DNA from: Corynebacterium testudinoris
GTDB lineage: Bacteria; Actinomycetota; Actinomycetes; Mycobacteriales; Mycobacteriaceae
Assembly (NCBI RefSeq): GCF_001021045.1
Contig: NZ_CP011545.1
Span: forward strand, 2,542,001 to 2,606,000
Length of the DNA: 64,000 nucleotides
Direction of reading: 5' to 3'
Part shown: positions 1-64,000 of the stretch, one piece after another
How positions within the stretch are numbered: position 1 is the first letter of the stretch
How the letters are laid out: the number at the start of each line of letters is the position of its first letter
Notes under the pieces: generated by a model
Told to the model about the DNA's origin: nothing
The model's input: only the letters and a program-made list of their open reading frames with translations
The model's database searches: none
Translations under genes and position numbers: made by a program

Positions 1-146
1 CCATCACCTTCGTCGACCTGGAGGAGATCCCCGGCGTCTTCCGCGAGCCGCTGCCGCGCATCAGCCTCGATTCTCTCCCCTCCGAGGGCGCGTGGCTGCA
101 GCCCTTCCGCCCACTGTCGGCGCTATTATCCAGCCGCAACCACTAA
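1..146 (+). CDS. 3' end of an upstream protein-coding gene (partial)
   Basis: An open frame enters from the left edge (codons in phase with position 3) and stops at TAA 144-146, giving about 47 C-terminal residues that end in LLSSRNH. The tail is acidic then proline/leucine rich and shows no motif I can assign. It lies 27 bp upstream of the mmpL gene on the same strand. In M. tuberculosis the gene beside mmpL3 is Rv0207c, so this could be its counterpart, but that is synteny-based inference only. Confidence 0.6.
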   Translation, partial: ITFVDLEEIPGVFREPLPRISLDSLPSEGAWLQPFRPLSALLSSRNH

Positions 147-173
147 GCCTCGTTCCCGGAAAGGAGGATTGCC

Positions 174-2510
174 GTGTTCCTCAAATGGGGTCACTTTTCC
201 TATCGACACCGCCGCATAGTCCCGGTGATCGTCATCGCCGCGATTCTGGCCATCTATGTCATCTTCGGCCTCCGCCTCGGCGAGCGCATGAGCCAGGAAG
301 GCTGGGACGACCCCGGTTCCTCCTCCACCGCCGCCGCCAAGATCGAGCTTGAGACATTTGGCCGGGACAATAACGGCGATGTCATCCTCCTCTACGAAAC
401 GGCAGAGGGATCGGGGCGCACCCTCAACGACCCGGCCACGTTTGGCGCCGTGGCCAGCCAGTTGGAGCAGCTCAAGGAGCAGTATCCGGGACAGATCGAC
501 AAGATCACCAGCTACTTCGATACCCGCAACTCCCAACTGATCACCGCTGATGGAACCAAGGCCTTCGCCGCTATTGGCCTCGTGGGTGATGGCGAACAAA
601 CCCTCAAGGACTTCCGCACCATCGAGGATTCACTCGTCTCCGAGCAGCTGCCGGAGGGGGTCACCGTCCAGGTCGCTGGCGCCACCGCCGTCGCCGACGC
701 CCTCGATGACGGCATGGCGGGTGACATCGTCCGCGCCGAAGTCGTGGCCCTGCCGGTGGTAGCCATCCTTTTGCTCGTGGTGTTCGGTTCCGTCATGGCG
801 GCCTTCATGCCCCTGCTCGTTGGCGTGTTGTCCATCGCCGGCTCGCTGGGCATCCTCTCCATCTTGGCTGGGGTTGCCCAGGTCAACGTGTTCGCCCAGT
901 CCGTGGTCACTCTCCTCGGGCTCGGCCTGGCCATCGACTACGGCCTGTTCATGGTCTCCCGCTTCCGGGAAGAGTTAGACAAGGGCGCTGATATAGAAAC
1001 GGCGGTGACCACCACGACCGCCACCGCGGGCAAGACGGTGGTGTTCTCCGCCCTCATGGTCGCCGTAGCACTCTCTGGCTTGTTGGTGTTCCCGCAGGCC
1101 TTCCTCAAGTCAGTGGCCTACGGCGCCATTTCCGCGGTCGGGCTCGCAGCCCTACTCTCGGTCACGGTCCTGCCCGCGGTGTTTGGCATGCTGGGCCGGA
1201 ACATCGACAAGCTGTCGGTCCGGCGCGCCAGCCGCAAGGCCCGCCGCCTTGAAGACACCATCTGGTTCCGCTTCCCGGCCTGGGCGATGCGCCACTCCAA
1301 GCTGGTCACCGTCGCCATCGTCGGCCTGCTCCTCGCGCTCACCCTGCCATTAGCAGGCGTGAAGTTCGGCGGCATCAACGAGACCTACCTGCCGCCCGAC
1401 CAGGTCACCCGCGTGGCCCAGGATGATTTCAACGAAAGCTTCCCCGCTTTCCGCACCGAGCCGATCAAACTAGTCGTGACCAACGCCAGCGAGCAGCAAC
1501 TCGTCGACATCTACCTGCAGACCCGCGAGATCACCGGCCTGTCCTCGCCGTTCACGCCGGACTCCGGCACGGTCGATGGCACCACGGTGCTCTCTGCAGG
1601 CATCGAGGATCGCTCACTCAACGGCGACGTCGTCGATCAGCTCCGCGCCATCACCATCCCCGACGGCGTCAACGCCTACATCGGCGGCACGCCAGCGATG
1701 GAGATCGAATCCATCGAGGCGCTCATGGAGAAGCTGCCCTGGATGGCGTTGTACATCATCGTGGCCACGTTCATTCTCATGGCGTTAGTCTTCGGCTCGC
1801 TCATCTTGCCCGCGAAGGCGATCATCATGACGATCCTGGGCCTGGGCGCGACGCTGGGAATCCTCACCGCGATGTTCGTCTACGGCGTCGGCTCCAGCCT
1901 GCTCAACTTCACCCCAGGCCCGCTCATGTCGCCGGTGCTGGTCCTCATCGTCGCGATCGTCTACGGCCTATCCACGGACTACGAGGTCTTCCTCGTCTCC
2001 CGCATGGTCGAAGCCCGCGACAGAGGCGACAGCACCGACGACGCCATCAAATACGGCACCGCGCACACAGGCTCCATCATCACCGCGGCGGCGCTCATCA
2101 TGATCGTCGTGGCCGGCGCGTTCGGCTTCTCCGAGATCGTCATGATGAAGTACATCGCCTTCGGCATGATCGCCGCCCTCGCGCTCGATGCGACGATCAT
2201 CCGCATGATGTTGGTCCCCGCCGTCATGCACCTGCTGCGGGAAGACAACTGGTGGGCGCCCGGCTTCATCAAGAAGGCGTACGCCAAGCTGGGACATGGT
2301 GCGACGGTGACCCCCGCGGTCGTCGATAAGCCTTTTCAGGCGCCGTCGGCGCAGGACACCGCCGAACTCTCCATCCACGATGCTGTCATCGTCGACGAGC
2401 AAGAAGCCGTGCGCGGCGGCCGCACCACCCGTCAAGACGACGAGCTAGTCCCCTTCGCTGAGCTGCTCCGACGCCTTCAAGAGGACGAGCAGCGTCAGCT
2501 GGAACAATAA
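174..2510 (+). CDS. cmpL1: MmpL/RND-family trehalose monomycolate exporter (MmpL3/CmpL1 type)
   Basis: This 778-aa inner-membrane RND transporter probably flips or exports trehalose monomycolate for mycomembrane assembly. There is one N-terminal membrane segment (about residues 15-35), a first periplasmic loop, a bundle of membrane segments from about 190 to 340, a second loop, a second bundle from about 520 to 680, and an acidic cytosolic tail. The two Asp-Tyr pairs that relay protons in MmpL3 are present: D255-Y256 (AIDYGLFMVSRF) and D602-Y603 (STDYEVFLVSRM). The GTG start is chosen because AAGGAGG lies at 161-167. Its TAA overlaps the next ATG by one base, so translation is probably coupled. 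C. glutamicum has several CmpL paralogues; the position next to the mycolate synthesis genes favours CmpL1. Confidence 0.9.
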   Translation: MFLKWGHFSYRHRRIVPVIVIAAILAIYVIFGLRLGERMSQEGWDDPGSSSTAAAKIELETFGRDNNGDVILLYETAEGSGRTLNDPATFGAVASQLEQLKEQYPGQIDKITSYFDTRNSQLITADGTKAFAAIGLVGDGEQTLKDFRTIEDSLVSEQLPEGVTVQVAGATAVADALDDGMAGDIVRAEVVALPVVAILLLVVFGSVMAAFMPLLVGVLSIAGSLGILSILAGVAQVNVFAQSVVTLLGLGLAIDYGLFMVSRFREELDKGADIETAVTTTTATAGKTVVFSALMVAVALSGLLVFPQAFLKSVAYGAISAVGLAALLSVTVLPAVFGMLGRNIDKLSVRRASRKARRLEDTIWFRFPAWAMRHSKLVTVAIVGLLLALTLPLAGVKFGGINETYLPPDQVTRVAQDDFNESFPAFRTEPIKLVVTNASEQQLVDIYLQTREITGLSSPFTPDSGTVDGTTVLSAGIEDRSLNGDVVDQLRAITIPDGVNAYIGGTPAMEIESIEALMEKLPWMALYIIVATFILMALVFGSLILPAKAIIMTILGLGATLGILTAMFVYGVGSSLLNFTPGPLMSPVLVLIVAIVYGLSTDYEVFLVSRMVEARDRGDSTDDAIKYGTAHTGSIITAAALIMIVVAGAFGFSEIVMMKYIAFGMIAALALDATIIRMMLVPAVMHLLREDNWWAPGFIKKAYAKLGHGATVTPAVVDKPFQAPSAQDTAELSIHDAVIVDEQEAVRGGRTTRQDDELVPFAELLRRLQEDEQRQLEQ

Positions 2511-3553
2511 TGGAGTTCCTGAAGAAGGCTGCGGCCAACCAGTGGGTGAGGTGGGTCGCGCCGCTCGCCGTCCTCGTGGTGCTGGCCGTCATCTTCCGCG
2601 ACCAATTCCCCTTCTTCGGGGAAGGTGTCCGCAGGCTTAGCGACGCCCACGTACCCGGCATCATCCTCGCCGTCACCGCCGCCTTCGCGTCCCTGTTTGC
2701 CATGGCCGAAGTCATGCGCCTCCTCATGCGCGCCGGCGGAACCGCCGTCCGCCTACGCGAAGCCACCGCCGTGACCATGGCCTCCAACTCGTGGTCAACG
2801 ACCCTGCCCGGAGGCCCGGCGTTTTCCGCCTTCTTCACCTACCAAGTCCAACGCGGCTGGGGCGCCTCCCCCGTACTCTGCGGCTGGTTCTTCGTCCTGT
2901 CCTCGGCGATTTCCACCATGTGGCTCGTCCTCATCGGCGCCTGCGGAGTGTTCTTCCTCGGCGCGAAAATCAGCATCTGGTCCCTCGTCGGATCGCTCAT
3001 CGCCATGGTCGCGTTGTCCTGGGCCGTCTACTGGGCCGCCAACAACCCCCGCCACCTCGAACACTGGGCTAGGTCATGGATGCCTCCCATCAACCGCCTG
3101 CTCCGCCGCGAAGAAACCGCCGGCATCGAATCGGTAGTCAAACACATCCACCAACTCGACACCGTTCACCTGAACAAACGAAGCTTTGCCGCCGCCGCCT
3201 TCTGGTCCCTAGCCAACCGGCTTCTCGACGCCGTCGTCCTCTGGGCCAGCATCTGGGCCATCACCGACGCCGCCCCCTGGCTGGAGAAAACCCCCGACCA
3301 CACCACCATCATGGGCGTCCTCCTCGCCTACACCACCGCCAAAATCGCCGGCTCCGCCCAGGTCACCCCAGGCGGACTCGGCACAGTGGAAGCCACCATC
3401 CTGGCCACCCTCGTCGCCTCCGGCATGACAGCTGTCGACGCCACCGGAGCCGCCCTCATCTACCGGCTCATCTCCTTCGCCTTGGTCACCGTCATCGGCT
3501 GGATCATCTACTTCGCCCACTACGCACGTCGCGGTCTGCCTACTTCCGAATAG
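2510..3553 (+). CDS. YbhN/UPF0104 (lysylphosphatidylglycerol-synthase-type) integral membrane protein
   Basis: A 347-aa polytopic protein with about eight hydrophobic segments (first near residues 15-28). It has the family features of a TTLPGGPAFSAFF region near residue 95 and a C-terminal QVTPGGLGTVEA segment near residue 285. These match the flippase-like transmembrane domain of the UPF0104/LPG-synthase family; the catalytic GNAT-like domain of MprF is absent, so aminoacyl-lipid synthesis is not implied. Its start codon overlaps the stop of the exporter (TAATG), so the two probably work together in envelope lipid handling. The substrate cannot be read from the sequence. Confidence 0.8.
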   Translation: MEFLKKAAANQWVRWVAPLAVLVVLAVIFRDQFPFFGEGVRRLSDAHVPGIILAVTAAFASLFAMAEVMRLLMRAGGTAVRLREATAVTMASNSWSTTLPGGPAFSAFFTYQVQRGWGASPVLCGWFFVLSSAISTMWLVLIGACGVFFLGAKISIWSLVGSLIAMVALSWAVYWAANNPRHLEHWARSWMPPINRLLRREETAGIESVVKHIHQLDTVHLNKRSFAAAAFWSLANRLLDAVVLWASIWAITDAAPWLEKTPDHTTIMGVLLAYTTAKIAGSAQVTPGGLGTVEATILATLVASGMTAVDATGAALIYRLISFALVTVIGWIIYFAHYARRGLPTSE

Positions 3554-3563
3554 GCTGGGCGCC

Positions 3564-4223
3564 ATGTTCAACCTCCCCGGGACCCTCCTCGAGGCCATCC
3601 CCGAACACCTCTCCCGTTACCTCCCCGGGGAACCGACCGTGTGGCACGAAATAGTGCCCAATGGCTTGCGCATCGACGTCTACTGCTGGGCACCGACGCC
3701 CGAGCGTCCCCTGTGGACCCTGGTCACCTGCGGGATGTCCTTGCACCAGATGAACGTTCCTCGGAGCCTGAAAAATCTCGACCGGGCAGAGCTCATGATC
3801 ACCCTCCCCGCGGACTGGACACCCCTCATCCAATCGCGGGACGTGCCCGACGAGGAAGAGCAGCGGAATAGCTGGCCCTTCCAGCAACTAAAATTCACCG
3901 CCGTTGTCCCCTACCTCATGGACACGTGGTTGGGGTACGGATCCACCCTGCAAGCTGGCGAAACGATCGATGAAACCTACGAAGGCTCCGAATTCTCCGG
4001 CCTGATCCTCGGCGGGCCAACATCCGTGGAAAACACCGGAATCTTCGAGCTCGAAGTCGGCGGAGTGACCGTGCAATTCTGGGGGCTGTACTTCCTCTAC
4101 CCCCAAGAAACGGCCTTCCACCTAGAGCACAGCCCCGAAGAACTACTAGAGCGTCTCGACGCCGCCGGCATCCACGAGGGCGTGTTCCCCCACCGTCCCA
4201 GCGTGGTCTCACCACAGGGATAA
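3564..4223 (+). CDS. Suppressor-of-fused (SUFU)-domain protein
   Basis: A 219-aa soluble protein resembling bacterial SUFU-domain proteins: a conserved core TLVTCGMSLHQMNVP near residues 52-66, then ELMITLPADW near 74-83, and a C-terminal FWGLYFLYPQETAFHLEH segment. There is no signal peptide or membrane segment. Bacterial SUFU proteins are often tied to polymorphic-toxin immunity, but no toxin gene is adjacent here, so the role is unknown. It starts 10 bp after the preceding membrane-protein gene and is probably co-transcribed with it. Confidence 0.75.
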   Translation: MFNLPGTLLEAIPEHLSRYLPGEPTVWHEIVPNGLRIDVYCWAPTPERPLWTLVTCGMSLHQMNVPRSLKNLDRAELMITLPADWTPLIQSRDVPDEEEQRNSWPFQQLKFTAVVPYLMDTWLGYGSTLQAGETIDETYEGSEFSGLILGGPTSVENTGIFELEVGGVTVQFWGLYFLYPQETAFHLEHSPEELLERLDAAGIHEGVFPHRPSVVSPQG

Positions 4224-4269
4224 AGTGGCGGTAGAAGAACTCCCCTTAACCATATAACTGGAGAACCTT

Positions 4270-4647
4270 GTGTCCCCCTCTCGTGTCCTCATCGCAGACG
4301 CCGTCGCCATCCTCGCGTTTGCAATTTTCGCCCGCCTAGCCCACAACACCCCAGATGCCCCCTTCACCGTTCTCACCGTGCTGGGGACCTTCTGGCCTTT
4401 CCTCCTCGGCGGAATAGCTGGTCACGCGATATGCCTCGGGTTAAAGAAGCCCGCTTTCCCGGTCGTCCCGGGCGGGATCATCGTGTGGCTCTCCACTGCC
4501 GTCGCCGGCCTGGGTATCTGGGCTCTGCGCCACGGCGAGATGCCGCACTGGTCCTTCATCATCGTCGCCACCGTGATGTCCGGCCTGCTCCTTCTCGGTT
4601 GGCGGATAGCTGTTCGCCTTCTTCCGGGCATGCGCGCTAGACAATAG
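4270..4647 (+). CDS. DUF3054 family small membrane protein
   Basis: A 125-aa very hydrophobic protein with four predicted membrane segments (about residues 6-22, 32-55, 64-83 and 92-112) and conserved motifs GTFWPFLLGGIAGHA and VVPGGIIVWLSTAV that fit the actinobacterial DUF3054 family. The start is GTG 4270, with a purine-rich GGAGAA just upstream. It is the last gene of the mmpL-linked plus-strand group; the role is unknown. Confidence 0.75.
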   Translation: MSPSRVLIADAVAILAFAIFARLAHNTPDAPFTVLTVLGTFWPFLLGGIAGHAICLGLKKPAFPVVPGGIIVWLSTAVAGLGIWALRHGEMPHWSFIIVATVMSGLLLLGWRIAVRLLPGMRARQ

Positions 4648-4721
4648 CTCCAGTTCGCGCTACTTACGTGAGCCGTTAGCTGAAGAAAGTCGGCTCTCCC
4701 TCTTGCGGGGTTCGCTGGTCT

Positions 4722-4743
4722 GTTCTAACATTGGTGTTAGAAC
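4722..4743. promoter_or_regulatory. Perfect 9-4-9 palindrome upstream of the HNH nuclease gene (candidate operator)
   Basis: GTTCTAACA (4722-4730) and TGTTAGAAC (4735-4743) are exact reverse complements around TTGG, 34 bp before the GTG of the HNH gene. The arms resemble the corynebacterial SOS box half-site TCGAACA with one change, but the spacer is 4 nt rather than 2. A divergent LexA site is possible (several mycobacterial 13E12-family genes are LexA-controlled), as is a dedicated repressor. Confidence 0.6.
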
Positions 4744-4776
4744 ACGCAAGCGACACCACAAGGGGGGTGAGCACCC

Positions 4777-6078
4777 GTGACCACCACCACCGACACCTAC
4801 CACTCACCCATAGAAGCAGCACTCCAACGCTACTTAGACCGCCTGAAGTACTACTACACCGTCAGCTCACCCCACGACCCCATCGCCCGCCAGGGAACAC
4901 AACTACGACGAGACGACCACCACCTCTGGCAATCCATCCTCCCCGATAGCAACGACGACATCGACCTCGTCCTTGCTCGACTGCGCCGGTCATTAGGCCG
5001 CGGCGATGGCTACCTCATGTCCGCGATCAGCGCCCACCAACGATTGCAGGAACTGCCCGCCCTCAAGGAGATCCAGGAACACTACTACCACCTCGATCTC
5101 CTCCGCCTAAAAGCCATCGACAGTGTCTTATGCAAAGCAGACACCACCATCGACAAACACCTCGACCTCATCGACACCGAACTCGCAGAATTCCTCACCC
5201 CCACCCGCACCAACCAAGCCCTCCCCACCGTAGGGGCCATCAAAAAACGCCTCAACGCGATCATCATCATGCTCGATGAGTCCATCTCCGCCGACGATCC
5301 TGCCCCAGCCCCGGCCGATAGCCTCTCCATCTCTTTCACCGACGGTAGAGGAATGATCAGAGCTGATGTTGATGACCTCACCGCCCACGAGATTGACCAA
5401 CGAGTCCGCAACTACGCCACCACCCACGGGGTCAGTCAGGCCCAAGCACTAGTAGCACTGATCAAAGGAGACGGCACTACCACCGTCACGATCAATCTCT
5501 ACCAAGCCTGTGACATCCCGAACGCTCCTGCGTGGGTCAGCGGACTAGGATTCCTGCCCCGCTCTAAAACCCAACACCTCCTGAACCAAGCGGACAGTCA
5601 GGTTGATATGGATGCGATCGGGACGAAAGTCTCCTCGGCGTATGCCACCCCCGCTGATATCCGCTCCCTCGTGGTTGGTTTGGATGGGACCTGTGCGATG
5701 GGTGGGTGTGATGGCCCAGCCCATAAAGCACAGATGGATCACCGGATTAATCACGCTGATGGTGGGCCCACGACAGCAGCCAACCTCGCAGCATTGTGTG
5801 TCAGGCATCATGCGATGAAAACGGATCGTCGGGTCTTCTACGTCATGGACCCCATCACGAGGCGGAAGTATTTCCTGTTTGCTGATGGCACGTGGACCGA
5901 GTCAGAAGGAGACGGCCCGCTAGCTGCCAGTCAGCGCCGGTGGATGCAGACCGTGTCCCAGCGGATAGCCAAACGTAGGGCGAGGATCAGGTCGCAGTCC
6001 CAAGCCCAAAAACGCGAAGAGCTCGAGCGGGAAGGACCACCACCGCCCCCGCCAGAACCAGAACCACCACCGTTCTAG
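4777..6078 (+). CDS. DUF222/13E12-like HNH endonuclease
   Basis: A 433-aa protein with an N-terminal DUF222-like helical region (about residues 1-240) and a C-terminal HNH nuclease module. The module reads CAMGGC at about 306-311, then MDHRINHADGG near 320 and LCVRHHAMKT near 340, giving the Cys pairs and His-Asn/His residues of a zinc-containing HNH fold. The tail is proline/glutamate rich. GTG 4777 is used, preceded by an AAGGGGGG purine run. Such genes are common in corynebacterial and mycobacterial genomes and behave as selfish, SOS-linked elements. This copy sits between the mmpL group and the porin-like/mycolate operon, bounded by a palindrome upstream and a strong hairpin downstream. 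Confidence 0.88.
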   Translation: MTTTTDTYHSPIEAALQRYLDRLKYYYTVSSPHDPIARQGTQLRRDDHHLWQSILPDSNDDIDLVLARLRRSLGRGDGYLMSAISAHQRLQELPALKEIQEHYYHLDLLRLKAIDSVLCKADTTIDKHLDLIDTELAEFLTPTRTNQALPTVGAIKKRLNAIIIMLDESISADDPAPAPADSLSISFTDGRGMIRADVDDLTAHEIDQRVRNYATTHGVSQAQALVALIKGDGTTTVTINLYQACDIPNAPAWVSGLGFLPRSKTQHLLNQADSQVDMDAIGTKVSSAYATPADIRSLVVGLDGTCAMGGCDGPAHKAQMDHRINHADGGPTTAANLAALCVRHHAMKTDRRVFYVMDPITRRKYFLFADGTWTESEGDGPLAASQRRWMQTVSQRIAKRRARIRSQSQAQKREELEREGPPPPPPEPEPPPF

Positions 6079-6095
6079 CTGGCCTCTCGAATCAC

Positions 6096-6138
6096 TAAAG
6101 CCGCCACTCCCCGACCGCGGGGGTGTGTGGCGGCTTTA
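6096..6138. terminator. Strong bidirectional hairpin between convergent genes
   Basis: TAAAGCCGCCAC (6096-6107) pairs perfectly with GTGGCGGCTTTA (6127-6138); the loop contains a further CCCCG/CGGGG stem. It lies between the convergent HNH gene and the small minus-strand peptide gene and can terminate both, with TTTA on one side and TTTAG on the other. Confidence 0.8.
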
Positions 6139-6155
6139 CCTCACTCCAAGAGCTG

Positions 6156-6239
6156 TTACTTGGCGCCCATGATCTGGTTGATGATCATGTAGATGTAGTT
6201 GAGGATGTCACCGGACAGATCAAGAATGCTGCTGAACAT
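6156..6239 (-). CDS. 27-aa PorA-like small mycomembrane channel peptide (candidate)
   Basis: This reading frame runs ATG 6239 to TAA 6156 and encodes 27 residues beginning MFSSILDLSGDILNY and ending NQIMGAK. It has AGGAG 8-12 nt upstream of the ATG and a terminator hairpin 18 bp after the stop. Corynebacterial PorA/PorH-type porins are tiny (about 40-57 aa), lack signal peptides, form one amphipathic helix, and are O-mycoloylated on Ser. This peptide is amphipathic, leaderless and has Ser3, Ser4 and Ser9 as possible acceptor residues. It lies directly downstream of accD3-pks13, whose products make the mycolate used for such modification. It is shorter than known members, so identity as a porin is inference; that it is a real gene is better supported. 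Confidence 0.65.
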   Translation of the reverse strand: MFSSILDLSGDILNYIYMIINQIMGAK

Positions 6240-6295
6240 AGGTTTTAACTCCTAGAGACTATTTGAGGCTTGTACATGAACTACATCGTGCGGAG

Positions 6296-6308
6296 GTTAT
6301 CAGTTCGT
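6296..6308 (-). promoter_or_regulatory. 13-mer upstream of the porin-like gene, repeated upstream of cmt2
   Basis: GTTATCAGTTCGT occurs here, 57-69 nt upstream of the porin-like ATG, and again at 19775-19787, 163-175 nt upstream of the cmt2 ATG, in the same orientation relative to both minus-strand genes. Both genes encode cell-envelope proteins. It may be a shared activator or repressor site; two copies are weak evidence. Confidence 0.3.
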
Positions 6309-6319
6309 TACACAACGGG

Positions 6320-7870
6320 TTACATGGGCATGATGTTGTGCTTCTTCGGCAGGTCGTGTTCGTCCTTGGTGGACAGCTGCCGCAGAGCTCGGCGCAGGGC
6401 CAGGCGCGTTTCGGACGGCTGAATCATCGCGTCAATGTAACCACGCTCGGCGGCGACATAAGGGCTGGTCATGTTCTCGTCGTAGAAGTCCATGAAGACC
6501 TTCTTCAAGTAGTCGCGCTGCTCGGGAGGAGCGGCGGCGAGCTGTTTGCCTTGGATCATGACGACGGCGGCGGCGGAACCCATGACAGCGATCTGCGCGG
6601 TCGGCCACGCGAGGTTGATGTCACCGGAGAGGTTTTTAGACCCCATGACGGCATAGGCACCGCCGTAGGCCTTGCGGACGATGAGGGTAACCTTCGGCAC
6701 GGTCGATTCGACGAGGGCGAAGGCGAGCTTGGCTCCGCGGTGAATGAGCCCGGCCTTTTCCTGCTCCACGCCGGGCAGGTAGCCGGGAGTGTCCACAACG
6801 AAGACCAACGGAATGTTGTACGCGTCGCAGATGCGGACGAAGCGGGCACCCTTGTCGGCGGCGTCGGCGTCGATGCACCCGGCGAAGTGCATGGGATTGT
6901 TGGCGATGAAGCCGACCGCGCGGCCGTCGATACGCCCGAAAGCGGTGATGAGGTTGGGGGCGTAGTTGGCCTGGATCTCCACCAGGTTATCGTCGTCGCC
7001 GAGGTGTCCGAGGAGGTCGAGCATGTCGTAGCCGGCGTTGGAATCGTCGGGCATGAACAGGTCGAGCTCGGGCGCTTGGGCAACGTCGTCGTCGGTGGGG
7101 GCCGCGAAGACCGGGGCGGCATCGAAGCACGAGGTCGGCAGGTGGTCGAGGAGGTCGCGGACGAAGTCGAAGGCCTCGTCTTCACTATCGACAACCGCGG
7201 AAATGTTTCCGTTGAGTTCCTGCTGGCGGGCGCCACCGAGTTCGGCTGAGGTGATGTCCTCGCCGGTGACTTCGCGGATGACGGCGGGGCCGGTGACGTA
7301 CATTTCGGTTTCGCCGTCGACGGCGATGACGAAGTCGGTAGTGACAGGCGCGTAGACGGCGCCGCCGGCGGACTTACCCAGCATGATGGAGATCTGTGGG
7401 CTGCGGCCCGATAGGGGCATCTGGCGGCGGGAGATTTCGGAGTACATCGCCAACGAGGTCACGGCGTCTTGGATGCGGGCGCCGCCGGAGTCTTGGATGC
7501 CGATGACCGGGCAGCCGATCTTGATGGCCATGTCCATGACTTCGACAACCTTGCGGCCGAAGGCCACGCCGACGGAGCCGCCGTAGACAGTTTTGTCGTG
7601 GGCGTAGATGGCGACGGGGCGGCCGTCGATCATGCCGTAGCCGGTGACGACACCGTCGGAGTAGATCGCGTCGGGGTCGCCGGGTGTTTTGGCTAGGGCG
7701 CCGACCTCAACGAAGCTGCCTTCGTCGAGGAGCGCGTTGATGCGTTGCCGTGGGGTCGTTCGACCCGCGGCATCGCGCTTTTCCCGGGCACGTTCGCTGC
7801 CCGGGTCTTGGGCTTTGTCGAGCCGGGCGCGAAGGTCGGCGAGCTTAGTCGCCGTGGAGTTCTCAGTCAC
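6320..7870 (-). CDS. accD3: Acyl-CoA carboxylase beta (carboxyltransferase) subunit AccD3
   Basis: A 516-aa biotin-dependent carboxyltransferase, homologous to propionyl-CoA carboxylase beta chains. Two crotonase-like halves are visible. The glycine-rich oxyanion-hole motifs are in the N half (QDSGGARIQDAV, about residue 128) and the C half (RKAYGGAYAVMGSKN, about 400). With a separately encoded alpha subunit it carboxylates the long acyl-CoA that becomes the alpha branch of mycolic acid. It is the last large gene of the fadD32-pks13-accD3 cluster, 25 bp after pks13, corresponding to C. glutamicum accD3 and M. tuberculosis accD4. The C-terminal HNIMPM end is typical of the family. Confidence 0.95.
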   Translation of the reverse strand: MTENSTATKLADLRARLDKAQDPGSERAREKRDAAGRTTPRQRINALLDEGSFVEVGALAKTPGDPDAIYSDGVVTGYGMIDGRPVAIYAHDKTVYGGSVGVAFGRKVVEVMDMAIKIGCPVIGIQDSGGARIQDAVTSLAMYSEISRRQMPLSGRSPQISIMLGKSAGGAVYAPVTTDFVIAVDGETEMYVTGPAVIREVTGEDITSAELGGARQQELNGNISAVVDSEDEAFDFVRDLLDHLPTSCFDAAPVFAAPTDDDVAQAPELDLFMPDDSNAGYDMLDLLGHLGDDDNLVEIQANYAPNLITAFGRIDGRAVGFIANNPMHFAGCIDADAADKGARFVRICDAYNIPLVFVVDTPGYLPGVEQEKAGLIHRGAKLAFALVESTVPKVTLIVRKAYGGAYAVMGSKNLSGDINLAWPTAQIAVMGSAAAVVMIQGKQLAAAPPEQRDYLKKVFMDFYDENMTSPYVAAERGYIDAMIQPSETRLALRRALRQLSTKDEHDLPKKHNIMPM

Positions 7871-7895
7871 TGATCACCACTCGCTTTATCGTTCG

Positions 7896-10800
7896 TTAGC
7901 TGTCCAGACCCTCGATGCGCTTGGCCATGTGCGCGCCGACCACGCCGATGGCGGGTTCGTCAGGGACCGCGAGGTGGTCGCCGGAGAGCTGAACAATATC
8001 CAGTTGATCTACGATAGCGGACCAACCGCCGTCGGGGTCAATCGTGGCGTAGCGAGGCTCGAGTTCGATCGCGCCGTCGTGCATCCGCTCGGAGCGGAAC
8101 AGCAGGACGGGAATGCCGAGTCCGGCCCAGCGTTCGAAGTCGAGTTTGTCCAGGATGCGGTTGTCCACGAAGGAGGCGCGCTGGTGTTCCAGGACTCCGG
8201 CGGCGAGGCCGTGTTCGGAGGCATCCGTCGTGGCGAGGAACTGCTCAAGCATGGTGAGCATCACTTCTTCGCCGGCGGTTTCCAGCATGTCGTAGGGAAC
8301 GGGGAAGTCGAGGCCGTAGGTTCGCTTGGCGAAGTCGCTGTAGCGGCCCCAGCGTGCCTTGGTTTCCTCGATGGTGTCGGGGATGGGCTCGGAGGGCTGA
8401 GTGGTGTCCAGCAGGGCGATGAACGCGACGTCGATGTCGGTGTCTTTGAGCTGGTAGGCGACCTCGTAGGCGAGTGCGCCGCCGAAGGACCAGCCGCCGA
8501 GGACGATGGGTCGGCCATCGGAGTAGGTGCGGATCTCGTCGATGTAGGCGGCGGCTCGCTCTTCGAGCGTGCCCTCCAGGCGCTCGACGCCGTAGACCGG
8601 GATGGCTTCGGGCAGGCGGCGCATGAGTGGTTGGTACACGATCGAGGATCCGCCGGCCGGGTGGAACATGAACACGCTCGGGGCGGTGGAGCCTTCCGCG
8701 CGGGGCCGCAGGACTCGGATGTTGCCTTCGACCTCGGTTTCTAGGCCCTCGCGCACGAGGTTGGCCAGCGGTTCCAGGGTCGTGGCCTCCGCTACCTGCG
8801 TAGCGGAGATGTCCAGGCCGGAACGCTCGCTCAGCCGCTCGGCAATCTGCTTGGCGACGTCCGCGTCGATCACCGGAAGCACACTCGTCACGCCAGCCGG
8901 TGCTTTGCCGGTGAGACCGGCCCACACACCAAACACCATGCGCTCGGAGGCATCGCGGGGAGCGACGCCAACTCCTTGGGAGGCTTCCGCGACGTCATCG
9001 GCGGAGACGACCGGCTCGATGAGCGGGGTACCGACGGACTTGCCGTCGACGGCTTCCTTGACGATGCGGACGACGTCGGCCACGGAGGCGTCGCGAAGCG
9101 CCTGCAGCTGCAGGGGCGGGATCTGGAAGTCATTCTCCACGCGATTTTTGATGCGCATGCCCATGAGCGAATCCAAGCCCAGGTCGATGAGCGGCAGCTC
9201 GCGCGGGAGATCATCGACGTCGTAGCCCATCGACTCGGAGACGATGGAGCGCAGGCGCTCCTCGACGGTTTCGCCGGACGCCGGGTCCCAACGGACCTCT
9301 TCGATGGTGAGTTCGTCGGTGGCGGGGTCGTCGATAAGCGATGTTTCCCGCGGTGCCTGGACGCCCGGTGCAGACGCGGGGGCGCCGAGCTGCAGCGTGG
9401 TGGCGAAACCTTCCGCAACCAGTGAGGTCACGCCGGAGGGCGCGATGTAGTGGACCTCGAGGGACAGACCGCCAATCGTGCGGTTGACCAGCGTGGTGAT
9501 CTCCCCCTTGGCGGGCAGCATCGCGTGCTCTTCGGCGGCGATGAGCTGGGCCTCGGGCTGGACCTGCTCGGCAGCGCGCTCGAGGAGAGCGAGCGAGGAC
9601 GGCACCTGATCGGCGTTCGTGGAGAACGCGACCGCACCGTTGGGCAGGTTGACGCGCGCGCCCGGCAGATCCGCGGAACGGTTGCTGGAGGGGCGGGCGT
9701 TGGTCCAGTAGTGCTGGTGCTTCCAGGTGATGTTCGGGGCGGGAAGCATCTCCCCATCGCCGTAGGCCACGGAGAAATCGATCGGCGCGCCATTGACGTA
9801 GAGCTTGGCCAGCAGATCGCGGATGGAGATCGCCGAATCGATCTTGCGCTTGAGCACGTACAGCAACTGCGCATCGGGCATGCCCACGCTGAAGGCGGTG
9901 TTCATCATGCCCATGATGGCGACGGGGTTGGGGGAAATCTCCACCAACGTCGTGTGGCCCTGCGCGAAGGCGGCGGCGGTGGCGTCCTGGAAGTACACCG
10001 GCTGGCGGGTCATGCGCAGCCAATAGTCGGTGTCGTGGACAACCGTGCCCGGCTCGTGGATGACGCCACGATCGACGGAGCTAAACAGCGGGGTGTGCAG
10101 CGGCTGCGGGGTGATACCTGCGGTCTCGAAGCCAAGCTCGCCGAGCAGCGGCTCGACGGCGCTGGTGTGGCCCGCGCCCTTGACGTTGAGGAGCCGGGCG
10201 AACAGTCCCTCGCCCTCCAGCTTGTCGACGAGCTCGGTCACCTGCGCGCGCGGCCCGCCCACCGTCGTCATCCCAGGGCCGGCGTACACGGCCGGTTCGA
10301 TGTTGGCGAAGGTGTCCTGCTCGTTGAGCTCGGTGAGCTGGTCGGCGGACATCTCGACCACGGCCATCGCTCCGAGCTGATCCTCGGGCAAGGACTTCTC
10401 CCCCTCGCCCATGAGGCGGGCGCGGTGGCAGGCAATCTGCATGGCGTCGTGGTCGCTCAAGCCACCGGCAGCATAGGCCGCGGCGATCTCACCCATGGAC
10501 ATGCCCATGACGGCGGCCGGCTTGGCGCCGAACGTGGCCAGGAAATCGGTCAGCGCAATCTGGATCGCGGTGATGGCGACCTGCGCGGTCTCGGTGTCGT
10601 AGGTCTGCTCGTCATCGCGGATGATGTCGAGGACGGACCAGCCGAGCTCGTGATCGACGAAGCGATCCAATTCCTCCAGGCGAGCGAGGAACATCGGCGA
10701 GACCCCGATCAATTCCTTGGCCATCTTGCGGTGCTGGGAGCCGAAACCGGAGTAGACGAACACCGGGCCGAGGGCCGCGGGAGCGTCGGCGGCGGAGATC

Positions 10801-12704
10801 CCAACGGACACCTTGCCGTCCGCGACCTGGCGCAGGCGCTTGACGGCCTCGGTGATGTCGGTGGCCATGACCACGGCGCGGGAGCGCCCGTGGTTGCGGT
10901 GGGCGAGGGAACGCGCCAGCGGGATGAGTGCGGCGTCGTCACGCTCTTGGAGGAAATCCGCCAAGTCGGCGGCTGCTTGCCGACGCCGCGATGGCAGCAA
11001 GCCGGACACCGGCAACGCCACTGCGTTGGGGCGGTCCGGATCGATGAGCTGTGCGTCGCGCTCCTGCGGCTTGTGCTCGTAGTCAGCCGGGTCGAAGGAG
11101 GACACGACGAGGTGGCCGTTGGTGCCACCGAAGCCGAAGCCGGAAACACCGGCGACCTTGCGCCCGGAGTACTCGGGCCACTCGCGCGGATCCTCCACGA
11201 CCTCAAGGTGTTCGGCATCGAAATCGATGTACCGGTTGGGTGCCTCAAAGTGCGGCGACGGCGGGATGACGCCGTTGTTCATGGCCTGCACGACCTTGAT
11301 CAGACCTGCGGCACCGGCGGCCGACTCGGAGTGACCAATATTCGACTTCACGGAACCGAGCAACGTCGGGCGGGATGCCTCGCGGCCCTGGCCCAGCACC
11401 TCACCCAAGGCCGTGGCCTCAATCGGGTCGCCGAGGATGGTTCCGGTGCCGTGTGCCTCCACGTAGTCGACCTCGCGCGGATCAACCCGGGCATCATCGT
11501 AGGCTCGGTAAAGGACATCGATCTGCGCGTCCGGGTTCGGGGCGGTGAGACCGTTGGAATGGCCATCAGAGTTGACTGCCGAGCCCTTAATAACAGCGAG
11601 AATCTCATCACCGTCGGCCAAAGCATCATCGACCCGCTTGAGAATGACCACGCCCGCGCCGTCCGCACGGACGAAGCCATCAGCCTCATCGGAGAAGGCA
11701 TGGATGTGACCCGAGGGGCTGATAACGCCGAGCTCACCAAAAGCCGTGGAGACGAACGGCGAGGCCAGGATGTTCACGCCACCGGCGACAGCGACATCGG
11801 CGTCGCCTTCGCGGAGCGCGCGGACCGCCTGGTGCACCGCCACGATGGAGGAAGAACACGCCGTATCCACCGACACGGACGGCCCACGGAAATCAAAGGC
11901 GTAGGAAATCCGGTTCGGGATGATGGAGCTCGCGGTTCCCGTCAACGCGTAGGGGTGCGCCTCCGCGGGGTCCGAGGAGATGAGCATGCCGTAATCGTTG
12001 TTCGAGGAACCAACAAAAACACCGACCGGGGTTCCGCGCAGCTCATTCGGAGCGATGTGCGCATTCTCCAGCGCCTCCCACGTCACTTCGAGCATGATGC
12101 GCTGCTGCGGATCCATGTTCGCCGCTTCCAGCGGGGAGAGCCCAAAGAACTCCGCATCGAAGGAGGAGAGGTCATTGAGGTAGCCGCCGACGAGGTTCTG
12201 CTCGGCCATCTTCTGCGACATGACATCGTCTGCCACGTATTCGGCCCAGCGGCCGATCGGCAGCTCACCGGTGCCGTCGCGGCCCTCAACCAGCATGTCC
12301 CAGTACGCGGGGAGGTTCGGGGCGCCGGGGAAACGACCGGCCATACCGACGATCGCGATGTCGTGGGTACCCGGGGTCGATTCCCCGGAACCGCCATGGC
12401 GAGTCACCGGCCGGGTGCGCTCACGGGTAGCGGGCTCCCCATCGACGAGTCGCTGCGCCAGCGCATCAATCGTCGGGTATTCGTAGGCGATGGTGGCATC
12501 CAACTGGACGCCGAGGAGGTTCTCCAATTCACCGGAGAGGACCACGGCATCGCGGGAGGACAGGCCGAAGTTTTCCATCGGCTTCGCGTCAGAGATCTCC
12601 TCGAGGGCGACACCTGAAGTGGACGAGACCCATTTCCGCAGCCATTCACGGAGCTGTTCGACGGTCATGTGCTCGACAGTCGTGGGAGTCTGGCTCACAC
12701 TCAT
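7896..12704 (-). CDS. pks13: Polyketide synthase Pks13, mycolic acid condensase
   Basis: A 1602-aa type I PKS that condenses the meromycolyl-type acyl-AMP substrate with the carboxylated acyl-CoA to give the alpha-alkyl beta-keto precursor of corynomycolate. Domains in order: N-terminal ACP (FGLSSRD, Ser50 as phosphopantetheine site); ketosynthase about 115-540 (Cys284 in DTACSSS, His419 in EAHGTG, His459 in KSNIGHS); acyltransferase about 640-950 (Ser737 in GMSMGE); second ACP near 1180 (LGLDSLMGM); thioesterase about 1340-1602 (Ser1406 in GWSFGG, His1577 in GDHLAVP). This ACP-KS-AT-ACP-TE order is diagnostic of Pks13. The start ATG is 152 bp from fadD32, with dyads in that gap. Confidence 0.97.
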   Translation of the reverse strand: MSVSQTPTTVEHMTVEQLREWLRKWVSSTSGVALEEISDAKPMENFGLSSRDAVVLSGELENLLGVQLDATIAYEYPTIDALAQRLVDGEPATRERTRPVTRHGGSGESTPGTHDIAIVGMAGRFPGAPNLPAYWDMLVEGRDGTGELPIGRWAEYVADDVMSQKMAEQNLVGGYLNDLSSFDAEFFGLSPLEAANMDPQQRIMLEVTWEALENAHIAPNELRGTPVGVFVGSSNNDYGMLISSDPAEAHPYALTGTASSIIPNRISYAFDFRGPSVSVDTACSSSIVAVHQAVRALREGDADVAVAGGVNILASPFVSTAFGELGVISPSGHIHAFSDEADGFVRADGAGVVILKRVDDALADGDEILAVIKGSAVNSDGHSNGLTAPNPDAQIDVLYRAYDDARVDPREVDYVEAHGTGTILGDPIEATALGEVLGQGREASRPTLLGSVKSNIGHSESAAGAAGLIKVVQAMNNGVIPPSPHFEAPNRYIDFDAEHLEVVEDPREWPEYSGRKVAGVSGFGFGGTNGHLVVSSFDPADYEHKPQERDAQLIDPDRPNAVALPVSGLLPSRRRQAAADLADFLQERDDAALIPLARSLAHRNHGRSRAVVMATDITEAVKRLRQVADGKVSVGISAADAPAALGPVFVYSGFGSQHRKMAKELIGVSPMFLARLEELDRFVDHELGWSVLDIIRDDEQTYDTETAQVAITAIQIALTDFLATFGAKPAAVMGMSMGEIAAAYAAGGLSDHDAMQIACHRARLMGEGEKSLPEDQLGAMAVVEMSADQLTELNEQDTFANIEPAVYAGPGMTTVGGPRAQVTELVDKLEGEGLFARLLNVKGAGHTSAVEPLLGELGFETAGITPQPLHTPLFSSVDRGVIHEPGTVVHDTDYWLRMTRQPVYFQDATAAAFAQGHTTLVEISPNPVAIMGMMNTAFSVGMPDAQLLYVLKRKIDSAISIRDLLAKLYVNGAPIDFSVAYGDGEMLPAPNITWKHQHYWTNARPSSNRSADLPGARVNLPNGAVAFSTNADQVPSSLALLERAAEQVQPEAQLIAAEEHAMLPAKGEITTLVNRTIGGLSLEVHYIAPSGVTSLVAEGFATTLQLGAPASAPGVQAPRETSLIDDPATDELTIEEVRWDPASGETVEERLRSIVSESMGYDVDDLPRELPLIDLGLDSLMGMRIKNRVENDFQIPPLQLQALRDASVADVVRIVKEAVDGKSVGTPLIEPVVSADDVAEASQGVGVAPRDASERMVFGVWAGLTGKAPAGVTSVLPVIDADVAKQIAERLSERSGLDISATQVAEATTLEPLANLVREGLETEVEGNIRVLRPRAEGSTAPSVFMFHPAGGSSIVYQPLMRRLPEAIPVYGVERLEGTLEERAAAYIDEIRTYSDGRPIVLGGWSFGGALAYEVAYQLKDTDIDVAFIALLDTTQPSEPIPDTIEETKARWGRYSDFAKRTYGLDFPVPYDMLETAGEEVMLTMLEQFLATTDASEHGLAAGVLEHQRASFVDNRILDKLDFERWAGLGIPVLLFRSERMHDGAIELEPRYATIDPDGGWSAIVDQLDIVQLSGDHLAVPDEPAIGVVGAHMAKRIEGLDS

Positions 12705-12759
12705 TCGGTGTTTATCCTTTTCCAGCAGGGGATTTAAGCAGTAAAGAAACAGTGCAGAC

Positions 12760-12821
12760 CCTTAAGCGTTTACTCAAGGGCATGCTTATAAAGAACTAAA
12801 TCGTTGCTCCTGCCCGCAACG
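12760..12821 (-). promoter_or_regulatory. Dyad symmetries in the fadD32-pks13 gap
   Basis: Two dyads lie in the 152-bp gap: CCCTTAAG-N6-CTCAAGGG (12760-12781, one mismatch) and CGTTGC-N8-GCAACG (12802-12807 with 12816-12821). Read on the minus strand, the second is followed by a T-rich stretch and could attenuate fadD32 read-through; the first is placed like an operator or leader structure for pks13. Confidence 0.35.
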
Positions 12822-12856
12822 TTACCAACGTCCAGGCTGAGAGCAACGACTGAATA

Positions 12857-14707
12857 TTAACCGGCCAGGTAGGCCTTCTGCACGACGCGGCGAGCAATCT
12901 TGCCGGAGGAGGAACGGTTGATCTCGTTCGGGCCGACGAAGCGGATATCCGCCGGGGTGACGCCGTGGGCGTTGGTCACTGCGGCGCGGATGGTCTCCAC
13001 GGCAGCGGCATCGTTAGCGGCATCAGCCTTCTCGTCACGCTCAATGACGAGGATGAGCTTTTCCACATCATCGCCTTCAATGGAGAAGGCAGCGAGGGAA
13101 TCCGGGCGGACATGGTCGGACGCGGCCATGACCGTGTACTCGATGTCCTGCGGGTAGTGGTTACGGCCCGCGATGACAATGAGGTCCTTGAGGCGGCCGG
13201 TGATGTACAGGTGCCCATTGACGAAGGCACCCAAGTCGCCGGTAGCCATCCATCCTTCATCCGGACGGCCATCAGCGCGAGAGCCTTCAGCCAGGCGCTC
13301 CCCCAGCGTGTTGCGGAAGGTAGCAACGGTTTCTTCTTCCCGACCGAGGTAGCCGGCGGCCATGTTCTCACCAATAGCCCACATCTCACCGACCCTGCCG
13401 TCGGGCAGCTCGGCGCGGGTGGCCGGATCGACGATCGTCAGGGTCTGGGGGCGAACGACCTGACCATTCGAGGTGAATGCGGCGGCCTTGTCGGAGTCAC
13501 GGTCAACGAACTCGATGATGCCCTCGGCCAGCTTGTCACGGTCGAAGTGCGAGACGAGCGGACGCTCCTCGGTCTGCGGGGTGGCCACCAGCAACGAGGC
13601 TTCCGCCAGACCATAAGAGGGCCGCAGAGCATGGCGATCGAGCTGGTAATCGCCGAAAGTCTCCAAGAAGGTCTCGATCGCCTTTTCCGTCACTGGTTCG
13701 GAGCCAACAATCAGGCCGTCGACGGCCGAGAAATCATAGGATTCACCCTCCTTTGGCTTGCCGTAGCGGGCAGCCAGTTCGAGGGCAAAGTTCGGCACGA
13801 CGGTGTAGATAGAGACATTGTCCTCGCCTTCGCGGCGGTTGAGCTGGTCTACCCACCGCTTGGGCTGCTGAATGAAGTCACGCGGGGTCATGAGCTCGTT
13901 CGGTAGGCCCAAAATGGTGACGAAGGTGGCCAAAATGATTCCCATGTCGTGGTGCAGCGGCAGCCACGACACCAGACGCAGCGGGGTACGCAGACCAATC
14001 GCCGTGAAAATCTGCAGCACATTCGTGAGGATGGAGCGGTTGGTCAACTGCACGCCAGCCGGAGTACGAGTGGATCCGGAGGTGTACTGCAAGAACGCCA
14101 TCTGATCCACCGGCATGGTCGTGGCCGATGCCATGAGCTGCTGTCCCTGCAACGTCATCATCGGGTTGACGTACGACGGGGCGAGGCTATCCGGCAGAGT
14201 GTCCACCGCGAGGATGCGGGGACGCTCGCGGGAGGGCAGCTCAGAGAAGTGTTCGCGCACGGCCGCGGCAGAGGTGGAGTTGGTCAAGACGAAAGCCGGC
14301 TCCGAATCCGCGAAGACAGCCTTGAGGTGATCCGCATGGCCCGGCTCGTTCGGGTCGTACAACGGCACCGGGACCATGCCAGCGTAAAGGGCGCCGATGA
14401 AGCCGAAAATGTACTCCGGGGAGTTGTTGGCCAGGATGGCAACGCGGTCACCGATCTTGCCCACTTGCTGCAGGCGTGCGGCGACGGCCTTGATGCGGGT
14501 GTTGATCTCGGTGCGGTTGTAGTCCACCGGGGTGCCCTCACGGGATTCGGAGAAATCCCAGAAGCGGAGGCATTGACGCTCGCCGCCGCCGTACTGGAGA
14601 TCGGCTTGGTACGTCAGCTCGGCCAGGCCCGCGAGCGTGAGCTGCGGTGCTAGAACGATCTCACCCTTCTCGTTGAAGAACTGGCTCATCGCCGCTTTCA
14701 GGTCCAT
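12857..14707 (-). CDS. fadD32: Long-chain fatty acyl-AMP ligase FadD32
   Basis: A 616-aa adenylate-forming enzyme that activates the long fatty acid as acyl-AMP and loads it on the N-terminal ACP of Pks13. The AMP-binding signature QYTSGSTRTPAG is near residue 208; WLPLHHDMG near 245, PSYGLAEAS near 362 and GWMATGDLG near 481 are further family motifs. The FAAL/FadD32 length of about 600 and the position directly upstream of pks13 fix the assignment. Start ATG 14707 has a purine-rich GGAGAAG immediately upstream. The C-terminal Lys needed for adenylation is probably in the SSSGKIARR motif. Confidence 0.95.
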   Translation of the reverse strand: MDLKAAMSQFFNEKGEIVLAPQLTLAGLAELTYQADLQYGGGERQCLRFWDFSESREGTPVDYNRTEINTRIKAVAARLQQVGKIGDRVAILANNSPEYIFGFIGALYAGMVPVPLYDPNEPGHADHLKAVFADSEPAFVLTNSTSAAAVREHFSELPSRERPRILAVDTLPDSLAPSYVNPMMTLQGQQLMASATTMPVDQMAFLQYTSGSTRTPAGVQLTNRSILTNVLQIFTAIGLRTPLRLVSWLPLHHDMGIILATFVTILGLPNELMTPRDFIQQPKRWVDQLNRREGEDNVSIYTVVPNFALELAARYGKPKEGESYDFSAVDGLIVGSEPVTEKAIETFLETFGDYQLDRHALRPSYGLAEASLLVATPQTEERPLVSHFDRDKLAEGIIEFVDRDSDKAAAFTSNGQVVRPQTLTIVDPATRAELPDGRVGEMWAIGENMAAGYLGREEETVATFRNTLGERLAEGSRADGRPDEGWMATGDLGAFVNGHLYITGRLKDLIVIAGRNHYPQDIEYTVMAASDHVRPDSLAAFSIEGDDVEKLILVIERDEKADAANDAAAVETIRAAVTNAHGVTPADIRFVGPNEINRSSSGKIARRVVQKAYLAG

Positions 14708-14749
14708 GCTTCTCCTTAAGGTTGGCCCCCTGGTTGGGACACTTCAGTA

Positions 14750-14764
14750 CGTATGTGGCATACG
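14750..14764. promoter_or_regulatory. Small palindrome upstream of fadD32
   Basis: CGTATG-TGG-CATACG forms a 6-3-6 perfect dyad about 43-57 nt upstream of the fadD32 ATG. This is where a regulator of the fadD32-pks13-accD3 operon could bind. No known consensus was matched. Confidence 0.35.
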
Positions 14765-14855
14765 AAAAATGCTTTTACATCACAACGTATCAGAGGCGGG
14801 ATACCTCTTATTATTCCCCCGCCGTGACACTTTCGTTACATGCGCGCTGGGGCGC

Positions 14856-15770
14856 CTAGCGGCCGTCGATAAGCCCAATCGCCCAGTCGACCACCCATGC
14901 GTTGACGGTCGTGCCGGGGATAACGTCGGGGTTTGTGGCGTATTGGGCGTGGATGCCATTGGCAGCCACGAGCGCCAGGGCGCGGTCGAGCGCATTGCCG
15001 ACGTTGAGCGGGGCGTCGCAAATGCTGTCGTTCGGGGCGCAGATGTCGAAGGTGCGATCCTGCAGGGAGCCGTAGCCACCGTCACGCGGACCGCGCATCG
15101 TCGCGCCCGGCACGATCGGCTGGACAAGCAGGTTGAGCGGGGCGAGAGCCACTTCGGCTCCGACGCCATCGACATAGGTGCCGGGGAACTGGCCCACACC
15201 AGGTTCCCGGCGTCCGTCGGCGATCAGGGCGACACCCCTGATCCGCTCGGCGGGCACAACGCCGTTGTCCTTGCCGATCTTGTTGGCCACATCGCCGACA
15301 ATCACCGCGCCCTGGGAGAAACCAACCATGATGAAGTCGGTGAGCGGGCACTCGCTGTGCGTGAGCACGAGCTCTTCTTCCAGCTTTGCCAGGCCCTCCT
15401 GCCGAGAATCGTCGTAGCTCATCTCGTTTTGGGCGTTGATGTTGCGGAACTGCGCGGTGTACGGCAGCGTCCACACCTTGACGTTGTCGGGGGCATAGCG
15501 CTCCTGCAGCGGCTGCGTAATCGAGAGCATGAAGCTCCAGGGGTTCGCAGTCGGGTTCACCGGGTCATCGCCGGGGGCGGATTCCCAGGTGCCCGGCGCG
15601 GAGATGAACTCCACGGCAGGACACCATTCTGGCTGCTGCACATCCTCGGTTGGCTGTTGCCCGAGCGGTGGAGTCGGGATCTGATCGGTCGTGCGCATGA
15701 ATCTCAGTGCGCCCGCGCCAATCACCACAACGAGGACGATGACCGCCAGGATGGTGAGTGTCTTTCTCAT
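14856..15770 (-). CDS. Membrane-anchored cutinase-family lipase/thioesterase (Culp6/ElrF type)
   Basis: A 304-aa protein with an N-terminal membrane anchor (about residues 4-24) and a cutinase alpha/beta-hydrolase domain. The nucleophile elbow is GFSQGAVI, and the family DICAPNDSICD segment lies near residue 240. I place the start at ATG 15770 (MRKTLTIL), which gives a 4-bp gap from the preceding gene; the longer TTG start at 15806 would overlap it by 32 bp. In mycobacteria the gene in this position, Rv3802c (Culp6), is an essential phospholipase/thioesterase. In C. glutamicum I recall the equivalent as ElrF, a regulator of outer-membrane lipid composition. Confidence 0.85.
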   Translation of the reverse strand: MRKTLTILAVIVLVVVIGAGALRFMRTTDQIPTPPLGQQPTEDVQQPEWCPAVEFISAPGTWESAPGDDPVNPTANPWSFMLSITQPLQERYAPDNVKVWTLPYTAQFRNINAQNEMSYDDSRQEGLAKLEEELVLTHSECPLTDFIMVGFSQGAVIVGDVANKIGKDNGVVPAERIRGVALIADGRREPGVGQFPGTYVDGVGAEVALAPLNLLVQPIVPGATMRGPRDGGYGSLQDRTFDICAPNDSICDAPLNVGNALDRALALVAANGIHAQYATNPDVIPGTTVNAWVVDWAIGLIDGR

Positions 15771-15774
15771 CGCT

Positions 15775-16272
15775 CTAGCAATACGCCTTCCGCGCCGCGT
15801 TCTCAATCAGCGTCGCAATCTCTTCCGGCGACTTGTCGCTGCGTCCCTGCTCCACGAGCTGGCCCGCCACCGCCGGAACGGTGACCGCATCGATGCCGGA
15901 ATCCTCCGGTCGGCAGACGGTGACCGCGGTGCCAATCATCTGGCTCTCCACGCCCTTGACGTCGATGCCGGAACCACCCAGATCCTCCAGGTAGTCGAGG
16001 TCTTCCTTGGTGCGCGGCACAGACTGCTCCGGCACCTCCTCAACTTCCCGGGCGCCCTGGTCTTGAGGTTGCGCCTCAGTAGGGGTCGGGCGGGCAGTGG
16101 CAGAAGAGCTTTCCGACGCCGTCGTCGACTGCGGTGCGCGCTCCAGCGGGGCCACCGAGGTGGCCGTCGTGGAGTCCTCGTCCACCGTCGCGCCGCCACA
16201 GGCGGCGAGCACGCCGGCGGTGGCGAGCGCGGTGATGGCCAGCCCGAATCGGGTCCTCACGCGGGCGCTCAT
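15775..16272 (-). CDS. Putative lipoprotein with a Cys-bounded C-terminal domain
   Basis: A 165-aa protein with a lipoprotein signal (lipobox LAAC, lipidated Cys near residue 25), a Ser/Thr/Glu-rich linker to about residue 90, and a globular C-terminal region holding two Cys (in TVCRPEDSG and the final AYC) that could form a disulfide. It resembles DUF732-like small secreted actinobacterial proteins, but I cannot assign a function. The ATG overlaps the cop1 stop by one base (TAATG), so it is translationally coupled to the mycolyltransferase and precedes the cutinase gene. Confidence 0.7.
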   Translation of the reverse strand: MSARVRTRFGLAITALATAGVLAACGGATVDEDSTTATSVAPLERAPQSTTASESSSATARPTPTEAQPQDQGAREVEEVPEQSVPRTKEDLDYLEDLGGSGIDVKGVESQMIGTAVTVCRPEDSGIDAVTVPAVAGQLVEQGRSDKSPEEIATLIENAARKAYC

Positions 16273-18215
16273 TAGTTGCGCTCCTCTTTGATGGCGCCGT
16301 TGATCTGGCTAATCTTGCCGTGCTGGAACTCCACGACCTCACCACCGGCCGGGATTCCGGCCTGGTCAGCGGTGGGCCAACCGAATTCGCCCTTCTCCCA
16401 GCCCTTGGCACCCCAGGCATCGAAGATCGCGCCGTACTTGATGAGCTTCGCGCCGGTGGAGGGCGACCAGTAGATGTTGCCGTGCTCGAACTCCTGGAAG
16501 ACACCGCCGTTGACCTTGATCTCGTTGGACTTCGCGTGGCCCAGAACGGAGTTGGCGGTGTCCAGCTCTGCGTACTTGGCGCCAATGATCCCGGTCAGCC
16601 AGTAGTTCTTGTTGTCCTTGGTGCGGACGACGTAGCCCTTCTGGAACTGCTGGACAAAGCCGCCGTTGACTTCCTTGGCGGGTGCCGTGGGGAAGCCCAA
16701 GTCACCGTTTTCGTAGCCGGTGGTGGCCCACTCGTCGAAGATGTCGCGCGGGATCTCCTGAGCTCCGGTGGACGGGCTCCAGTAGATCGAGCCGTTCTGG
16801 AAGTGGACGTAGCGGCCAACGCCGTCACGGGTCGCGGCCTCACCCGAGATCGGGAAGCCGAGCCATCCGGACGGTCCCCCGAGGGCGTTGTAGCGGGCGT
16901 TGATGGCACCGAACAGCGCGTGCGCATCAGTGCTCGGGGACCAGTAGGCGGTGCCCGAACGGAAATCTTGACGACGCCCCTCGTTGTCCTTACCCGCTTC
17001 ATACTCGTCGTTGACGCAGGAGCCAATGTGCTTGGTCTGCTCCACGGCCACGGCGATGGCGCCACCGACGGTGCACTTGGCACCTCGATCTTCCTCGGAC
17101 AGCTTGAGCGAGTTGGCGATGTGCGGCCACGCCTGCGTCATCTCGAACTGCCAGTACGGCCAGGCGTGCACGCCTGAGGGGCGGAAGTGCGAGATCGGCT
17201 CGATGCCGACCGCCCGCGCCTCGTTGACGAAGGTGTGCGTGGTCATGTTGGACAGGATCTCCAGGCCGATACCGGCCGCCGCTGCCGGGCTGGTAGCCAC
17301 GGAGCCGGCCTGACCGAAGTCATCGGTGCCGGAGCCGGAGGAGACGTAGACGGTCATGTCTTTGAGGGCGCTGATGCCGAAGCGCGGGTTGTGATCAATC
17401 CAGTCCTGGTCACCGTAGGGTCCCCACATGGCCTGGGAATCGTAGCCACCGGCATCGCGCTGGGCAGCGGTGATCGCGGCCTGCATCCCGGAGGAGGTGG
17501 TGTCCAGGTAGCCGGAGAAGGAACCAACGAAGGAGAACAGGTACGGGTGGCGCTGGGCGAGGTTCATCGCGGCGGTACCACCCATGGACAGACCAAAGAC
17601 GGCGCGCTGCTTGGTGGAGCGGAAGCCGTTGTCCAGGATCGGGACGAGCTCCTTGGTGAGGAACGTCTCCCACTGGTAGTTCTTGCCGTTGTTGGGCTGC
17701 TGCCAATCCGAGTAGAAGGAGGACTCGCCACCGACGGGCAGGATGACGTTGACGTTCTTGTCAGCGTAGAACTGCTCGATGTTGGTCTCGATGGTCCAGC
17801 CGCTTTCGTCTTCGCGGGCGCGCAGGCCGTCAAGGGCCCACACCTCCGGGAAGTCACGGTTCGGGCTGGAGTGCCAGTCACGAGCCAGGAGCATCTGCAC
17901 CTGGATCGGCTCACCCGGCATGGCGGCGGAGTCGATGAAGATGGCGAGGCGGCGATCGCTGAGCCACTCGACGCGGTTGACCGACACACCGGCCGGTAGG
18001 TTATCGATGCTCGGGTACTCAGTGCTGATCGGCGTGCGCGCGGGCGGATCCGAGGGACGGATCTGATCCGACAGGCTGGAGCCGGAGCTCTGCGCGTTCG
18101 CGACCGGAGCAAGGCTCAGGCCGAGGGCGACGGTGGTGGGAATGACGGCAGCTGCCAAGCAGGCGTGGCGGAAGCGGCCAACGCGCTGTGGGGAACGGGA
18201 TGCGGTGTCGCGCAT
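16272..18215 (-). CDS. cop1: Mycolyltransferase Cop1/Cmt1 (PS1-like) with C-terminal LGFP repeats
   Basis: A 647-aa secreted Ag85-like esterase that transfers mycolate between trehalose monomycolates and to arabinogalactan. Residues 1-41 form a signal peptide (cleavage after VANA). The alpha/beta-hydrolase domain has nucleophile Ser210 in GLSMGG. From about residue 430 there are four or five LGFP repeats (LGFP, DLGFPT, VLGHAKS, EFGWPT) each with YWSPSTGA-like blocks, which bind the wall polymer. The start at ATG 18215 is chosen over the longer open frame because it gives an intact signal peptide, the length expected for Cop1 (about 657), and AAGGA 10-14 nt upstream. Confidence 0.95.
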   Translation of the reverse strand: MRDTASRSPQRVGRFRHACLAAAVIPTTVALGLSLAPVANAQSSGSSLSDQIRPSDPPARTPISTEYPSIDNLPAGVSVNRVEWLSDRRLAIFIDSAAMPGEPIQVQMLLARDWHSSPNRDFPEVWALDGLRAREDESGWTIETNIEQFYADKNVNVILPVGGESSFYSDWQQPNNGKNYQWETFLTKELVPILDNGFRSTKQRAVFGLSMGGTAAMNLAQRHPYLFSFVGSFSGYLDTTSSGMQAAITAAQRDAGGYDSQAMWGPYGDQDWIDHNPRFGISALKDMTVYVSSGSGTDDFGQAGSVATSPAAAAGIGLEILSNMTTHTFVNEARAVGIEPISHFRPSGVHAWPYWQFEMTQAWPHIANSLKLSEEDRGAKCTVGGAIAVAVEQTKHIGSCVNDEYEAGKDNEGRRQDFRSGTAYWSPSTDAHALFGAINARYNALGGPSGWLGFPISGEAATRDGVGRYVHFQNGSIYWSPSTGAQEIPRDIFDEWATTGYENGDLGFPTAPAKEVNGGFVQQFQKGYVVRTKDNKNYWLTGIIGAKYAELDTANSVLGHAKSNEIKVNGGVFQEFEHGNIYWSPSTGAKLIKYGAIFDAWGAKGWEKGEFGWPTADQAGIPAGGEVVEFQHGKISQINGAIKEERN

Positions 18216-18536
18216 GGAGTTGTGGTCCTTGTTCTCGTGTCGTGGTACGGATGGTCCCCCGGTGGCCGTTTGGCGGGTCGCCGATCTGAGGGCCTGCAGC
18301 GCCACCCCGGGGGTTCCCCGCCCTCGGGATCGTGCTTGGTGCAAGCCTTGCGTATCGGTCAACCCCGGTGTGCGAACGGCCGCCGGGAGTATATGTCGTT
18401 GTGTCGCCCGAGCGGAGGGATCGACTGCCTGGTGTGGGCCAGGTAGACAACCGTCTCCGTAGGTCACGGTCAAGTTTAAGTTGAACTTGAGACTTTTGGG
18501 GGCGAGACACACCGGAAGGTCATGGAAATAGCAAAC
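18216..18536. promoter_or_regulatory. Gene-free region holding the cop1 promoter
   Basis: About 320 bp without a supportable gene; the open frame here is only an upstream extension of cop1. A dyad TCAAGTT-N7-AACTTGA (18470-18490) lies about 255 nt upstream of the cop1 ATG and is the most obvious site. A long 5' leader is possible. No other structure was recognised. Confidence 0.4.
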
Positions 18537-18571
18537 AGCCCCGCCCAACCTTGGTCAGGTTGAGCGGGGCT
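18537..18571 (-). terminator. Hairpin terminator downstream of cmt2
   Basis: AGCCCCGC-C-CAACC pairs with GGTTG-A-GCGGGGCT around a 7-nt loop, 24 bp after the cmt2 stop in the direction of transcription, followed by TGTTTGC. It separates cmt2 from cop1, implying that cop1 has its own promoter. Confidence 0.75.
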
Positions 18572-18595
18572 GCGAGTGAAAAGAAGGCGTGGTGA

Positions 18596-19612
18596 TTACC
18601 AGGCGTTCATGACGTCGAGGACGCGGTTGCGGGACTTCTCCAGCTGAGAACCGAACTGGGTCCAGTTGTGGATGCCGGTGATCGGGTAATCAGTGGTGAC
18701 GTTCAGGCCAGCAGCGCGGGCTTTACCCTCCCACAGGCGGGTGGTGACGCGAGCCAGCATCTCCAGCGGGGCGCCGGACAGCTTGAGGTTGGCCGGGAAG
18801 TTAGCGTCCTCCGGGCCGGGGATACCGGTGGCGGCGGAGATGTAGACGTCCGAGTTAGCCAGGCCGTTCATGTTCAAGAACGGATCGTTCTCGAATCGAC
18901 GGGGGCTGACGATGCTGCCGTACATGGCGTTGAGGTTGAAGCCACCAGCATCCAGCAGGGCGACGCGGAGCATGGTCTGCATGCCCGGCAGGGTCGGGGT
19001 GAGGTAGCCCGAGAAGGACAGAGCCTGGCGGAACTGGCCGGGGTGCTTGGCAGCGAGGTTCAGCGCGGCGGTGCCACCCATGGACAGGCCAGCGATGGAG
19101 TTGTTGTTCGGGGCAACGCCGAAGTTGTTGGCCAGGTAAGCGGGAAGCTCCGAGGTCAGGAAGGTCTCCCACTGGTAGGTGACCGGGTTGTTCAGGTCGT
19201 AGGTAGCGGGACCCTCCCAGTCAGCGTAGAAGGAGCCGGCGCCGCCGATCGGCATGACGAGGGTGATGTTGGTGCCTTCGTACACGGCCGGGGCGTTGAC
19301 GTCCACGGTCCAGGCGTTGGCGTGCTCGGTGGCGCGCAGGCCATCCAGGAGGTACAGAGCTGCGTTGCCGCCGCGTGCGGCCGGCTTGATCTGGACGGGG
19401 ATGTTGCGGCCCGTGGCAGCAGACCACACGTCACAGCGCTGGACGCCCCAGCCAACGCCGTCCCAGTCGCAGGTACCCGTCGCGTCACCGCGGAGTTGGG
19501 CTTTGGCCTCACCAGCATTGACAAACACCATGAGTGCTAGGGCGGTGGCAAATGCGGTCAGGACGACGATGGCCTTTCGGCTCAAACGTCGGGCTCCGGT
19601 CAGGAAGGTCAT
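18596..19612 (-). CDS. cmt2: Mycolyltransferase Cmt2 (Ag85-like, no LGFP repeats)
   Basis: A 338-aa secreted mycolyltransferase of the Ag85/esterase D family. The signal peptide spans residues 1-38 (cleavage after AKA) and the serine nucleophile is in the motif SIAGLSMGG. The C-terminal GIHNWTQFGSQL segment supplies the catalytic His. ATG 19612 (MTFLTGARR) is chosen over upstream in-frame codons because AGGAG sits 6-10 nt before it and the signal peptide is complete. It is a paralogue of the neighbouring cop1, from which it is separated by a terminator. Confidence 0.93.
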   Translation of the reverse strand: MTFLTGARRLSRKAIVVLTAFATALALMVFVNAGEAKAQLRGDATGTCDWDGVGWGVQRCDVWSAATGRNIPVQIKPAARGGNAALYLLDGLRATEHANAWTVDVNAPAVYEGTNITLVMPIGGAGSFYADWEGPATYDLNNPVTYQWETFLTSELPAYLANNFGVAPNNNSIAGLSMGGTAALNLAAKHPGQFRQALSFSGYLTPTLPGMQTMLRVALLDAGGFNLNAMYGSIVSPRRFENDPFLNMNGLANSDVYISAATGIPGPEDANFPANLKLSGAPLEMLARVTTRLWEGKARAAGLNVTTDYPITGIHNWTQFGSQLEKSRNRVLDVMNAW

Positions 19613-19774
19613 TGTTCTCCTCGGCTTTACAGTGGCTCTGGATGGCACTGATTGGTTTATCGGCGCGCCCCGCAACTTCGTTAACAACAGCCGCTGATAA
19701 CCGTTCTAGGACGCACGCGCATACTTCGCTCGGACATAGCTTAGACCACGCCGTGATGATTTACTCATCCGATT

Positions 19775-19787
19775 GTTATCAGTTCGT
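19775..19787 (-). promoter_or_regulatory. Second copy of the 13-mer found upstream of the porin-like gene
   Basis: GTTATCAGTTCGT is identical to 6296-6308. CTGATAAC near 19693 forms an inverted partner to GTTATCAG here, about 75 bp apart, so a looping operator for cmt2 is conceivable. Confidence 0.3.
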
Positions 19788-19800
19788 GACTAAATTGCTA

Positions 19801-21771
19801 CTACCTGGGAGTATCTAAGGAAACTTCTGTCGGCCAGGCGATGGGCCTGCCCGAATCAGGGGGTCCCAGTTCCTTGATCGCTTCCTCTGGATCGAAGGCG
19901 ATTTGCAGCGTGCGGCCCTCCGTGAGCGAGTAGCGGATGTTGGCGAGGAAGCGGCTCCAGCTCATGGGCTCGCGGGAGGTGGCCAAGAGCTCGGAAATCT
20001 CCGGCGTCTGAAGAGCCTCCCGCGCCACCCGGGTCTCCTCGCGTGGGTACCAGCCGTAGAGCAGGTCGATGTCGGCATCGGTATCGGCGGCCTGCCAGCT
20101 GAAAGGCAGCCACTTGTCGTGGCCAACGCGGCCGTCCTCATCGCGCGGCAGGCGGGCCGCCAGCGGTGTGGTGAGGCCAACGGTGTCTAGTACTCGGAAG
20201 TCGAGGGGGGCATTCATACTGGTCATGCCCAAATTGGTGTGGTACAACGTCGGGCGCAGATTGCCCAGACCAGATCCGTCGAGGGCGTTCGCCGCGGGGT
20301 CTTGGCGCGGGTTGGTCATCCACGAGAAGTACGCCGGATCGCCGGTGAGGTATTGCGACATGAGCGCCGCATCCTCCGCCTCTGCCTGCTCCATGATCGG
20401 GGCGAAGTCGCGCAAGCCCTTGTTATCTGTGAAATCACTCGCGAGCAACGGCGGGTCACCCTGCTCACGATTGTTAGCAAACGTCCAGAAGTCACGCTCG
20501 TCGACGATACCGAGATCGTCGGCGTATTCTTCCTCCCAGTTGAGGGTGTGTCCGTCAGCGACGACACTCCACGCCCACCACGACAAGCCCACGAATGAAA
20601 CAACGAGCGCAGTATCGAAGACCCACGAGGGGCGCGCGAGGTCAAGCAACGGCACGACGAGCACAGGGAGCAGTGCCGCGAACAAGGGCAGCAGGAGCAT
20701 CCGGCCATGCATGAAGTCGCCGCCGACGCGCAACACGTACGTCGTGTGCAGGGCGGCAGCGAGCAGAATCAACGCGGTGGCCGCACCGGGAGTGCGCGCC
20801 ACGCGCACGACCCCGCGGCGGCCTGCGGGATCGGGTACGGGGGACGTCGATAAGCGCCACAGAACGATCGCCGCCATGAGCAAGGCCACGACGAGCGCAA
20901 TCCACAGGTGATACGGCTCGGAAAGATCGCTGGCATAAGCCCAACCGTTGGCCCACTGCGCGTCGCTGGCGGACTTGGCAACGGCAGTATGTGGGGTGAT
21001 GAGCCCGTAATAGCCCATGCGGAAAATCTGGTAGCCGAGCGGGACGGGCAGGGCGGCGGCCATGATGAGCGCGCGCCCCTTCCAGCTGGGCGTGCCGATA
21101 AGGATGAGCAAGCCGACGAGCCCGCCATAGAGCGCAAGCTCGGGGCGGACGAGCCAGGACAGCCCGCACCAGAAAGCCAGCCAGTAGACAATGCCGTCGA
21201 CGCGGGACGCGACGTGGTGGCGGCCGGAGGCCACCGTGGGCGTTGCCCAGGACACCAACAGCCACCACAGGACGGCGATCCAGAACAGGCTCAGGCCCCA
21301 TTCGAGGCCGGAGGTGGCGAAGTCGCGCGCGGGGGGAACCGCCAGATAGATCAGCCCGCCGACTGGGACGAGGAGGACAGCGCGGTGGCGGCGATACAGG
21401 CGCGAGGTCCCCCACGCGCCGATGGCCAGGGCCGCGGTGGTGAAGATGAGCGCCAGCCACATGGCGATCATCTCGAGGCGGGCATCAGAGACCAGGGCGA
21501 CCAGATAGATGAGGTACTGCCACAGGGTCGAGGTATTCGCTTCGACGCGCTCGCCTGCGTTGAACACGGGGCCGTTTCCAGCCAGAAGGTTGCGCACGGT
21601 GCGCAGGACGATGAGTCCGTCATCGCTCATCCAGCGCCGGGTCCACCCGCCGATGAAGGCGAGGACCCCCAAGACGAGCACTCCCGCGAGGGCCGACCAT
21701 CCGGTGATGGTTCCGCGGCCGATGAGTGAGCTCGGTGATCGGCGGGAACCCTCCCGAACAGCTGTGGTCAT
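19801..21771 (-). CDS. aftB: Terminal beta-(1,2)-arabinofuranosyltransferase AftB
   Basis: A 656-aa GT-C glycosyltransferase with about ten membrane segments in the N-terminal 420 residues and a periplasmic C-terminal domain. The first periplasmic loop carries the catalytic acidic motif RRWMSDDGLI (about residues 45-54), typical of GT-C enzymes using decaprenyl-phosphoryl-arabinose. It adds the terminal beta-1,2 arabinofuranose residues to arabinan, creating mycolylation sites. Gene order with ubiA, PAP2 and glfT2 matches Rv3805c-Rv3808c and C. glutamicum. Confidence 0.93.
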   Translation of the reverse strand: MTTAVREGSRRSPSSLIGRGTITGWSALAGVLVLGVLAFIGGWTRRWMSDDGLIVLRTVRNLLAGNGPVFNAGERVEANTSTLWQYLIYLVALVSDARLEMIAMWLALIFTTAALAIGAWGTSRLYRRHRAVLLVPVGGLIYLAVPPARDFATSGLEWGLSLFWIAVLWWLLVSWATPTVASGRHHVASRVDGIVYWLAFWCGLSWLVRPELALYGGLVGLLILIGTPSWKGRALIMAAALPVPLGYQIFRMGYYGLITPHTAVAKSASDAQWANGWAYASDLSEPYHLWIALVVALLMAAIVLWRLSTSPVPDPAGRRGVVRVARTPGAATALILLAAALHTTYVLRVGGDFMHGRMLLLPLFAALLPVLVVPLLDLARPSWVFDTALVVSFVGLSWWAWSVVADGHTLNWEEEYADDLGIVDERDFWTFANNREQGDPPLLASDFTDNKGLRDFAPIMEQAEAEDAALMSQYLTGDPAYFSWMTNPRQDPAANALDGSGLGNLRPTLYHTNLGMTSMNAPLDFRVLDTVGLTTPLAARLPRDEDGRVGHDKWLPFSWQAADTDADIDLLYGWYPREETRVAREALQTPEISELLATSREPMSWSRFLANIRYSLTEGRTLQIAFDPEEAIKELGPPDSGRPIAWPTEVSLDTPR

Positions 21772-21801
21772 GGTGGCAGATGTTACCAGGGTGAAACTGG
21801 C

Positions 21802-22782
21802 TTAGAACGCAGGCACCAAGTACACCGCGAGGACAATGCACACCACCCACAACAGGGCCAGGGCCTGCAAGACGCGGTCCGACAACGCCATCTCATCCGG
21901 AGCGCCACCGGCACCGCGGTCAACGTCGGCGGCGTAGCGCAGGATCGCGATAGTGAACGGAACCATGGACACCTGGTACCACACGGCGGCGGCACCCTCG
22001 ACGGCGTTGGACAGCTGGAAACCCCACAGGGCGTAGCTCATGACGACGGCCGTGGCGGCCAGCGTCCACACAAAGCGCAGGTAGGTCGGGGTGTACCCCT
22101 GGAGGGATTTGCGGATCTTCTTGCCAGTGCGCTCGGCCAGCAGCAGCTCAGAGTAGCGCTTGCCCGAGGCCATGAACAGCGAACCGAAGGCGGCTACCAG
22201 CAGGAACCACTGGGACAGCTCGATGCCCGCGGCCACGCCACCGGCCATGGCGCGCAGCATGAACCCGGAGGACACCAGCGCGATATCAATGACCGGCAGG
22301 TGCTTCCAGCCGAAGCAATAGCCCAACTGCAGGCCAATGTAGACGGCCACGACGACCGCCAGGCCCCAGCCAGACGAAGCCAGGAAGGACAGGCCAATGG
22401 CGGCGATGATGAGCACAACCGCCATGGCATACGCCAGGTTGATCGGCAGCATGCCGGAGGCGATCGGGCGGTACTTCTTGGTCGGGTGCTCGCGGTCGGC
22501 ATCGACATCACGAGCATCATTGACCAGGTAGATCGATGAGGCGGCGAGGCAGAAGACGACGAAGGCGAGGATGACGTCGACGAGCGTGCGACCGTCGAGA
22601 AGCGCTTCCGCACCGGCCGCGGCGGGGGCCGCGACGACGAGGACGTTCTTGACCCACTGCTTCGGCCGCAGCGCCTTGATCATTGCATCGGGCAAGTTCT
22701 TCGGCGGCTGGCGCTTGCGCGTGTTGTCAATGCCCTCGGTATGGGGCTCGGATTGAAAGATCCCCGTCTTTTCCTCGGTCAC
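21802..22782 (-). CDS. ubiA: Decaprenyl-phosphate phosphoribosyltransferase (DPPR synthase, UbiA family)
   Basis: A 326-aa UbiA-superfamily membrane enzyme that joins phosphoribose pyrophosphate to decaprenyl phosphate, the first step of the arabinose donor pathway. The first Asp-rich motif is NDARDVDADREHP (about residues 87-99); the second, less acidic region is near PVIDIALVSSGFMLR (about 180). About nine membrane segments are visible. The GTG start overlaps the upstream PAP2 gene's stop in a GTGA, so translation is coupled. It is the orthologue of Rv3806c by context and motif. Confidence 0.92.
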   Translation of the reverse strand: MTEEKTGIFQSEPHTEGIDNTRKRQPPKNLPDAMIKALRPKQWVKNVLVVAAPAAAGAEALLDGRTLVDVILAFVVFCLAASSIYLVNDARDVDADREHPTKKYRPIASGMLPINLAYAMAVVLIIAAIGLSFLASSGWGLAVVVAVYIGLQLGYCFGWKHLPVIDIALVSSGFMLRAMAGGVAAGIELSQWFLLVAAFGSLFMASGKRYSELLLAERTGKKIRKSLQGYTPTYLRFVWTLAATAVVMSYALWGFQLSNAVEGAAAVWYQVSMVPFTIAILRYAADVDRGAGGAPDEMALSDRVLQALALLWVVCIVLAVYLVPAF

Positions 22783-23282
22783 GCTATCTTCCTCTCCATC
22801 GTGGTGACTGCGCGGCTCGTGGCCACGCCCAGCAGGGCGCCCGCGAGCGTGTCAGTCGGGTAATGCACCCCCAGGACCATACGCGAGACCATCATCACCG
22901 GAATTCCCGCCAGCGGCATCGCCGAACCACTAAGGCTGGACAGCGAGGTCAGCGCCGCGGCAGTCGACGTGGCGTGTGACGAAGGAAACGACAGCCGCGA
23001 CGGAGTACCCACGCCCACGCGAATGCGTGGATCATGGGGGCGCTTACGCCGCACGACCCGCTTGATCACCACCGATGCCGCATGCGAGGCGAAGGCGGAC
23101 ACGCCCACGCCCACCCATTGTCGACGCCGCCGTTTATCCACCGCCGCACCGAGTGCGGCGACAGCCATCCACCCCAGCGCGTGCTCGCCAAAGTGCGACA
23201 GGGTGCGGGCACCTGGCACGACGCCGGGTCGGTCGACGAGGACCTCCTGGAGGTCAACGAGCAGATCTACCTCGGATTTCAC
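22779..23282 (-). CDS. PAP2-family phosphatase, probable decaprenylphosphoryl-5-phosphoribose phosphatase
   Basis: A 167-aa PAP2 enzyme with the three family motifs: KRVVRRKRP (about residues 73-81), PSSHAT (about 100-105) and a GVHYPTDTLAG block near 140. It is the counterpart of Rv3807c, proposed to remove the 5-phosphate from DPPR. It overlaps glfT2 upstream and ubiA downstream by 4 bp each (GTGA), so glfT2-PAP2-ubiA form a tightly coupled block. An undecaprenyl-pyrophosphatase role is the alternative. Confidence 0.85.
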   Translation of the reverse strand: MKSEVDLLVDLQEVLVDRPGVVPGARTLSHFGEHALGWMAVAALGAAVDKRRRRQWVGVGVSAFASHAASVVIKRVVRRKRPHDPRIRVGVGTPSRLSFPSSHATSTAAALTSLSSLSGSAMPLAGIPVMMVSRMVLGVHYPTDTLAGALLGVATSRAVTTMERKIA

Positions 23283-25273
23283 CGGAAAATCTCCCCCCAG
23301 GATTCGCGGCTGACCAGGCGTGGCTCGGCGGCCCGGTACTGCTCGCGCAGGTCATCGAAGCGGTCTTCGATCTCCGACTGCAGCTCCCAGGTCTCCTTGA
23401 GCAGCTCCTTCGCCAGGGCGCGATCCCGCTTGCGGTAGGCGACGCCGTTGTTGCCGGCGGTGGTGACCGTCGCGCCGTCGAGACGCGAGAGCGTGAACCA
23501 GCGTGCCTGATCCGGGGAGAGGTTGGCCTGCGGCACCTCGTGGTGGCGCGGATCCTCCTGGCTCAGTGAATGCTTGAGGCCCTTGATCAGCCAGTTCAGC
23601 TTGCGCACCTTGTTCAGGCGCCCGCCCACATCCTTCATCGGCACGCCCGGCGCGCCCGAGGACGGCGGCAGCTCAGAGGAGGAGGAAATGACGACGGCAT
23701 CCGGGTAGTTCTTGCGGATTTCGGCGATGCGCGGCAACGAGGTCTCAAGGATGTCGAAGAGCTGGTCCGGGCCCGCGAGGAAGTCACGCATGGACTCCAA
23801 CTGGATCGCGAGCGTGGAGTACTCCATGCACATCAGGTGCTTGAAGGTGGACTTGCGCAGGCTCGTGATGATGCCCTCGATGGGGCCATCAAAGTTCAGT
23901 GCCGCGACGATGAGGCGGTTGCGCAGGTGGAAGTACGCCTGCCAGTCAATCGCATCGTCCTTATCGGTCCAGGCCATGTGCCAGATGGCCACGCCCGGCC
24001 ACGTCACCGTCGGGAATCCCTTCTTGGCGGCGCGCAGCGAATACTCCGTGTCGTCCCACTTGATAAACAAGGGCAGGGGCTGGCCGTTCGCCTCCGCGAC
24101 GACGCGGGGGAACATGCACATCCACCAGCCGTTGTAATCCACATCGATGCGGCGGTGCAGGTCGCGGGAGTTAATCGCGTCCGGATCCTTCGCGTCACGC
24201 GGATCCCCGAGGTAGTTGAGCGGGTAGGTGGCGAAATCGTGATCCTCCACCGAGTGCGGGGCCTTGCCCCACATGAAGTCGGTGCCGCCGACGATCTCAC
24301 CCATGGTGCGCAGCTGGCTACGTTCCTGCAGGTTGAGCATCTGACCGCCGATGATGATCGGGCTGGCCGCGTAACGGCCGACCTGGATCGCGCGGAGGAT
24401 CGACTCCGGCTCGATGGCGATGTCATCATCCATGTACAAAATGAACGGGGATTGCGCCGCACCAGCCGCGCCATCACCCAGTGCCTCAAACATGATGCGC
24501 GAGTAGCCACCCGAGCCGCCGAGGTTGCCCTGGCGGAACTCGTGGAAACGCTCACCGAAGTGGGCGACAGCCTCGTCGTAGCCGGGGAAATCCGCCGGAT
24601 GCTGATTACCCTGATCGGGCATGATGACGGCATCAATCGCGGCGTCGACAAGCGGATCCTCCGCCAACGCCTGCAAGGCGGCAACCGCATCGGCCGGACG
24701 GTTAAACGTCGGGATACCGACGGTGGCGCGCTTCTCAAAGGGGCCAACCTGCGTGCCATCCGGCATCGTCTGCGGGCCCGGCTCCTGGTCGGCGTACCAG
24801 CCGGCCTCAGTGATCGTCGTATCCGTCTCCGCCGTCACGTCGAACCACAGCCAGCCACCATCCTCAAAATGGGACAGCGGGATGGAAAACTCCACGACAT
24901 CATCAACAACCAACTGGCCATCGACGGACACCCGAGTGCCATCAATCTTCGAGCGATACACATCCACGCTCGCGGTACCGGCCACCTTCATCCGCAGCAG
25001 CACATGATCCAGCTGCGACCAGCGGCGCCAATAGCTCGCGGGGAAAGCGTTGAAATAGGTCTCAAAAGAAGCCTCTGCACCGGCCGGGACCGTGACGGTC
25101 ACCCGATCGGACCAGGTCAGGCGATCCTTGTTTTGCTCCGCCTCGAGCAGGTAGAGGCTGCGCACATCATGTGGCTCGCCACGCTTGGGCAGCAAAATTC
25201 GCTGCAACATCTCGCGCACGTTCTGGGTTCCGGTCTGGTTCACGTCCGTCAACTCTGCCTTTCGACTATTCAT
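23279..25273 (-). CDS. glfT2: Galactofuranosyltransferase GlfT2 (bifunctional galactan polymerase)
   Basis: A 664-aa GT2-family enzyme that alternately builds beta-1,5 and beta-1,6 galactofuranose linkages of the galactan. An N-terminal beta-rich domain contains NAFPASYWRRW near residue 80. The GT-A domain has the metal-binding LYMDDDIAIEP (about residue 288) and the catalytic FIKWDDTEYSLRAAKKG (about 410) with the later HMAWTDKDD. The start at ATG 25273 is preferred to an in-frame TTG at 25303; its GGGAG is too close to be ideal, and a GTG ten codons downstream is also possible. It is divergently placed from the TPM-like gene, 74 bp away. Confidence 0.93.
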   Translation of the reverse strand: MNSRKAELTDVNQTGTQNVREMLQRILLPKRGEPHDVRSLYLLEAEQNKDRLTWSDRVTVTVPAGAEASFETYFNAFPASYWRRWSQLDHVLLRMKVAGTASVDVYRSKIDGTRVSVDGQLVVDDVVEFSIPLSHFEDGGWLWFDVTAETDTTITEAGWYADQEPGPQTMPDGTQVGPFEKRATVGIPTFNRPADAVAALQALAEDPLVDAAIDAVIMPDQGNQHPADFPGYDEAVAHFGERFHEFRQGNLGGSGGYSRIMFEALGDGAAGAAQSPFILYMDDDIAIEPESILRAIQVGRYAASPIIIGGQMLNLQERSQLRTMGEIVGGTDFMWGKAPHSVEDHDFATYPLNYLGDPRDAKDPDAINSRDLHRRIDVDYNGWWMCMFPRVVAEANGQPLPLFIKWDDTEYSLRAAKKGFPTVTWPGVAIWHMAWTDKDDAIDWQAYFHLRNRLIVAALNFDGPIEGIITSLRKSTFKHLMCMEYSTLAIQLESMRDFLAGPDQLFDILETSLPRIAEIRKNYPDAVVISSSSELPPSSGAPGVPMKDVGGRLNKVRKLNWLIKGLKHSLSQEDPRHHEVPQANLSPDQARWFTLSRLDGATVTTAGNNGVAYRKRDRALAKELLKETWELQSEIEDRFDDLREQYRAAEPRLVSRESWGEIFR

Positions 25274-25347
25274 CTCCCGACTAAGGGTAGTGCGCGGGAC
25301 CAACTTTTCGCGTCACACACGCACCGTACCTGCGTACCATCGCGTTC

Positions 25348-26775
25348 ATGAGAAGCCGAATCCTGCTCGTCCTCGTGGCCTTGGGCTTTATCGTGGCTAC
25401 TTCTCCCCTGCTTATCGACGCCGCCCCGCCCGCCACCGCCCAGTCCACCTCGACGTCCGCACAGGTCGACATCATCGACCTGGCCGGCGAACTCTCCCCC
25501 GGCGATGTGGACCTGCTCACCACCCAAACCGCCGACATCACCCTCCCCGCCGAGGTCACCGCGGTGGACTACCTGCTCTTCGCCACCAACGACGAGCTGC
25601 TCAATGACACCGTCTTGGACTACGCCAAGCAAGAACGCCCCGACCTCATGTCCGCCGACGGAGCCAAGTGGGCGCCGGGCCACCTCATCGTCGCCGTGGG
25701 CCTGGATCCAAAGAAGATGGGCGTGTACTGCGGCGATGACGTATGCGCCGCGATTGGCCTCTACGATTCCGGCCGCCTCGACGGCATCCTCGACCGCATG
25801 GAACCCCCGCTCAAGGATGGCAACTGGGCCGCCGGCCTGCTGCAAGGTGCGATCGCGGCGGGTGATCCAACAGCCACCCGCACCAACGACGGTGGCGGCT
25901 CGGGCGACAACACGGGCCTCTACCTCGCTGCCGGGCTCACCGGCGTCGGCGGCGTCGCCGCCCTCGGCCTCGGCGGCGCCCTGGTCGCCCGCACCCGCAG
26001 GGAGAAAGCCGCGACCGCCCGCTCCCAATTCGATGACCTGCAACGCGACTACGGCCGGGTAGCCCAAGAGCTCCCCGCCATCGACGTCCGCGCCAACTCA
26101 CTGACCTCACCCCTGGCCAACGATGCCCTGAGGCGCCAGTGGGCAGAAGTCCGCGACGGATTCCTCGCCGTACACTCCGACATGGACTCCCTCGGCGATC
26201 TCCGCGCCTCCTCCGATGACAAGCAGTTCCGCTCCCACGCAGCACAGATCTCCAGCGCCCACGAGAAGCTCACCCGCCTGACAATGGCCGAAGAGAACAT
26301 CGACACACTGGCCAGTATGGAGCACGGCGACGCTTCCGTCCGCCGCCAAGAGTTGAGCACCCTCCACGAGGACATCCTCGAGGCGCTCGCCGCCGAACCC
26401 GAGTCCGATCTGGTTCCCCAGCTCGAGGAACTTGGCCGAGATGTCCTTGCGCTGCGCGAGGACCTGGAGGCGCCGAACTTCATGGACCGCTTCGCCGACC
26501 TGCTGACCAGGCATCGCGTCCTCGTCGAGGCAGCTACTCAGCGCCTCTACGACGCTTCCGACGTCGAGGCCTCCGACGAACATCACGCTCCGGCCCTGTG
26601 GGAGTCTTCGTGGCGGCCGGGGTATGGCTTCCAGGGCTACGTGCCTTTCCTCATCACCAGCTCGTGGCACCACCAGGACGTCCAGGCGCACACTGCCGCC
26701 ACGTCTTCGTCTTCGGCAACGACCGGCTACTCCAGCTCCGGGTTCTCCGGCGGGGGCGGCTCGCGCGGGTTCTAG
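25348..26775 (+). CDS. Secreted membrane-anchored TPM/DUF5129-like protein
   Basis: A 475-aa protein with a signal peptide (about residues 1-31), an extracellular alpha/beta domain to about 165 that resembles TPM-domain proteins (VDIIDLAGELSPGDVDLL, APGHLIVAVGLD), a transmembrane helix at about 190-212, and a long cytosolic helical region to about 430. The C-terminal tail SGFSGGGGSRGF is a Gly/Ser-rich tail of the kind common in TPM family members. I recall similar corynebacterial proteins under DUF5129; the function is unknown. It is divergent from glfT2 and conserved beside it, which suggests an envelope role. Confidence 0.7.
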   Translation: MRSRILLVLVALGFIVATSPLLIDAAPPATAQSTSTSAQVDIIDLAGELSPGDVDLLTTQTADITLPAEVTAVDYLLFATNDELLNDTVLDYAKQERPDLMSADGAKWAPGHLIVAVGLDPKKMGVYCGDDVCAAIGLYDSGRLDGILDRMEPPLKDGNWAAGLLQGAIAAGDPTATRTNDGGGSGDNTGLYLAAGLTGVGGVAALGLGGALVARTRREKAATARSQFDDLQRDYGRVAQELPAIDVRANSLTSPLANDALRRQWAEVRDGFLAVHSDMDSLGDLRASSDDKQFRSHAAQISSAHEKLTRLTMAEENIDTLASMEHGDASVRRQELSTLHEDILEALAAEPESDLVPQLEELGRDVLALREDLEAPNFMDRFADLLTRHRVLVEAATQRLYDASDVEASDEHHAPALWESSWRPGYGFQGYVPFLITSSWHHQDVQAHTAATSSSSATTGYSSSGFSGGGGSRGF

Positions 26776-26785
26776 GGGTACACAG

Positions 26786-26858
26786 ATTCTCTAGAATGCG
26801 TCAGCCCATCGCTCGCGACCTGGTAAAACGTCAGGAGGGCACACGCATTCTAGAGAAT
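26786..26858. repeat. Perfect 16-bp inverted repeat between convergent genes
   Basis: ATTCTCTAGAATGCGT (26786-26801) is the exact reverse complement of 26843-26858. The 41-nt interval adds GCCC/GGGC pairing at 26804-26807 with 26837-26840 and an inner CCTG/CAGG. It begins 10 bp after the TPM-like gene and ends 19 bp before the convergent phosphatase-like gene's stop. It could be a bidirectional terminator, an mRNA 3'-end stabiliser or a tiny transposon-like element. Unlike ordinary terminators it is A+T-rich at the base and has no U-tract. Confidence 0.7.
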
Positions 26859-26877
26859 TCTTGCACCTGTATTGCGG

Positions 26878-27510
26878 TTAAGCCGCCAGGGGCTCCGCGT
26901 CGTGGGCGAGGGGACGGATGTCGAGGTCCTCGAGGAGGCGACCAACGGCGGCTTCGAGCTCGGAGGCCAGCTGGCGGGCTGTGGTGAGGTCCATGCCGTC
27001 GGTGGTGGCGACGTCCCAGTGGACGTAGCGGCGGCCCGGCAGATCAGCGTCCTCGTCCATTCCGAGGTAGACGACCAGGTCGGGGGCGTCGAGGGTGCGG
27101 TCGTGGGCGCTCACTGCGGCGCCTGCAAGGCCGCGTTCGGAGATGACCCACTCAATGAGGTTGTCGTCGCGGTTTTCCGGGTGGGTGGCGGCGACGGAAG
27201 CGAGAACGCCGTTGCCGCTGAGGCTGCGGGCAAGGCCGGCGGCCAGGACGGCGACGGAGGCGGTGCTGCGGCTAACGAAGAGAATTTTCTTCCGCGGTGT
27301 TCCGACATCCCCGTGGGTCCAGGCGTGGTCCTCGATCTGCTCGGCGGCCTCGCGAGCGACGAGGACGGGCAAGAAGTCCGTCACCTTCGCGGTGGAGACG
27401 TGGCGGGCGATGATCTCGTCGAGGATGGAGTCAATAACGCGGACGTCGCAGGCGTGTCCGAAACGGGCGTAGAGGTCGCGGCGGACGGGGGCAAAAGAGG
27501 TGTTGTTCAT
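26878..27510 (-). CDS. LMW-phosphatase/ArsC-like protein with three-helix-bundle N-domain; catalytic Cys apparently lost
   Basis: A 210-aa paralogue of the protein at 28586-29215: an N-terminal three-helix-bundle dimerisation domain (about 1-75) followed by a low-molecular-weight phosphotyrosine-phosphatase/arsenate-reductase fold. In active enzymes the loop after the first strand is CX5R(S/T); the paralogue reads VCERNAGRS. Here it reads VSRSTASVA (about residues 84-92), with Ser for Cys and no Arg at the expected place, so thiol chemistry should be impossible. The later DAPDLVVYLGMDED keeps an acidic segment. ATG 27510 is chosen because it aligns with the paralogue's start; the open frame extends 24 codons further. 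The C-terminus ends APLAA near the 16-bp inverted repeat. Confidence 0.8.
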   Translation of the reverse strand: MNNTSFAPVRRDLYARFGHACDVRVIDSILDEIIARHVSTAKVTDFLPVLVAREAAEQIEDHAWTHGDVGTPRKKILFVSRSTASVAVLAAGLARSLSGNGVLASVAATHPENRDDNLIEWVISERGLAGAAVSAHDRTLDAPDLVVYLGMDEDADLPGRRYVHWDVATTDGMDLTTARQLASELEAAVGRLLEDLDIRPLAHDAEPLAA

Positions 27511-27565
27511 GGCGAGTGCTCGCTTTCGTGTGCGGGGGCGGAAGGTTAATTCCTCCACCCCATTT

Positions 27566-27598
27566 GTTAACCTTTCGTTCACTTTACGTCAGGTTAGG
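27566..27598 (-). promoter_or_regulatory. Three 11-nt direct repeats (PHO-box-like) upstream of the pseudo-phosphatase gene
   Basis: GTTAACCTTTC, GTTCACTTTAC and GTCAGGTTAGG follow one another with exact 11-nt period, 56-88 nt before the ATG of the minus-strand gene. An 11-bp period with GTTCAC/GTTAAC cores is typical of PhoB/PhoP-family response-regulator sites (Streptomyces PHO boxes; related mycobacterial RegX3 sites). 20 of the first 23 bases match 29253-29275 upstream of the paralogous gene. Confidence 0.5.
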
Positions 27599-27662
27599 CG
27601 AGCACTACAAGCACTTTCCAGCGCTTTCTCCATACAGGAAGCCATCACCGCAGGTCACAGCG

Positions 27663-27684
27663 GTTCATCTTTTGTTAACTTACG
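27663..27684. promoter_or_regulatory. Additional pair of 11-nt GTTCAT/GTTAAC repeats
   Basis: GTTCATCTTTT followed by GTTAACTTACG repeats the same 11-nt pattern about 65 bp further upstream, just past the end of the VOC gene. It may be a second, weaker binding cluster for the same promoter. Confidence 0.4.
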
Positions 27685-27708
27685 GGCGTGTCGGACCCGA
27701 AATCCCGG

Positions 27709-28116
27709 CTATTCGGCGACGAGGTTGAACATCCACAGCACGCCGAAGCGGTCACGCACTTGGCCGTAGAGGGAGCCCCACACCTGCTTTTCCAGGGGCA
27801 TGTGGACTTCACCGCCCTCGGCGAGCGCCTCGAACCATTCCAGGGCAGCAGGCGTGGGCTGGTCAGATCCGATGCACAGGCTGCGGGAGGGGTTGCCGTC
27901 ACCTTCGCCATCCGTGTCATCGCAGTCGGAGGCCATGAAGGTCCAGCCGTCGGCGGTTTCCAGGTGGGCGTGCATGATGCGCTCATCATCGTCCGGGACG
28001 CCAAAGTCGGCGCCCGTAGCGATGTCGAGCTTGCCACCGAAGATGGAGTGGTAGAAGGTCATCGCCTCACGGGCAGTGCCGAGGAACTGGAGGTAGGGAT
28101 TGATCCACGTTGTCAT
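27709..28116 (-). CDS. VOC-superfamily (PhnB-like/glyoxalase-fold) protein
   Basis: A 135-aa protein with the PhnB-like vicinal-oxygen-chelate fold. It opens with NPYLQFLGTAREAMTFYHSIFGG, has MHAHLETADGWTFMASD in the middle and ends FGVLWMFNL. Members of this family are often annotated as 3-demethylubiquinone methyltransferase-like, but they lack a methyltransferase fold and most have no known reaction. Its start overlaps the upstream PAP2 gene by 4 bp (ATGA), so the two are co-translated. Confidence 0.85.
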   Translation of the reverse strand: MTTWINPYLQFLGTAREAMTFYHSIFGGKLDIATGADFGVPDDDERIMHAHLETADGWTFMASDCDDTDGEGDGNPSRSLCIGSDQPTPAALEWFEALAEGGEVHMPLEKQVWGSLYGQVRDRFGVLWMFNLVAE

Positions 28117-28565
28117 GGTGTGATTCTAGGCCGAAACAATCGCCAGGTGGCGACAGAAACCGCGCTGCCGAGGATCACTCCGCCGAGAAGATCCGTCACC
28201 CAATGAACCCCCAGGTAAAGCCGGGTCCAGCAGATGGCAAGGACGCCGAACCACACCAGGGCCGTGGCGAAGCGGTGACACGGCCACCACCACAGGGTGA
28301 GCATCATGGCTAAGGCGGCGGCGCCGGTGGCGTGGCCGGAGGGGAAGGCGAAGTTGGTTTCCTCAATGAGGCGGCCGGCGACCGGAGGGCGCTCCCGCCC
28401 GATGACCGCTTTGAGCACGTGGCTCAACAGATTCGCGATGAGCACAGCCACCGGAGCGGCCACCCACCACAGCTGGCGGGTGCGCAGGATGCAGACGGCC
28501 GCGATGGCGATGGCCAGCAGGGCCATCGCGGTGGGACCGGTGAGGTGACTGAGGAGGGTGAGCAC
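28113..28565 (-). CDS. PAP2-family membrane phosphatase
   Basis: A 150-aa PAP2 phosphatase with about five membrane segments and the motifs KAVIGRERPP (about residues 52-61), PSGHAT (about 75-80) and RLYLGVHWVTDLLGG (about 112-126), giving the catalytic Lys-Arg, Ser-Gly-His and Arg-His-Asp residues. It is a candidate for lipid-phosphate or undecaprenyl-pyrophosphate dephosphorylation. The start is GTG 28565 with only a weak ribosome site. It is a second PAP2 protein besides the one in the glfT2-ubiA block, lying between two ArsC-like paralogues. Confidence 0.85.
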   Translation of the reverse strand: MLTLLSHLTGPTAMALLAIAIAAVCILRTRQLWWVAAPVAVLIANLLSHVLKAVIGRERPPVAGRLIEETNFAFPSGHATGAAALAMMLTLWWWPCHRFATALVWFGVLAICWTRLYLGVHWVTDLLGGVILGSAVSVATWRLFRPRITP

Positions 28566-28585
28566 CGCGGACGTCGATTAGCTAG

Positions 28586-29215
28586 TTACCCAGCGTTGAC
28601 GTTGGACTTTCCCAGCTCAACGACCAGTTCCCGCACGTGGGATTCAATGTCATCGGCGATGGCGCGGACCTCGTCGAGGGACTTGCCAGCGGGGTCAGCG
28701 ATGTCCCAGTGCTCGATGCGGTCACCGGGAATGCCGGGGAGTTCATCGACACCCATGAGGACAATGACGCTGGAGCGGTGAACCGTGCGGGGCACGATTT
28801 CCTTCTGGTACAGGTGGGCATTGGGGATGCCGCGCTCCTCGAGCACCTCGATGACCTGCGGGTCAATGCCGCCGGTGGGATTGAGGCCAACGGAGCGGAC
28901 GAAGACACGATCGCCGACTGCCTGGTTCATGATGGCGGAGGCAAGCTGGGAGCGGCCAGCGTTGCGCTCGCACACGAAGAGGACCTCGGGGCGGGCGGTG
29001 CCGCTACGACCAGCGGCTTCGGCGCGGGTTTCCAACTCCTCGGAGACTTCGCGCTCGACGATGACGGGCAGGAAAGTGTCGATCTTGGCGCGGGCTTCGG
29101 CCTCCGCGATGGTGCGGTCGACGAGGTCATCGATGGTGCCGGCGTAGAAGTACTGCCCGTAGCGGCGGTGCATGTCTTCGCGGACGATGGCATAGCGATC
29201 GTTGGTGGTGCCCAT
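28586..29215 (-). CDS. LMW phosphatase / arsenate-reductase-like protein with three-helix-bundle domain
   Basis: A 209-aa protein with an N-terminal three-helix-bundle dimerisation domain (about 1-75) and an LMW-PTP/ArsC domain. The catalytic P-loop EVLFVCERNAGRSQLA is intact, with Cys at about residue 90 and Arg six residues later. The late acidic motif is not the classical DP(Y/W) but VDELPGIPGD...WDIADP. Related corynebacterial ArsC1-type enzymes use mycothiol/mycoredoxin to reduce arsenate; a protein- or small-molecule phosphatase role is equally possible because no ars transporter is nearby. It is the active-looking partner of the gene at 26878. Confidence 0.85.
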   Translation of the reverse strand: MGTTNDRYAIVREDMHRRYGQYFYAGTIDDLVDRTIAEAEARAKIDTFLPVIVEREVSEELETRAEAAGRSGTARPEVLFVCERNAGRSQLASAIMNQAVGDRVFVRSVGLNPTGGIDPQVIEVLEERGIPNAHLYQKEIVPRTVHRSSVIVLMGVDELPGIPGDRIEHWDIADPAGKSLDEVRAIADDIESHVRELVVELGKSNVNAG

Positions 29216-29253
29216 GGTGTGTCACGCCTCCCGGGGAGTGCTGTTTCTATGTT

Positions 29254-29275
29254 GTTAACCTGTTGTTAACTTTAG
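29254..29275 (-). promoter_or_regulatory. Pair of 11-nt PHO-box-like repeats upstream of the LMW phosphatase gene
   Basis: GTTAACCTGTT and GTTAACTTTAG are adjacent with an 11-nt period, 39-60 nt before the ATG. They match the cluster at 27566 so well that a common response regulator for both paralogues is likely. Confidence 0.5.
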
Positions 29276-29314
29276 TGCACCCCGGGGGCTGCGACAAGTC
29301 GCGACAGGCAGTTT

Positions 29315-30628
<1,314 letters not shown>

Positions 30629-30682
30629 TTACTAGCGACCCATCATGTAACACCTGTATCAGCAATCCTAGGGAGCCCCACC

Positions 30683-32767
30683 GTGCAGCAACGACGCCGA
30701 ATCGCCACGTCCCGGCAAGCCAGCGTCAATCCGACGCTGGCTATCGTCCTGTCCCTCGCACTGGTCGTATCCGCCGCCTTCGGCGGCAACCAGATCCTCA
30801 AGACCCAAGAGGCAGGCGGCAACCCCATCGACGCCACCACGGCCACGGACTCCTTTGCCTCCGGCGCCAACGTGGTCGTCGAGGACGCCGCGATCTCCGC
30901 CCAATCAGGTGAACCCGGACCGCGCACCGTCAAGGAATTCGCCCGCGACGACCAGTTCTCCATGTTCGCCGTCACCTGGGAAGGCGACCGCGACATCGCC
31001 GCCTTCATCCGCGCCGAAAACGCCGACGGCTCCTGGAGCCCCTGGTACAGCGCCGAACCCATCGGCCTCGAAGACGGCAGCACCGCCAATGGCACCGACC
31101 TCATCTACGTCGAGCCGACCAACAAGGTCCAGGTCTCCGTCGCGGGTGTTGACATCATCGGCGACCAAACCGTCGACGTCACCGTGCCGGGCGAAGGCAA
31201 CGCCGAACAGGCCGAAGCCGCTGCTCCGGCACCGGCACCCGAGTCGGCCCCCGAGTCGGCTCCTCAACCTGCACCCGCTCCCGCTGCTGCTCAGGTCGCT
31301 GCCACAGACAACAACAACGCCCCGGGCCTCGCCCCGCTGCCCACCAACTACGGCGACATCAAGCCCGTCGCTGATGTAGCCGGCCAAGACGACCTGAGCG
31401 TGGTGTTCATCGACGGTAACGCCGAGGAGGGCGGTATCGCCCTCGCGACCAACTCGACGACTTACGGCATGCCCAATGTCGTCAGCCGCGCTGGCTGGGG
31501 CGCTAACGAGAGCGTCCGGTGCAGCTCCCCGTCCTACGACAGCTTCACCCAGGCTGTCGCCGTCCACCACACCGCCGGATCGAACAATTACACCCAGGCA
31601 CAAGCGGCGGGCATGATGCGCGGCATGTACGAGTACCACGCCAAGACTCTCGGCTGGTGCGACCTCGGATACAACGCCGTTGTGGACAAGTTCGGCACGA
31701 TCTACGAAGGCCGCGCCGGTGGCCTGGACAAGTCCGTGCAGGGCGCTCACGTCGGTGGATACAACCACAACACCTTCGGCATCTCCATGATCGGTAACTA
31801 CGACACCGCCGTGCCGTCCACCGCCCTCATCAACTCAGTGGGCGAGATGATCGGCTGGAAGGCCGCCGTCTCCGGTTTCAGCCCGATGGGAAGCAAGTCC
31901 TACACCCCGCGAGCCTTCTCCGGTAACAAGTACCCCGCCGGCAGGCCCATGACCCTGCCCAACGTGTTCGCGCACCGCGATGCGCAGGCCAATGCCTGCC
32001 CGGGCCAGTACGGCTACGCCCAAATGGGCAACATCCGCAGCATCGCGGAGAAGAAGTACCAGGAGATCAAGGGCGGAACAGCCAGCACTGGTTCCAACCC
32101 GATCATCACCAACCCGACGGTTCCGGGCAATCCCGTGGTTACTAACCCGAACCGTCCCGCCCCGCAGACCCTGCCTGCCCAGTTGAGCAGCGCCATCAAC
32201 GGTGACACCGCTGCCATCTCCGGCATCGTGGGTACCCTCGCCGCCATCGCCATCGGCGCGGCTGTCGCCAACGGCTCCCTGCCCGGTGGAGTGAACAAGG
32301 TCGGCGATGTCGAGGTCATCCAGGGCCTCAAGATCGCAGACCTCAAGCCTTTCGCCGATACCGCCATCTCCCTGTCGGGCAACTCCGACATCGAGACCAC
32401 GTGGAACCGCATTTCCACCACACTCGGCCCGGTGCTGGGCGCCTCCCGCGGCGGCATCAGCAACACCGGGGCCACCACCGGCATCTCGGCTATCGACGGC
32501 CTCCTGCAAGGCGCCGGCGGCGGCACCGGCAGCACCGACTACGCCGTATTCGACAACGGCATCATCCTCAACAACCAAGAGGTGGGCACCAAGGCCATCT
32601 GGGGAGTCATCGCCGATACGTGGGCTGGCCAGGGCTTCGACCTCGGCCCGCTCGGCCTGCCCACCAGCGAAGAATACGCCTCCGGCAACACCCTCCGGGT
32701 CGATTTCCAGGGCGGTTACATCACCTACGATCCCGCCACCGGCGCAGTCGATGTCAAGCTGACTTAG
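30683..32767 (+). CDS. Secreted PGRP/N-acetylmuramoyl-L-alanine amidase-like protein with C-terminal LGFP-type repeat
   Basis: A 694-aa exported protein: signal peptide/anchor at about 14-36, an Ala/Pro-rich linker (about 175-215), and a PGRP (amidase_2-like) domain from [11 protein letters not shown] (about 268) to about 460. Zinc-ligand candidates are the His residues in AVHHTAGS and [16 protein letters not shown]-terminal region ends with one LGFP-like repeat ([20 protein letters not shown]). It corresponds to Rv3811 beside glf in M. tuberculosis and probably cleaves or binds peptidoglycan. The start is GTG 30683 after AGGGAG. The last 4 bp overlap the convergent glpK gene. Confidence 0.88.
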
Positions 32768-34278
32768 GCCCAGTCGACGGATCGATCAACGGCCTTGTTC
32801 CACAAGGCCACCAGTTGCTCCCGCTCCTGTGTCCCCCACGTCGGGGACCAGGAGCGATCTTGTTTTTGCAGCGACCTGACGTGGTCCAGCGAGCTCCAAA
32901 AACCGGCGCCGATGCCCGCAGCGTAGGCGGCACCCATGACGGTCGTCTCGATGTTGGCCGGCCGCACGACGCTCGATCCCAGGATGTCGGCCTGCAGTTG
33001 CATGAGAAGGTCGTTGGCCACCATCCCGCCGTCGACCCGCAGCTCATTGAGTGAGAGCCCCGAGTCCGCCACCATTGCTTCCACTACTTCTTTGGTTTGC
33101 AGGGCGGTGGCTTCGAGTGCCGCGCGGGCGATGTGGCGGCGGTCGGCGAAGCGGGTGAGGCCGACGATGACCCCGCGGGCGTCGGGGCGCCACCGCGGAG
33201 CGAACAACCCCGAGAAGGCCGGAACGATGACCACCCCGCCGTTGTCGTCCACCTGGGCGGCCAGCGTTTCGATCTCTTGGGCCGAGCGGATGATGCGCAG
33301 CTGATCGCGCAACCACTGGACCAGCGAACCGCCGACCGCGACGGATCCTTCCAAGGCGTAGACCGGCTTCTCACCCTCGATTTCGTACAGGACGGTGCTC
33401 AGCAGGCCGTGCTGGCTGATCATCGGCTCCAAGCCGGTGTTGAGCAGGAGGAACAGGCCGGTGCCGTAGGTGTTTTTCGCATCGCCTTCCGTGAAGCAGC
33501 CCTGCCCAAACATGGCGGATTGCTGGTCCCCGAGGATGCCGGTGATAGGGACCGCGCGCAGGGTGCCGCGGCGGCGGACCTGGCCGAAACGTCCCACCGA
33601 TGGGCGGATCTCGGGGAGCATGCGGAGGGGAACGCCGACGGCGGCGCACAAATCGGGGTCCCATTGCCTCGTCCGCAAGTCCATGAGCAGGGTGCGGGAG
33701 GCATTGGTCACATCCGTGGCGTGCACCGCGGGCTGGCCCTCATCGCCGCGCGCGCCACCGGTGAGGTTCCACAGCAGCCACGTGTCCATCGTCCCGGCGA
33801 GCAACTCCCCCGCCTCAGCGCGTTGGCGCGCGCCCTCGACATGGTCGAGGATCCAGGCGATCTTTGGCCCCGCCGAGTAGGAATTGGCCAGCAGGCCCGT
33901 GCGTTCGAGCCAGCGCCGCGGGTCATCCCCCGCAATGCTCTCGGTGCGGGTGTCTTGCCACACGATGGCGTTGTAGATCGGCCGCCCCGTCGCTTTGTCC
34001 CACACCACCGTGGTTTCCCGCTGGTTGGTCACGCCGAGGGCGGCGAAGTTCTCCGGCGAGGTATCGATGCTGACCATCGCCTCAGAGACCGCGAGGCGGG
34101 TATTGGACCAGATTTCCATCGGGTCGTGCTCGACCCAGCCCTGCTGGGGCATGATTTGTTCATGCTCGAACTGAGCGGAGGAGACGACGTCACCTGCCTG
34201 GTTGACGATGACACAGCGTGTCGATGTCGTCCCCTGGTCAATGGCGACAACGTACGGCTTGTCCGGTGTTGCGTTCAC
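32764..34278 (-). CDS. glpK: Glycerol kinase GlpK
   Basis: A 504-aa FGGY-family kinase that makes glycerol 3-phosphate from glycerol and ATP. The N-terminal phosphate-binding motif [10 protein letters not shown] is at about 12-21 and the glycerol-binding [10 protein letters not shown] at about 48-57. [11 protein letters not shown] lies near 84 and the FGGY C-terminal signature runs from [15 protein letters not shown] near 415. Full length for the family, with no internal damage. It is 3 bp downstream of the HAD gene and shares its orientation, so the two are probably co-transcribed. Confidence 0.95.
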
Positions 34279-34281
34279 GAT

Positions 34282-35109
34282 TCAGAACCAGCGCTCGAGG
34301 ACCTGTGCCAGGCCTTCTTCATTGTTGGTTGCCGTGACAAAGTCGGCGGCGTCCTTCACTGAATCGCGGGCATTGCCCATGGCTACCCCGAGTCCGGCCC
34401 ATTGGAGCATCTCAATGTCATTGGGCATATCGCCCAGGCAGAGGACCTCGGATTGATCGACTCCGTGGAGCTCGGCGAGCGTGGATACCCCGAGGGCCTT
34501 GGTGACGCCGGGGGCGGCGACCTCCAGCAACCCGTCATTCATGGAATACGTGACGTGGGCGAGCAGGGGATCAATGAAGGGGAAAATCCGCTCGAACATC
34601 TCCGGCGCGGTGAGACCTTCGTGGCGCAGGATCATCTTCGCAGCCGGCTGGGAGATGACCTCGTGTTCGGGCAGCACGCCGAAGCCCTGCTCCTCCCAGG
34701 TTTGGAGGAATCCGGGAGAGATAACAAACATCTCTTCTTCGGGGTCGAAGGCGGATTGGCCGACCCGCTCACACCCGACGGCGACCCCGCCGACGTCGAA
34801 AAACGCTTCCTGCGCAGATTCCAGAACCTGACCCATGGTCTCCGGGTCGAGGACGTGAGAGCGCAGCACCCGGTCGGTAGCCGAGTCATAGAGGACCGCC
34901 CCGTTGGAGGTCACACACACCGGGCGCACCGTCAATTGATCCAGCACCGGGAAAATCCAGCGGTGCGGGCGGCCGGTGGCGAGGGCGACTTCGGTTCCCG
35001 CGTTGACTGCCCGGACAATGACATCACGCACCCGGGGGGTAACCCGGTCCTGGGAGTTGAGCAATGTTCCATCGACATCGCTGGCGACCAGTTTGGGTGC
35101 GTGATCCAT
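34282..35109 (-). CDS. Cof-type HAD-superfamily phosphatase
   Basis: A 275-aa HAD hydrolase with motif I DVDGTLLN (nucleophile Asp11, acid/base Asp13), motif II in ALATGRP (about 41-47), motif III Lys in the TKALGVSTL block, and motif IV LGDMPNDIEML (about 222-232), with a large C2-type cap. These enzymes dephosphorylate sugar phosphates or similar metabolites. It is the counterpart of Rv3813c by position. It lies between plsC and glpK; a glycerol-phosphate-related substrate is tempting but unproven. Confidence 0.9.
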   Translation of the reverse strand: MDHAPKLVASDVDGTLLNSQDRVTPRVRDVIVRAVNAGTEVALATGRPHRWIFPVLDQLTVRPVCVTSNGAVLYDSATDRVLRSHVLDPETMGQVLESAQEAFFDVGGVAVGCERVGQSAFDPEEEMFVISPGFLQTWEEQGFGVLPEHEVISQPAAKMILRHEGLTAPEMFERIFPFIDPLLAHVTYSMNDGLLEVAAPGVTKALGVSTLAELHGVDQSEVLCLGDMPNDIEMLQWAGLGVAMGNARDSVKDAADFVTATNNEEGLAQVLERWF

Positions 35110-35116
35110 AATCGTG

Positions 35117-36058
35117 TTATCGCTTCCTGAGCAGGTTTTTAAGGCGAGCGCTGAAGGTGCGGGCGTTGCCGAGGGCGGCGTCCGCGCGCTTGTTCAACCG
35201 CTCCGAGACTTTGGCTTCCTTGCGTTCCTTCCGCGCTGCACGCTCCTCGGCGTCGAGACGCGCGGCGTCGATAAGCGTCGGTGCGCTGCCACCCTCATCG
35301 GAAGGAATCCACGGCTCCCCGGACGGGAACGGACCGTAGGTCCGGGTGTAGTCATCGCGGACCACGTCCAGCAGCTCACTCATGACTGACTTGAGGCGCT
35401 CGGTGGCAACATCCGGATCCCCCGACGTAGCCACCGGCTCCCCGACGCGGATGAAGATCGGCGTGTTGCTCCGGCCGAGGTGCTTGGGCAGATCCTTCGT
35501 CCACACGCGCTGCGAACCCCAGATGACGACGGGCAACAGCGGGGCATCGGCCTCATCGGCAATGCGGACGGCACCGTTTTTGAAGTCCTTGAGCTGAAAG
35601 GCCCGCGAAATCGTCGCCTCCGGGAAAATACCCACGAGCTGACCACGGCGGAGCCGCTCAACTGCCTCGGTGCGGGAGGTCCCACCGGCGGCACGATCAA
35701 CCGGGAGGTGATCCATCGAGCGCATGAGCTTGCCAATGACCGGGACCTTGAACACTTCCTGCTTCGACATGAACCGAACCAACCGGTGGCCACGCAGGAA
35801 GGCGGGAATGCCCGCGAAGATGAAGTCATAGAAACCGGTGTGGTTGATAGCCAGCAAAGCAGGCCCGGTGGTGGGAATGTTCTCCGCCCCGAACACCGTG
35901 ATGGTCAGGCCCTGCGCCGACATGATGCGGCGCAGCAGGGGAATCATCACTCGGTTATAGGGGGCTTCCTTCGCCTCCTGCGGGTGGTCCGGCACGGTGG
36001 GCAGACCACGCGGGACATAGAAGCCGCTGCGGCGTTCAAATCGTTTGTTTCCGCTCAT
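35117..36058 (-). CDS. plsC: 1-acyl-sn-glycerol-3-phosphate acyltransferase-like protein (PlsC family)
   Basis: A 313-aa lysophospholipid acyltransferase with the HX4D catalytic motif NHTGFYDF (about residue 72) and the substrate-binding GIFPEATIS (about 146). An N-terminal hydrophobic segment and a basic C-terminal tail are present. It should acylate lysophosphatidic acid or a related lipid. It lies 2 bp after serS and 7 bp before the HAD gene, so serS-plsC-HAD-glpK read as one operon. M. tuberculosis has several PlsC-like genes at the same place (Rv3814c-Rv3816c). Confidence 0.9.
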   Translation of the reverse strand: MSGNKRFERRSGFYVPRGLPTVPDHPQEAKEAPYNRVMIPLLRRIMSAQGLTITVFGAENIPTTGPALLAINHTGFYDFIFAGIPAFLRGHRLVRFMSKQEVFKVPVIGKLMRSMDHLPVDRAAGGTSRTEAVERLRRGQLVGIFPEATISRAFQLKDFKNGAVRIADEADAPLLPVVIWGSQRVWTKDLPKHLGRSNTPIFIRVGEPVATSGDPDVATERLKSVMSELLDVVRDDYTRTYGPFPSGEPWIPSDEGGSAPTLIDAARLDAEERAARKERKEAKVSERLNKRADAALGNARTFSARLKNLLRKR

Positions 36059-36060
36059 GA

Positions 36061-37320
36061 CTACCTTTTCGGTTCGATGACGTCCTTGCCCACGAACGGG
36101 CGCAACGCCTCGGGGACGACGACGGAGCCGTCAGCCTGCTGATTGTTCTCCAGAATGGCGACGAGCCACCGAGTAGTGGCGAGGGTTCCATTGAGCGTGG
36201 CCACGACCTGCGCCTTGCCGTTTTCATCCCGGAAGCGGGTCTGCAACCGACGGCCCTGGAACGTCGTGCAGTTAGACGTAGAGGTGAGCTCACGGTAGGT
36301 CTCCTGGGTGGGCACCCAGCCTTCCGTATCGAATTTGCGGGCGGCCGAAGCACCGAGATCGCCACCGGCGATGTCAATAACGCGGTAGGGAACCTGCATG
36401 TCAGCGAGCATCTCCCGCTCCATGGCGAGCAGGGCCTGGTGCTGTGCTTCCGCTTCCTCGGGCTTGCAGTAGACAAACATTTCCACCTTGTCGAACTGGT
36501 GGACACGAATGATGCCGCGGGTGTCCTTGCCATAAGAACCGGCCTCCCGGCGGAAGCACGAGGACCAACCGGCGTACTTGAGCGGGCCGTTGCTCAGATC
36601 GATGATCTCGTCCTTGTGGTAGCCAGCCAGGGCCACCTCAGAGGTGCCGACGAGGTAGAGATCGTCGCGCTCGAGGTAGTAGATCTCCTCCGAGTGGTCA
36701 CCCAGGAACCCGGTTCCCTGCATGATTTCTGGGCGCACGAGCACCGGGGGGATCATGAGCTGGAACCCAGCCGCGCGGGCTTTTTGGGCGGCCAGGAGCA
36801 TCATGCCCAGCTGCAGGAAGGCGCCGTCGCCGGTGAGGTAATAGAAGCGGGAGCCGCCGACCTTAGTACCGCGCTCCATATCAATCAGCCCGAGGCTGGT
36901 GCCCAGTTCTAAGTGATCCTTAGGCTCGAAATCGAAGGTGGTGGGCTGGCCGACGGTGTCGAGGACGACGAAATCATCCTCGCCGCCAGCTGGAGCGCCA
37001 GCGACGACGTTGGACAGCCGCATTTGAATGTCATTGACCTTCTCCTCGGCCGACTTCTGAGCCTCCTCAGCTTCCTTTACCTTGGCCTTCAGCTCGTTGG
37101 ACCCCTGCAGCAGCGCGGGGCGATCCTCCGGCGCAGCCTGGCCGATCTTCTTGCCAAAGGACTTCTGCTCGGAGCGAAGGCCATCGGCGGCCTGGATGGC
37201 CTCGCGGCGAATTTCGTCCGCAGCCAGCAATTCGTCGACCAGCCCGGGATCCTCGCCGCGGGTGACCTGAGACGCGCGGACAACATCGGGATTCTCACGA
37301 AGGAATTTGAGATCAATCAC
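36061..37320 (-). CDS. serS: Seryl-tRNA synthetase
   Basis: A 419-aa class II aminoacyl-tRNA synthetase. The N-terminal long coiled-coil arm (about 25-105) binds tRNA-Ser. Motif 2 is in [21 protein letters not shown] near 260 and motif 3 is in [18 protein letters not shown] near 385. GTG 37320 ([11 protein letters not shown]) is chosen because it gives the standard SerRS N-terminus and length; the open frame extends ten codons upstream. It is divergent from the farR-like regulator. Confidence 0.95.
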
Positions 37321-37473
37321 GCTCCCGAGCCTACCGCGCGCTGGGGCCATCGGGAGAAGGCAGCCGCCGGGTCTGCGTCCCTCTCATCTTATTTTGAGCT
37401 AAAACCCACTCTCATTCATATGATGTACATAGTTTCCGGGGTCCCAAATGAACACTGGTCATAACCACTCCTC

Positions 37474-37479
37474 TAGAAT
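37474..37479 (+). promoter_or_regulatory. -10 element (TAGAAT) indicating a leaderless farR transcript
   Basis: TAGAAT ends 6 nt before the farR ATG at 37486, and there is no purine-rich ribosome site in between. The transcription start should therefore coincide with the start codon, a common arrangement in corynebacteria. Confidence 0.55.
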
Positions 37480-37485
37480 AGGACT

Positions 37486-38256
37486 ATGCCAACTTCTTCT
37501 CGGAAGTCACCTCCGCCCGAGCTCCCGAACCGAATCATCGTCGATGGACCGATTCCCAAGCACGCTCAGCTCAGGTCGATTTTGGAAGAAATGTGCACCA
37601 CACAGCTGCGCCCCGGCGACATCCTGCCCGGCGAGCGCGCACTAGAAGAGGCCTACGGAGTTTCCCGGATTACTGTCCGCCGGGCCATCGGCGACCTCGT
37701 CGCGTCGAATCGCCTGCGTCGCGTCCGCGGGCGCGGCACCTTCGTCGCGCCCAGCCCCCTGGTGTCCAGGCTCCACTTGGCTTCGTTCAGCTCCGAGATG
37801 AAATCCCAGAACGTCGTTGCCTCATCGAAGATCCTCATGGCCGGGCGGGCCTGCGCCCCGCCCGACGTCGCCAGCTTCTTCGGGGTCAGCCCGAGCCTGC
37901 TGCACACGCACCTGCGCCGCCTCCGGTTGGGCGACGGCGAGCCTTATTCCATTGATGATGGTTGGTACAACGCCGCCTACGTACCCAATTTATTGGAAAA
38001 CGATGTCTACAACTCCGTCTATGCCATCGTGGAACGGGACTACGACCTGCCCATCACGGAGGCGGACCAGATCGTCACCGCGATCGAAGCCGACGACCAC
38101 CAGGCCGAGCTCCTCGAAGTTCCTCCGGGTACCGCGCTGCTCCACATCGTGCGCTTTTCCCGCTCCAATTCCTTGCCCATCGAGTGGTGTTCCTCGGTGT
38201 ACCGCACTGACCGCTACCGGTTGAATACCCGGGTTGTGCGGGCGGAAGGCCTCTGA
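37486..38256 (+). CDS. farR: GntR/HutC-family transcriptional regulator (FarR-like)
   Basis: A 256-aa regulator with an N-terminal winged helix (about 20-90, with LPGERALEEAYGVSRITVRRAIGDL as its helix-turn-helix) and a C-terminal UTRA effector domain (about 105-250). C. glutamicum farR, as I recall, lies next to serS and belongs to this subfamily; FarR is reported to bind promoters of fatty-acid and amino-acid genes. Assignment rests on subfamily and synteny. The gene is probably leaderless. Confidence 0.75.
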   Translation: MPTSSRKSPPPELPNRIIVDGPIPKHAQLRSILEEMCTTQLRPGDILPGERALEEAYGVSRITVRRAIGDLVASNRLRRVRGRGTFVAPSPLVSRLHLASFSSEMKSQNVVASSKILMAGRACAPPDVASFFGVSPSLLHTHLRRLRLGDGEPYSIDDGWYNAAYVPNLLENDVYNSVYAIVERDYDLPITEADQIVTAIEADDHQAELLEVPPGTALLHIVRFSRSNSLPIEWCSSVYRTDRYRLNTRVVRAEGL

Positions 38257-38321
38257 AATTCTCCTTAAGATCGCGTGGCGCGTTGGTATCGTCAACTCCA
38301 ACTGGGCACAATGGGAGAATT

Positions 38322-39329
38322 ATGAACCTGCGATCCGCTCGATCAGCGATAGCCGTGCGCACCGGCCTCGTGGCAACGTTGTGCGCCGCCACGGCGATCG
38401 GCACCTACGGCTACTTCACGGGCCACCCGGTCGGCGGCGATGCCACGCACGGCAGTGGCGTGTCCGCGTCCGCCGACGAGCCCGCCTCCTTCACCACGGC
38501 CGATGTCGGCGCCTGCTTGACGTGGAACGTCGCCGAGTCGGGCGAGGTCACCAACTTCGAACAGACCCCGTGCGAGAGCGAGCACCGTTTTGAGGTCTCT
38601 GCCCGGGAGAACCTGGGCACCTACCCCTCGTCTGAATTCGGCGATGAGGCCCCTCGCCCGGACCTCACCCGCCAAGCCCAGCTGCGCGAGGAGTTGTGCC
38701 AGGCCCCGACGTTGCGGTTCCTCAATGGCCGCTTTGACCCGGTGGGTCGCTACTCCATCGCCCCGATCCTGCCCCCGGCCGCCGCCTGGGAAGCCGGCGA
38801 TCGGACCATGCTGTGCGGGCTGCAGTCCACGGATTCCTCCGGCATGCCCATGCTCACCGTCGGCAGTGCCACCACCCAGGATCAAGCGCGCGTATCCAAG
38901 CCCGGGGAGTGCGTGTTCGTAGATAATTCCGCATCGCTGCGGACAGTGAATTGCTCCGAGGACCACAACCTCGAAGTGACCCAGGTGGTTGATCTCAGCT
39001 CGCAGTTCCCGGAGGGCGTTCCCTCCGTAGAAGACCAGGACCGCTACCTCTCCGGCGTGTGCACCCAAGCCGCGATGGACTATCTGGGCGGGGAGGAACA
39101 GCTCTACCAATCCACCCTGCAGCCGTATTGGGGAACCCTGGAGCAGGCCTCGTGGATCGGCGGCTCCCGCTCGGTGAACTGCGCGCTCACCTTCGCCCGC
39201 GAGGATGGAGCGTTTGCCACCGTCACCGGTTCCGCCAAGGATGGCCGCGACGCTCTGAGGGTTGATGGCCAGACCCCGGCCGCCCCGCCGGAGCGTGACC
39301 CCCTCCGAGAGTCCGCCGCAACCCCGTGA
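38322..39329 (+). CDS. Secreted/membrane-anchored septum-formation-family protein
   Basis: A 335-aa protein with an N-terminal membrane anchor or signal (about 8-30) and two tandem Cys-containing extracytoplasmic units, beginning VGACLTWN (about 60) and PGECVFVDN (about 198). Each pairs with downstream Cys in CESEH and CSEDH motifs, a pattern typical of the septum-formation family. The start at ATG 38322 has GGGAG at 38313-38317; the open frame begins 13 codons earlier. It matches Rv3835 in position. Its TGA overlaps the next GTG. Confidence 0.8.
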   Translation: MNLRSARSAIAVRTGLVATLCAATAIGTYGYFTGHPVGGDATHGSGVSASADEPASFTTADVGACLTWNVAESGEVTNFEQTPCESEHRFEVSARENLGTYPSSEFGDEAPRPDLTRQAQLREELCQAPTLRFLNGRFDPVGRYSIAPILPPAAAWEAGDRTMLCGLQSTDSSGMPMLTVGSATTQDQARVSKPGECVFVDNSASLRTVNCSEDHNLEVTQVVDLSSQFPEGVPSVEDQDRYLSGVCTQAAMDYLGGEEQLYQSTLQPYWGTLEQASWIGGSRSVNCALTFAREDGAFATVTGSAKDGRDALRVDGQTPAAPPERDPLRESAATP

Positions 39330-39673
39330 TCGAGGTCTCCGATTCCGTCTTCGAGGAGATGGTCAACGACGCCATTGACCTCATCCCCGAGGAATTCGCC
39401 CGCCACCTGGGCAACGTTGTCTTCCTGGTCCAAGAGTTCAACGAGGCCAACCCGGGCATCCTCGGGCTCTATGAGGGCGTGATGCTCACCGAGCGCACCT
39501 TTGATCACACCGGGTTCCTGCCCGACACGATCTCCATCTACAAAGGCGCGCTTCAGCAATTCTGCGACACCGAGGAGCAGCTAGCGGAGGAGATCAAAGT
39601 GACCGTCTTCCACGAGGTCGGGCACTACTTCGGGCTGGAAGAACACGAGCTGCACGAACTCGGTTGGGGCTAG
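39326..39673 (+). CDS. Small zincin-like metallopeptidase-fold protein
   Basis: A 115-aa protein of the actinobacterial DUF1025/zincin-like family: FHEVGHYFGLEEHELHELGW contains HExxH with a third acidic/His ligand candidate downstream. It is the counterpart of Rv3836. The GTG start overlaps the upstream stop (GTGA), so it is translated with the septum-formation-family protein. Proteolytic activity has not been shown for the family as far as I know. Confidence 0.88.
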   Translation: MIEVSDSVFEEMVNDAIDLIPEEFARHLGNVVFLVQEFNEANPGILGLYEGVMLTERTFDHTGFLPDTISIYKGALQQFCDTEEQLAEEIKVTVFHEVGHYFGLEEHELHELGWG

Positions 39674-39682
39674 CCCACCATC

Positions 39683-40345
39683 TCAGCCCGGCAGATCCCC
39701 ATCCGCCCAACGCAGGATCTCCCACTGCCCGAATTCTTTGCCCACCGGGTCGAGCACGATGAAGCGGCAATTGCCTAGGTAGCCGGCGAAAGCGTAGTCG
39801 GGGTCGACCCCGGTGGCATGGGTGGCCACGGTCCGCAGCGCCGCCCCGTGGCTGACCACGAGGACATCGCCCTCCTGACCGTCAGCGAGGTTTTCTGCCA
39901 CGAGGTTTTCCAGGACCGGCCGGAACCTGCCCACCACGTCAACGAAGGTCTCGCCGCCGGGGGTGGCGGCGAGCTCGTCCCCGGCCAGCCATCCCCGCAG
40001 GGCCTGGAAGTAGTGCAGGTGGGACTTTTCGTCGCTGAGCAGCTCGAGGTCCCCTGCGAAGACTTCATGGATCCCTGGGACGACGTCGATGCGTTGGCTG
40101 TTTTCGGGGAGGCCGGAGGCCTCCTCGTAGGCCCGGACGGCGAGGACTGCGGTCTGTTGGGCGCGCAGGGCGACGGAGGAAGCGACCGTCGATAAGCGAC
40201 TGTAGGTGGCTAGTTCGAGGCCGACTTCGCGCGCTTGGGCGCGACCATTGGCTGTGAGTTCGGCGCCGGGCGGGCGGGTATCCAGGCGGCGATTGACGTT
40301 GCTGTGGGTCTGGCCGTGGCGCAGGAGGATGAGGCGTCCGGCCAT
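39683..40345 (-). CDS. Histidine-phosphatase (phosphoglycerate-mutase-like) enzyme
   Basis: A 220-aa branch-1 histidine phosphatase. RHGQTHSN (about 9-16) carries the phosphorylated His, and the later VVSHGAALR (about 163-171) the second catalytic His. The substrate is unknown; glycolytic mutase activity is not implied because most such actinobacterial paralogues are phosphatases. It follows pheA by 1 bp and matches Rv3837c next to pheA, so they form an operon. Confidence 0.88.
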   Translation of the reverse strand: MAGRLILLRHGQTHSNVNRRLDTRPPGAELTANGRAQAREVGLELATYSRLSTVASSVALRAQQTAVLAVRAYEEASGLPENSQRIDVVPGIHEVFAGDLELLSDEKSHLHYFQALRGWLAGDELAATPGGETFVDVVGRFRPVLENLVAENLADGQEGDVLVVSHGAALRTVATHATGVDPDYAFAGYLGNCRFIVLDPVGKEFGQWEILRWADGDLPG

Positions 40346-40346
40346 G

Positions 40347-41288
40347 TCAGATGCCCTCCCGGCCTTCGCGCGCCGCCAGCACCCAATCCGTTGCCAGCTG
40401 CAGGCGGGTGAGGTTGGTTTCTAGTTCCTCCAGGCGACCCTCCTCCCGCGGGATCGGCCACGACCCGAGATAGGTGATGTCGTCGGCGCGCAGCCAGAGG
40501 GCGCGGAGGGCCTCGGCGAGCGGCGCATCATCAATATGCCCGTTGAGGTCGACATAGAAGTGGTAGGTGCCGAACTCCTGGCGCGTGGGCCGCGACTCGA
40601 TGCGGCTCATGTCCACACCTCGCAAGGAGAATTCCGTGAGCGCGCCGACGAGCGTGCCGGGCTCGTTGGGGAGGGTGAACACGACCGTCGTGGAATCGTT
40701 CCCGGTGCGCGGCGTGGGGACGCCGCGGGGGCCGACGACGACGAAGCGCGTCCGAGCCCCGGCCAGGTCAGCGACGTTATCCGCCACCACGTCCAGCCCG
40801 AACAGGGCGGCGGCACGGTCAGGGGCAGCGGCGGCATCAGCTCTGCCCTCCGCGACGGCCTCCGCGGCGGCCGCATTGGACGAGGCCGGGACAAACTTCG
40901 CCTCCGGAATGTTCTCCGCCAGCCATTTGCGCACCTGCTGATGAGCGACGGGATGGGTGGCAAAGGTCCGCACGTCCGACAACGCCATGCCGGGGCGCAC
41001 CATGATGGAAAAGGCGATCTCCAGCTCCAACTCCCGGTAAATCTGCACTCCGCCATCATCAACGAGGGCATCGAACGTCGAGGTCACCGACCCATCCACG
41101 GAGTTTTCAATGGCCACGCACGCGAAGCTCGCGGCCCCCGTTCGCACCGCATCGAGCGCCTCCCGCGGCGAACTCACCGGCAGTTGGACGATCTCCGCCT
41201 CCCCAAAGGCACCCGCCTCGGCGAAGCGCAGGAGCGCCGCCTCCGTAAAAGTTCCGGCGGGTCCGAGGAAAGCGACAGTGGTGGTCAT
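40347..41288 (-). CDS. pheA: Prephenate dehydratase PheA
   Basis: A 313-aa enzyme converting prephenate to phenylpyruvate for phenylalanine synthesis. The dehydratase domain starts VAFLGPAGTFTEAALL (about 5-20), with the catalytic Thr region near 165-200. The regulatory ACT domain (about 200-285) has FSLRGVDMSRIESRPTRQEFG, which binds phenylalanine. ATG 41288 gives the standard N-terminus; the open frame runs further upstream. Confidence 0.95.
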   Translation of the reverse strand: MTTTVAFLGPAGTFTEAALLRFAEAGAFGEAEIVQLPVSSPREALDAVRTGAASFACVAIENSVDGSVTSTFDALVDDGGVQIYRELELEIAFSIMVRPGMALSDVRTFATHPVAHQQVRKWLAENIPEAKFVPASSNAAAAEAVAEGRADAAAAPDRAAALFGLDVVADNVADLAGARTRFVVVGPRGVPTPRTGNDSTTVVFTLPNEPGTLVGALTEFSLRGVDMSRIESRPTRQEFGTYHFYVDLNGHIDDAPLAEALRALWLRADDITYLGSWPIPREEGRLEELETNLTRLQLATDWVLAAREGREGI

Positions 41289-41322
41289 GACTGACAGCCT
41301 ATCCAGTCGTAATGTGGTCGGC

Positions 41323-42555
41323 ATGGTTTCCTCCGTCCGCGCGACTGTCGCCGCACTTCGTCGTGGTGAGCTCACCGCCACCTCCCAGGTGGAGGAGTTG
41401 GCGCGCCGCCTGGACGGCCTCACCCCTGCGGAACATGGCCTCAGTCATCTCGACCTCGATGCCGCCTATTCGGCGGCCATGCTTATCGACGCCGTCCCTC
41501 CCGCCCACCGCAGCCGCCTCCACGGTGTGCTCATGCCCATCAAAGATCTGTCCAACGTGGCCGGGATGCCCACCACCTCCGGGTCGGCCCGGCGCGCCCG
41601 GCTGGCCCACCACAACGACGTTGTGGTGGAGGAGTTGTTGGCCGAGGGGGTGATTATCCCGGGCAAGTCGGCTGCCGCGGAGCTGGGGTTGACCATTTAC
41701 ACCGAGCCGCCGGGGCTGGCTTTCCCCGATAATCCGCTGTGGCCCGGGCGCACCCCCGCTGGATCATCCGGTGGGGCGGCGGTGCTGGTGGCGCGCGGTA
41801 TTCTTCCCGCCGCCCATGCGTCGGATGGGGGCGGCTCGATCCGCGTTCCGGCGGCCGCCTGCGGGGTCGTCGGGTTTAAGCCCTCCGCCCCGCAGCTGGC
41901 CGCCCAGGGGTTTATCACGCGCACCGTCGATGATGCAGCGTTTCTGCACGGTCATCCCGTGGGCGTGGGTCCCCGCCGGCGGATCGGGGTCTTAGCCGAG
42001 CCGTTGTTCGCCGAGGCAGAGGTGGATGACCTCATGCTGGCGGCGTTGACCTCAGCTGCGTCCGTGTTGGCGTCGGCGGGGCACGAGGTCGTGGCGGTGG
42101 ACCCGTATCCGCAGGCGGCGGAGACCTTCGCGGCCTTCCGCACGATCTTTACCGCCAAGCTCGTCGGGCTGCGCGGCCCCACCGAGGGCATCGTGGCGTG
42201 GCTGCGCGCCCACGGTCGCGCGGTCACCCGATCCCAGTTCGCCGAGGCCACGGCTCACGCGGCGGCATTGCCATCACTACTTGCTGTGAACTGGGGCGTC
42301 GACGCGATCGTTACCCCCATGACCACCACGGCCGCTCCCCCACCCATCGGCTACTTCACCGACCTGGAGCCCGAGGAGAATTTTCTCGCCCAGACCCGCT
42401 GGTCGCCGTGGGGCTCGCTGTTCAACATGTCCGGGCGCGGGGCGATCTCGGTGCCGTGGACCGTGGCAGGCGGACCGCCGGTGGGCGTGCACCTCGGGTC
42501 GATCACCCTCGATGATGCCTCCCTACTGCAGCTGGCCGGGGAGCTGGAGCGATGA
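41323..42555 (+). CDS. Amidase-signature family hydrolase
   Basis: A 410-aa amidase-signature enzyme. The catalytic triad is seen as Lys in [14 protein letters not shown] (about 69-82), cis-Ser in the AGSSGG motif (about 147-152), and nucleophile Ser in [11 protein letters not shown] (about 171-181). It hydrolyses an unknown amide. It is not GatA, being short of the usual length and outside a gat operon. ATG 41323 leaves 34 bp to pheA; an upstream in-frame ATG at 41287 overlaps pheA. It overlaps the next gene by 4 bp (ATGA). Confidence 0.88.
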
Positions 42556-43289
42556 CTACGCCACGCCTGCAGCGGGTGCGCCTGGAAATCCTGCTCGTCC
42601 TGGCCATCACCTTTGGCATCTCGGGTCTGCGGGCTTCGCTCCGGCTTATCGATGCCCTCCTCGACCCCACTCCCCTCAACGAGCAGCAGGTCACGCTCAA
42701 CACCACCATGTCCTCGTCGGCGTGGATCGACCTGGCTCTGCAATTGTGCTCGGCCGGGGTCCTCGTCGCCTACGGTTGCCTCGCCTTGTTCCTCCTCGCC
42801 GCTGATCGGATCACGCTCCATCCCCCGCGCTGGAGCGACGTGGCTTGGGGCGCTGGTTTGGCGGCGATCATTGGGCTCCCCGGCCTGGTTTTTTACGCCT
42901 CCGCGGTCCACCTCGGCCTCTCCCGGGAAGTGATCCCCACCACGTTGACGCACCCGTGGACGGAAGTGCCCGTGCAGTTGCTCTGGTCCGGGGCGAATGC
43001 CTTCGGCGAGGAAATCGTCGTCGTCTTCTACCTGCTCACCCGGTTGCGTGGTCTCGGCTGGGGTATGCCCGCCGCGCTGGCTACCTCGAGTGTGCTGCGG
43101 GGCAGCTACCACCTCTACCAGGGGGTATCCGCCGGCTTCGGCAATATCCTCATGGGCCTGCTCTACGGGTGGTTCTATTGGCGCACCGGCCGCGTGTGGC
43201 CTTTGGTCATTGCTCACTTCCTCATCGATGCCTTCGCCTTCGTCGGCTACTCCCTCCTGGCCGGCAACCTCTCATTTCTGGGACTGTGA
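42552..43289 (+). CDS. CPBP-family intramembrane glutamic protease (Abi/CAAX-like)
   Basis: A 245-aa polytopic protein with about seven membrane segments and the three CPBP motifs: FGEEIVVVFYLLTRL (about residues 153-167), RGSYHLYQG (about 185-193) and HFLIDAF (about 225-231). Together these supply the catalytic Glu/Glu, His and His/Asp residues of intramembrane endopeptidases. Bacteriocin-immunity or prenyl-protein roles are known for relatives; nothing here selects one. It is translationally coupled to the amidase gene. Confidence 0.87.
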   Translation: MTTPRLQRVRLEILLVLAITFGISGLRASLRLIDALLDPTPLNEQQVTLNTTMSSSAWIDLALQLCSAGVLVAYGCLALFLLAADRITLHPPRWSDVAWGAGLAAIIGLPGLVFYASAVHLGLSREVIPTTLTHPWTEVPVQLLWSGANAFGEEIVVVFYLLTRLRGLGWGMPAALATSSVLRGSYHLYQGVSAGFGNILMGLLYGWFYWRTGRVWPLVIAHFLIDAFAFVGYSLLAGNLSFLGL

Positions 43290-43306
43290 CAGGTAACCTC
43301 TAATCC

Positions 43307-44563
43307 ATGGATGAACGGGACTACCGAGACGACCGCAGGCCACCCCGCCCGCGATCTACCGACCCACGCGATTCGGGCGACATCGTCCGTGGGCGCGACG
43401 GCCGTCCCCTCGTCGATCGTTTCGGCCGCCCCGTTCGCCGCCGCCCGGAAGCTCGGCCGGAGGCGCGGAGCACCCCGCAGCGTCGCCCGCGTCGCGACGC
43501 CCCGCCTCCCGCTGCCGAGCCGACCCGCTTCGAGGCTCCTCGGCAGTACATTCCCCCGCGCGAGGTTCCCCGTAGGCCCCAACCTGCGCAATCAGGGCAG
43601 CCAGTGCCGCGATCCATTCGCCCCCAACCGGCCGCAGCACCCCGTAAGCGTCGACGGGCTCCCCGGCCGGGTGGTTACCTCCGCTCGCTCGGCGGGCTAC
43701 TCGCGGTGGTGTTGGTCCTCGGCATATCGATGCTCTTCTGGGTGGATTCCAAGCTCACCCGCGTCGAGGCGACTCCTTCCCCGCAGGTGGCCAACACCGC
43801 CGGAACGAACTGGCTGCTCGTGGGTTCCGATTCCCGTCAGGGCATGAGCGAGGAGGACGTCGCCCGGCTGGGTACCGGCGGTGACATTGGCATCGGCCGC
43901 ACGGACACGATCATGCTGCTGCACATCCCCAATGGTGGTCAGGCGCGGCTTGTGTCCCTGCCCCGCGACAGCTACGTTTCCATCCCCGGATACGGCGAGG
44001 ACAAGATCAACGCCGCCTTCACCTACGGTGGGCCAACCTTGCTGGCGTCCACGGTCGAACAGGCTACTGGCCTGCGAATTGACCACTACGCAGAGATCGG
44101 CATGGGCGGGCTGGCCAACGTCGTGGACGCCATCGGCGGGGTCGAGCTCTGCCCCACCGAGCCCATCAATGATCCACTGGCCAACCTCAACATCGTCGCG
44201 GGTTGCCAAGAGATGGACGGGCCCTCCGCCTTGGGTTATGTGCGCACTCGCGCCACCGCCATGGGTGACCTCGACCGGGTGGATCGCCAGCGGGAGTTCT
44301 TCGGGGCGCTCATGTCCGAGGCCACCCGCCCGTCGACGTTGCTCAATCCCTTCGACTTCTTCCCGCTCGTGTCCAACACGGCCAACTCCTTCACCGTGGG
44401 CAAGGGCGACCATGCGTGGCACTTGGCGCGGATGGCGCTGGCCATGCGCGGCGGCGTCACCACGGAGACCGTTCCCGTCGGCGGGTTCGCCGACTACGCC
44501 GTGGGCAACGTGGTGCTGTGGGATCAGGCCGGCGCGCAGGCGCTGTGGAGCTCGATGAAGTAG
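43307..44563 (+). CDS. lcpB: LytR-CpsA-Psr ligase (LcpB-like)
   Basis: A 418-aa LCP protein with an Arg/Pro-rich cytosolic N-terminus (about 1-122), one membrane helix (about 125-146) and an extracellular LCP domain (about 165-390). The hallmark motifs are TDTIMLLHI, SLPRDSYVSIPGYGEDKINAAF with the catalytic Arg/Asp residues, and DLDRVDRQREF. It lacks the C-terminal LytR_C domain, unlike LcpA. LCP enzymes join arabinogalactan to peptidoglycan, fitting the cell-wall cluster here. The context beside pheA matches C. glutamicum cg3210 (lcpB) as I recall. Confidence 0.88.
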   Translation: MDERDYRDDRRPPRPRSTDPRDSGDIVRGRDGRPLVDRFGRPVRRRPEARPEARSTPQRRPRRDAPPPAAEPTRFEAPRQYIPPREVPRRPQPAQSGQPVPRSIRPQPAAAPRKRRRAPRPGGYLRSLGGLLAVVLVLGISMLFWVDSKLTRVEATPSPQVANTAGTNWLLVGSDSRQGMSEEDVARLGTGGDIGIGRTDTIMLLHIPNGGQARLVSLPRDSYVSIPGYGEDKINAAFTYGGPTLLASTVEQATGLRIDHYAEIGMGGLANVVDAIGGVELCPTEPINDPLANLNIVAGCQEMDGPSALGYVRTRATAMGDLDRVDRQREFFGALMSEATRPSTLLNPFDFFPLVSNTANSFTVGKGDHAWHLARMALAMRGGVTTETVPVGGFADYAVGNVVLWDQAGAQALWSSMK

Positions 44564-44567
44564 TCCG

Positions 44568-45482
44568 CTAGCGGATGGTCACCTGGCGGGACTTGATGTT
44601 CTGCAGCTGCTTGCGCTCGTCGGCGCTGAGCTGGGAATCGTTGTCCAGCTCGGCGTCGACGGCCTTGGACACGCGCTGCAGTTCCTCGTCGTATTCCAGG
44701 TGGGTGACCACCGGGTCGAGGTCGAACACGGGCACGACGATGCCGTGCGTGCGGAAGACCCCGGCGAACTTCGTTCCCTCGCCGAGGTTGAGCTCACCGC
44801 GGGCGGCGATGCGGGCCAAGGCGCTGAGCAGGGCGTCTTCGTTGTCCACCGGGCGGACCCAGCGAATGTGGGCCTTGCCGCTGCCCGGATCGACCCACCA
44901 CACGGCGCCGGGGATCTCGACGTTGATGCGGTGCGACTCGACTACGGCGTCGTTCGCCGCCTGCATGCCCTGAGCAGTCGCGGCGTCAAGCTGGGTTCCT
45001 TCGGGGATCCACCAGTTGAAGTCCTGGTGCTCGGTGATCTCCAGCTCAGCGTCGGCGGGGATGAGCTCGCTCAGAGCAGGCTCCGTACCGTCGGCTTGAC
45101 CATTGTCCAGGGTCTGCCCAGGCTGGGCACCCTTCACCCAGGCTAGGGCCTTGGCCAGGTCGCGGCCGGGGTTGGCGCTGCGGATCGGCAGCTGGAGGGC
45201 CACGAAGGCCTCGCCGGTCTCCCGCACCAGCGCGGCTCCGCCGCCGGGCAGCACCGTCGCCACGTATACGTCCCGGTCGATGCCGGTGACATCAAGCTTG
45301 GCGACGGCCGAGGGCACGAACTCCTGCAACGCCACCAGGTCGGCTTCTGCCGCCAGCCCGCCATAGGGGCGCGGGTCCGGCTCCAGGGCTGCGCGCTCAG
45401 CGGCGCGGGCAGCCATCTTGGCTTGACGACGGCTCATGCCCTCAGGCAGAACCTCAGCATTCTTCTTGTTCTTCTTGGCCAT
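44568..45482 (-). CDS. DUF5926 family protein
   Basis: A 304-aa soluble protein with a very basic N-terminus (MAKKNKKN, then RRQAKMAARAAER). Body motifs include ALQEFVPSAVAKLDV, VATVLPGGGAALVRE, a GEGTKFAGVFRTHGIVVPVFDLD block near 230, and a C-terminal SRQVTIR. These fit an actinobacterial family I know as DUF5926. The function is unknown; some relatives carry a zinc SEC-C-like N-terminus that is absent here. ATG 45482 is preferred to the in-frame ATG three codons upstream. Confidence 0.8.
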   Translation of the reverse strand: MAKKNKKNAEVLPEGMSRRQAKMAARAAERAALEPDPRPYGGLAAEADLVALQEFVPSAVAKLDVTGIDRDVYVATVLPGGGAALVRETGEAFVALQLPIRSANPGRDLAKALAWVKGAQPGQTLDNGQADGTEPALSELIPADAELEITEHQDFNWWIPEGTQLDAATAQGMQAANDAVVESHRINVEIPGAVWWVDPGSGKAHIRWVRPVDNEDALLSALARIAARGELNLGEGTKFAGVFRTHGIVVPVFDLDPVVTHLEYDEELQRVSKAVDAELDNDSQLSADERKQLQNIKSRQVTIR

Positions 45483-45503
45483 GGCGTCCAAGATACCTGG
45501 GCG

Positions 45504-46229
45504 CTACGACGAGCTTGGACCCAACACCCTCAGTGCCAGCTCCGGCTCGTCCGTCGCAATCATGTCGACGCCGGCGTCCCGGGCCCACAACATGTCCTTG
45601 GGCTTGTTGACCGTCCACACGTAGGTGGGCAGGCCATTCTTGCCGATGAGCTCCGGCTTGCTTCGCGCCCGCGCGAGGGACAATCCCAGCCCGGTGGGCG
45701 CCCCAGGATGGGTATCGATGGGGTTAAGCCAGCGTTCGATCTTGCGGCGCAGGTGGAAGCGGTCAATCTGGGGGGCGATTTGTTTCATCCTCACCACCGC
45801 CGACGCTGCGAAGGTGATGAGGTGGATGCGGGGGTCGTCGACAAGCCCGCGGTGCCGTAGGCACTGCACGACCTGCTCCTCCAGCATCCGCCCGTAGCGC
45901 ATGGGGTGCTTCGTTTCGATATAAATGTGCTTGTCGTCGTACTCCGTGACCATGTCCAGCAAGTCGCCGAGGGTGAGCACCTCCTGCGGGTCGAGGGCGG
46001 TGCCGAAGTTGAAGTCCCGCAACCGTGACAAAGTGAGCGCGGACACCCGCCCAGAACCATCGGCGACGCGGTCGATGATGGGATCGTGGATGACCACCAC
46101 CTCGCCGTCGAGGGTCAGCCGCACGTCGCACTCGACGCCGTGGATGGGTAATTGGAGGGCCGCCTCGAAGGCTCGGCGGGTCAGTTCGGGGAAACGCGCG
46201 GAATAGCCGCGGTGAGCAATGATCTTCAT
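45504..46229 (-). CDS. glpQ: Glycerophosphodiester phosphodiesterase GlpQ
   Basis: A 241-aa GDPD TIM-barrel enzyme that cleaves glycerophosphodiesters to glycerol 3-phosphate and an alcohol. The catalytic motif IIAHRGYS is at 3-10, ECDVRLTLDGEVVVIHD (about 34-50) gives the metal-binding Glu/Asp and second His, and the IETKHP segment (about 104) a further acidic ligand. It is cytosolic, with no signal peptide. It is 5 bp after pyk2. The counterpart is Rv3842c (glpQ1). It links to glpK and plsC nearby in glycerol-lipid metabolism. Confidence 0.93.
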   Translation of the reverse strand: MKIIAHRGYSARFPELTRRAFEAALQLPIHGVECDVRLTLDGEVVVIHDPIIDRVADGSGRVSALTLSRLRDFNFGTALDPQEVLTLGDLLDMVTEYDDKHIYIETKHPMRYGRMLEEQVVQCLRHRGLVDDPRIHLITFAASAVVRMKQIAPQIDRFHLRRKIERWLNPIDTHPGAPTGLGLSLARARSKPELIGKNGLPTYVWTVNKPKDMLWARDAGVDMIATDEPELALRVLGPSSS

Positions 46230-46234
46230 GGCCT

Positions 46235-48085
46235 TTAAGACCAGCTGCCAATTTTCCGGAGGAGCTGGCGGTTCTTGCGCTGGGAGCGACCCAGCTTGGT
46301 GGACAGGACGTTGAGAACCCGAATCGCATCGGTGATGTGCGGGCCCTTGTTCAACATGACGGCCTCGCTGCGCAGGGCGTACGCGGCGTCGGTGATCTCC
46401 GCCCGGGAGGGCAGGCCGGACTTGGCCAGGTTCTCCAGGACTTGCGTGGCCATGATGGTGGGCACGTGCGCGGCCTCGGCCATCTGGGCAATGAGGCGCG
46501 GCACCTCAGCCATGCGATCAAAGCCCAGTTCCACAGCTAGATCGCCGCGCGCAATCATGATGCCGAGGTTGGCGTGCCGCAAGCCCTCCAGCAGGATGAG
46601 CGCGAGGTTTTCAAAAGCCGGAATCGTCTCAATCTTGAGCACGATGCCCAGGTTGCGCACCCGCTCCGGGTCCTCGGACTCCTGCGCAATGCTTTCTAGG
46701 GTGTCCAAGAGGAACGCGACGTCCGCCGGGTTGCGGATGAACGAGACGTTGGCGATGTCGCCGTGGCGCGCCACAAAACGCAGCGCATCGATGTCCTCCG
46801 CGCTGAGGCTGGGCAGCGGCAAGTCCGTGTCGGGCAGGTTAATGCCCTTGTACGCAGCCAGATTGGTGCCGTTGGCACCGGCATAGTCAATGTCGAGGGC
46901 GACCTCAGTAAATCCCTCGTCCGTGCGATGCTTATCGACGGCCCGCGCACCAATCGAGCCATCATCAAACAGCACCCGCTGGCCGGTATCGATGGATGTG
47001 ACCGCCTCCGCGAGGGTGCAGCTGATCCTCGGGGTCCAGCCCGGCGCGGGCGCCGCAGGTGCCGGATCATCGGTGAGGATGAGGCGATCACCAACATGGA
47101 GCCGCAGTTTCTGCTCCGTGGCGGGAATGCCGCTGACGCGGGCCTTCCGCCATTCATGCTGCAGGAGGGTGGAATTGGAGATGTAGGCGTTGCGCTGGCC
47201 CTCGGCGAGGGCGGCGCCGTCGACAAGCATTGTCACGGTGAAGGTGCGCTTGGCATCGCGATTATCCACCAGCGTGATCTCGCTGCCCACCTCCAACGCA
47301 TTGAACCACTCCTCATCGACCTGCACCGGTAGCGCCGGGCGGCCAGCGAGGACCGGCATCTGTGGTGATTCTGCGCCGGTGGGGGTGATCCACAGCTTCG
47401 CCGGGGTGGTCACCAGGCCGGTCTCGGTGCGGGTGACGCGCGCCCGTCCCACCTCGGGACCCGGGACGATAGCCCCCGTCCGGACCTTCGGACCCGCGAG
47501 ATCCATGGCAACCTTGACCTCACGACCCGCCTCGCTGGCGGCGACGCGGACATTAGCGATCATCTGCTCCCACGCATCTGGGCCATCATGAGCGCAATTG
47601 AGGCGGGCCAGCTCCATGCCAGCATCAACGAACCCACGGACGAGCTCCAGGTCAGTGGCCGCCTCCGACGGGAGGGTGACCATGATGCGCGAACTCGTCT
47701 CCTCCAACGTCTCACCGAGCAGAGTGTCCGCGTGCTGCTCCAAAATGTCATCCGCTTGGGCAAAAGCTGTTCCGACCTCAGAGGAGGTGTACTTCAACTC
47801 CTCCCCCGCATAAGCCGAAAGAACGTTGCGAGCCGCCTGGAGGCGCGGCAACACAGAAGGCTCCGTCGTGGTCAAACGAGTCGCCCCCACCGACGACAAT
47901 CCACCCTGGATAGGACGAATATCATGCTGCCGCAGAGCCGCATAGTGCACAAGGTTAAGCGCACCATCCCGATGCGTATCAGCGACCCGAGCAATCGCCT
48001 CTCCGTGAAGCTTCGCATCCTCATTGAGATCGACGATGAGCCTGTCGACCTTGGTGATCAATTCCTGCAGCCTGGACTCGTCCAC
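46235..48085 (-). CDS. pyk2: Pyruvate-kinase-like protein Pyk2
   Basis: A 616-aa protein with an N-terminal extension of about 130 residues, a pyruvate-kinase barrel interrupted by a B-domain-like insert, and no allosteric C-terminal domain. Catalytic features kept: SRIMVTLPSE (about 132), LNCAHDGPDAW (about 158), MDLAGPKVRTG (about 195), GIVLKIETIPAF with the catalytic Lys (about 487), MIARGDLAVELG (about 513) and MATQVLENLAKSGLPSRAE (about 546). The usual ETAxGxYP end is replaced by LNKGPHITDAI. C. glutamicum has a gene like this, pyk2, beside ldh. Start GTG 48085. Confidence 0.85.
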   Translation of the reverse strand: MDESRLQELITKVDRLIVDLNEDAKLHGEAIARVADTHRDGALNLVHYAALRQHDIRPIQGGLSSVGATRLTTTEPSVLPRLQAARNVLSAYAGEELKYTSSEVGTAFAQADDILEQHADTLLGETLEETSSRIMVTLPSEAATDLELVRGFVDAGMELARLNCAHDGPDAWEQMIANVRVAASEAGREVKVAMDLAGPKVRTGAIVPGPEVGRARVTRTETGLVTTPAKLWITPTGAESPQMPVLAGRPALPVQVDEEWFNALEVGSEITLVDNRDAKRTFTVTMLVDGAALAEGQRNAYISNSTLLQHEWRKARVSGIPATEQKLRLHVGDRLILTDDPAPAAPAPGWTPRISCTLAEAVTSIDTGQRVLFDDGSIGARAVDKHRTDEGFTEVALDIDYAGANGTNLAAYKGINLPDTDLPLPSLSAEDIDALRFVARHGDIANVSFIRNPADVAFLLDTLESIAQESEDPERVRNLGIVLKIETIPAFENLALILLEGLRHANLGIMIARGDLAVELGFDRMAEVPRLIAQMAEAAHVPTIMATQVLENLAKSGLPSRAEITDAAYALRSEAVMLNKGPHITDAIRVLNVLSTKLGRSQRKNRQLLRKIGSWS

Positions 48086-48101
48086 GTGCCTCGTCTCCCT
48101 C

Positions 48102-48116
48102 GTGAGTACTACTCAC
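48102..48116. promoter_or_regulatory. 15-bp palindrome just upstream of pyk2
   Basis: GTGAGTA-C-TACTCAC is a perfect 7-1-7 dyad 17 bp upstream of the pyk2 GTG. A second dyad TGTGCC-N10-GGCACA follows about 15 bp further out. The 249 bp between pyk2 and the methyltransferase gene hold no credible gene, so this region should carry the pyk2 promoter and marks the left end of the accessory island. Confidence 0.4.
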
Positions 48117-48334
48117 CACATTGTGCCTGTGCCGGGGAGATTCGGCACATTGGGAGAGCCAGGAATTGGTGGTCAAGCCCACTCCTGTATAAGCGAGTTG
48201 CCGGGTGCAAAAGCGATGGAATTTGCAAAGTCTGGAGTTTCAACCAACTGGGGGCAAAGTGGGGCTTACCAAAAATCGCAGACAGCGAATGTCCTTAGAT
48301 TCAGTTCGATAGCATTGAGATTAGGCGGCATAGC

Positions 48335-49633
48335 TCAGGCCGTTGCCTGACTGACTACCTTCGTACGCGCAGCGAGCAATTCGACAGGGATCTTGACAGT
48401 TCCACCTCTACCCTTAGCTGGTTTGGCTCGGTATACCGATACGGAGCCACCGCCGGCCCATCCGTGGTACGCCGAAACTCCACCCTGGTCGTGGCCCATG
48501 AGCACCTTAGCAAGCCTGGGTAGCATCACGTTTGACACGGTCCGGGGGTTGCGCTCCACAAGGACCCAATTTCGCGACATCTTGTGAGCCGTCGTACCGG
48601 TCGTGCCAGACCCGCCGAATAGGTCAAGAACCAACTCACCCGGATCGGTCGCCACATGGATGATCCGCTCTAGCAGCTCCTCGGGCTTCGGCGTGGCGAA
48701 CACCAATCCTTCGGGAAACAGTGCCTGCAGGTGCCGCTTCCCGTCGTCGTTTGTCCCGGTCTCCGCGGCCGACCAGACCGAAAACGGCACTAGGCCGCGC
48801 AGCTGGTGTGGGAACAGTTTCAGCCGCGGAGAGCCTGCTCCGCCCTTGGGGAACCAGATGCGGTCATCGGCAACGAGTTGCCGATACGTCTCCTCGGTCG
48901 CGTACCAACTCCGGCCCCGCGGCGGCGAGAGCTTGCGCCCGGTCGGAGTGACGATCGTGTACTGCTGGTTCGCTCGGTAACCTGGTGCGGTGAATGGCGC
49001 GTCAGCCCACGGGCCCCGGGGATCGTGGTCACGGTTCCTTAAGTCCTCAGTACCCTTCATCAGCAAGTTCCGACGCTTCTTCCACGACACGGGGCCCGCA
49101 GGCGCGTAAACCAGGATTGTGTCATGGTTCGTTGAAATGGCGCTGCGCGACTCGCGTGTGGTGCGGCGCTGCCAGACAATGGTTGCCACGTATGCCTTCG
49201 TGCCGAAAACCTCGTCAAGCACACACCGTGCCCTGTGACTTTCAGAGTCATCAAGGTGGATCCAGACGCTTGCATCGTCTCGCAAGAGGGGCTTGACTGC
49301 GGCGAGCCTGTCCCTCAGCATGGACAGCCACTGACCACTATCCATCGCGTCATCGTAGTCCCCAAACGTGTAGCCAGTGTTGAACGGTGGGTCAACATAC
49401 ACGAGGCGCACCGACTTTTTAGCGATCAGCGAGGGCGGCTGCATCAGAACGTCAAGCGCATCTCCGCAGATCACGAGTCCATGGCTTTGGCCTGGTACTG
49501 CTGCCTCAACGTGGAGTGCATCAAGAGGGCGAGGATGATGCGCTTTGGGGTCGACCCACTCGTACTTGCTATCGCCCGAGGGTGCTAGCAGTAGCTCCTT
49601 GCCGGGCCAGCTGAGTGTAATCTGATCCGCCAT
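48335..49633 (-). CDS. Beta-class DNA amino-methyltransferase (N6-adenine or N4-cytosine)
   Basis: A 432-aa site-specific DNA methyltransferase. The catalytic motif IV (VYVDPPFNTG, DPPF at 81-84) precedes the S-adenosylmethionine motif I (LDLFGGSGTTGT, FGGSG at 338-342), the beta-class order seen in type III Mod and related enzymes. About 250 residues between them should hold the target-recognition domain. ATG 49633 is chosen because AGGGAGA lies about 8 nt upstream; the open frame starts 8 codons earlier. It is divergent, across 121 bp, from the adenine methyltransferase/McrBC operon, and no res helicase gene is present, so a type III system is unlikely. Confidence 0.88.
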   Translation of the reverse strand: MADQITLSWPGKELLLAPSGDSKYEWVDPKAHHPRPLDALHVEAAVPGQSHGLVICGDALDVLMQPPSLIAKKSVRLVYVDPPFNTGYTFGDYDDAMDSGQWLSMLRDRLAAVKPLLRDDASVWIHLDDSESHRARCVLDEVFGTKAYVATIVWQRRTTRESRSAISTNHDTILVYAPAGPVSWKKRRNLLMKGTEDLRNRDHDPRGPWADAPFTAPGYRANQQYTIVTPTGRKLSPPRGRSWYATEETYRQLVADDRIWFPKGGAGSPRLKLFPHQLRGLVPFSVWSAAETGTNDDGKRHLQALFPEGLVFATPKPEELLERIIHVATDPGELVLDLFGGSGTTGTTAHKMSRNWVLVERNPRTVSNVMLPRLAKVLMGHDQGGVSAYHGWAGGGSVSVYRAKPAKGRGGTVKIPVELLAARTKVVSQATA

Positions 49634-49727
49634 CGTTATCTCTCCCTGTTCCTTCACAACCTAATGACGCTTACGGGACGCTTGCAGCATCACCACGCGC
49701 CAGTACTCCGAGTTGAAAGGTATCTAT

Positions 49728-49748
49728 TTGATATCTACATGCTATCAT
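49728..49748 (+). promoter_or_regulatory. Promoter/operator region of the McrBC-methyltransferase operon
   Basis: TATCAT (49743-49748) is a good -10 only 6 nt before the ATG at 49755, so the transcript is probably leaderless. It overlaps a dyad TGATA-N9-TATCA (49729-49747), placed as expected for a repressor, perhaps the small protein encoded first. Confidence 0.45.
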
Positions 49749-49754
49749 ACTGTT

Positions 49755-50060
49755 ATGTCGACACCCAAGTGCCCGCCGCCGGACGAGCGCCTTAGCGATG
49801 GCACCCCCTGTCAGATCGGTATCCGCTGGCCCACTGCAGTCGATCAGCTGCTCGACGTTCTCGTAAAGCGTGCCAACGAGGCGGGAACTAACTGCAATCG
49901 TAGGGAGCTCACGGCCTCTCTTGTTGTCGAGTCCCACGCCATGTCAGGAGTGCAGTTGCGCAACATGCTTATCCGCTACCGACAAGCCAAGGTGGGCGAC
50001 ATACTGCCGGTCCCCAATGACGCAACCACGGAGCCCGCCCGTAGGGGGAGTCGTGGCTGA
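49755..50060 (+). CDS. Small RHH-like protein, first gene of the McrBC operon
   Basis: A 101-aa protein whose middle resembles a ribbon-helix-helix fold: strand CQIGIRWP, helix about 30-48 (VDQLLDVLVKRANEAG), a turn with NRREL, then helix LTASLVVESH. It may be a control protein that times expression of methylation before restriction. I do not recognise a named family. ATG 49755 is preferred to an in-frame start 14 codons upstream because the promoter dyad and -10 lie between them. It overlaps the following methyltransferase start by 8 bp. G+C is lower and codon use less biased by eye than in the core genes. Confidence 0.7.
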   Translation: MSTPKCPPPDERLSDGTPCQIGIRWPTAVDQLLDVLVKRANEAGTNCNRRELTASLVVESHAMSGVQLRNMLIRYRQAKVGDILPVPNDATTEPARRGSRG

Positions 50061-50910
50061 ACCTCTTTTCAGCACTGCCGTGCCCGCTAGGAAACCATTC
50101 ATTAAATGGGCGGGAGGCAAGACTCGTTTGCTCGCAAAGCTACTGCCATATGTCCCCGAAACGATCGTGAACTATCATGAGCCTTTCCTCGGCGGTGGAG
50201 CCATGTATTTCGCTCTGGCGGATCGCGTCTCGAAAGTCTCGTATCTGAGCGACCTCAACGAAGAGCTTGTAAATGCCTGGCTCGCGGTGAGTAACCACCG
50301 GGACGAGCTGGAAGCAGCTCTGGAGGACTATCGCATAAAGGACGTAGCTGGGGGCAAGGACTTCTATCTCAGCGTACGCACTATGGAGCCGACCGGGGTA
50401 GTCCCTCGTGCGGCGCGTTTCCTCTACTTGAATCAGACTTCGTGGAACGGACTGTGGCGCGTAAACCGCTGGGGTAAGTTCAACGTTCCCTGGGGGAACC
50501 GACCCTTCCGAGGGCTGACGCGCGATCAGATCGACTCTGTCAGCCTGCGTCTCGAGACAGCCGACATTGGCATGCGAGACTTCCGTGACGCAGTCACACT
50601 TGCCCAGCCCGGCGACTTCGTCTATCTCGATCCGCCCTACCTGCCGATCAGTGACACTTCCAAGTTCTATCTCTACACGGAAAAACGCTTTCGCGCGCCG
50701 GATCTGCTAGAGCTGGCTGAATTGTGCGAAGATCTTTCAGAGCGCGGAGTCGCCTGGATGATGTCTAACCGTGACACCCCGCTTGTTCGGGAGCTATTCG
50801 CCGGGCACGAGATCGTCAGCCTGACGACGCGCCGCTCGGTCGCGGCGCAAAATAAGCGAGACGTCGAGCCTAGCGACTCGCTCGAAGCGATCGTGATCGG
50901 GAGGTCTTGA
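50053..50910 (+). CDS. D12-class N6-adenine DNA methyltransferase
   Basis: A 285-aa Dam-like enzyme. N-terminal FIKWAGGKTRLL (WAGGK at 19-23) binds S-adenosylmethionine, with EPFLGGGAMYF (43-53) as motif I. FLYLNQTSWNGLWRVNRWGKFNVP (about 123-146) is the D12 DNA-contact block, and YLDPPY (DPPY at 193-196) is catalytic. GTG 50053 is preceded by AGGGGGAG and gives the standard N-terminus. It overlaps the RHH-like gene by 8 bp and the mcrB ATG by 1 bp (TGATG). It probably protects host DNA from the McrBC-like nuclease it is coupled to. Confidence 0.92.
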   Translation: MAEPLFSTAVPARKPFIKWAGGKTRLLAKLLPYVPETIVNYHEPFLGGGAMYFALADRVSKVSYLSDLNEELVNAWLAVSNHRDELEAALEDYRIKDVAGGKDFYLSVRTMEPTGVVPRAARFLYLNQTSWNGLWRVNRWGKFNVPWGNRPFRGLTRDQIDSVSLRLETADIGMRDFRDAVTLAQPGDFVYLDPPYLPISDTSKFYLYTEKRFRAPDLLELAELCEDLSERGVAWMMSNRDTPLVRELFAGHEIVSLTTRRSVAAQNKRDVEPSDSLEAIVIGRS

Positions 50911-52661
50911 TGAGTTGGCGACCAGCTGAAGCCATATGGTGCATACCTATCACGAAGGCAAATTACCGAGCATCCTACGGTCGCGTCAGACATGGGGATT
51001 TCACAAAGGACTACTTCCAGATACCCGGCTCGATCTACGACGACACTGTTCGCCTTCTCATGGACGGAGACGGCAGCACCAATGCGAAGATCGACTACAT
51101 TTGGCCCGGCGGCAAACTCAGTGACGAAATCCGCAAGTCGTCGAGCGAGCGGCGCCTGCGGATGAGCTGGCCTTATGGAAACGCCCCCCGGCCGTGGAGG
51201 GCCACTCGCATACCGGACGCTGGCACGATTGAGACCTTCCCTGGCGACCCTAACGTGTTCACACAAGGTCTGGAGCCGGTTGACGCCGCCGCCGCTGTTA
51301 ACCGCCAATGGGACGCCGCAAATTCCGCCGGCATCCACGCGTGGGCGGTGGCGGTAAAGCTAAAAGGTGAAGAACACCAGGTCCACACTCGCATGTACCT
51401 CGTCGACCCGCCTCCGGGGTATGAATGGGCTTCAGTTGACCTACTGCCGCCAGCTGTCCAGACTCTCATTCATGGCGGAAAAGATTCCGCCCTGCTCCAC
51501 GTCTTTCGGCCGCCAGTTCGGGCCCAGCGGCTTGTAAATCAGATCCAGAACGCCCTCCAAAACGGTCCCAATGTCCTACTCACGGGCCCGCCGGGGACCG
51601 GAAAGACGGTCGCTCTTGAGGATCTGCGCTCCGTTATGGAAGGCCAGCTTGATCAGTGGGAGTTCAGCCCCGAACGCAACCACGACTCGTGGCGAGGAAG
51701 GCCAAATCCGACAGAGCGCGTCCAGACAGTCTCCCTTGTCTTCCACCCCGGGTACAGCTACGAGAACTTCGTCCTTGGCGTGTTCCCGCATCCCCAGGAA
51801 CCCGGAGGAGTGCAAGTGATTCCTGGTCCGCTGCTAGAGCTCGCTCACTTCGCCGAGGCCGAGGGCCGGGTCGGCCTTCTCATCGTGGATGAGTTCAACC
51901 GCGGACAGGCTGCTGCGATCTTCGGCGACACGCTCGCCCTTCTAGACGAGGACAAGCGCTCCCACCTGGCGACCGGCATTGCCGGCGCCCAGATTACCCG
52001 TCGCTACCCGACTCAGAAGGTGACTGTCTCCGAGGACTTCCGCCACGACGCCCAAGACGATGGCAGCGTGCCTGCACAGCTCTCTCTTCCGCGCCAACTA
52101 AAGCTGGTCGCCGCCATGAACAGCAGCGACCGTAGCGTCGCAGTCCTCGACAGCGCGATGCGCCGCCGCTTCTCGATTATCGAAGTCGCTCCCGACTACG
52201 ACGTACTCGCAGACCACTTCGGCATCGACCCGGCCAGCCCACTCCCCGAAGCTCCGGCAGAACCCGACGACGTGAAGCTAATGGCGATTCGGCTCCTTCA
52301 AATGCTCAATGAACGAGTTCGCGCGGTCTCGGGTCCCGACTTCGAGCTCGGTCATTCTCTCGTCTGGAAGGTATCTGGCGAGAACGTCGATGCGGCAATG
52401 GACTCGCTCGCCCACGCCGTAGACCAGCGCCTCATCGCCACCCTGCGCATGTCATACCGCGACGATCCAGAAACTCTCGGCGCGATCCTAAAGGCACCCG
52501 AGGCCAGCGCTGGGGTGCCCGACACGTCGCGGTTCGCCAGTTGGGTTGACGCGCCCTCAGACCTGGATCAGTACGCGCCCCGCAGCCTACACATTATGAC
52601 TCTGGTGGGCTCCGAGCCCGTCGAGGCGTGGGCCATCTTGGGAACGCTCGTCGGTCCATGA
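50910..52661 (+). CDS. mcrB: McrB-like AAA+ GTPase/ATPase of a restriction system
   Basis: A 583-aa protein. Residues 1-200 form a domain I do not recognise, in the place of the DNA-recognition domain of McrB. The AAA+ motor follows: Walker A GPPGTGKT (226-233), the McrB-typical FHPGYSYENFVLGV (279-292), Walker B LLIVDEFNR (323-331), the MNSSDRS signature (403-409, the McrB NTxD-type motif) and the arginine-rich DSAMRRRFSIIEV. ATG 50910 is used, with GGGAGG 6 nt upstream. It should power DNA translocation for McrC. The unusual N-terminus suggests a target different from that of EcoKMcrBC. Confidence 0.9.
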   Translation: MSWRPAEAIWCIPITKANYRASYGRVRHGDFTKDYFQIPGSIYDDTVRLLMDGDGSTNAKIDYIWPGGKLSDEIRKSSSERRLRMSWPYGNAPRPWRATRIPDAGTIETFPGDPNVFTQGLEPVDAAAAVNRQWDAANSAGIHAWAVAVKLKGEEHQVHTRMYLVDPPPGYEWASVDLLPPAVQTLIHGGKDSALLHVFRPPVRAQRLVNQIQNALQNGPNVLLTGPPGTGKTVALEDLRSVMEGQLDQWEFSPERNHDSWRGRPNPTERVQTVSLVFHPGYSYENFVLGVFPHPQEPGGVQVIPGPLLELAHFAEAEGRVGLLIVDEFNRGQAAAIFGDTLALLDEDKRSHLATGIAGAQITRRYPTQKVTVSEDFRHDAQDDGSVPAQLSLPRQLKLVAAMNSSDRSVAVLDSAMRRRFSIIEVAPDYDVLADHFGIDPASPLPEAPAEPDDVKLMAIRLLQMLNERVRAVSGPDFELGHSLVWKVSGENVDAAMDSLAHAVDQRLIATLRMSYRDDPETLGAILKAPEASAGVPDTSRFASWVDAPSDLDQYAPRSLHIMTLVGSEPVEAWAILGTLVGP

Positions 52662-53941
52662 GACGTCGGGTCATCGAGGTCGTCGAGGGAGAGCCGGTAA
52701 GAGCGTTGTCCGGTGTCGAATTAGTCGACTTAACACGCGCCCGGGCGCGCCTACAGGGTCGGCTCAAACCCCGGCTGAGCCTGTTCAAGGATTCAGCCCG
52801 GGGGATCGTACCCCGCAACGTCGTAGGTACTATCTCGATCAACGCACGGACGAGTCTACGCGTGGTTCCGAAAGTGGGCGACGACCAAGATTGGGTGGGC
52901 GCCGCAATTGATCTGATGCTGCCTGAGCGTGCCTCAATCGCCGGCCATCGTCAAGCCTCCCGCTCCGGCGGCAGGAACAGCCTAGAGGCGGGGCTCGCCG
53001 CCATCTTCCAAGAGCGACTGGAACGAGCCATGCGAGCCGAGGGGCCAATCGAGGTGTTGCATACTGAGTTCCCTCACAGCAATGCCCTTACCGGTCGGCT
53101 TAACGTCGATCGGTGGCTGCTGGAGAAGCCGTTCCGCCAGTTAACTTTTCCGGTCCACAGATCCGTGCTCGACACCAACAACGAGTTGACGGCGGCGCTC
53201 TCTCTGGCCGCCACAATCCTGTCGCGCTCGGTCACCGACGGCACCGTCCGCAACGCACTTGTGAAGCTCTCACACGAAGTCCGCCCGGGGCTACCCGACA
53301 CTGTGAGCGTCGACCCCTCCGTCATTGGACGCCCTCTCCCACAACAATGGTCCGCTTATAACGAGGCGTGGTCCATCGCACAAGTCGTCCTCTCGAACTC
53401 CCGCTTCGCTTCACGTCACGGAACCCTATCCGGAGTCGAGGTTGCGCTTGAACCTTGGGTGCTACTAGAAGAGCTTCTCGATCGCACTGTGCGAGCGGTC
53501 GTACGGAAGGGCAAGGTCGACGGATACGACTGGCACAACCAGCGCCACCCAGCAGTCCAGATCCTTCAACCTAGTACCGCTCCATCAGAAGCCGCGTCCC
53601 TCGCGCGTCTTCTTTCCATTCGCAAGGCGTATCCAGAGAACTTAATCATAGGACCCGACGGGCCCATCGCGTCGTTCGAAGCAAAGTACAGTCGGCCCAA
53701 AAAGCCAGAGTCAATCCGAAATCACATGTACCAGCTGCTCACCACGGCGGCACACGCGGGAAGCCCGCAGGCAATCTTGGTCTATCCCGAGCTATCCGAG
53801 CCGATCCACTGGAATACAGTCGACAGCCGCACGCCGGTAAAGAGCGTGTTCGCGGTTGGGCTCAACCTCTATGCCTATTCGAAGCGCACGGGGGTAGCGG
53901 AACGTGCGCAGCAGATCTCTGATCTTCTGCTCCCGAGCTAG
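52658..53941 (+). CDS. mcrC: McrC-like nuclease subunit
   Basis: A 427-aa McrC-family protein. The N-terminal region (about 1-180) has the McrC pattern of VVGTISINARTSLRVVPKV and LHTEFPHSNALTGRLNVDRWL. The C-terminal PD-(D/E)XK nuclease is visible as GPDGPIASFEAKYS, with D334, E341 and K343. ATG 52658 overlaps the mcrB stop in an ATGA, so the two subunits are translationally coupled. It is the last gene of the operon. Confidence 0.92.
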   Translation: MRRRVIEVVEGEPVRALSGVELVDLTRARARLQGRLKPRLSLFKDSARGIVPRNVVGTISINARTSLRVVPKVGDDQDWVGAAIDLMLPERASIAGHRQASRSGGRNSLEAGLAAIFQERLERAMRAEGPIEVLHTEFPHSNALTGRLNVDRWLLEKPFRQLTFPVHRSVLDTNNELTAALSLAATILSRSVTDGTVRNALVKLSHEVRPGLPDTVSVDPSVIGRPLPQQWSAYNEAWSIAQVVLSNSRFASRHGTLSGVEVALEPWVLLEELLDRTVRAVVRKGKVDGYDWHNQRHPAVQILQPSTAPSEAASLARLLSIRKAYPENLIIGPDGPIASFEAKYSRPKKPESIRNHMYQLLTTAAHAGSPQAILVYPELSEPIHWNTVDSRTPVKSVFAVGLNLYAYSKRTGVAERAQQISDLLLPS

Positions 53942-54216
53942 CCCACACACTCTGCCTGAGAGTTCAACCTCGCTATGCCGGTCAATGAAGGTCTGTGCAT
54001 CGCTCCGTTTCAGATCAGACGGAGTCAGGGGATCGGGGCTGTAACACGACTCAGCAGCAGCGGCGTATTGCGCATTCTAGGCAGCGTCCATGCCAGGTGA
54101 GGAAGATCTCCGATGACTACTTTCCAGAGCGCGAGAGCCCGAAACCCTCCGAGAGCTAACAAACTGACCTCCTGTCCACCTGCCAGAATCAAGATGAGGC
54201 ACTAGCGTCATTTCAC
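53942..54216. other. Gene-free spacer after mcrC
   Basis: No convincing gene, hairpin terminator or repeat is visible; stops occur in all frames. It may be junk left by insertion events at the edge of the restriction module. Confidence 0.4.
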
Positions 54217-54405
54217 ATGACGCCTTGGAACCAAGATCCTAAAATCCCGCAACCCTACATCGACTGGCACGTATTCGACCGCTCATGGTGCGTCTGGTCT
54301 GAGCCATGTGCCACCCTCGAAGAGGCTCGCGCGCTTTCGATCCGGACAGGCGGAGGTCCGATCTACCGCCGTGTGTGGGAACTGGAGAGTCCTCTCGACC
54401 ATTAG
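54217..54405 (+). CDS. Small hypothetical protein
   Basis: A possible 62-aa protein rich in Trp and acidic residues, with TLEEARALSIRTGGG near its middle, a pattern seen in small phage- and plasmid-borne proteins. There is no clear ribosome site and no recognised domain. It is listed because its codon use looks protein-like and no better frame overlaps it. Confidence 0.4.
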   Translation: MTPWNQDPKIPQPYIDWHVFDRSWCVWSEPCATLEEARALSIRTGGGPIYRRVWELESPLDH

Positions 54406-54605
54406 TTGGGCCGTGGACCTGCGTTCTCCGATGAAACAAAACGGACTCCCTTCCCTCAGATCAGGGTGAGACACACAGTATGGGAAGCAACGGCATAGGT
54501 TCTCGAACCCGTCTGCCTGTCCCCGTTCTCCCATGATTTCCTAGGGAGTATCCACTGTCACAAGGTTGCGGTAAAGTTACCCCGAATGAGGGAGCCCCAA
54601 TAAGG

Positions 54606-54935
54606 ATGGGACGCCAGCCCATCACTAAAGATGTCCGCCAATATGACTACGAGGAAAGATACACCCCGAAATACTGCTAGGAAGCCGCCCGGCTGGTCAT
54701 CGACACCGGACGTCCGACCGCAGCAGTCGCCTGGGAACTGGGCATCGGCACGGGACTGTTAGGTCGCTGGGTTAAGGCTGAACGCGAACGCTCCGGTCAG
54801 ATCCCAGCTGATGAGCTAGACACTGATAAACGCGCCGAATCAGACCTGCTGCGCAAGGAACTCGCCGAGCTGAAACTCGACAACGAGTTCCTGGGAAAAG
54901 CAGCAGCCTTCTTCGCATCGAGGCAACGAAAATAG
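54606..54935 (+). pseudogene. IS3-family transposase OrfA remnant
   Basis: ATG 54606 opens a frame reading MGRQPITKDV...EERYTPKYC, then an in-frame TAG at 54678-54680. It continues with EAARLVIDTGRPTAAVAWELG, a helix-turn-helix, and a leucine-zipper-like ESDLLRKELAELKLDNEFL ending at TAG 54933. This is a typical IS3-family OrfA, inactivated by the nonsense codon. The element's ends were not identified. Confidence 0.8.
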
Positions 54936-55270
54936 AGTGCTTCCAGCTGATGAGTCAGGAGAAGGCGAACTACAGCATTTCCCGTATGGCCCAGCTACTG
55001 TAGGTCTCCCGGTCCGGGTACTACAAATGGGCTTACCAGCAGGGCAACAAGGCTGCTGGTAACAATCCTCGGAAGCAGTTCCGCGAGGAACTCGATGAGA
55101 AGATCTGGGAGTCGTGGAAGGACACACATCACACCTACAGGGCGCCGAGAGTCACTAGTGCCTGCATGATGAGGGGATCGTTGTTAACCGCAAGACGGTG
55201 TCCAAGGCGATGCGTCGGACGGGAATTGAAGGGATCTCACCCAGGTCGCGAGTGCCAGTGACCACGAACG
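54932..55270 (+). pseudogene. IS3-family transposase OrfB remnant, truncated and frameshifted
   Basis: In the -1 frame relative to OrfA, as usual for IS3 elements, it reads ECFQLMSQEKANYSISRMAQLL, a TAG, then VSRSGYYKWAYQQGNKA and WKDTHHTYRAPRV. A small deletion near 55160 shifts the frame; it resumes as DEGIVVNRKTVSKAMRRTG before the homology ends near 55260. The DDE integrase core is missing. Confirmed decay: one nonsense codon, one frameshift, 3' truncation. Confidence 0.78.
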
Positions 55271-55299
55271 GCGAAAAGTCCACGCACAGTCTGATGTCA

Positions 55300-55440
55300 A
55301 ACCCCGGACGATGTCGAGGATTCTTCCGTCGGCTCGGATGCGTAGACGCCGTGGCGCGATAGATGCCGTACTTCGTCGCCAGTCCACGAACGTTCATACC
55401 CGTATTTAGTCCTCGAACAGTCGGTCGACCTACCTCGGAG
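55300..55440 (-). pseudogene. Possible serine-recombinase C-terminal helix-turn-helix fragment
   Basis: The minus-strand frame contains MNVRGLATKYGIYRATASTH, which fits the Hin-type helix-turn-helix at the end of serine recombinases (pattern VxxLAxxFGIxRxTVSxHL). No catalytic domain is present. It abuts the truncated IS3 remnant, so it may be a second decayed mobile element. Confidence 0.4.
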
Positions 55441-55737
55441 GCAGCGAGAAGTGTTCGAGTCATCTAGATTCCCGGACCATCGAATCCAGCTGGTCCTTCA
55501 CCGCAGGGGTCGATGCCCGATTCGCACCTTCGTACAAGCCCCTGTATCACTGGGAAACCTGGGTGTTCGTCCGACGGGGAATACTGCTGAACGCGCAACG
55601 AAATGACCCCGACGCGAAGTGTCGGGACATCGTTCATTCGGTATTCCGACATCTTGATTGTCGGGGCAAGTTGTCTCAATCAGACGGCTTCCGACAGTTT
55701 CGTGACACTTTACTTAGTGACGATTTACGCTATTGGC

Positions 55738-56253
55738 ATGCTTCCCACTGAGGTTCTGCTCGATTTTGCCCGTCGGCCTGTCGCCGCGATTGTGTCTATT
55801 CGTGGCCAGCTGACTCCTGAACTGTTGGCCGCCCACCCGGGCGGGCACGACAATTCCATCGGGTGGCTGCTGTGGCACATGGGCCGGGAGATCGACGTTC
55901 AATTGAGCGCACTTTCAGGTCTGCCGGAGGTCTGGACGAGTCAGGGCTTTGCGAAACGGCTCGGGCTTGGTGAACTAGGCGACGGTGTCGGCTACGGCCA
56001 AACGAGCGACGAGGCTCGGAGGATCGTGGTGACGGATCCCCAAGCGCTCGTTGATTACGTCTTCGCAGCCGGTGAGGCCTTGAGCAGTTACCTCAGTGCG
56101 CTGGACCCAGAAACGCTGGCCGACGTGGTGGATGAGGACTGGTATCCGCCGGTGACGCGCGCTACCCGGCTGGTCAGCATCGTCGATGATGCTGCCCAAC
56201 ATGCCGGCCAGGTGGGCTACGCCCTTGGAATCCTCGCTGGCGGCCACGCTTAG
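55738..56253 (+). CDS. DinB-like four-helix metalloprotein, probable thiol-dependent transferase family
   Basis: A 171-aa protein resembling the DinB/mycothiol-dependent maleylpyruvate isomerase-like superfamily. Metal-ligand His candidates are in HDNSIGWLLWHMGREID (about residues 38-54) and DDAAQHAGQVGYALG (about 150-164), at the usual positions of the helical bundle. Actinobacterial members often use mycothiol. ATG 55738 is chosen to match family starts; the open frame extends 45 codons into the degraded IS region. No clear ribosome site. Confidence 0.7.
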   Translation: MLPTEVLLDFARRPVAAIVSIRGQLTPELLAAHPGGHDNSIGWLLWHMGREIDVQLSALSGLPEVWTSQGFAKRLGLGELGDGVGYGQTSDEARRIVVTDPQALVDYVFAAGEALSSYLSALDPETLADVVDEDWYPPVTRATRLVSIVDDAAQHAGQVGYALGILAGGHA

Positions 56254-56768
56254 CATCGCACTTGGACCGAGAAGTAGCCTTTAGGCTGAGCTAGTTTTCT
56301 CAGGAGGCGAGTTTCAGCGGTGGGTTGTGAGGCGCGGCCCCGCCCTCACAACACGTCGGAGAGAAATGCGCTGAACTCTCCGGAAATCACCTCAGGGGCC
56401 CAGGTGTGATCGGGTGAGCGGCGTCTAGGGTGCGCAGCCGCGCCCCCTCGGCGTGGCCTACCGAAGTCGGAAGCAGTTCGCCCGCTACAGGTAAGGGGAG
56501 TACCAAGCGACGGATTGAGTATTAGTCGATGGCGAGATTCTGGTGGCCATCGAGCGCAGCTTCCCGGCGCTCGATAGGTTCCATCGTTGAGATCGAATCA
56601 GTCATCTCTTCAGGATTGCCGGTAATTTGCTCCTTTGCGTCCACGTTTTGCCTGAGAGCATTCGAATGTTGGGCGATAAGCAGTGTGGCAACGAGGGGCT
56701 CGAGAATTACGCAGCCGCAGTGAAGCGAGCGGCTATGTGGATTCTGTTTTGACTGCTGTGGTGGATGC
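56254..56768. other. 515-bp gene-free stretch with two hairpins
   Basis: Two stem-loops stand out: GTTGTGAG...CTCACAAC (56324-56352, with an inner GGCG/CGCC) and ATCGAGCGC-N9-GCGCTCGAT (56549-56575, perfect). Neither has a U-tract; the first may terminate the DinB-like gene. Short frames such as one ending DAYREWPRFR near 56790 hint at decayed coding sequence, but no gene can be supported. Confidence 0.45.
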
Positions 56769-58214
56769 CTATCGTGAGTGGCCTCGATTTCGGTAGCTCC
56801 CCAACTCCCACACGCCGTCTTTCAGCTGTCCTGGTGTCCACACCCGGCTGCGACTGCGGTGGTTGCGGTTAGATGGTGGATCGAATGTGGGGGTGTCTTC
56901 GATATCACCCATTGTCATACGTGAGGTGACATCTGTTCCGAATTCTGTCTCGCGTTCGGGCATACGTTTCACCCGTTCCGTCAGCATTTCCTCTGGGAGT
57001 TCGTTCACCGCCTTGTCAAGGGCGCTGGGGAGTCTGCGCTGCATGTCTACGAGCTGTTCGTGGAACTCGCGGCGGTCCATTCGCAATGTGTCGGCAGTGC
57101 GGGCCAGGTTCCTTCCCGTGATTTGGCGGTAGGGTCGCGCTTTGCCATAGCGGACAGCGGCTGAGCTTTTAAACCGCACTCGGTCCTTGTTCCACATTCC
57201 GTGTGCTGAGATGAGGTCATAGGCAGGCGCGAGGCGCACCAGGTTTCCGCTGAGGACGAGGCTGTGGTTCTTCGCGTGCGCGTCGACCCCGGCAGTGAGC
57301 AGGTTAAACGCGAACAGCCGGGCGAGAGCCAATCGATCGCTATCGCGCCAGCGTGGAGAACTGTGCTTATCGACGACGGCGACCATGTCCGCCATCGTCG
57401 GGCCACCGTCCTCCTCATACTTCCGAGAAGGTAAAAATGTGAGGGCCTGACAAAAGTCCTCCTGATGTAGTCGAGTGACCGTCCGGTTTTGGTCGATGCG
57501 GCGGTCATAGCGCTGCGTGACGAATGCGGGCAGGCCGTTGAAATCCTCGATGTCGACCAGGGCGGTCGTGAGCCCTAAATAGCGCGCGGCACGCATTGAG
57601 ACGAACTCGACCGCTTGGACCTCGGCATTGGTGTGCCCTTGAACAGTGACCATCCCCGGTTTCACAATATGCGTGCTCGCTGTTCGCCCATTGGGTTCGA
57701 ACCACCGTCCATCGAGCTTTGCGAGCGCGAACTTTCCCTGGTTACCACTGAGAGAGAAACGGCTCTGGTCCTCGTCGCCGTCATCCACCCAATGGTCGGG
57801 ATCTTCGATGATCTCGTGAATCCGCTCTGCGATACGTGCATCGGTGATGTGCGACATGCTGCCGAGCTGAGAAGGCTGCGCACCCCATGGCACCACCTGT
57901 ACTGAACCCGGCGCATCTTGACCCATATGCCGCAAGAGGGTGAAGGGGTCGTTTCGAGTCTCCCCGAACTTGGCTGCCCATCGGTCCCGAACCTCCACAG
58001 CGTCTGGCAGCAGGTTCGACAACCACGGCATCACTTCATTGGGGCCATAGTGCTGCTGGACGAGCGGCATGCTCACCGACAGCGGAGTCACTCCTCGGCT
58101 ATTGAAGTATTCCGCGTCGTAGGAGAATTCCACCTCATCAGTAGGGCCGCGCATGAGCGAGCCGGCCAACCTCCCGTCGAGCCAGAGATCAAGAATGTCT
58201 GGAAGCCCGCTCAT
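56769..58214 (-). CDS. hipA: HipA-family serine/threonine kinase toxin
   Basis: A 481-aa HipA-like kinase. The ATP-binding glycine loop FSLSGNQGKFALAK (about 153-166) includes Ser154 at the position of the autophosphorylated Ser of E. coli HipA. HIVKP (Lys185) binds ATP, the catalytic GVDAHAKNHSL gives Asp311 and Asn316, and LAPAYDLIS gives the metal-binding Asp333. All key residues are present, so it should be active. E. coli HipA phosphorylates GltX; the target here is unknown. The start overlaps hipB by 4 bp (ATGA), the standard hipBA order. Confidence 0.92.
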   Translation of the reverse strand: MSGLPDILDLWLDGRLAGSLMRGPTDEVEFSYDAEYFNSRGVTPLSVSMPLVQQHYGPNEVMPWLSNLLPDAVEVRDRWAAKFGETRNDPFTLLRHMGQDAPGSVQVVPWGAQPSQLGSMSHITDARIAERIHEIIEDPDHWVDDGDEDQSRFSLSGNQGKFALAKLDGRWFEPNGRTASTHIVKPGMVTVQGHTNAEVQAVEFVSMRAARYLGLTTALVDIEDFNGLPAFVTQRYDRRIDQNRTVTRLHQEDFCQALTFLPSRKYEEDGGPTMADMVAVVDKHSSPRWRDSDRLALARLFAFNLLTAGVDAHAKNHSLVLSGNLVRLAPAYDLISAHGMWNKDRVRFKSSAAVRYGKARPYRQITGRNLARTADTLRMDRREFHEQLVDMQRRLPSALDKAVNELPEEMLTERVKRMPERETEFGTDVTSRMTMGDIEDTPTFDPPSNRNHRSRSRVWTPGQLKDGVWELGSYRNRGHSR

Positions 58215-58462
58215 GCCAGCTCATCAAACAAGGCGTCTAGAGGGGACGCGCTCGGCATCGGCTCTAGATGCAACTCGTAGCCAAATGCCGAAGCCACTCT
58301 CAGCGTGGCTTCCAGGGACGGCACGAGTTTGCCCGATTCGAGGTCCTGCACCCACCTACGACTCATCCCCGCTTGTGACCCGAGATCTTGCTGTGTCATC
58401 CCACGTTGGACCCGTTGCGAGCGTACGAAATCCGCGAACATCATCGGCGATTGAACGAACAT
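58211..58462 (-). CDS. hipB: HipB-like XRE-family antitoxin
   Basis: An 83-aa XRE helix-turn-helix protein (MTQQDLGSQAGMSRRWVQDLESGK, about 21-44) with a C-terminal tail rich in small residues, as in antitoxins removed by proteolysis. It binds HipA and represses the operon. ATG 58462 has GGGGAG 5-10 nt upstream; a Met six codons later is an alternative. An 8-6-8 palindrome begins 14 bp upstream. Confidence 0.92.
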   Translation of the reverse strand: MFVQSPMMFADFVRSQRVQRGMTQQDLGSQAGMSRRWVQDLESGKLVPSLEATLRVASAFGYELHLEPMPSASPLDALFDELA

Positions 58463-58475
58463 CCGGCTCCCCTCA

Positions 58476-58497
58476 TTTGCACAGCATCATGTGCAAA
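58476..58497. promoter_or_regulatory. 8-6-8 palindrome at the hipBA promoter (probable HipB operator)
   Basis: TTTGCACA-N6-TGTGCAAA is perfect and lies 14-35 nt upstream of the hipB ATG, where a repressor would block transcription. Its half-sites differ from the E. coli HipB TATCC sites. Confidence 0.6.
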
Positions 58498-58506
58498 CTA
58501 GAGTAC

Positions 58507-58550
58507 GCACATTATCCTGCGCCCACAAGGGTTAGCGCAGGATAATGTGC
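58507..58550. repeat. Perfect 16-12-16 inverted repeat upstream of hipBA
   Basis: GCACATTATCCTGCGC (58507-58522) and its exact reverse complement (58535-58550) flank 12 nt. It includes TATCC and GGATA, the half-sites of E. coli HipB operators, but spaced 22 bp apart rather than 8. No U-tract follows on either side. It may be an auxiliary HipB operator, a cruciform or an insertion-associated element. Confidence 0.7.
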
Positions 58551-58625
58551 CCCACGAACCCCACAACGCGCTACCCGTAAGCCCAGCCAAAGCCAGCCCA
58601 CCGCATCCGCGGCATCAAAAACCAA

Positions 58626-58661
58626 AAGACCTGACCCGCGAAATACCGCAGGGCAGGTCTT
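58626..58661 (-). terminator. Rho-independent terminator of ldh
   Basis: AAGACCTG(A)CCC pairs with GGGCAGGTCTT with one bulge; on the minus strand it is followed by a T-rich CTTTTGGTTTTTG. It lies 21 bp after the ldh stop. Confidence 0.85.
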
Positions 58662-58681
58662 AAGGCCACAAAGCAAAGCTC

Positions 58682-59638
58682 TTAAGGCGCGTCGGGGAAG
58701 AACTCGTTCTTGATTTCGCGCAGGGTGTTCACGGAGTGCTCGAAGCGCTCCTTCTCGTGCTCGTTGAGTTGCAGTTCGACGACGCGGCCGATACCGCCAC
58801 GGTTCACCACGGCGGGGGTACCGATGTAGAGGTCGTGCTCGCCGTACTGGCCGTCAAGGTAGGCAGAGACCGGCAGGGCGACGTCCTGGTTCTTGATGAT
58901 GGCCTTGGTGATGCGGGCTAGGCCCATGCCGATGCCGTAGGAAGTGGATCCCTTGGCGTCGATGATGTCGTAGGCGGCGTCGCGGGTCTCTTCGAAGATT
59001 TTCTCGATGCGCTCGTCGAAGTCCGGGTCCTTGTCGGAGTTGGCGGACAGCGGAACGCCGGCGACGGTGGCGGAGGAGACGACGGGGAGTTCGGTGTCGC
59101 CGTGCTCGCCGATAATGTAGGCGTGAATTGAGGAGGGGGCGGTGTGGGTGAGCTCGCCGAGCATGAAGCGGTAGCGAGCGGAGTCGAGGACGGTGCCCGA
59201 GCCGATGACGCGGTGGCTATCCAGGCCGGAGTAGCGCCATGCACCGTAGGTGAGCAGGTCGACTGGGTTGCTGGCGATGAGGAAGATGCCGTCGAAGCCA
59301 TTGGCCATGACCTCGTCGACGATGCCCTTCATGATGCGCATGTTCTTTTCAACCAGCTGCAGGCGGGTTTCGCCGGGCTTCTGGGCGGCGCCGGCGCAGA
59401 TGACAACCATGGCGGCGTCTTCGCAGTCGGCGTAGGTGCCTTCGGTGACGCGGGTGCGGGAGCTCGACCACACGACGCCGTGGTTGAGGTCCATCACGTT
59501 TCCGCGCAGCTTCTTGGCGTCGATGTCGATGATGGCGAGGTGGTCTACGGTTCCCTGGTTGACCAGGGCGTAGGCGTAGGCCACTCCCACGTCACCGGCT
59601 CCGATGAGAACGACCTTGTTTCCGATTGTCTTCCGCAT
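58682..59638 (-). CDS. ldh: L-lactate dehydrogenase
   Basis: A 318-aa NAD-dependent enzyme reducing pyruvate to L-lactate. [14 protein letters not shown] (about 9-22) binds NAD, the DIDAKKLRG Asp sets NAD preference, [11 protein letters not shown] holds the substrate-loop Arg, and [11 protein letters not shown] carries the catalytic His (about 177). The region around SNPVDLLTY supplies another substrate Arg neighbour. Typical family length. In C. glutamicum ldh is next to pyk2 as I recall; here the accessory island separates them. Confidence 0.95.
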
Positions 59639-59807
59639 TGACGACTGTCCTCCCGTGGGGGGTTGGATTCGGGCACCAGACGATCAGTCTGATTACTTCC
59701 TATTATCTCCCTTTTTGTCCGTTTGCGCACTACCCTTTGTCGCCTTTCCCTCGAGATGAGCGTCAACCGGGCTGCAAAAGAGGCCACCCTCTGCCAGACT
59801 GAACACC

Positions 59808-61640
59808 ATGGGCTCAACCCGCTCCTTCCTGCTCAGAGGCCTTGCCCGGGGTGCCGTCGGGACACTCAAGGGCACCGCCTTTGCTCTCGCCGTGGTAGCC
59901 GATATCACACCTGGCCTGCGGCTGACTAAGCGGCGCCATCTCTCAGAGCGGCTACTTCCGGGCATTCTGGGGGCGGAGATCGCTACCTGGTGGGCCGTGT
60001 CTCCTTCGCTTCTTCCCCGGCCGTGGTGGGCGATCGCTGCCAACGTGGCCGTGTGCCAGGGGGTAGGTCATGCGGTGGGCACGGGAACGGCGTGGACCAT
60101 ATCGAAGGCCTTCGATCGGGCAGGGCACCGCCCGCAGCGGCTCATCACGTTGGCTACGTTGCACGCCGGGCACGTCGCCATTGCCTCCATCACCGTCGTG
60201 GCGGCGGGGCTTAGCCTCCGGCGGCAGGACCAGCAATCTCGGCTAGTGGGCCTGGGCCATGTGCGGGGGGCGAAGCAGGCGGCGCTGGGTGCCGCGGTGG
60301 GCACCGCCGGGTACGGTGCGCTTCTTCTCATGGGGGAGGCTGCGCAGCTCAGCGTCGATAGGCTGGGTCGCCGCCTGTCGCGCATCATGCCCCCGTGGCT
60401 GGGTTGGCCGTTGGCGATATTCGGCGTTGGTGGCGCAGCATTCCTCCTCAGCGACCGGCTTCTCATGCGCCGCACCATCGCCCGCCTGGCGCGTCGGGCC
60501 GCCTACCTCAACCAATCTGTCTTTCCTGGTACGGCGATGCCGTGGGAGCCGGAGCGCTCTGGGAGCCCGTGGTCTCGAGAGAATTGGATACGGGTGGGAG
60601 CTCAGGGCCGGGCCGTGCTGTCCCTCGGCCCTCGCGCTCAGGATATTGCCGCGGTCACCGGCTTGGAGGAGGTCCATGAGCCGATCCGTATTTTCGTGGG
60701 CCTGGTCCAGGGCCGGTCCCTGGCTTCAGCGGCGCGGCTCGTCCTTGCGGAAATGGATCGGACGGGCGCTTTTAGGCGCGATACCCTCGTCATCCAAACT
60801 TCTACCGGTACGGGCTGGATCACTGACTGGTCGGTCGATGCGGTGGAGTTCCTCACCGGCGGCAACTGCGCGACGATGTCCATGCAGTACTCCTACCTTC
60901 CCTCCGCGGTGTCCTATTACTTGGATCGGGACACTCCCGTGCGCGCCAGCCGAATCTTGCTGGCGGCCATCATCTCCCGCCTCGAGCAGATGGATCCTGA
61001 TGATCGCCCGAAGCTTTATGTCGCGGGCGAATCCCTCGGAGCCTATGGCATGATGACCGCCTTCGACGGTCTGGAGGACCTCCTCACCACGACGGATGGC
61101 GCCGTCTTTTCCGGCCCGCCTCGCTTTACCCGCTTAACCCAAGAGCTCACCGCGTCGCGTGATCCGGGATCTCCTGAGCGCCTGCCCATCATCGAGGGCG
61201 GTAAGTTCGTGAGGTTCACCGCCCACCAAGACCATCTCTACCGGGACTTTTCGGGCCTGGAGTATCGCAATAATTGGTCACAGACAAAGGTTATTATTGC
61301 CCAACATGCGTCGGACCCAATTGTCTGGTGGGATATTCCGCTCATCTGGCGTCGACCAGCCTGGCTGACGGAGCCCGGCAGTCGGGGGCGCCCCGCCCCG
61401 CGGGCTCAACGCCTCGACGTGGTGACCGGAATCCGCTGGATTCCCTTCATCACGTCCTGGCAGATCGGCGTGGATCAGTTGAGCTCCAACGCCACCGCCG
61501 GGGGCCACGGGCACAACTATCACGAGGAAATGCTGTGGTACTGGGACGCCGTCTTGGGCGAGAATGCCGCCGTGCGCTTGACTCCTTTCCTCGCCGCGAA
61601 AGCGGCGGACTTCATCATCAAGGATGCGATCACGCGGTGA
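59808..61640 (+). CDS. Membrane-associated alpha/beta-hydrolase (Abhydrolase_9 family)
   Basis: A 610-aa protein with an N-terminal membrane domain (hydrophobic segments near 35-60, 75-95, 110-135, 170-185 and 200-220) and a C-terminal alpha/beta-hydrolase domain. TSTGTGWITDWSVDAVEFL (about 330) and the nucleophile motif VAGESLGAYG (about 405-414) fit the actinobacterial Abhydrolase_9 family; GHNYHEEMLWYWD may hold the catalytic His. Substrate unknown, possibly a lipid. The last 11 bp overlap the convergent phoD gene. Confidence 0.85.
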   Translation: MGSTRSFLLRGLARGAVGTLKGTAFALAVVADITPGLRLTKRRHLSERLLPGILGAEIATWWAVSPSLLPRPWWAIAANVAVCQGVGHAVGTGTAWTISKAFDRAGHRPQRLITLATLHAGHVAIASITVVAAGLSLRRQDQQSRLVGLGHVRGAKQAALGAAVGTAGYGALLLMGEAAQLSVDRLGRRLSRIMPPWLGWPLAIFGVGGAAFLLSDRLLMRRTIARLARRAAYLNQSVFPGTAMPWEPERSGSPWSRENWIRVGAQGRAVLSLGPRAQDIAAVTGLEEVHEPIRIFVGLVQGRSLASAARLVLAEMDRTGAFRRDTLVIQTSTGTGWITDWSVDAVEFLTGGNCATMSMQYSYLPSAVSYYLDRDTPVRASRILLAAIISRLEQMDPDDRPKLYVAGESLGAYGMMTAFDGLEDLLTTTDGAVFSGPPRFTRLTQELTASRDPGSPERLPIIEGGKFVRFTAHQDHLYRDFSGLEYRNNWSQTKVIIAQHASDPIVWWDIPLIWRRPAWLTEPGSRGRPAPRAQRLDVVTGIRWIPFITSWQIGVDQLSSNATAGGHGHNYHEEMLWYWDAVLGENAAVRLTPFLAAKAADFIIKDAITR

Positions 61641-63267
61641 TGTGCGCGGCGTCGTAAAGCATCGTGTGAGCGGTGGATACTCCGGAACCGGTAACGGTCA
61701 CATCGGACACTCGCTGCCATGACATTTCCACCGCGTCGTGGTGGATGAGGAGAGTGGAATAGCCGTGGGCATCGAGATCCACGTGAGCGATATGCGGATT
61801 GTGCGCCCGCACGTGGGCCTCCGCGGCCAGGGACACGGCGCTGTCTGCCGGCACCCTCAGCAGGTCATCGACGTTCGACGCGTTCACGGAAGAACAAACC
61901 AGCTCGGCGGCAACGATCTGGTCACCAACCCAGATGTGGTTGGCCCACTCCGAATGGATATCGCCGGTCAGGAACACCGTCCGGCCATGCCCATGTGCTT
62001 GCGCCAACTGAGTCAACAGCCGATCGCGGTCGCCCTGGTAACCATCCCACTGGTCGACGTTAATGGGGGTGCCCGCCAGGTCGACACCAACCAAGCTCAG
62101 AAGATGGCTTTTCACCTCAGGCGCGAGGTCGATGAGGTTGAGCGGGGCCATCATCACCGATGTCCCGATGAGGTTCCAGCGCGTCGACGCTGTGGCTAAC
62201 CGTGCCGACAGCCAGTTGAACTGTTCCGAGCCCATGATCGTGCGATCATCGCCGCGCGACTGAGGATTATGCAGGCCAGGGGCACTCCGATAGAAGCGAA
62301 GATCGAGCATATGTAGCTCAGCCAGGGTGCCACAGCGCAGCGTGCGGTAGATGTGACCTCCGCGCGAGGGGGACGTCCCGCGCACCGGCAACCATTCCAG
62401 GTAGGCCTGCATGGCGTGATCACGCCGCTCGCCCCACTCGCCCTTCGCCCCGGTGTGTTTGTCCGCCCCACCGGCCCAGGCGTTGTTGGCAATCTCATGA
62501 TCATCCCAGGTCACCACCCAGGGCAGGGCGGCGTGTGCGGCCTGGAGATCAGCGTCCCGCCGGTAGTGGCCGTAGCGCGAACGATAGTCCGCCAGGGTGG
62601 TCAATTCCCACGCCGGCACATGCGGGCGCACGACCCCGTGCTTGCCGGCGTATTCCCCTGAGGCGTATTCGTACAGGTAGTCGCCCATGTGCACGGCCAC
62701 ATCGATCTCCCCCGCGTGCGCCCGGCGCGCAATGTCCGCGTAGGCGCCGAAGTAGCCGGATTCGTAGTTCGCGCAGGAGCACACGGCCAGGCGCCACTGG
62801 CCTGGGTCGGTGTCATCGCTGGGGTGCGTCCGCGTGCGCCCCACCGCCGACATCTCCCCGGCAACCTCCCCGCTGAGCGCGGTGAAGCGATAGAAGTACG
62901 TCGTCGCAGGCTCCAGGTGAAAGGGATCGACATGCACGGTGTGATCACTGGCGGCGGTCGCGGTCACCGTTCCGGCCCGCTCCACCACGCGGAAATCCTC
63001 GTCCCGGGCGATCTCCCAGCCAACGTCGACGGCTGGCCCCAGCCCGGAGCCGGGCGTCGCCTCCGGGGTGGGCGTTACCCGTGTCCACAGGATTACCGAC
63101 GTCGGCAGCGGGTCACCCGAGGCGACCCCATGGAGGAATGCCCGGGGCTCGCTCGCCGTGGACACCCCTGGCACTGCCATCGCCGCCCCGGCAAGGAGGG
63201 TGCCCTGCAGCAGCCCTCGCCGGGTAAGTTGTCGCTGTCCGCGCTGATCATTGGTAGTCACGGCCAC
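61630..63267 (-). CDS. phoD: Secreted alkaline phosphatase/phosphodiesterase D (PhoD)
   Basis: A 545-aa PhoD-type enzyme exported by the Tat pathway: twin-arginine LTRRGLLQG (about 14-22), hydrophobic core, cleavage near STAS. The metallophosphoesterase domain has VCSCANYESGYF, VHMGDYLYEY (metal Asp), VTWDDHEIANNAW and FLTGDIHSEWAN, which supply Ca2+/Fe3+ ligands. It releases phosphate from phospho-mono/diesters, including lipid or teichoic-type substrates. Start GTG 63267. Confidence 0.93.
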   Translation of the reverse strand: MAVTTNDQRGQRQLTRRGLLQGTLLAGAAMAVPGVSTASEPRAFLHGVASGDPLPTSVILWTRVTPTPEATPGSGLGPAVDVGWEIARDEDFRVVERAGTVTATAASDHTVHVDPFHLEPATTYFYRFTALSGEVAGEMSAVGRTRTHPSDDTDPGQWRLAVCSCANYESGYFGAYADIARRAHAGEIDVAVHMGDYLYEYASGEYAGKHGVVRPHVPAWELTTLADYRSRYGHYRRDADLQAAHAALPWVVTWDDHEIANNAWAGGADKHTGAKGEWGERRDHAMQAYLEWLPVRGTSPSRGGHIYRTLRCGTLAELHMLDLRFYRSAPGLHNPQSRGDDRTIMGSEQFNWLSARLATASTRWNLIGTSVMMAPLNLIDLAPEVKSHLLSLVGVDLAGTPINVDQWDGYQGDRDRLLTQLAQAHGHGRTVFLTGDIHSEWANHIWVGDQIVAAELVCSSVNASNVDDLLRVPADSAVSLAAEAHVRAHNPHIAHVDLDAHGYSTLLIHHDAVEMSWQRVSDVTVTGSGVSTAHTMLYDAAHITA

Positions 63268-63354
63268 ATTGTCACCCGCCCTCAGGCGGATCGGGCTCTA
63301 CATGAAGGACATCTCATGCCCGCTTCACGTGGCGCTCGCCTACGCTGTGGCCTT

Positions 63355-64000
63355 ATGTACCGTGCAGTTCTCTTTGACCTCGACGGCACGCTCGTCGATC
63401 ACGCCAGCGCCGCCCGCATCGGCGTTGACGCCTGGTGCCAGACGTTGGGTCTGCCCACGGGCCAATGGCAGCGTTGGCATGAGATCGAGCAGAAGTGGTT
63501 CACCCGCTTCGAAAACGGGGAGGTCAGCCACGTCGGCCAGCGGGTCGAGCGTTGCAAGGAGTTCCTCGGCCGCCCTTCGCTCACCGACGACGAGGCCCTC
63601 GAGCTGTACGAGGGATACCTGAGCGTTTATCGCTCCCAGTGGCGCGCCTACGACGATGCCCGGCCGGCCCTCACAGCGGCGCTCGACGCGGGGGTGCGCG
63701 TGGGCATCCTCACCAATGGTGCGGAAAAGCTGCAGCGTGCGAAGCTTGAACGCACAGGATTGCTTATCGACGCCGTCCTACTCATCGCCACCGTCGAGCT
63801 CGGCGTCGCCAAACCCCATCCGGCGGCATACGCCGCCGCCCTGGAACGCTTAGGGGTGGGCGCCGAAGAAACGCTCGTGGTGGGCGATTCCTGGGCTAAC
63901 GATGTCGCGGGTCCCCGCGCCGTCGGCATCGACGCCCTGTTGTTGCAGCGGGCGGATCAACCCCGCGACCCGGCAGCCCCGCCCGATGAGCCAGCCATGG
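63355..64000 (+). CDS. HAD-superfamily hydrolase (partial, runs off the window)
   Basis: At least 215 residues of a HAD subfamily IA enzyme: motif I LFDLDGTLVD (about 6-15), a helical cap, motif II ILTNGAEK (about 120-127), motif III Lys in VAKPHPAAY (about 151-159) and motif IV VGDSWANDVAG (about 177-187). Phosphoglycolate-phosphatase- or haloacid-dehalogenase-like; substrate unknown. ATG 63355 is chosen, with an in-frame ATG 13 codons upstream possible. No stop codon before 64000. Confidence 0.88.
   Translation, partial: MYRAVLFDLDGTLVDHASAARIGVDAWCQTLGLPTGQWQRWHEIEQKWFTRFENGEVSHVGQRVERCKEFLGRPSLTDDEALELYEGYLSVYRSQWRAYDDARPALTAALDAGVRVGILTNGAEKLQRAKLERTGLLIDAVLLIATVELGVAKPHPAAYAAALERLGVGAEETLVVGDSWANDVAGPRAVGIDALLLQRADQPRDPAAPPDEPAM

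Follow-up and report, generated by a model that had tools for sequence, protein, structure and literature searches.

A McrBC-like module of Corynebacterium testudinoris with two amino-methyltransferases and a predicted B3-like reader: a probable Type II-like restriction-modification system

Classical McrBC is modification-dependent, and a Type IV McrBC is defined by having no cognate methyltransferase. The question raised by the present locus is why, in the complete chromosome of Corynebacterium testudinoris (2,721,226 bases), genes for McrB- and McrC-like proteins stand in one module with two methyltransferase genes. The module was examined in a stretch of 64,000 nucleotides, referred to below as the window, and its features are listed in Table 1.

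Table 1. Features of the module in the window and, in the last two rows, gamma-class proteins of two related loci
Feature	Position	Strand	Length	Family or remark
Beta-class amino-methyltransferase (M1)	48335-49657	-	440 aa	PF01555
Divergent intergenic region	49658-49754	strandless	97 bp	presumed site of both promoters
Small ORF	49755-50060	+	101 aa	no family match; possible regulator
D12 (alpha-class) N6-adenine methyltransferase (M2)	50053-50910	+	285 aa	PF02086; likely start GTG 50053
McrB-like AAA+ protein (R1)	50910-52661	+	583 aa	AAA_5; start ATG 50910
Predicted B3-like recognition domain of R1 (N-terminal, ~residues 1-200)	50910-51509	+		
McrC-like nuclease subunit (R2)	52658-53941	+	427 aa	PF10117; start ATG 52658
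Gamma-class N6_Mtase/Eco57I-like protein, L017	10072-12180			
Gamma-class N6_Mtase/Eco57I-like protein, L018	9837-12191			

The open reading frames and their Pfam matches agree with the original prediction, in which M1 faces a four-gene operon and the two methyltransferases are of amino type but of different classes, beta (PF01555) and D12 (PF02086). All five frames are open. The claim that every junction overlaps holds with the starts given in Table 1: as read by eye, the overlaps are 8 nt (small ORF/M2), 1 nt (M2/R1, TGATG) and 4 nt (R1/R2, ATGA). The GTG start of M2 is the likely one, rather than that of a longer frame from 49870. The GC content of the module genes (0.58-0.62) is slightly below the window mean (0.635). 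Scans for promoters, terminators and repeats gave no signal above chance; in the intergenic region, the consensus scan detected no promoter, and no repeat of at least 8 nt was found. The label RHH-like, originally proposed for the small ORF, could not be confirmed. The protein has no match in Pfam, PADLOC, NCBIfam or PHROGs and a single homologue besides itself (69% identical), and its low-confidence model (pLDDT 58, pTM 0.37, two-row alignment) consists of three helices without a strand and is too poor for a fold search.

Comparison with two relatives gave no clean empty site, a pyruvate-kinase-like gene being the only gene in common. This gene (46235-48085, minus strand; 616 aa, PF00224) adjoins the module; its product is matched at E < 1e-100 in 5 of 20 other genomes, one of them G001, whose copy is broken by stops, and another pyruvate kinase is encoded elsewhere in the genome. 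The window also codes, near the module, for a HipA-like protein (56769-58214, minus strand; HipA_C E 2e-42, Couple_hipA E 9e-23), and for a DinB_2-like protein (55603-56253, plus strand; E 2e-7) with an MST match below the cut-off. Downstream of the operon, positions 54600-54800 (plus strand) resemble, by eye, the beginning of a transposase gene of IS3 type.

M1 matches PF01555 with an E of 7e-37, and its DPPF motif (residue 89) precedes FGGSG (residue 347), an order that is characteristic of the beta class. Among solved chains, it comes closest to Type III Mod subunits and then to MboIIA. A Type III system was nevertheless rejected, since no Res gene adjoins the beta enzyme. M2 matches PF02086 (E 1.5e-43) and the TIGR00571 dam subfamily (E 4e-60), and carries DPPY at residue 193. 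The solved chain nearest to it is DpnM (2dpm, E 5e-45), which, like Dam, methylates GATC.

R1 contains an AAA_5 module (E 1e-9) with the P-loop GPPGTGKT and the signature NSSD, and its family profile matches solved McrB chains (best E 2e-30); it thus corresponds to the McrB-like NTPase subunit of LlaJI-type systems. A CoCoNuT was rejected because NSSD follows the pattern NxxD, the CoCoNuT motif being NxD (motif definitions from excerpts of PMC11090510). The first 200 residues of R1 have no Pfam match at E <= 0.1 in a library scanned without PF28529, and those of eight relatives have none at E <= 1 (for P0025, among the best 25 of 38 families). Structure prediction assigns residues 1-200 a B3-like fold that is nearest to LlaJI.R1, in line with the B3-like N-terminal recognition domain of LlaJI-type systems. 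The N-domain profile has no sequence match among solved chains, so the likeness to LlaJI.R1 is one of fold only. The list of similar folds, which cannot prove absence, includes no reader of modified bases of the SRA/DUF3578, YTH or EVE type. PF28529, a precomputed Pfam entry present on 31 of the 120 McrB homologues listed, may already describe the reader domain; the entry is given without the part of the protein that it covers. At least 18 of these 120 bear a source's name "5-methylcytosine-specific"; if the interpretation as a sequence reader is true, such names would be corrected.

The counterpart of the McrC-like nuclease subunit of LlaJI-type systems is R2, which matches PF10117 (E 1.7e-10, above the cut-off) and shows the motif PE-x(13)-EAK at residues 326-343. 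EAK is present in all 18 aligned McrC rows, own included, and PE replaces PD in 15 of the 17 other rows as well, which argues against decay of the window copy. No solved chain was matched by the McrC profile.

Protein searches yielded 418 McrB relatives (all 120 listed, own included, have the N-domain) and 19 McrC relatives, own copy included. A genome scan returned 19 loci, in four of which the match runs from the N-domain onward, and a family-level search of 331 genomes added two further N-domain carriers besides the own genome. The N-domain profile consisted of six rows (window, L017-L020 and L062). Eight independent N-domain loci were identified: the window, L014 (Paracoccus), L017 (Rhizobacter), L018 (Burkholderiales), L019 (a contig titled Proteobacteria), L020 (Candidatus Lucifugimonas marina, Chloroflexota), and L061 and L062 (members of the window's family). 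A renewed count across 126 loci, in which some places recur, produced no ninth.

A D12 gene adjoins the N-domain gene in all eight loci, at odds with the lack of a cognate methyltransferase in Type IV McrBC; D12 would be the cognate enzyme here. With the window D12 as sole query, all seven others are recovered at E <= 7e-81, the 7/7 matches of the D12 profile being by construction, since it contains the carrier sequences. A divergent beta enzyme is found in five of the eight (window, L014, L020, L061 and L062). L017 and L018 have no beta enzyme and carry, directly after McrC, a gamma-class N6_Mtase (PF02384) that is Eco57I-like. The second methyltransferase of L019 is not readable because this locus starts inside D12. 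Among 35 control loci of McrB relatives, none has the N-domain or a D12 match and one (L101) has a beta match. These controls comprise all 15 partial-match rows of the genome scan (L021-L035) and 20 picked regions, from 14 of the 62 family-search genomes (own and two carriers aside) and 6 of the 16 from L017's order (own aside), with region lengths of 4.0 to 15.9 kb. The same gene set thus occurs elsewhere and, together with the B3-like fold nearest LlaJI.R1, supports the LlaJI/BsuMI-like interpretation of the original prediction.

The D12 alignment falls into two subgroups: L014, L061 and L062 have in common a 20-residue stretch and an insertion after DPPYLP, and the window and L017-L020 have neither. 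Judging from Dam, we take the subgroup-specific stretch to be one that may touch DNA, and the two subgroups may mean two target sites. Separately, very large frames with a gamma-methyltransferase match adjoin another McrB/McrC type (L087:8868-13337 and L090:1484-5491), perhaps the DISARM-like association noted in the excerpted text of PMC11090510.

The own genome is the sole match of the McrC search in 397 genomes of the window's order. Across 396 genomes of the phylum, the McrB profile detected, apart from the own genome, a single distant McrB. Of 101 relatives, 19 (own genome included) gave a McrB match, and those listed for genomes other than the own start at residue 179 or later. The 300 genomes of L017's order (17 matched) and the 197 genomes of L020's class (14 matched), each count including the locus's own genome, contain no further carrier, the other listed matches being to the AAA part. 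None was found in viral contigs and 50,697 phage records.

Identities among the loci are 48-64% for the beta enzyme, 43-78% for D12, 23-47% for the N-domain and 24-57% for McrC. The beta range leaves out the outgroup L015, from a Corynebacterium callunae plasmid, where the second gene is a helicase and the locus therefore looks like Type III. Distances correlate modestly between N-domain and D12 (r 0.46; 914 of 40,320 permutations) and not clearly between N-domain and beta (r 0.37; 28 of 120) or D12 and beta (r 0.42; 16 of 120); the values for N-domain and McrC (r 0.59; 67 of 5,040) and for D12 and McrC (r 0.71; 24 of 5,040) indicate, in these small numbers, that the reader tracks the methyltransferases no better than McrC does. 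Common descent alone can produce all these correlations.

The cutter is a different one in L014. This locus lies on NZ_CP034812 of Paracoccus sp. Arc7-R13, the record listed first among the plasmid matches for both the beta enzyme (57.9%) and D12 (48.5%). Here, too, the beta/D12 pair is divergent, and the gene that D12 overlaps is annotated as an HNH endonuclease. The 17-kb stretch around it has no annotated McrBC gene, and our own scan of that stretch gave neither a McrB motor nor McrC. HNH_2 lies close to the C terminus of the HNH protein (E 1.3e-8), whose initial ~190 residues represent the same domain as the R1 N-domain (27% identity over 200 columns; hhalign E 4e-34; hmmsearch E 4e-52 with a profile free of the Paracoccus sequence). 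The window N-domain alone matched only NZ_CP034812 among 72,556 records at E <= 0.1. In all three common proteins, the Paracoccus locus is nearest to L061 (beta 64%, D12 56%, N-domain 41%). This locus has an HNH-bearing protein where the window has the McrBC motor and nuclease: reader and protectors stayed together and the cutter differs, in one HNH example. Sharing of these parts with an unrelated cutter suggests that the N-domain chooses the target. In Neisseria gonorrhoeae NZ_CP119142, positions 374746-375084 are 39.5% identical to the HNH end of the Paracoccus protein, the N-domain lying outside the match.

We consider it quite probable that the module is a Type II-like restriction-modification system, made up of a B3-like reader, an AAA+/McrC cutter, and D12 and beta enzymes as protectors of one probably asymmetric site; sequence and predicted structure lend good support to the functional idea of the original prediction. 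The N-terminal domain of R1 would read one specific, probably asymmetric, unmodified DNA site. The AAA+ ring would recruit the McrC-like PD-(D/E)xK subunit, and the DNA would be cut after NTP-driven movement, as in McrBC; in the Paracoccus version, the HNH domain would cut directly. The D12 and beta enzymes would each methylate one strand of the site and so hide host DNA, and the system would presumably act against phages. Two methyltransferases of different class fit an asymmetric site with one enzyme per strand according to the known logic of MboII, an adenine plus a cytosine enzyme, and FokI, with its two adenine domains (PMC3990576, in part).

An unlikely alternative is that cognate protection is the task of D12 alone, the site being, for example, palindromic and GATC-like, and that the beta enzyme serves a different site or is left over from some other system. 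D12 is indeed universal among the N-domain loci, the beta enzyme being confined to five, and M2 is nearest to DpnM and Dam with their GATC specificity; moreover, the beta enzymes resemble Type III Mod and one relative occurs in a control locus. The divergent pair is nevertheless kept in five loci that extend to Chloroflexota (L020) and Paracoccus, where it persists without McrBC; both beta-less loci have another amino-methyltransferase directly after McrC, and no Type III Res gene adjoins the pair in the window. Quite improbable is a true Type IV McrBC that acts on foreign-modified DNA, the methyltransferases being mere neighbours or enzymes whose loss is guarded against. The McrB/McrC-like motor and nuclease and the modification dependence of classical McrBC would agree with it, but the N-domain is B3-like and nearest LlaJI.R1, D12 linkage is 8/8 as opposed to 0/35 in controls, and the same N-domain is borne by an HNH nuclease beside the same methyltransferase pair. 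That restriction activity has been lost, the locus having become an epigenetic switch or a decayed module, is highly improbable in spite of PE in place of PD in McrC, given the five open frames, the overlapping junctions, the intact P-loop, NSSD, DPPF, DPPY and EAK motifs and the prevalence of PE in the other McrC rows.

If the reading as a Type II-like system is true, it would explain how a McrBC-like cutter can coexist with methyltransferases of its own: instead of the Type IV reader of modified bases, R1 would have a B3-like reader of sequence. The new element is the evidence for the McrB N-domain as a shared, portable reader, accompanied by D12 in every locus and linked in one of them to an unrelated nuclease. 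Nature supplies a control in the Paracoccus relative, which has the same reader and protectors and an unrelated cutter, and its comparison with the window could directly show the contribution of NTP-driven translocation to restriction.

LlaJI (PMC1459862) and PcaI (PMC8989522) are established examples of McrBC-like systems cutting unmodified DNA, and excerpts of PMC2614495 describe a "type II R-like" McrBC subfamily of LlaI, BsuMI and LlaJI with a pair of type IIS methyltransferases. Like the window, LlaJI of Lactococcus lactis pNP40 has two methyltransferases, a McrB-like R1 with a B3 N-domain and a McrC-like R2, and it restricts unmodified DNA (PMC1459862, PMC12707154, both in part). However, LlaJI-type systems have two m5C methyltransferases, and the four LlaJI genes are similarly oriented; the window has amino-methyltransferases of two classes (PF01555 and PF02086), one of them divergent. 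LlaI protection is of adenine type, and its methyltransferase is one FokI-like adenine fusion protein. The window differs from this make-up of one fused two-domain enzyme and three restriction ORFs in having two methyltransferase and two restriction genes. The original prediction knew of no described system with this exact composition. In the literature searched (REBASE and most subscription papers lying outside it), neither this reader family, nor McrBC combined with D12 and beta/gamma enzymes, nor the HNH exchange was found described; adenine-type protection as such is known from LlaI. PcaI, from the genus Pectobacterium, differs from the window in its one Dcm-like methyltransferase for CCNGG. 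EcoRII and UbaLAI are B3-domain enzymes with other nuclease or motor partners than AAA+/McrC or HNH.

LlaI (pTR2030) and BsuMI are likewise McrB-related and cut unmethylated DNA, with a methyltransferase pair (PMC2614495, PMC3874153), LlaI needing two methyltransferases (PMC3874153, PMC1459862, PMC2614495). This group has three restriction ORFs, and its McrB-like proteins are short (337 and 343 aa; PMC1459862), compared to the 583-aa R1. PcaI resembles the window in its McrBC-like endonuclease, which has an unrelated DNA-binding domain and restricts unmodified DNA (PMC8989522). A 2024 census associates McrBC branches with predicted DNA methyltransferases; its excerpts name no methyltransferase class, no such reader domain and no HNH exchange for them, and defer to a forthcoming paper (PMC11090510). 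Other B3-domain enzymes, CglI/NgoAVII and BfiI, have a PLD partner (PMC4267653), as opposed to AAA+/McrC or HNH here. Set against these systems, there is about an even chance that the loci represent an undescribed restriction-modification family, in which a B3-like reader is combined with D12 and a second amino-methyltransferase of another class (beta or gamma) and stays with these protectors, and the cutter as a whole is exchanged between an AAA+/McrC motor nuclease and a simple HNH nuclease.
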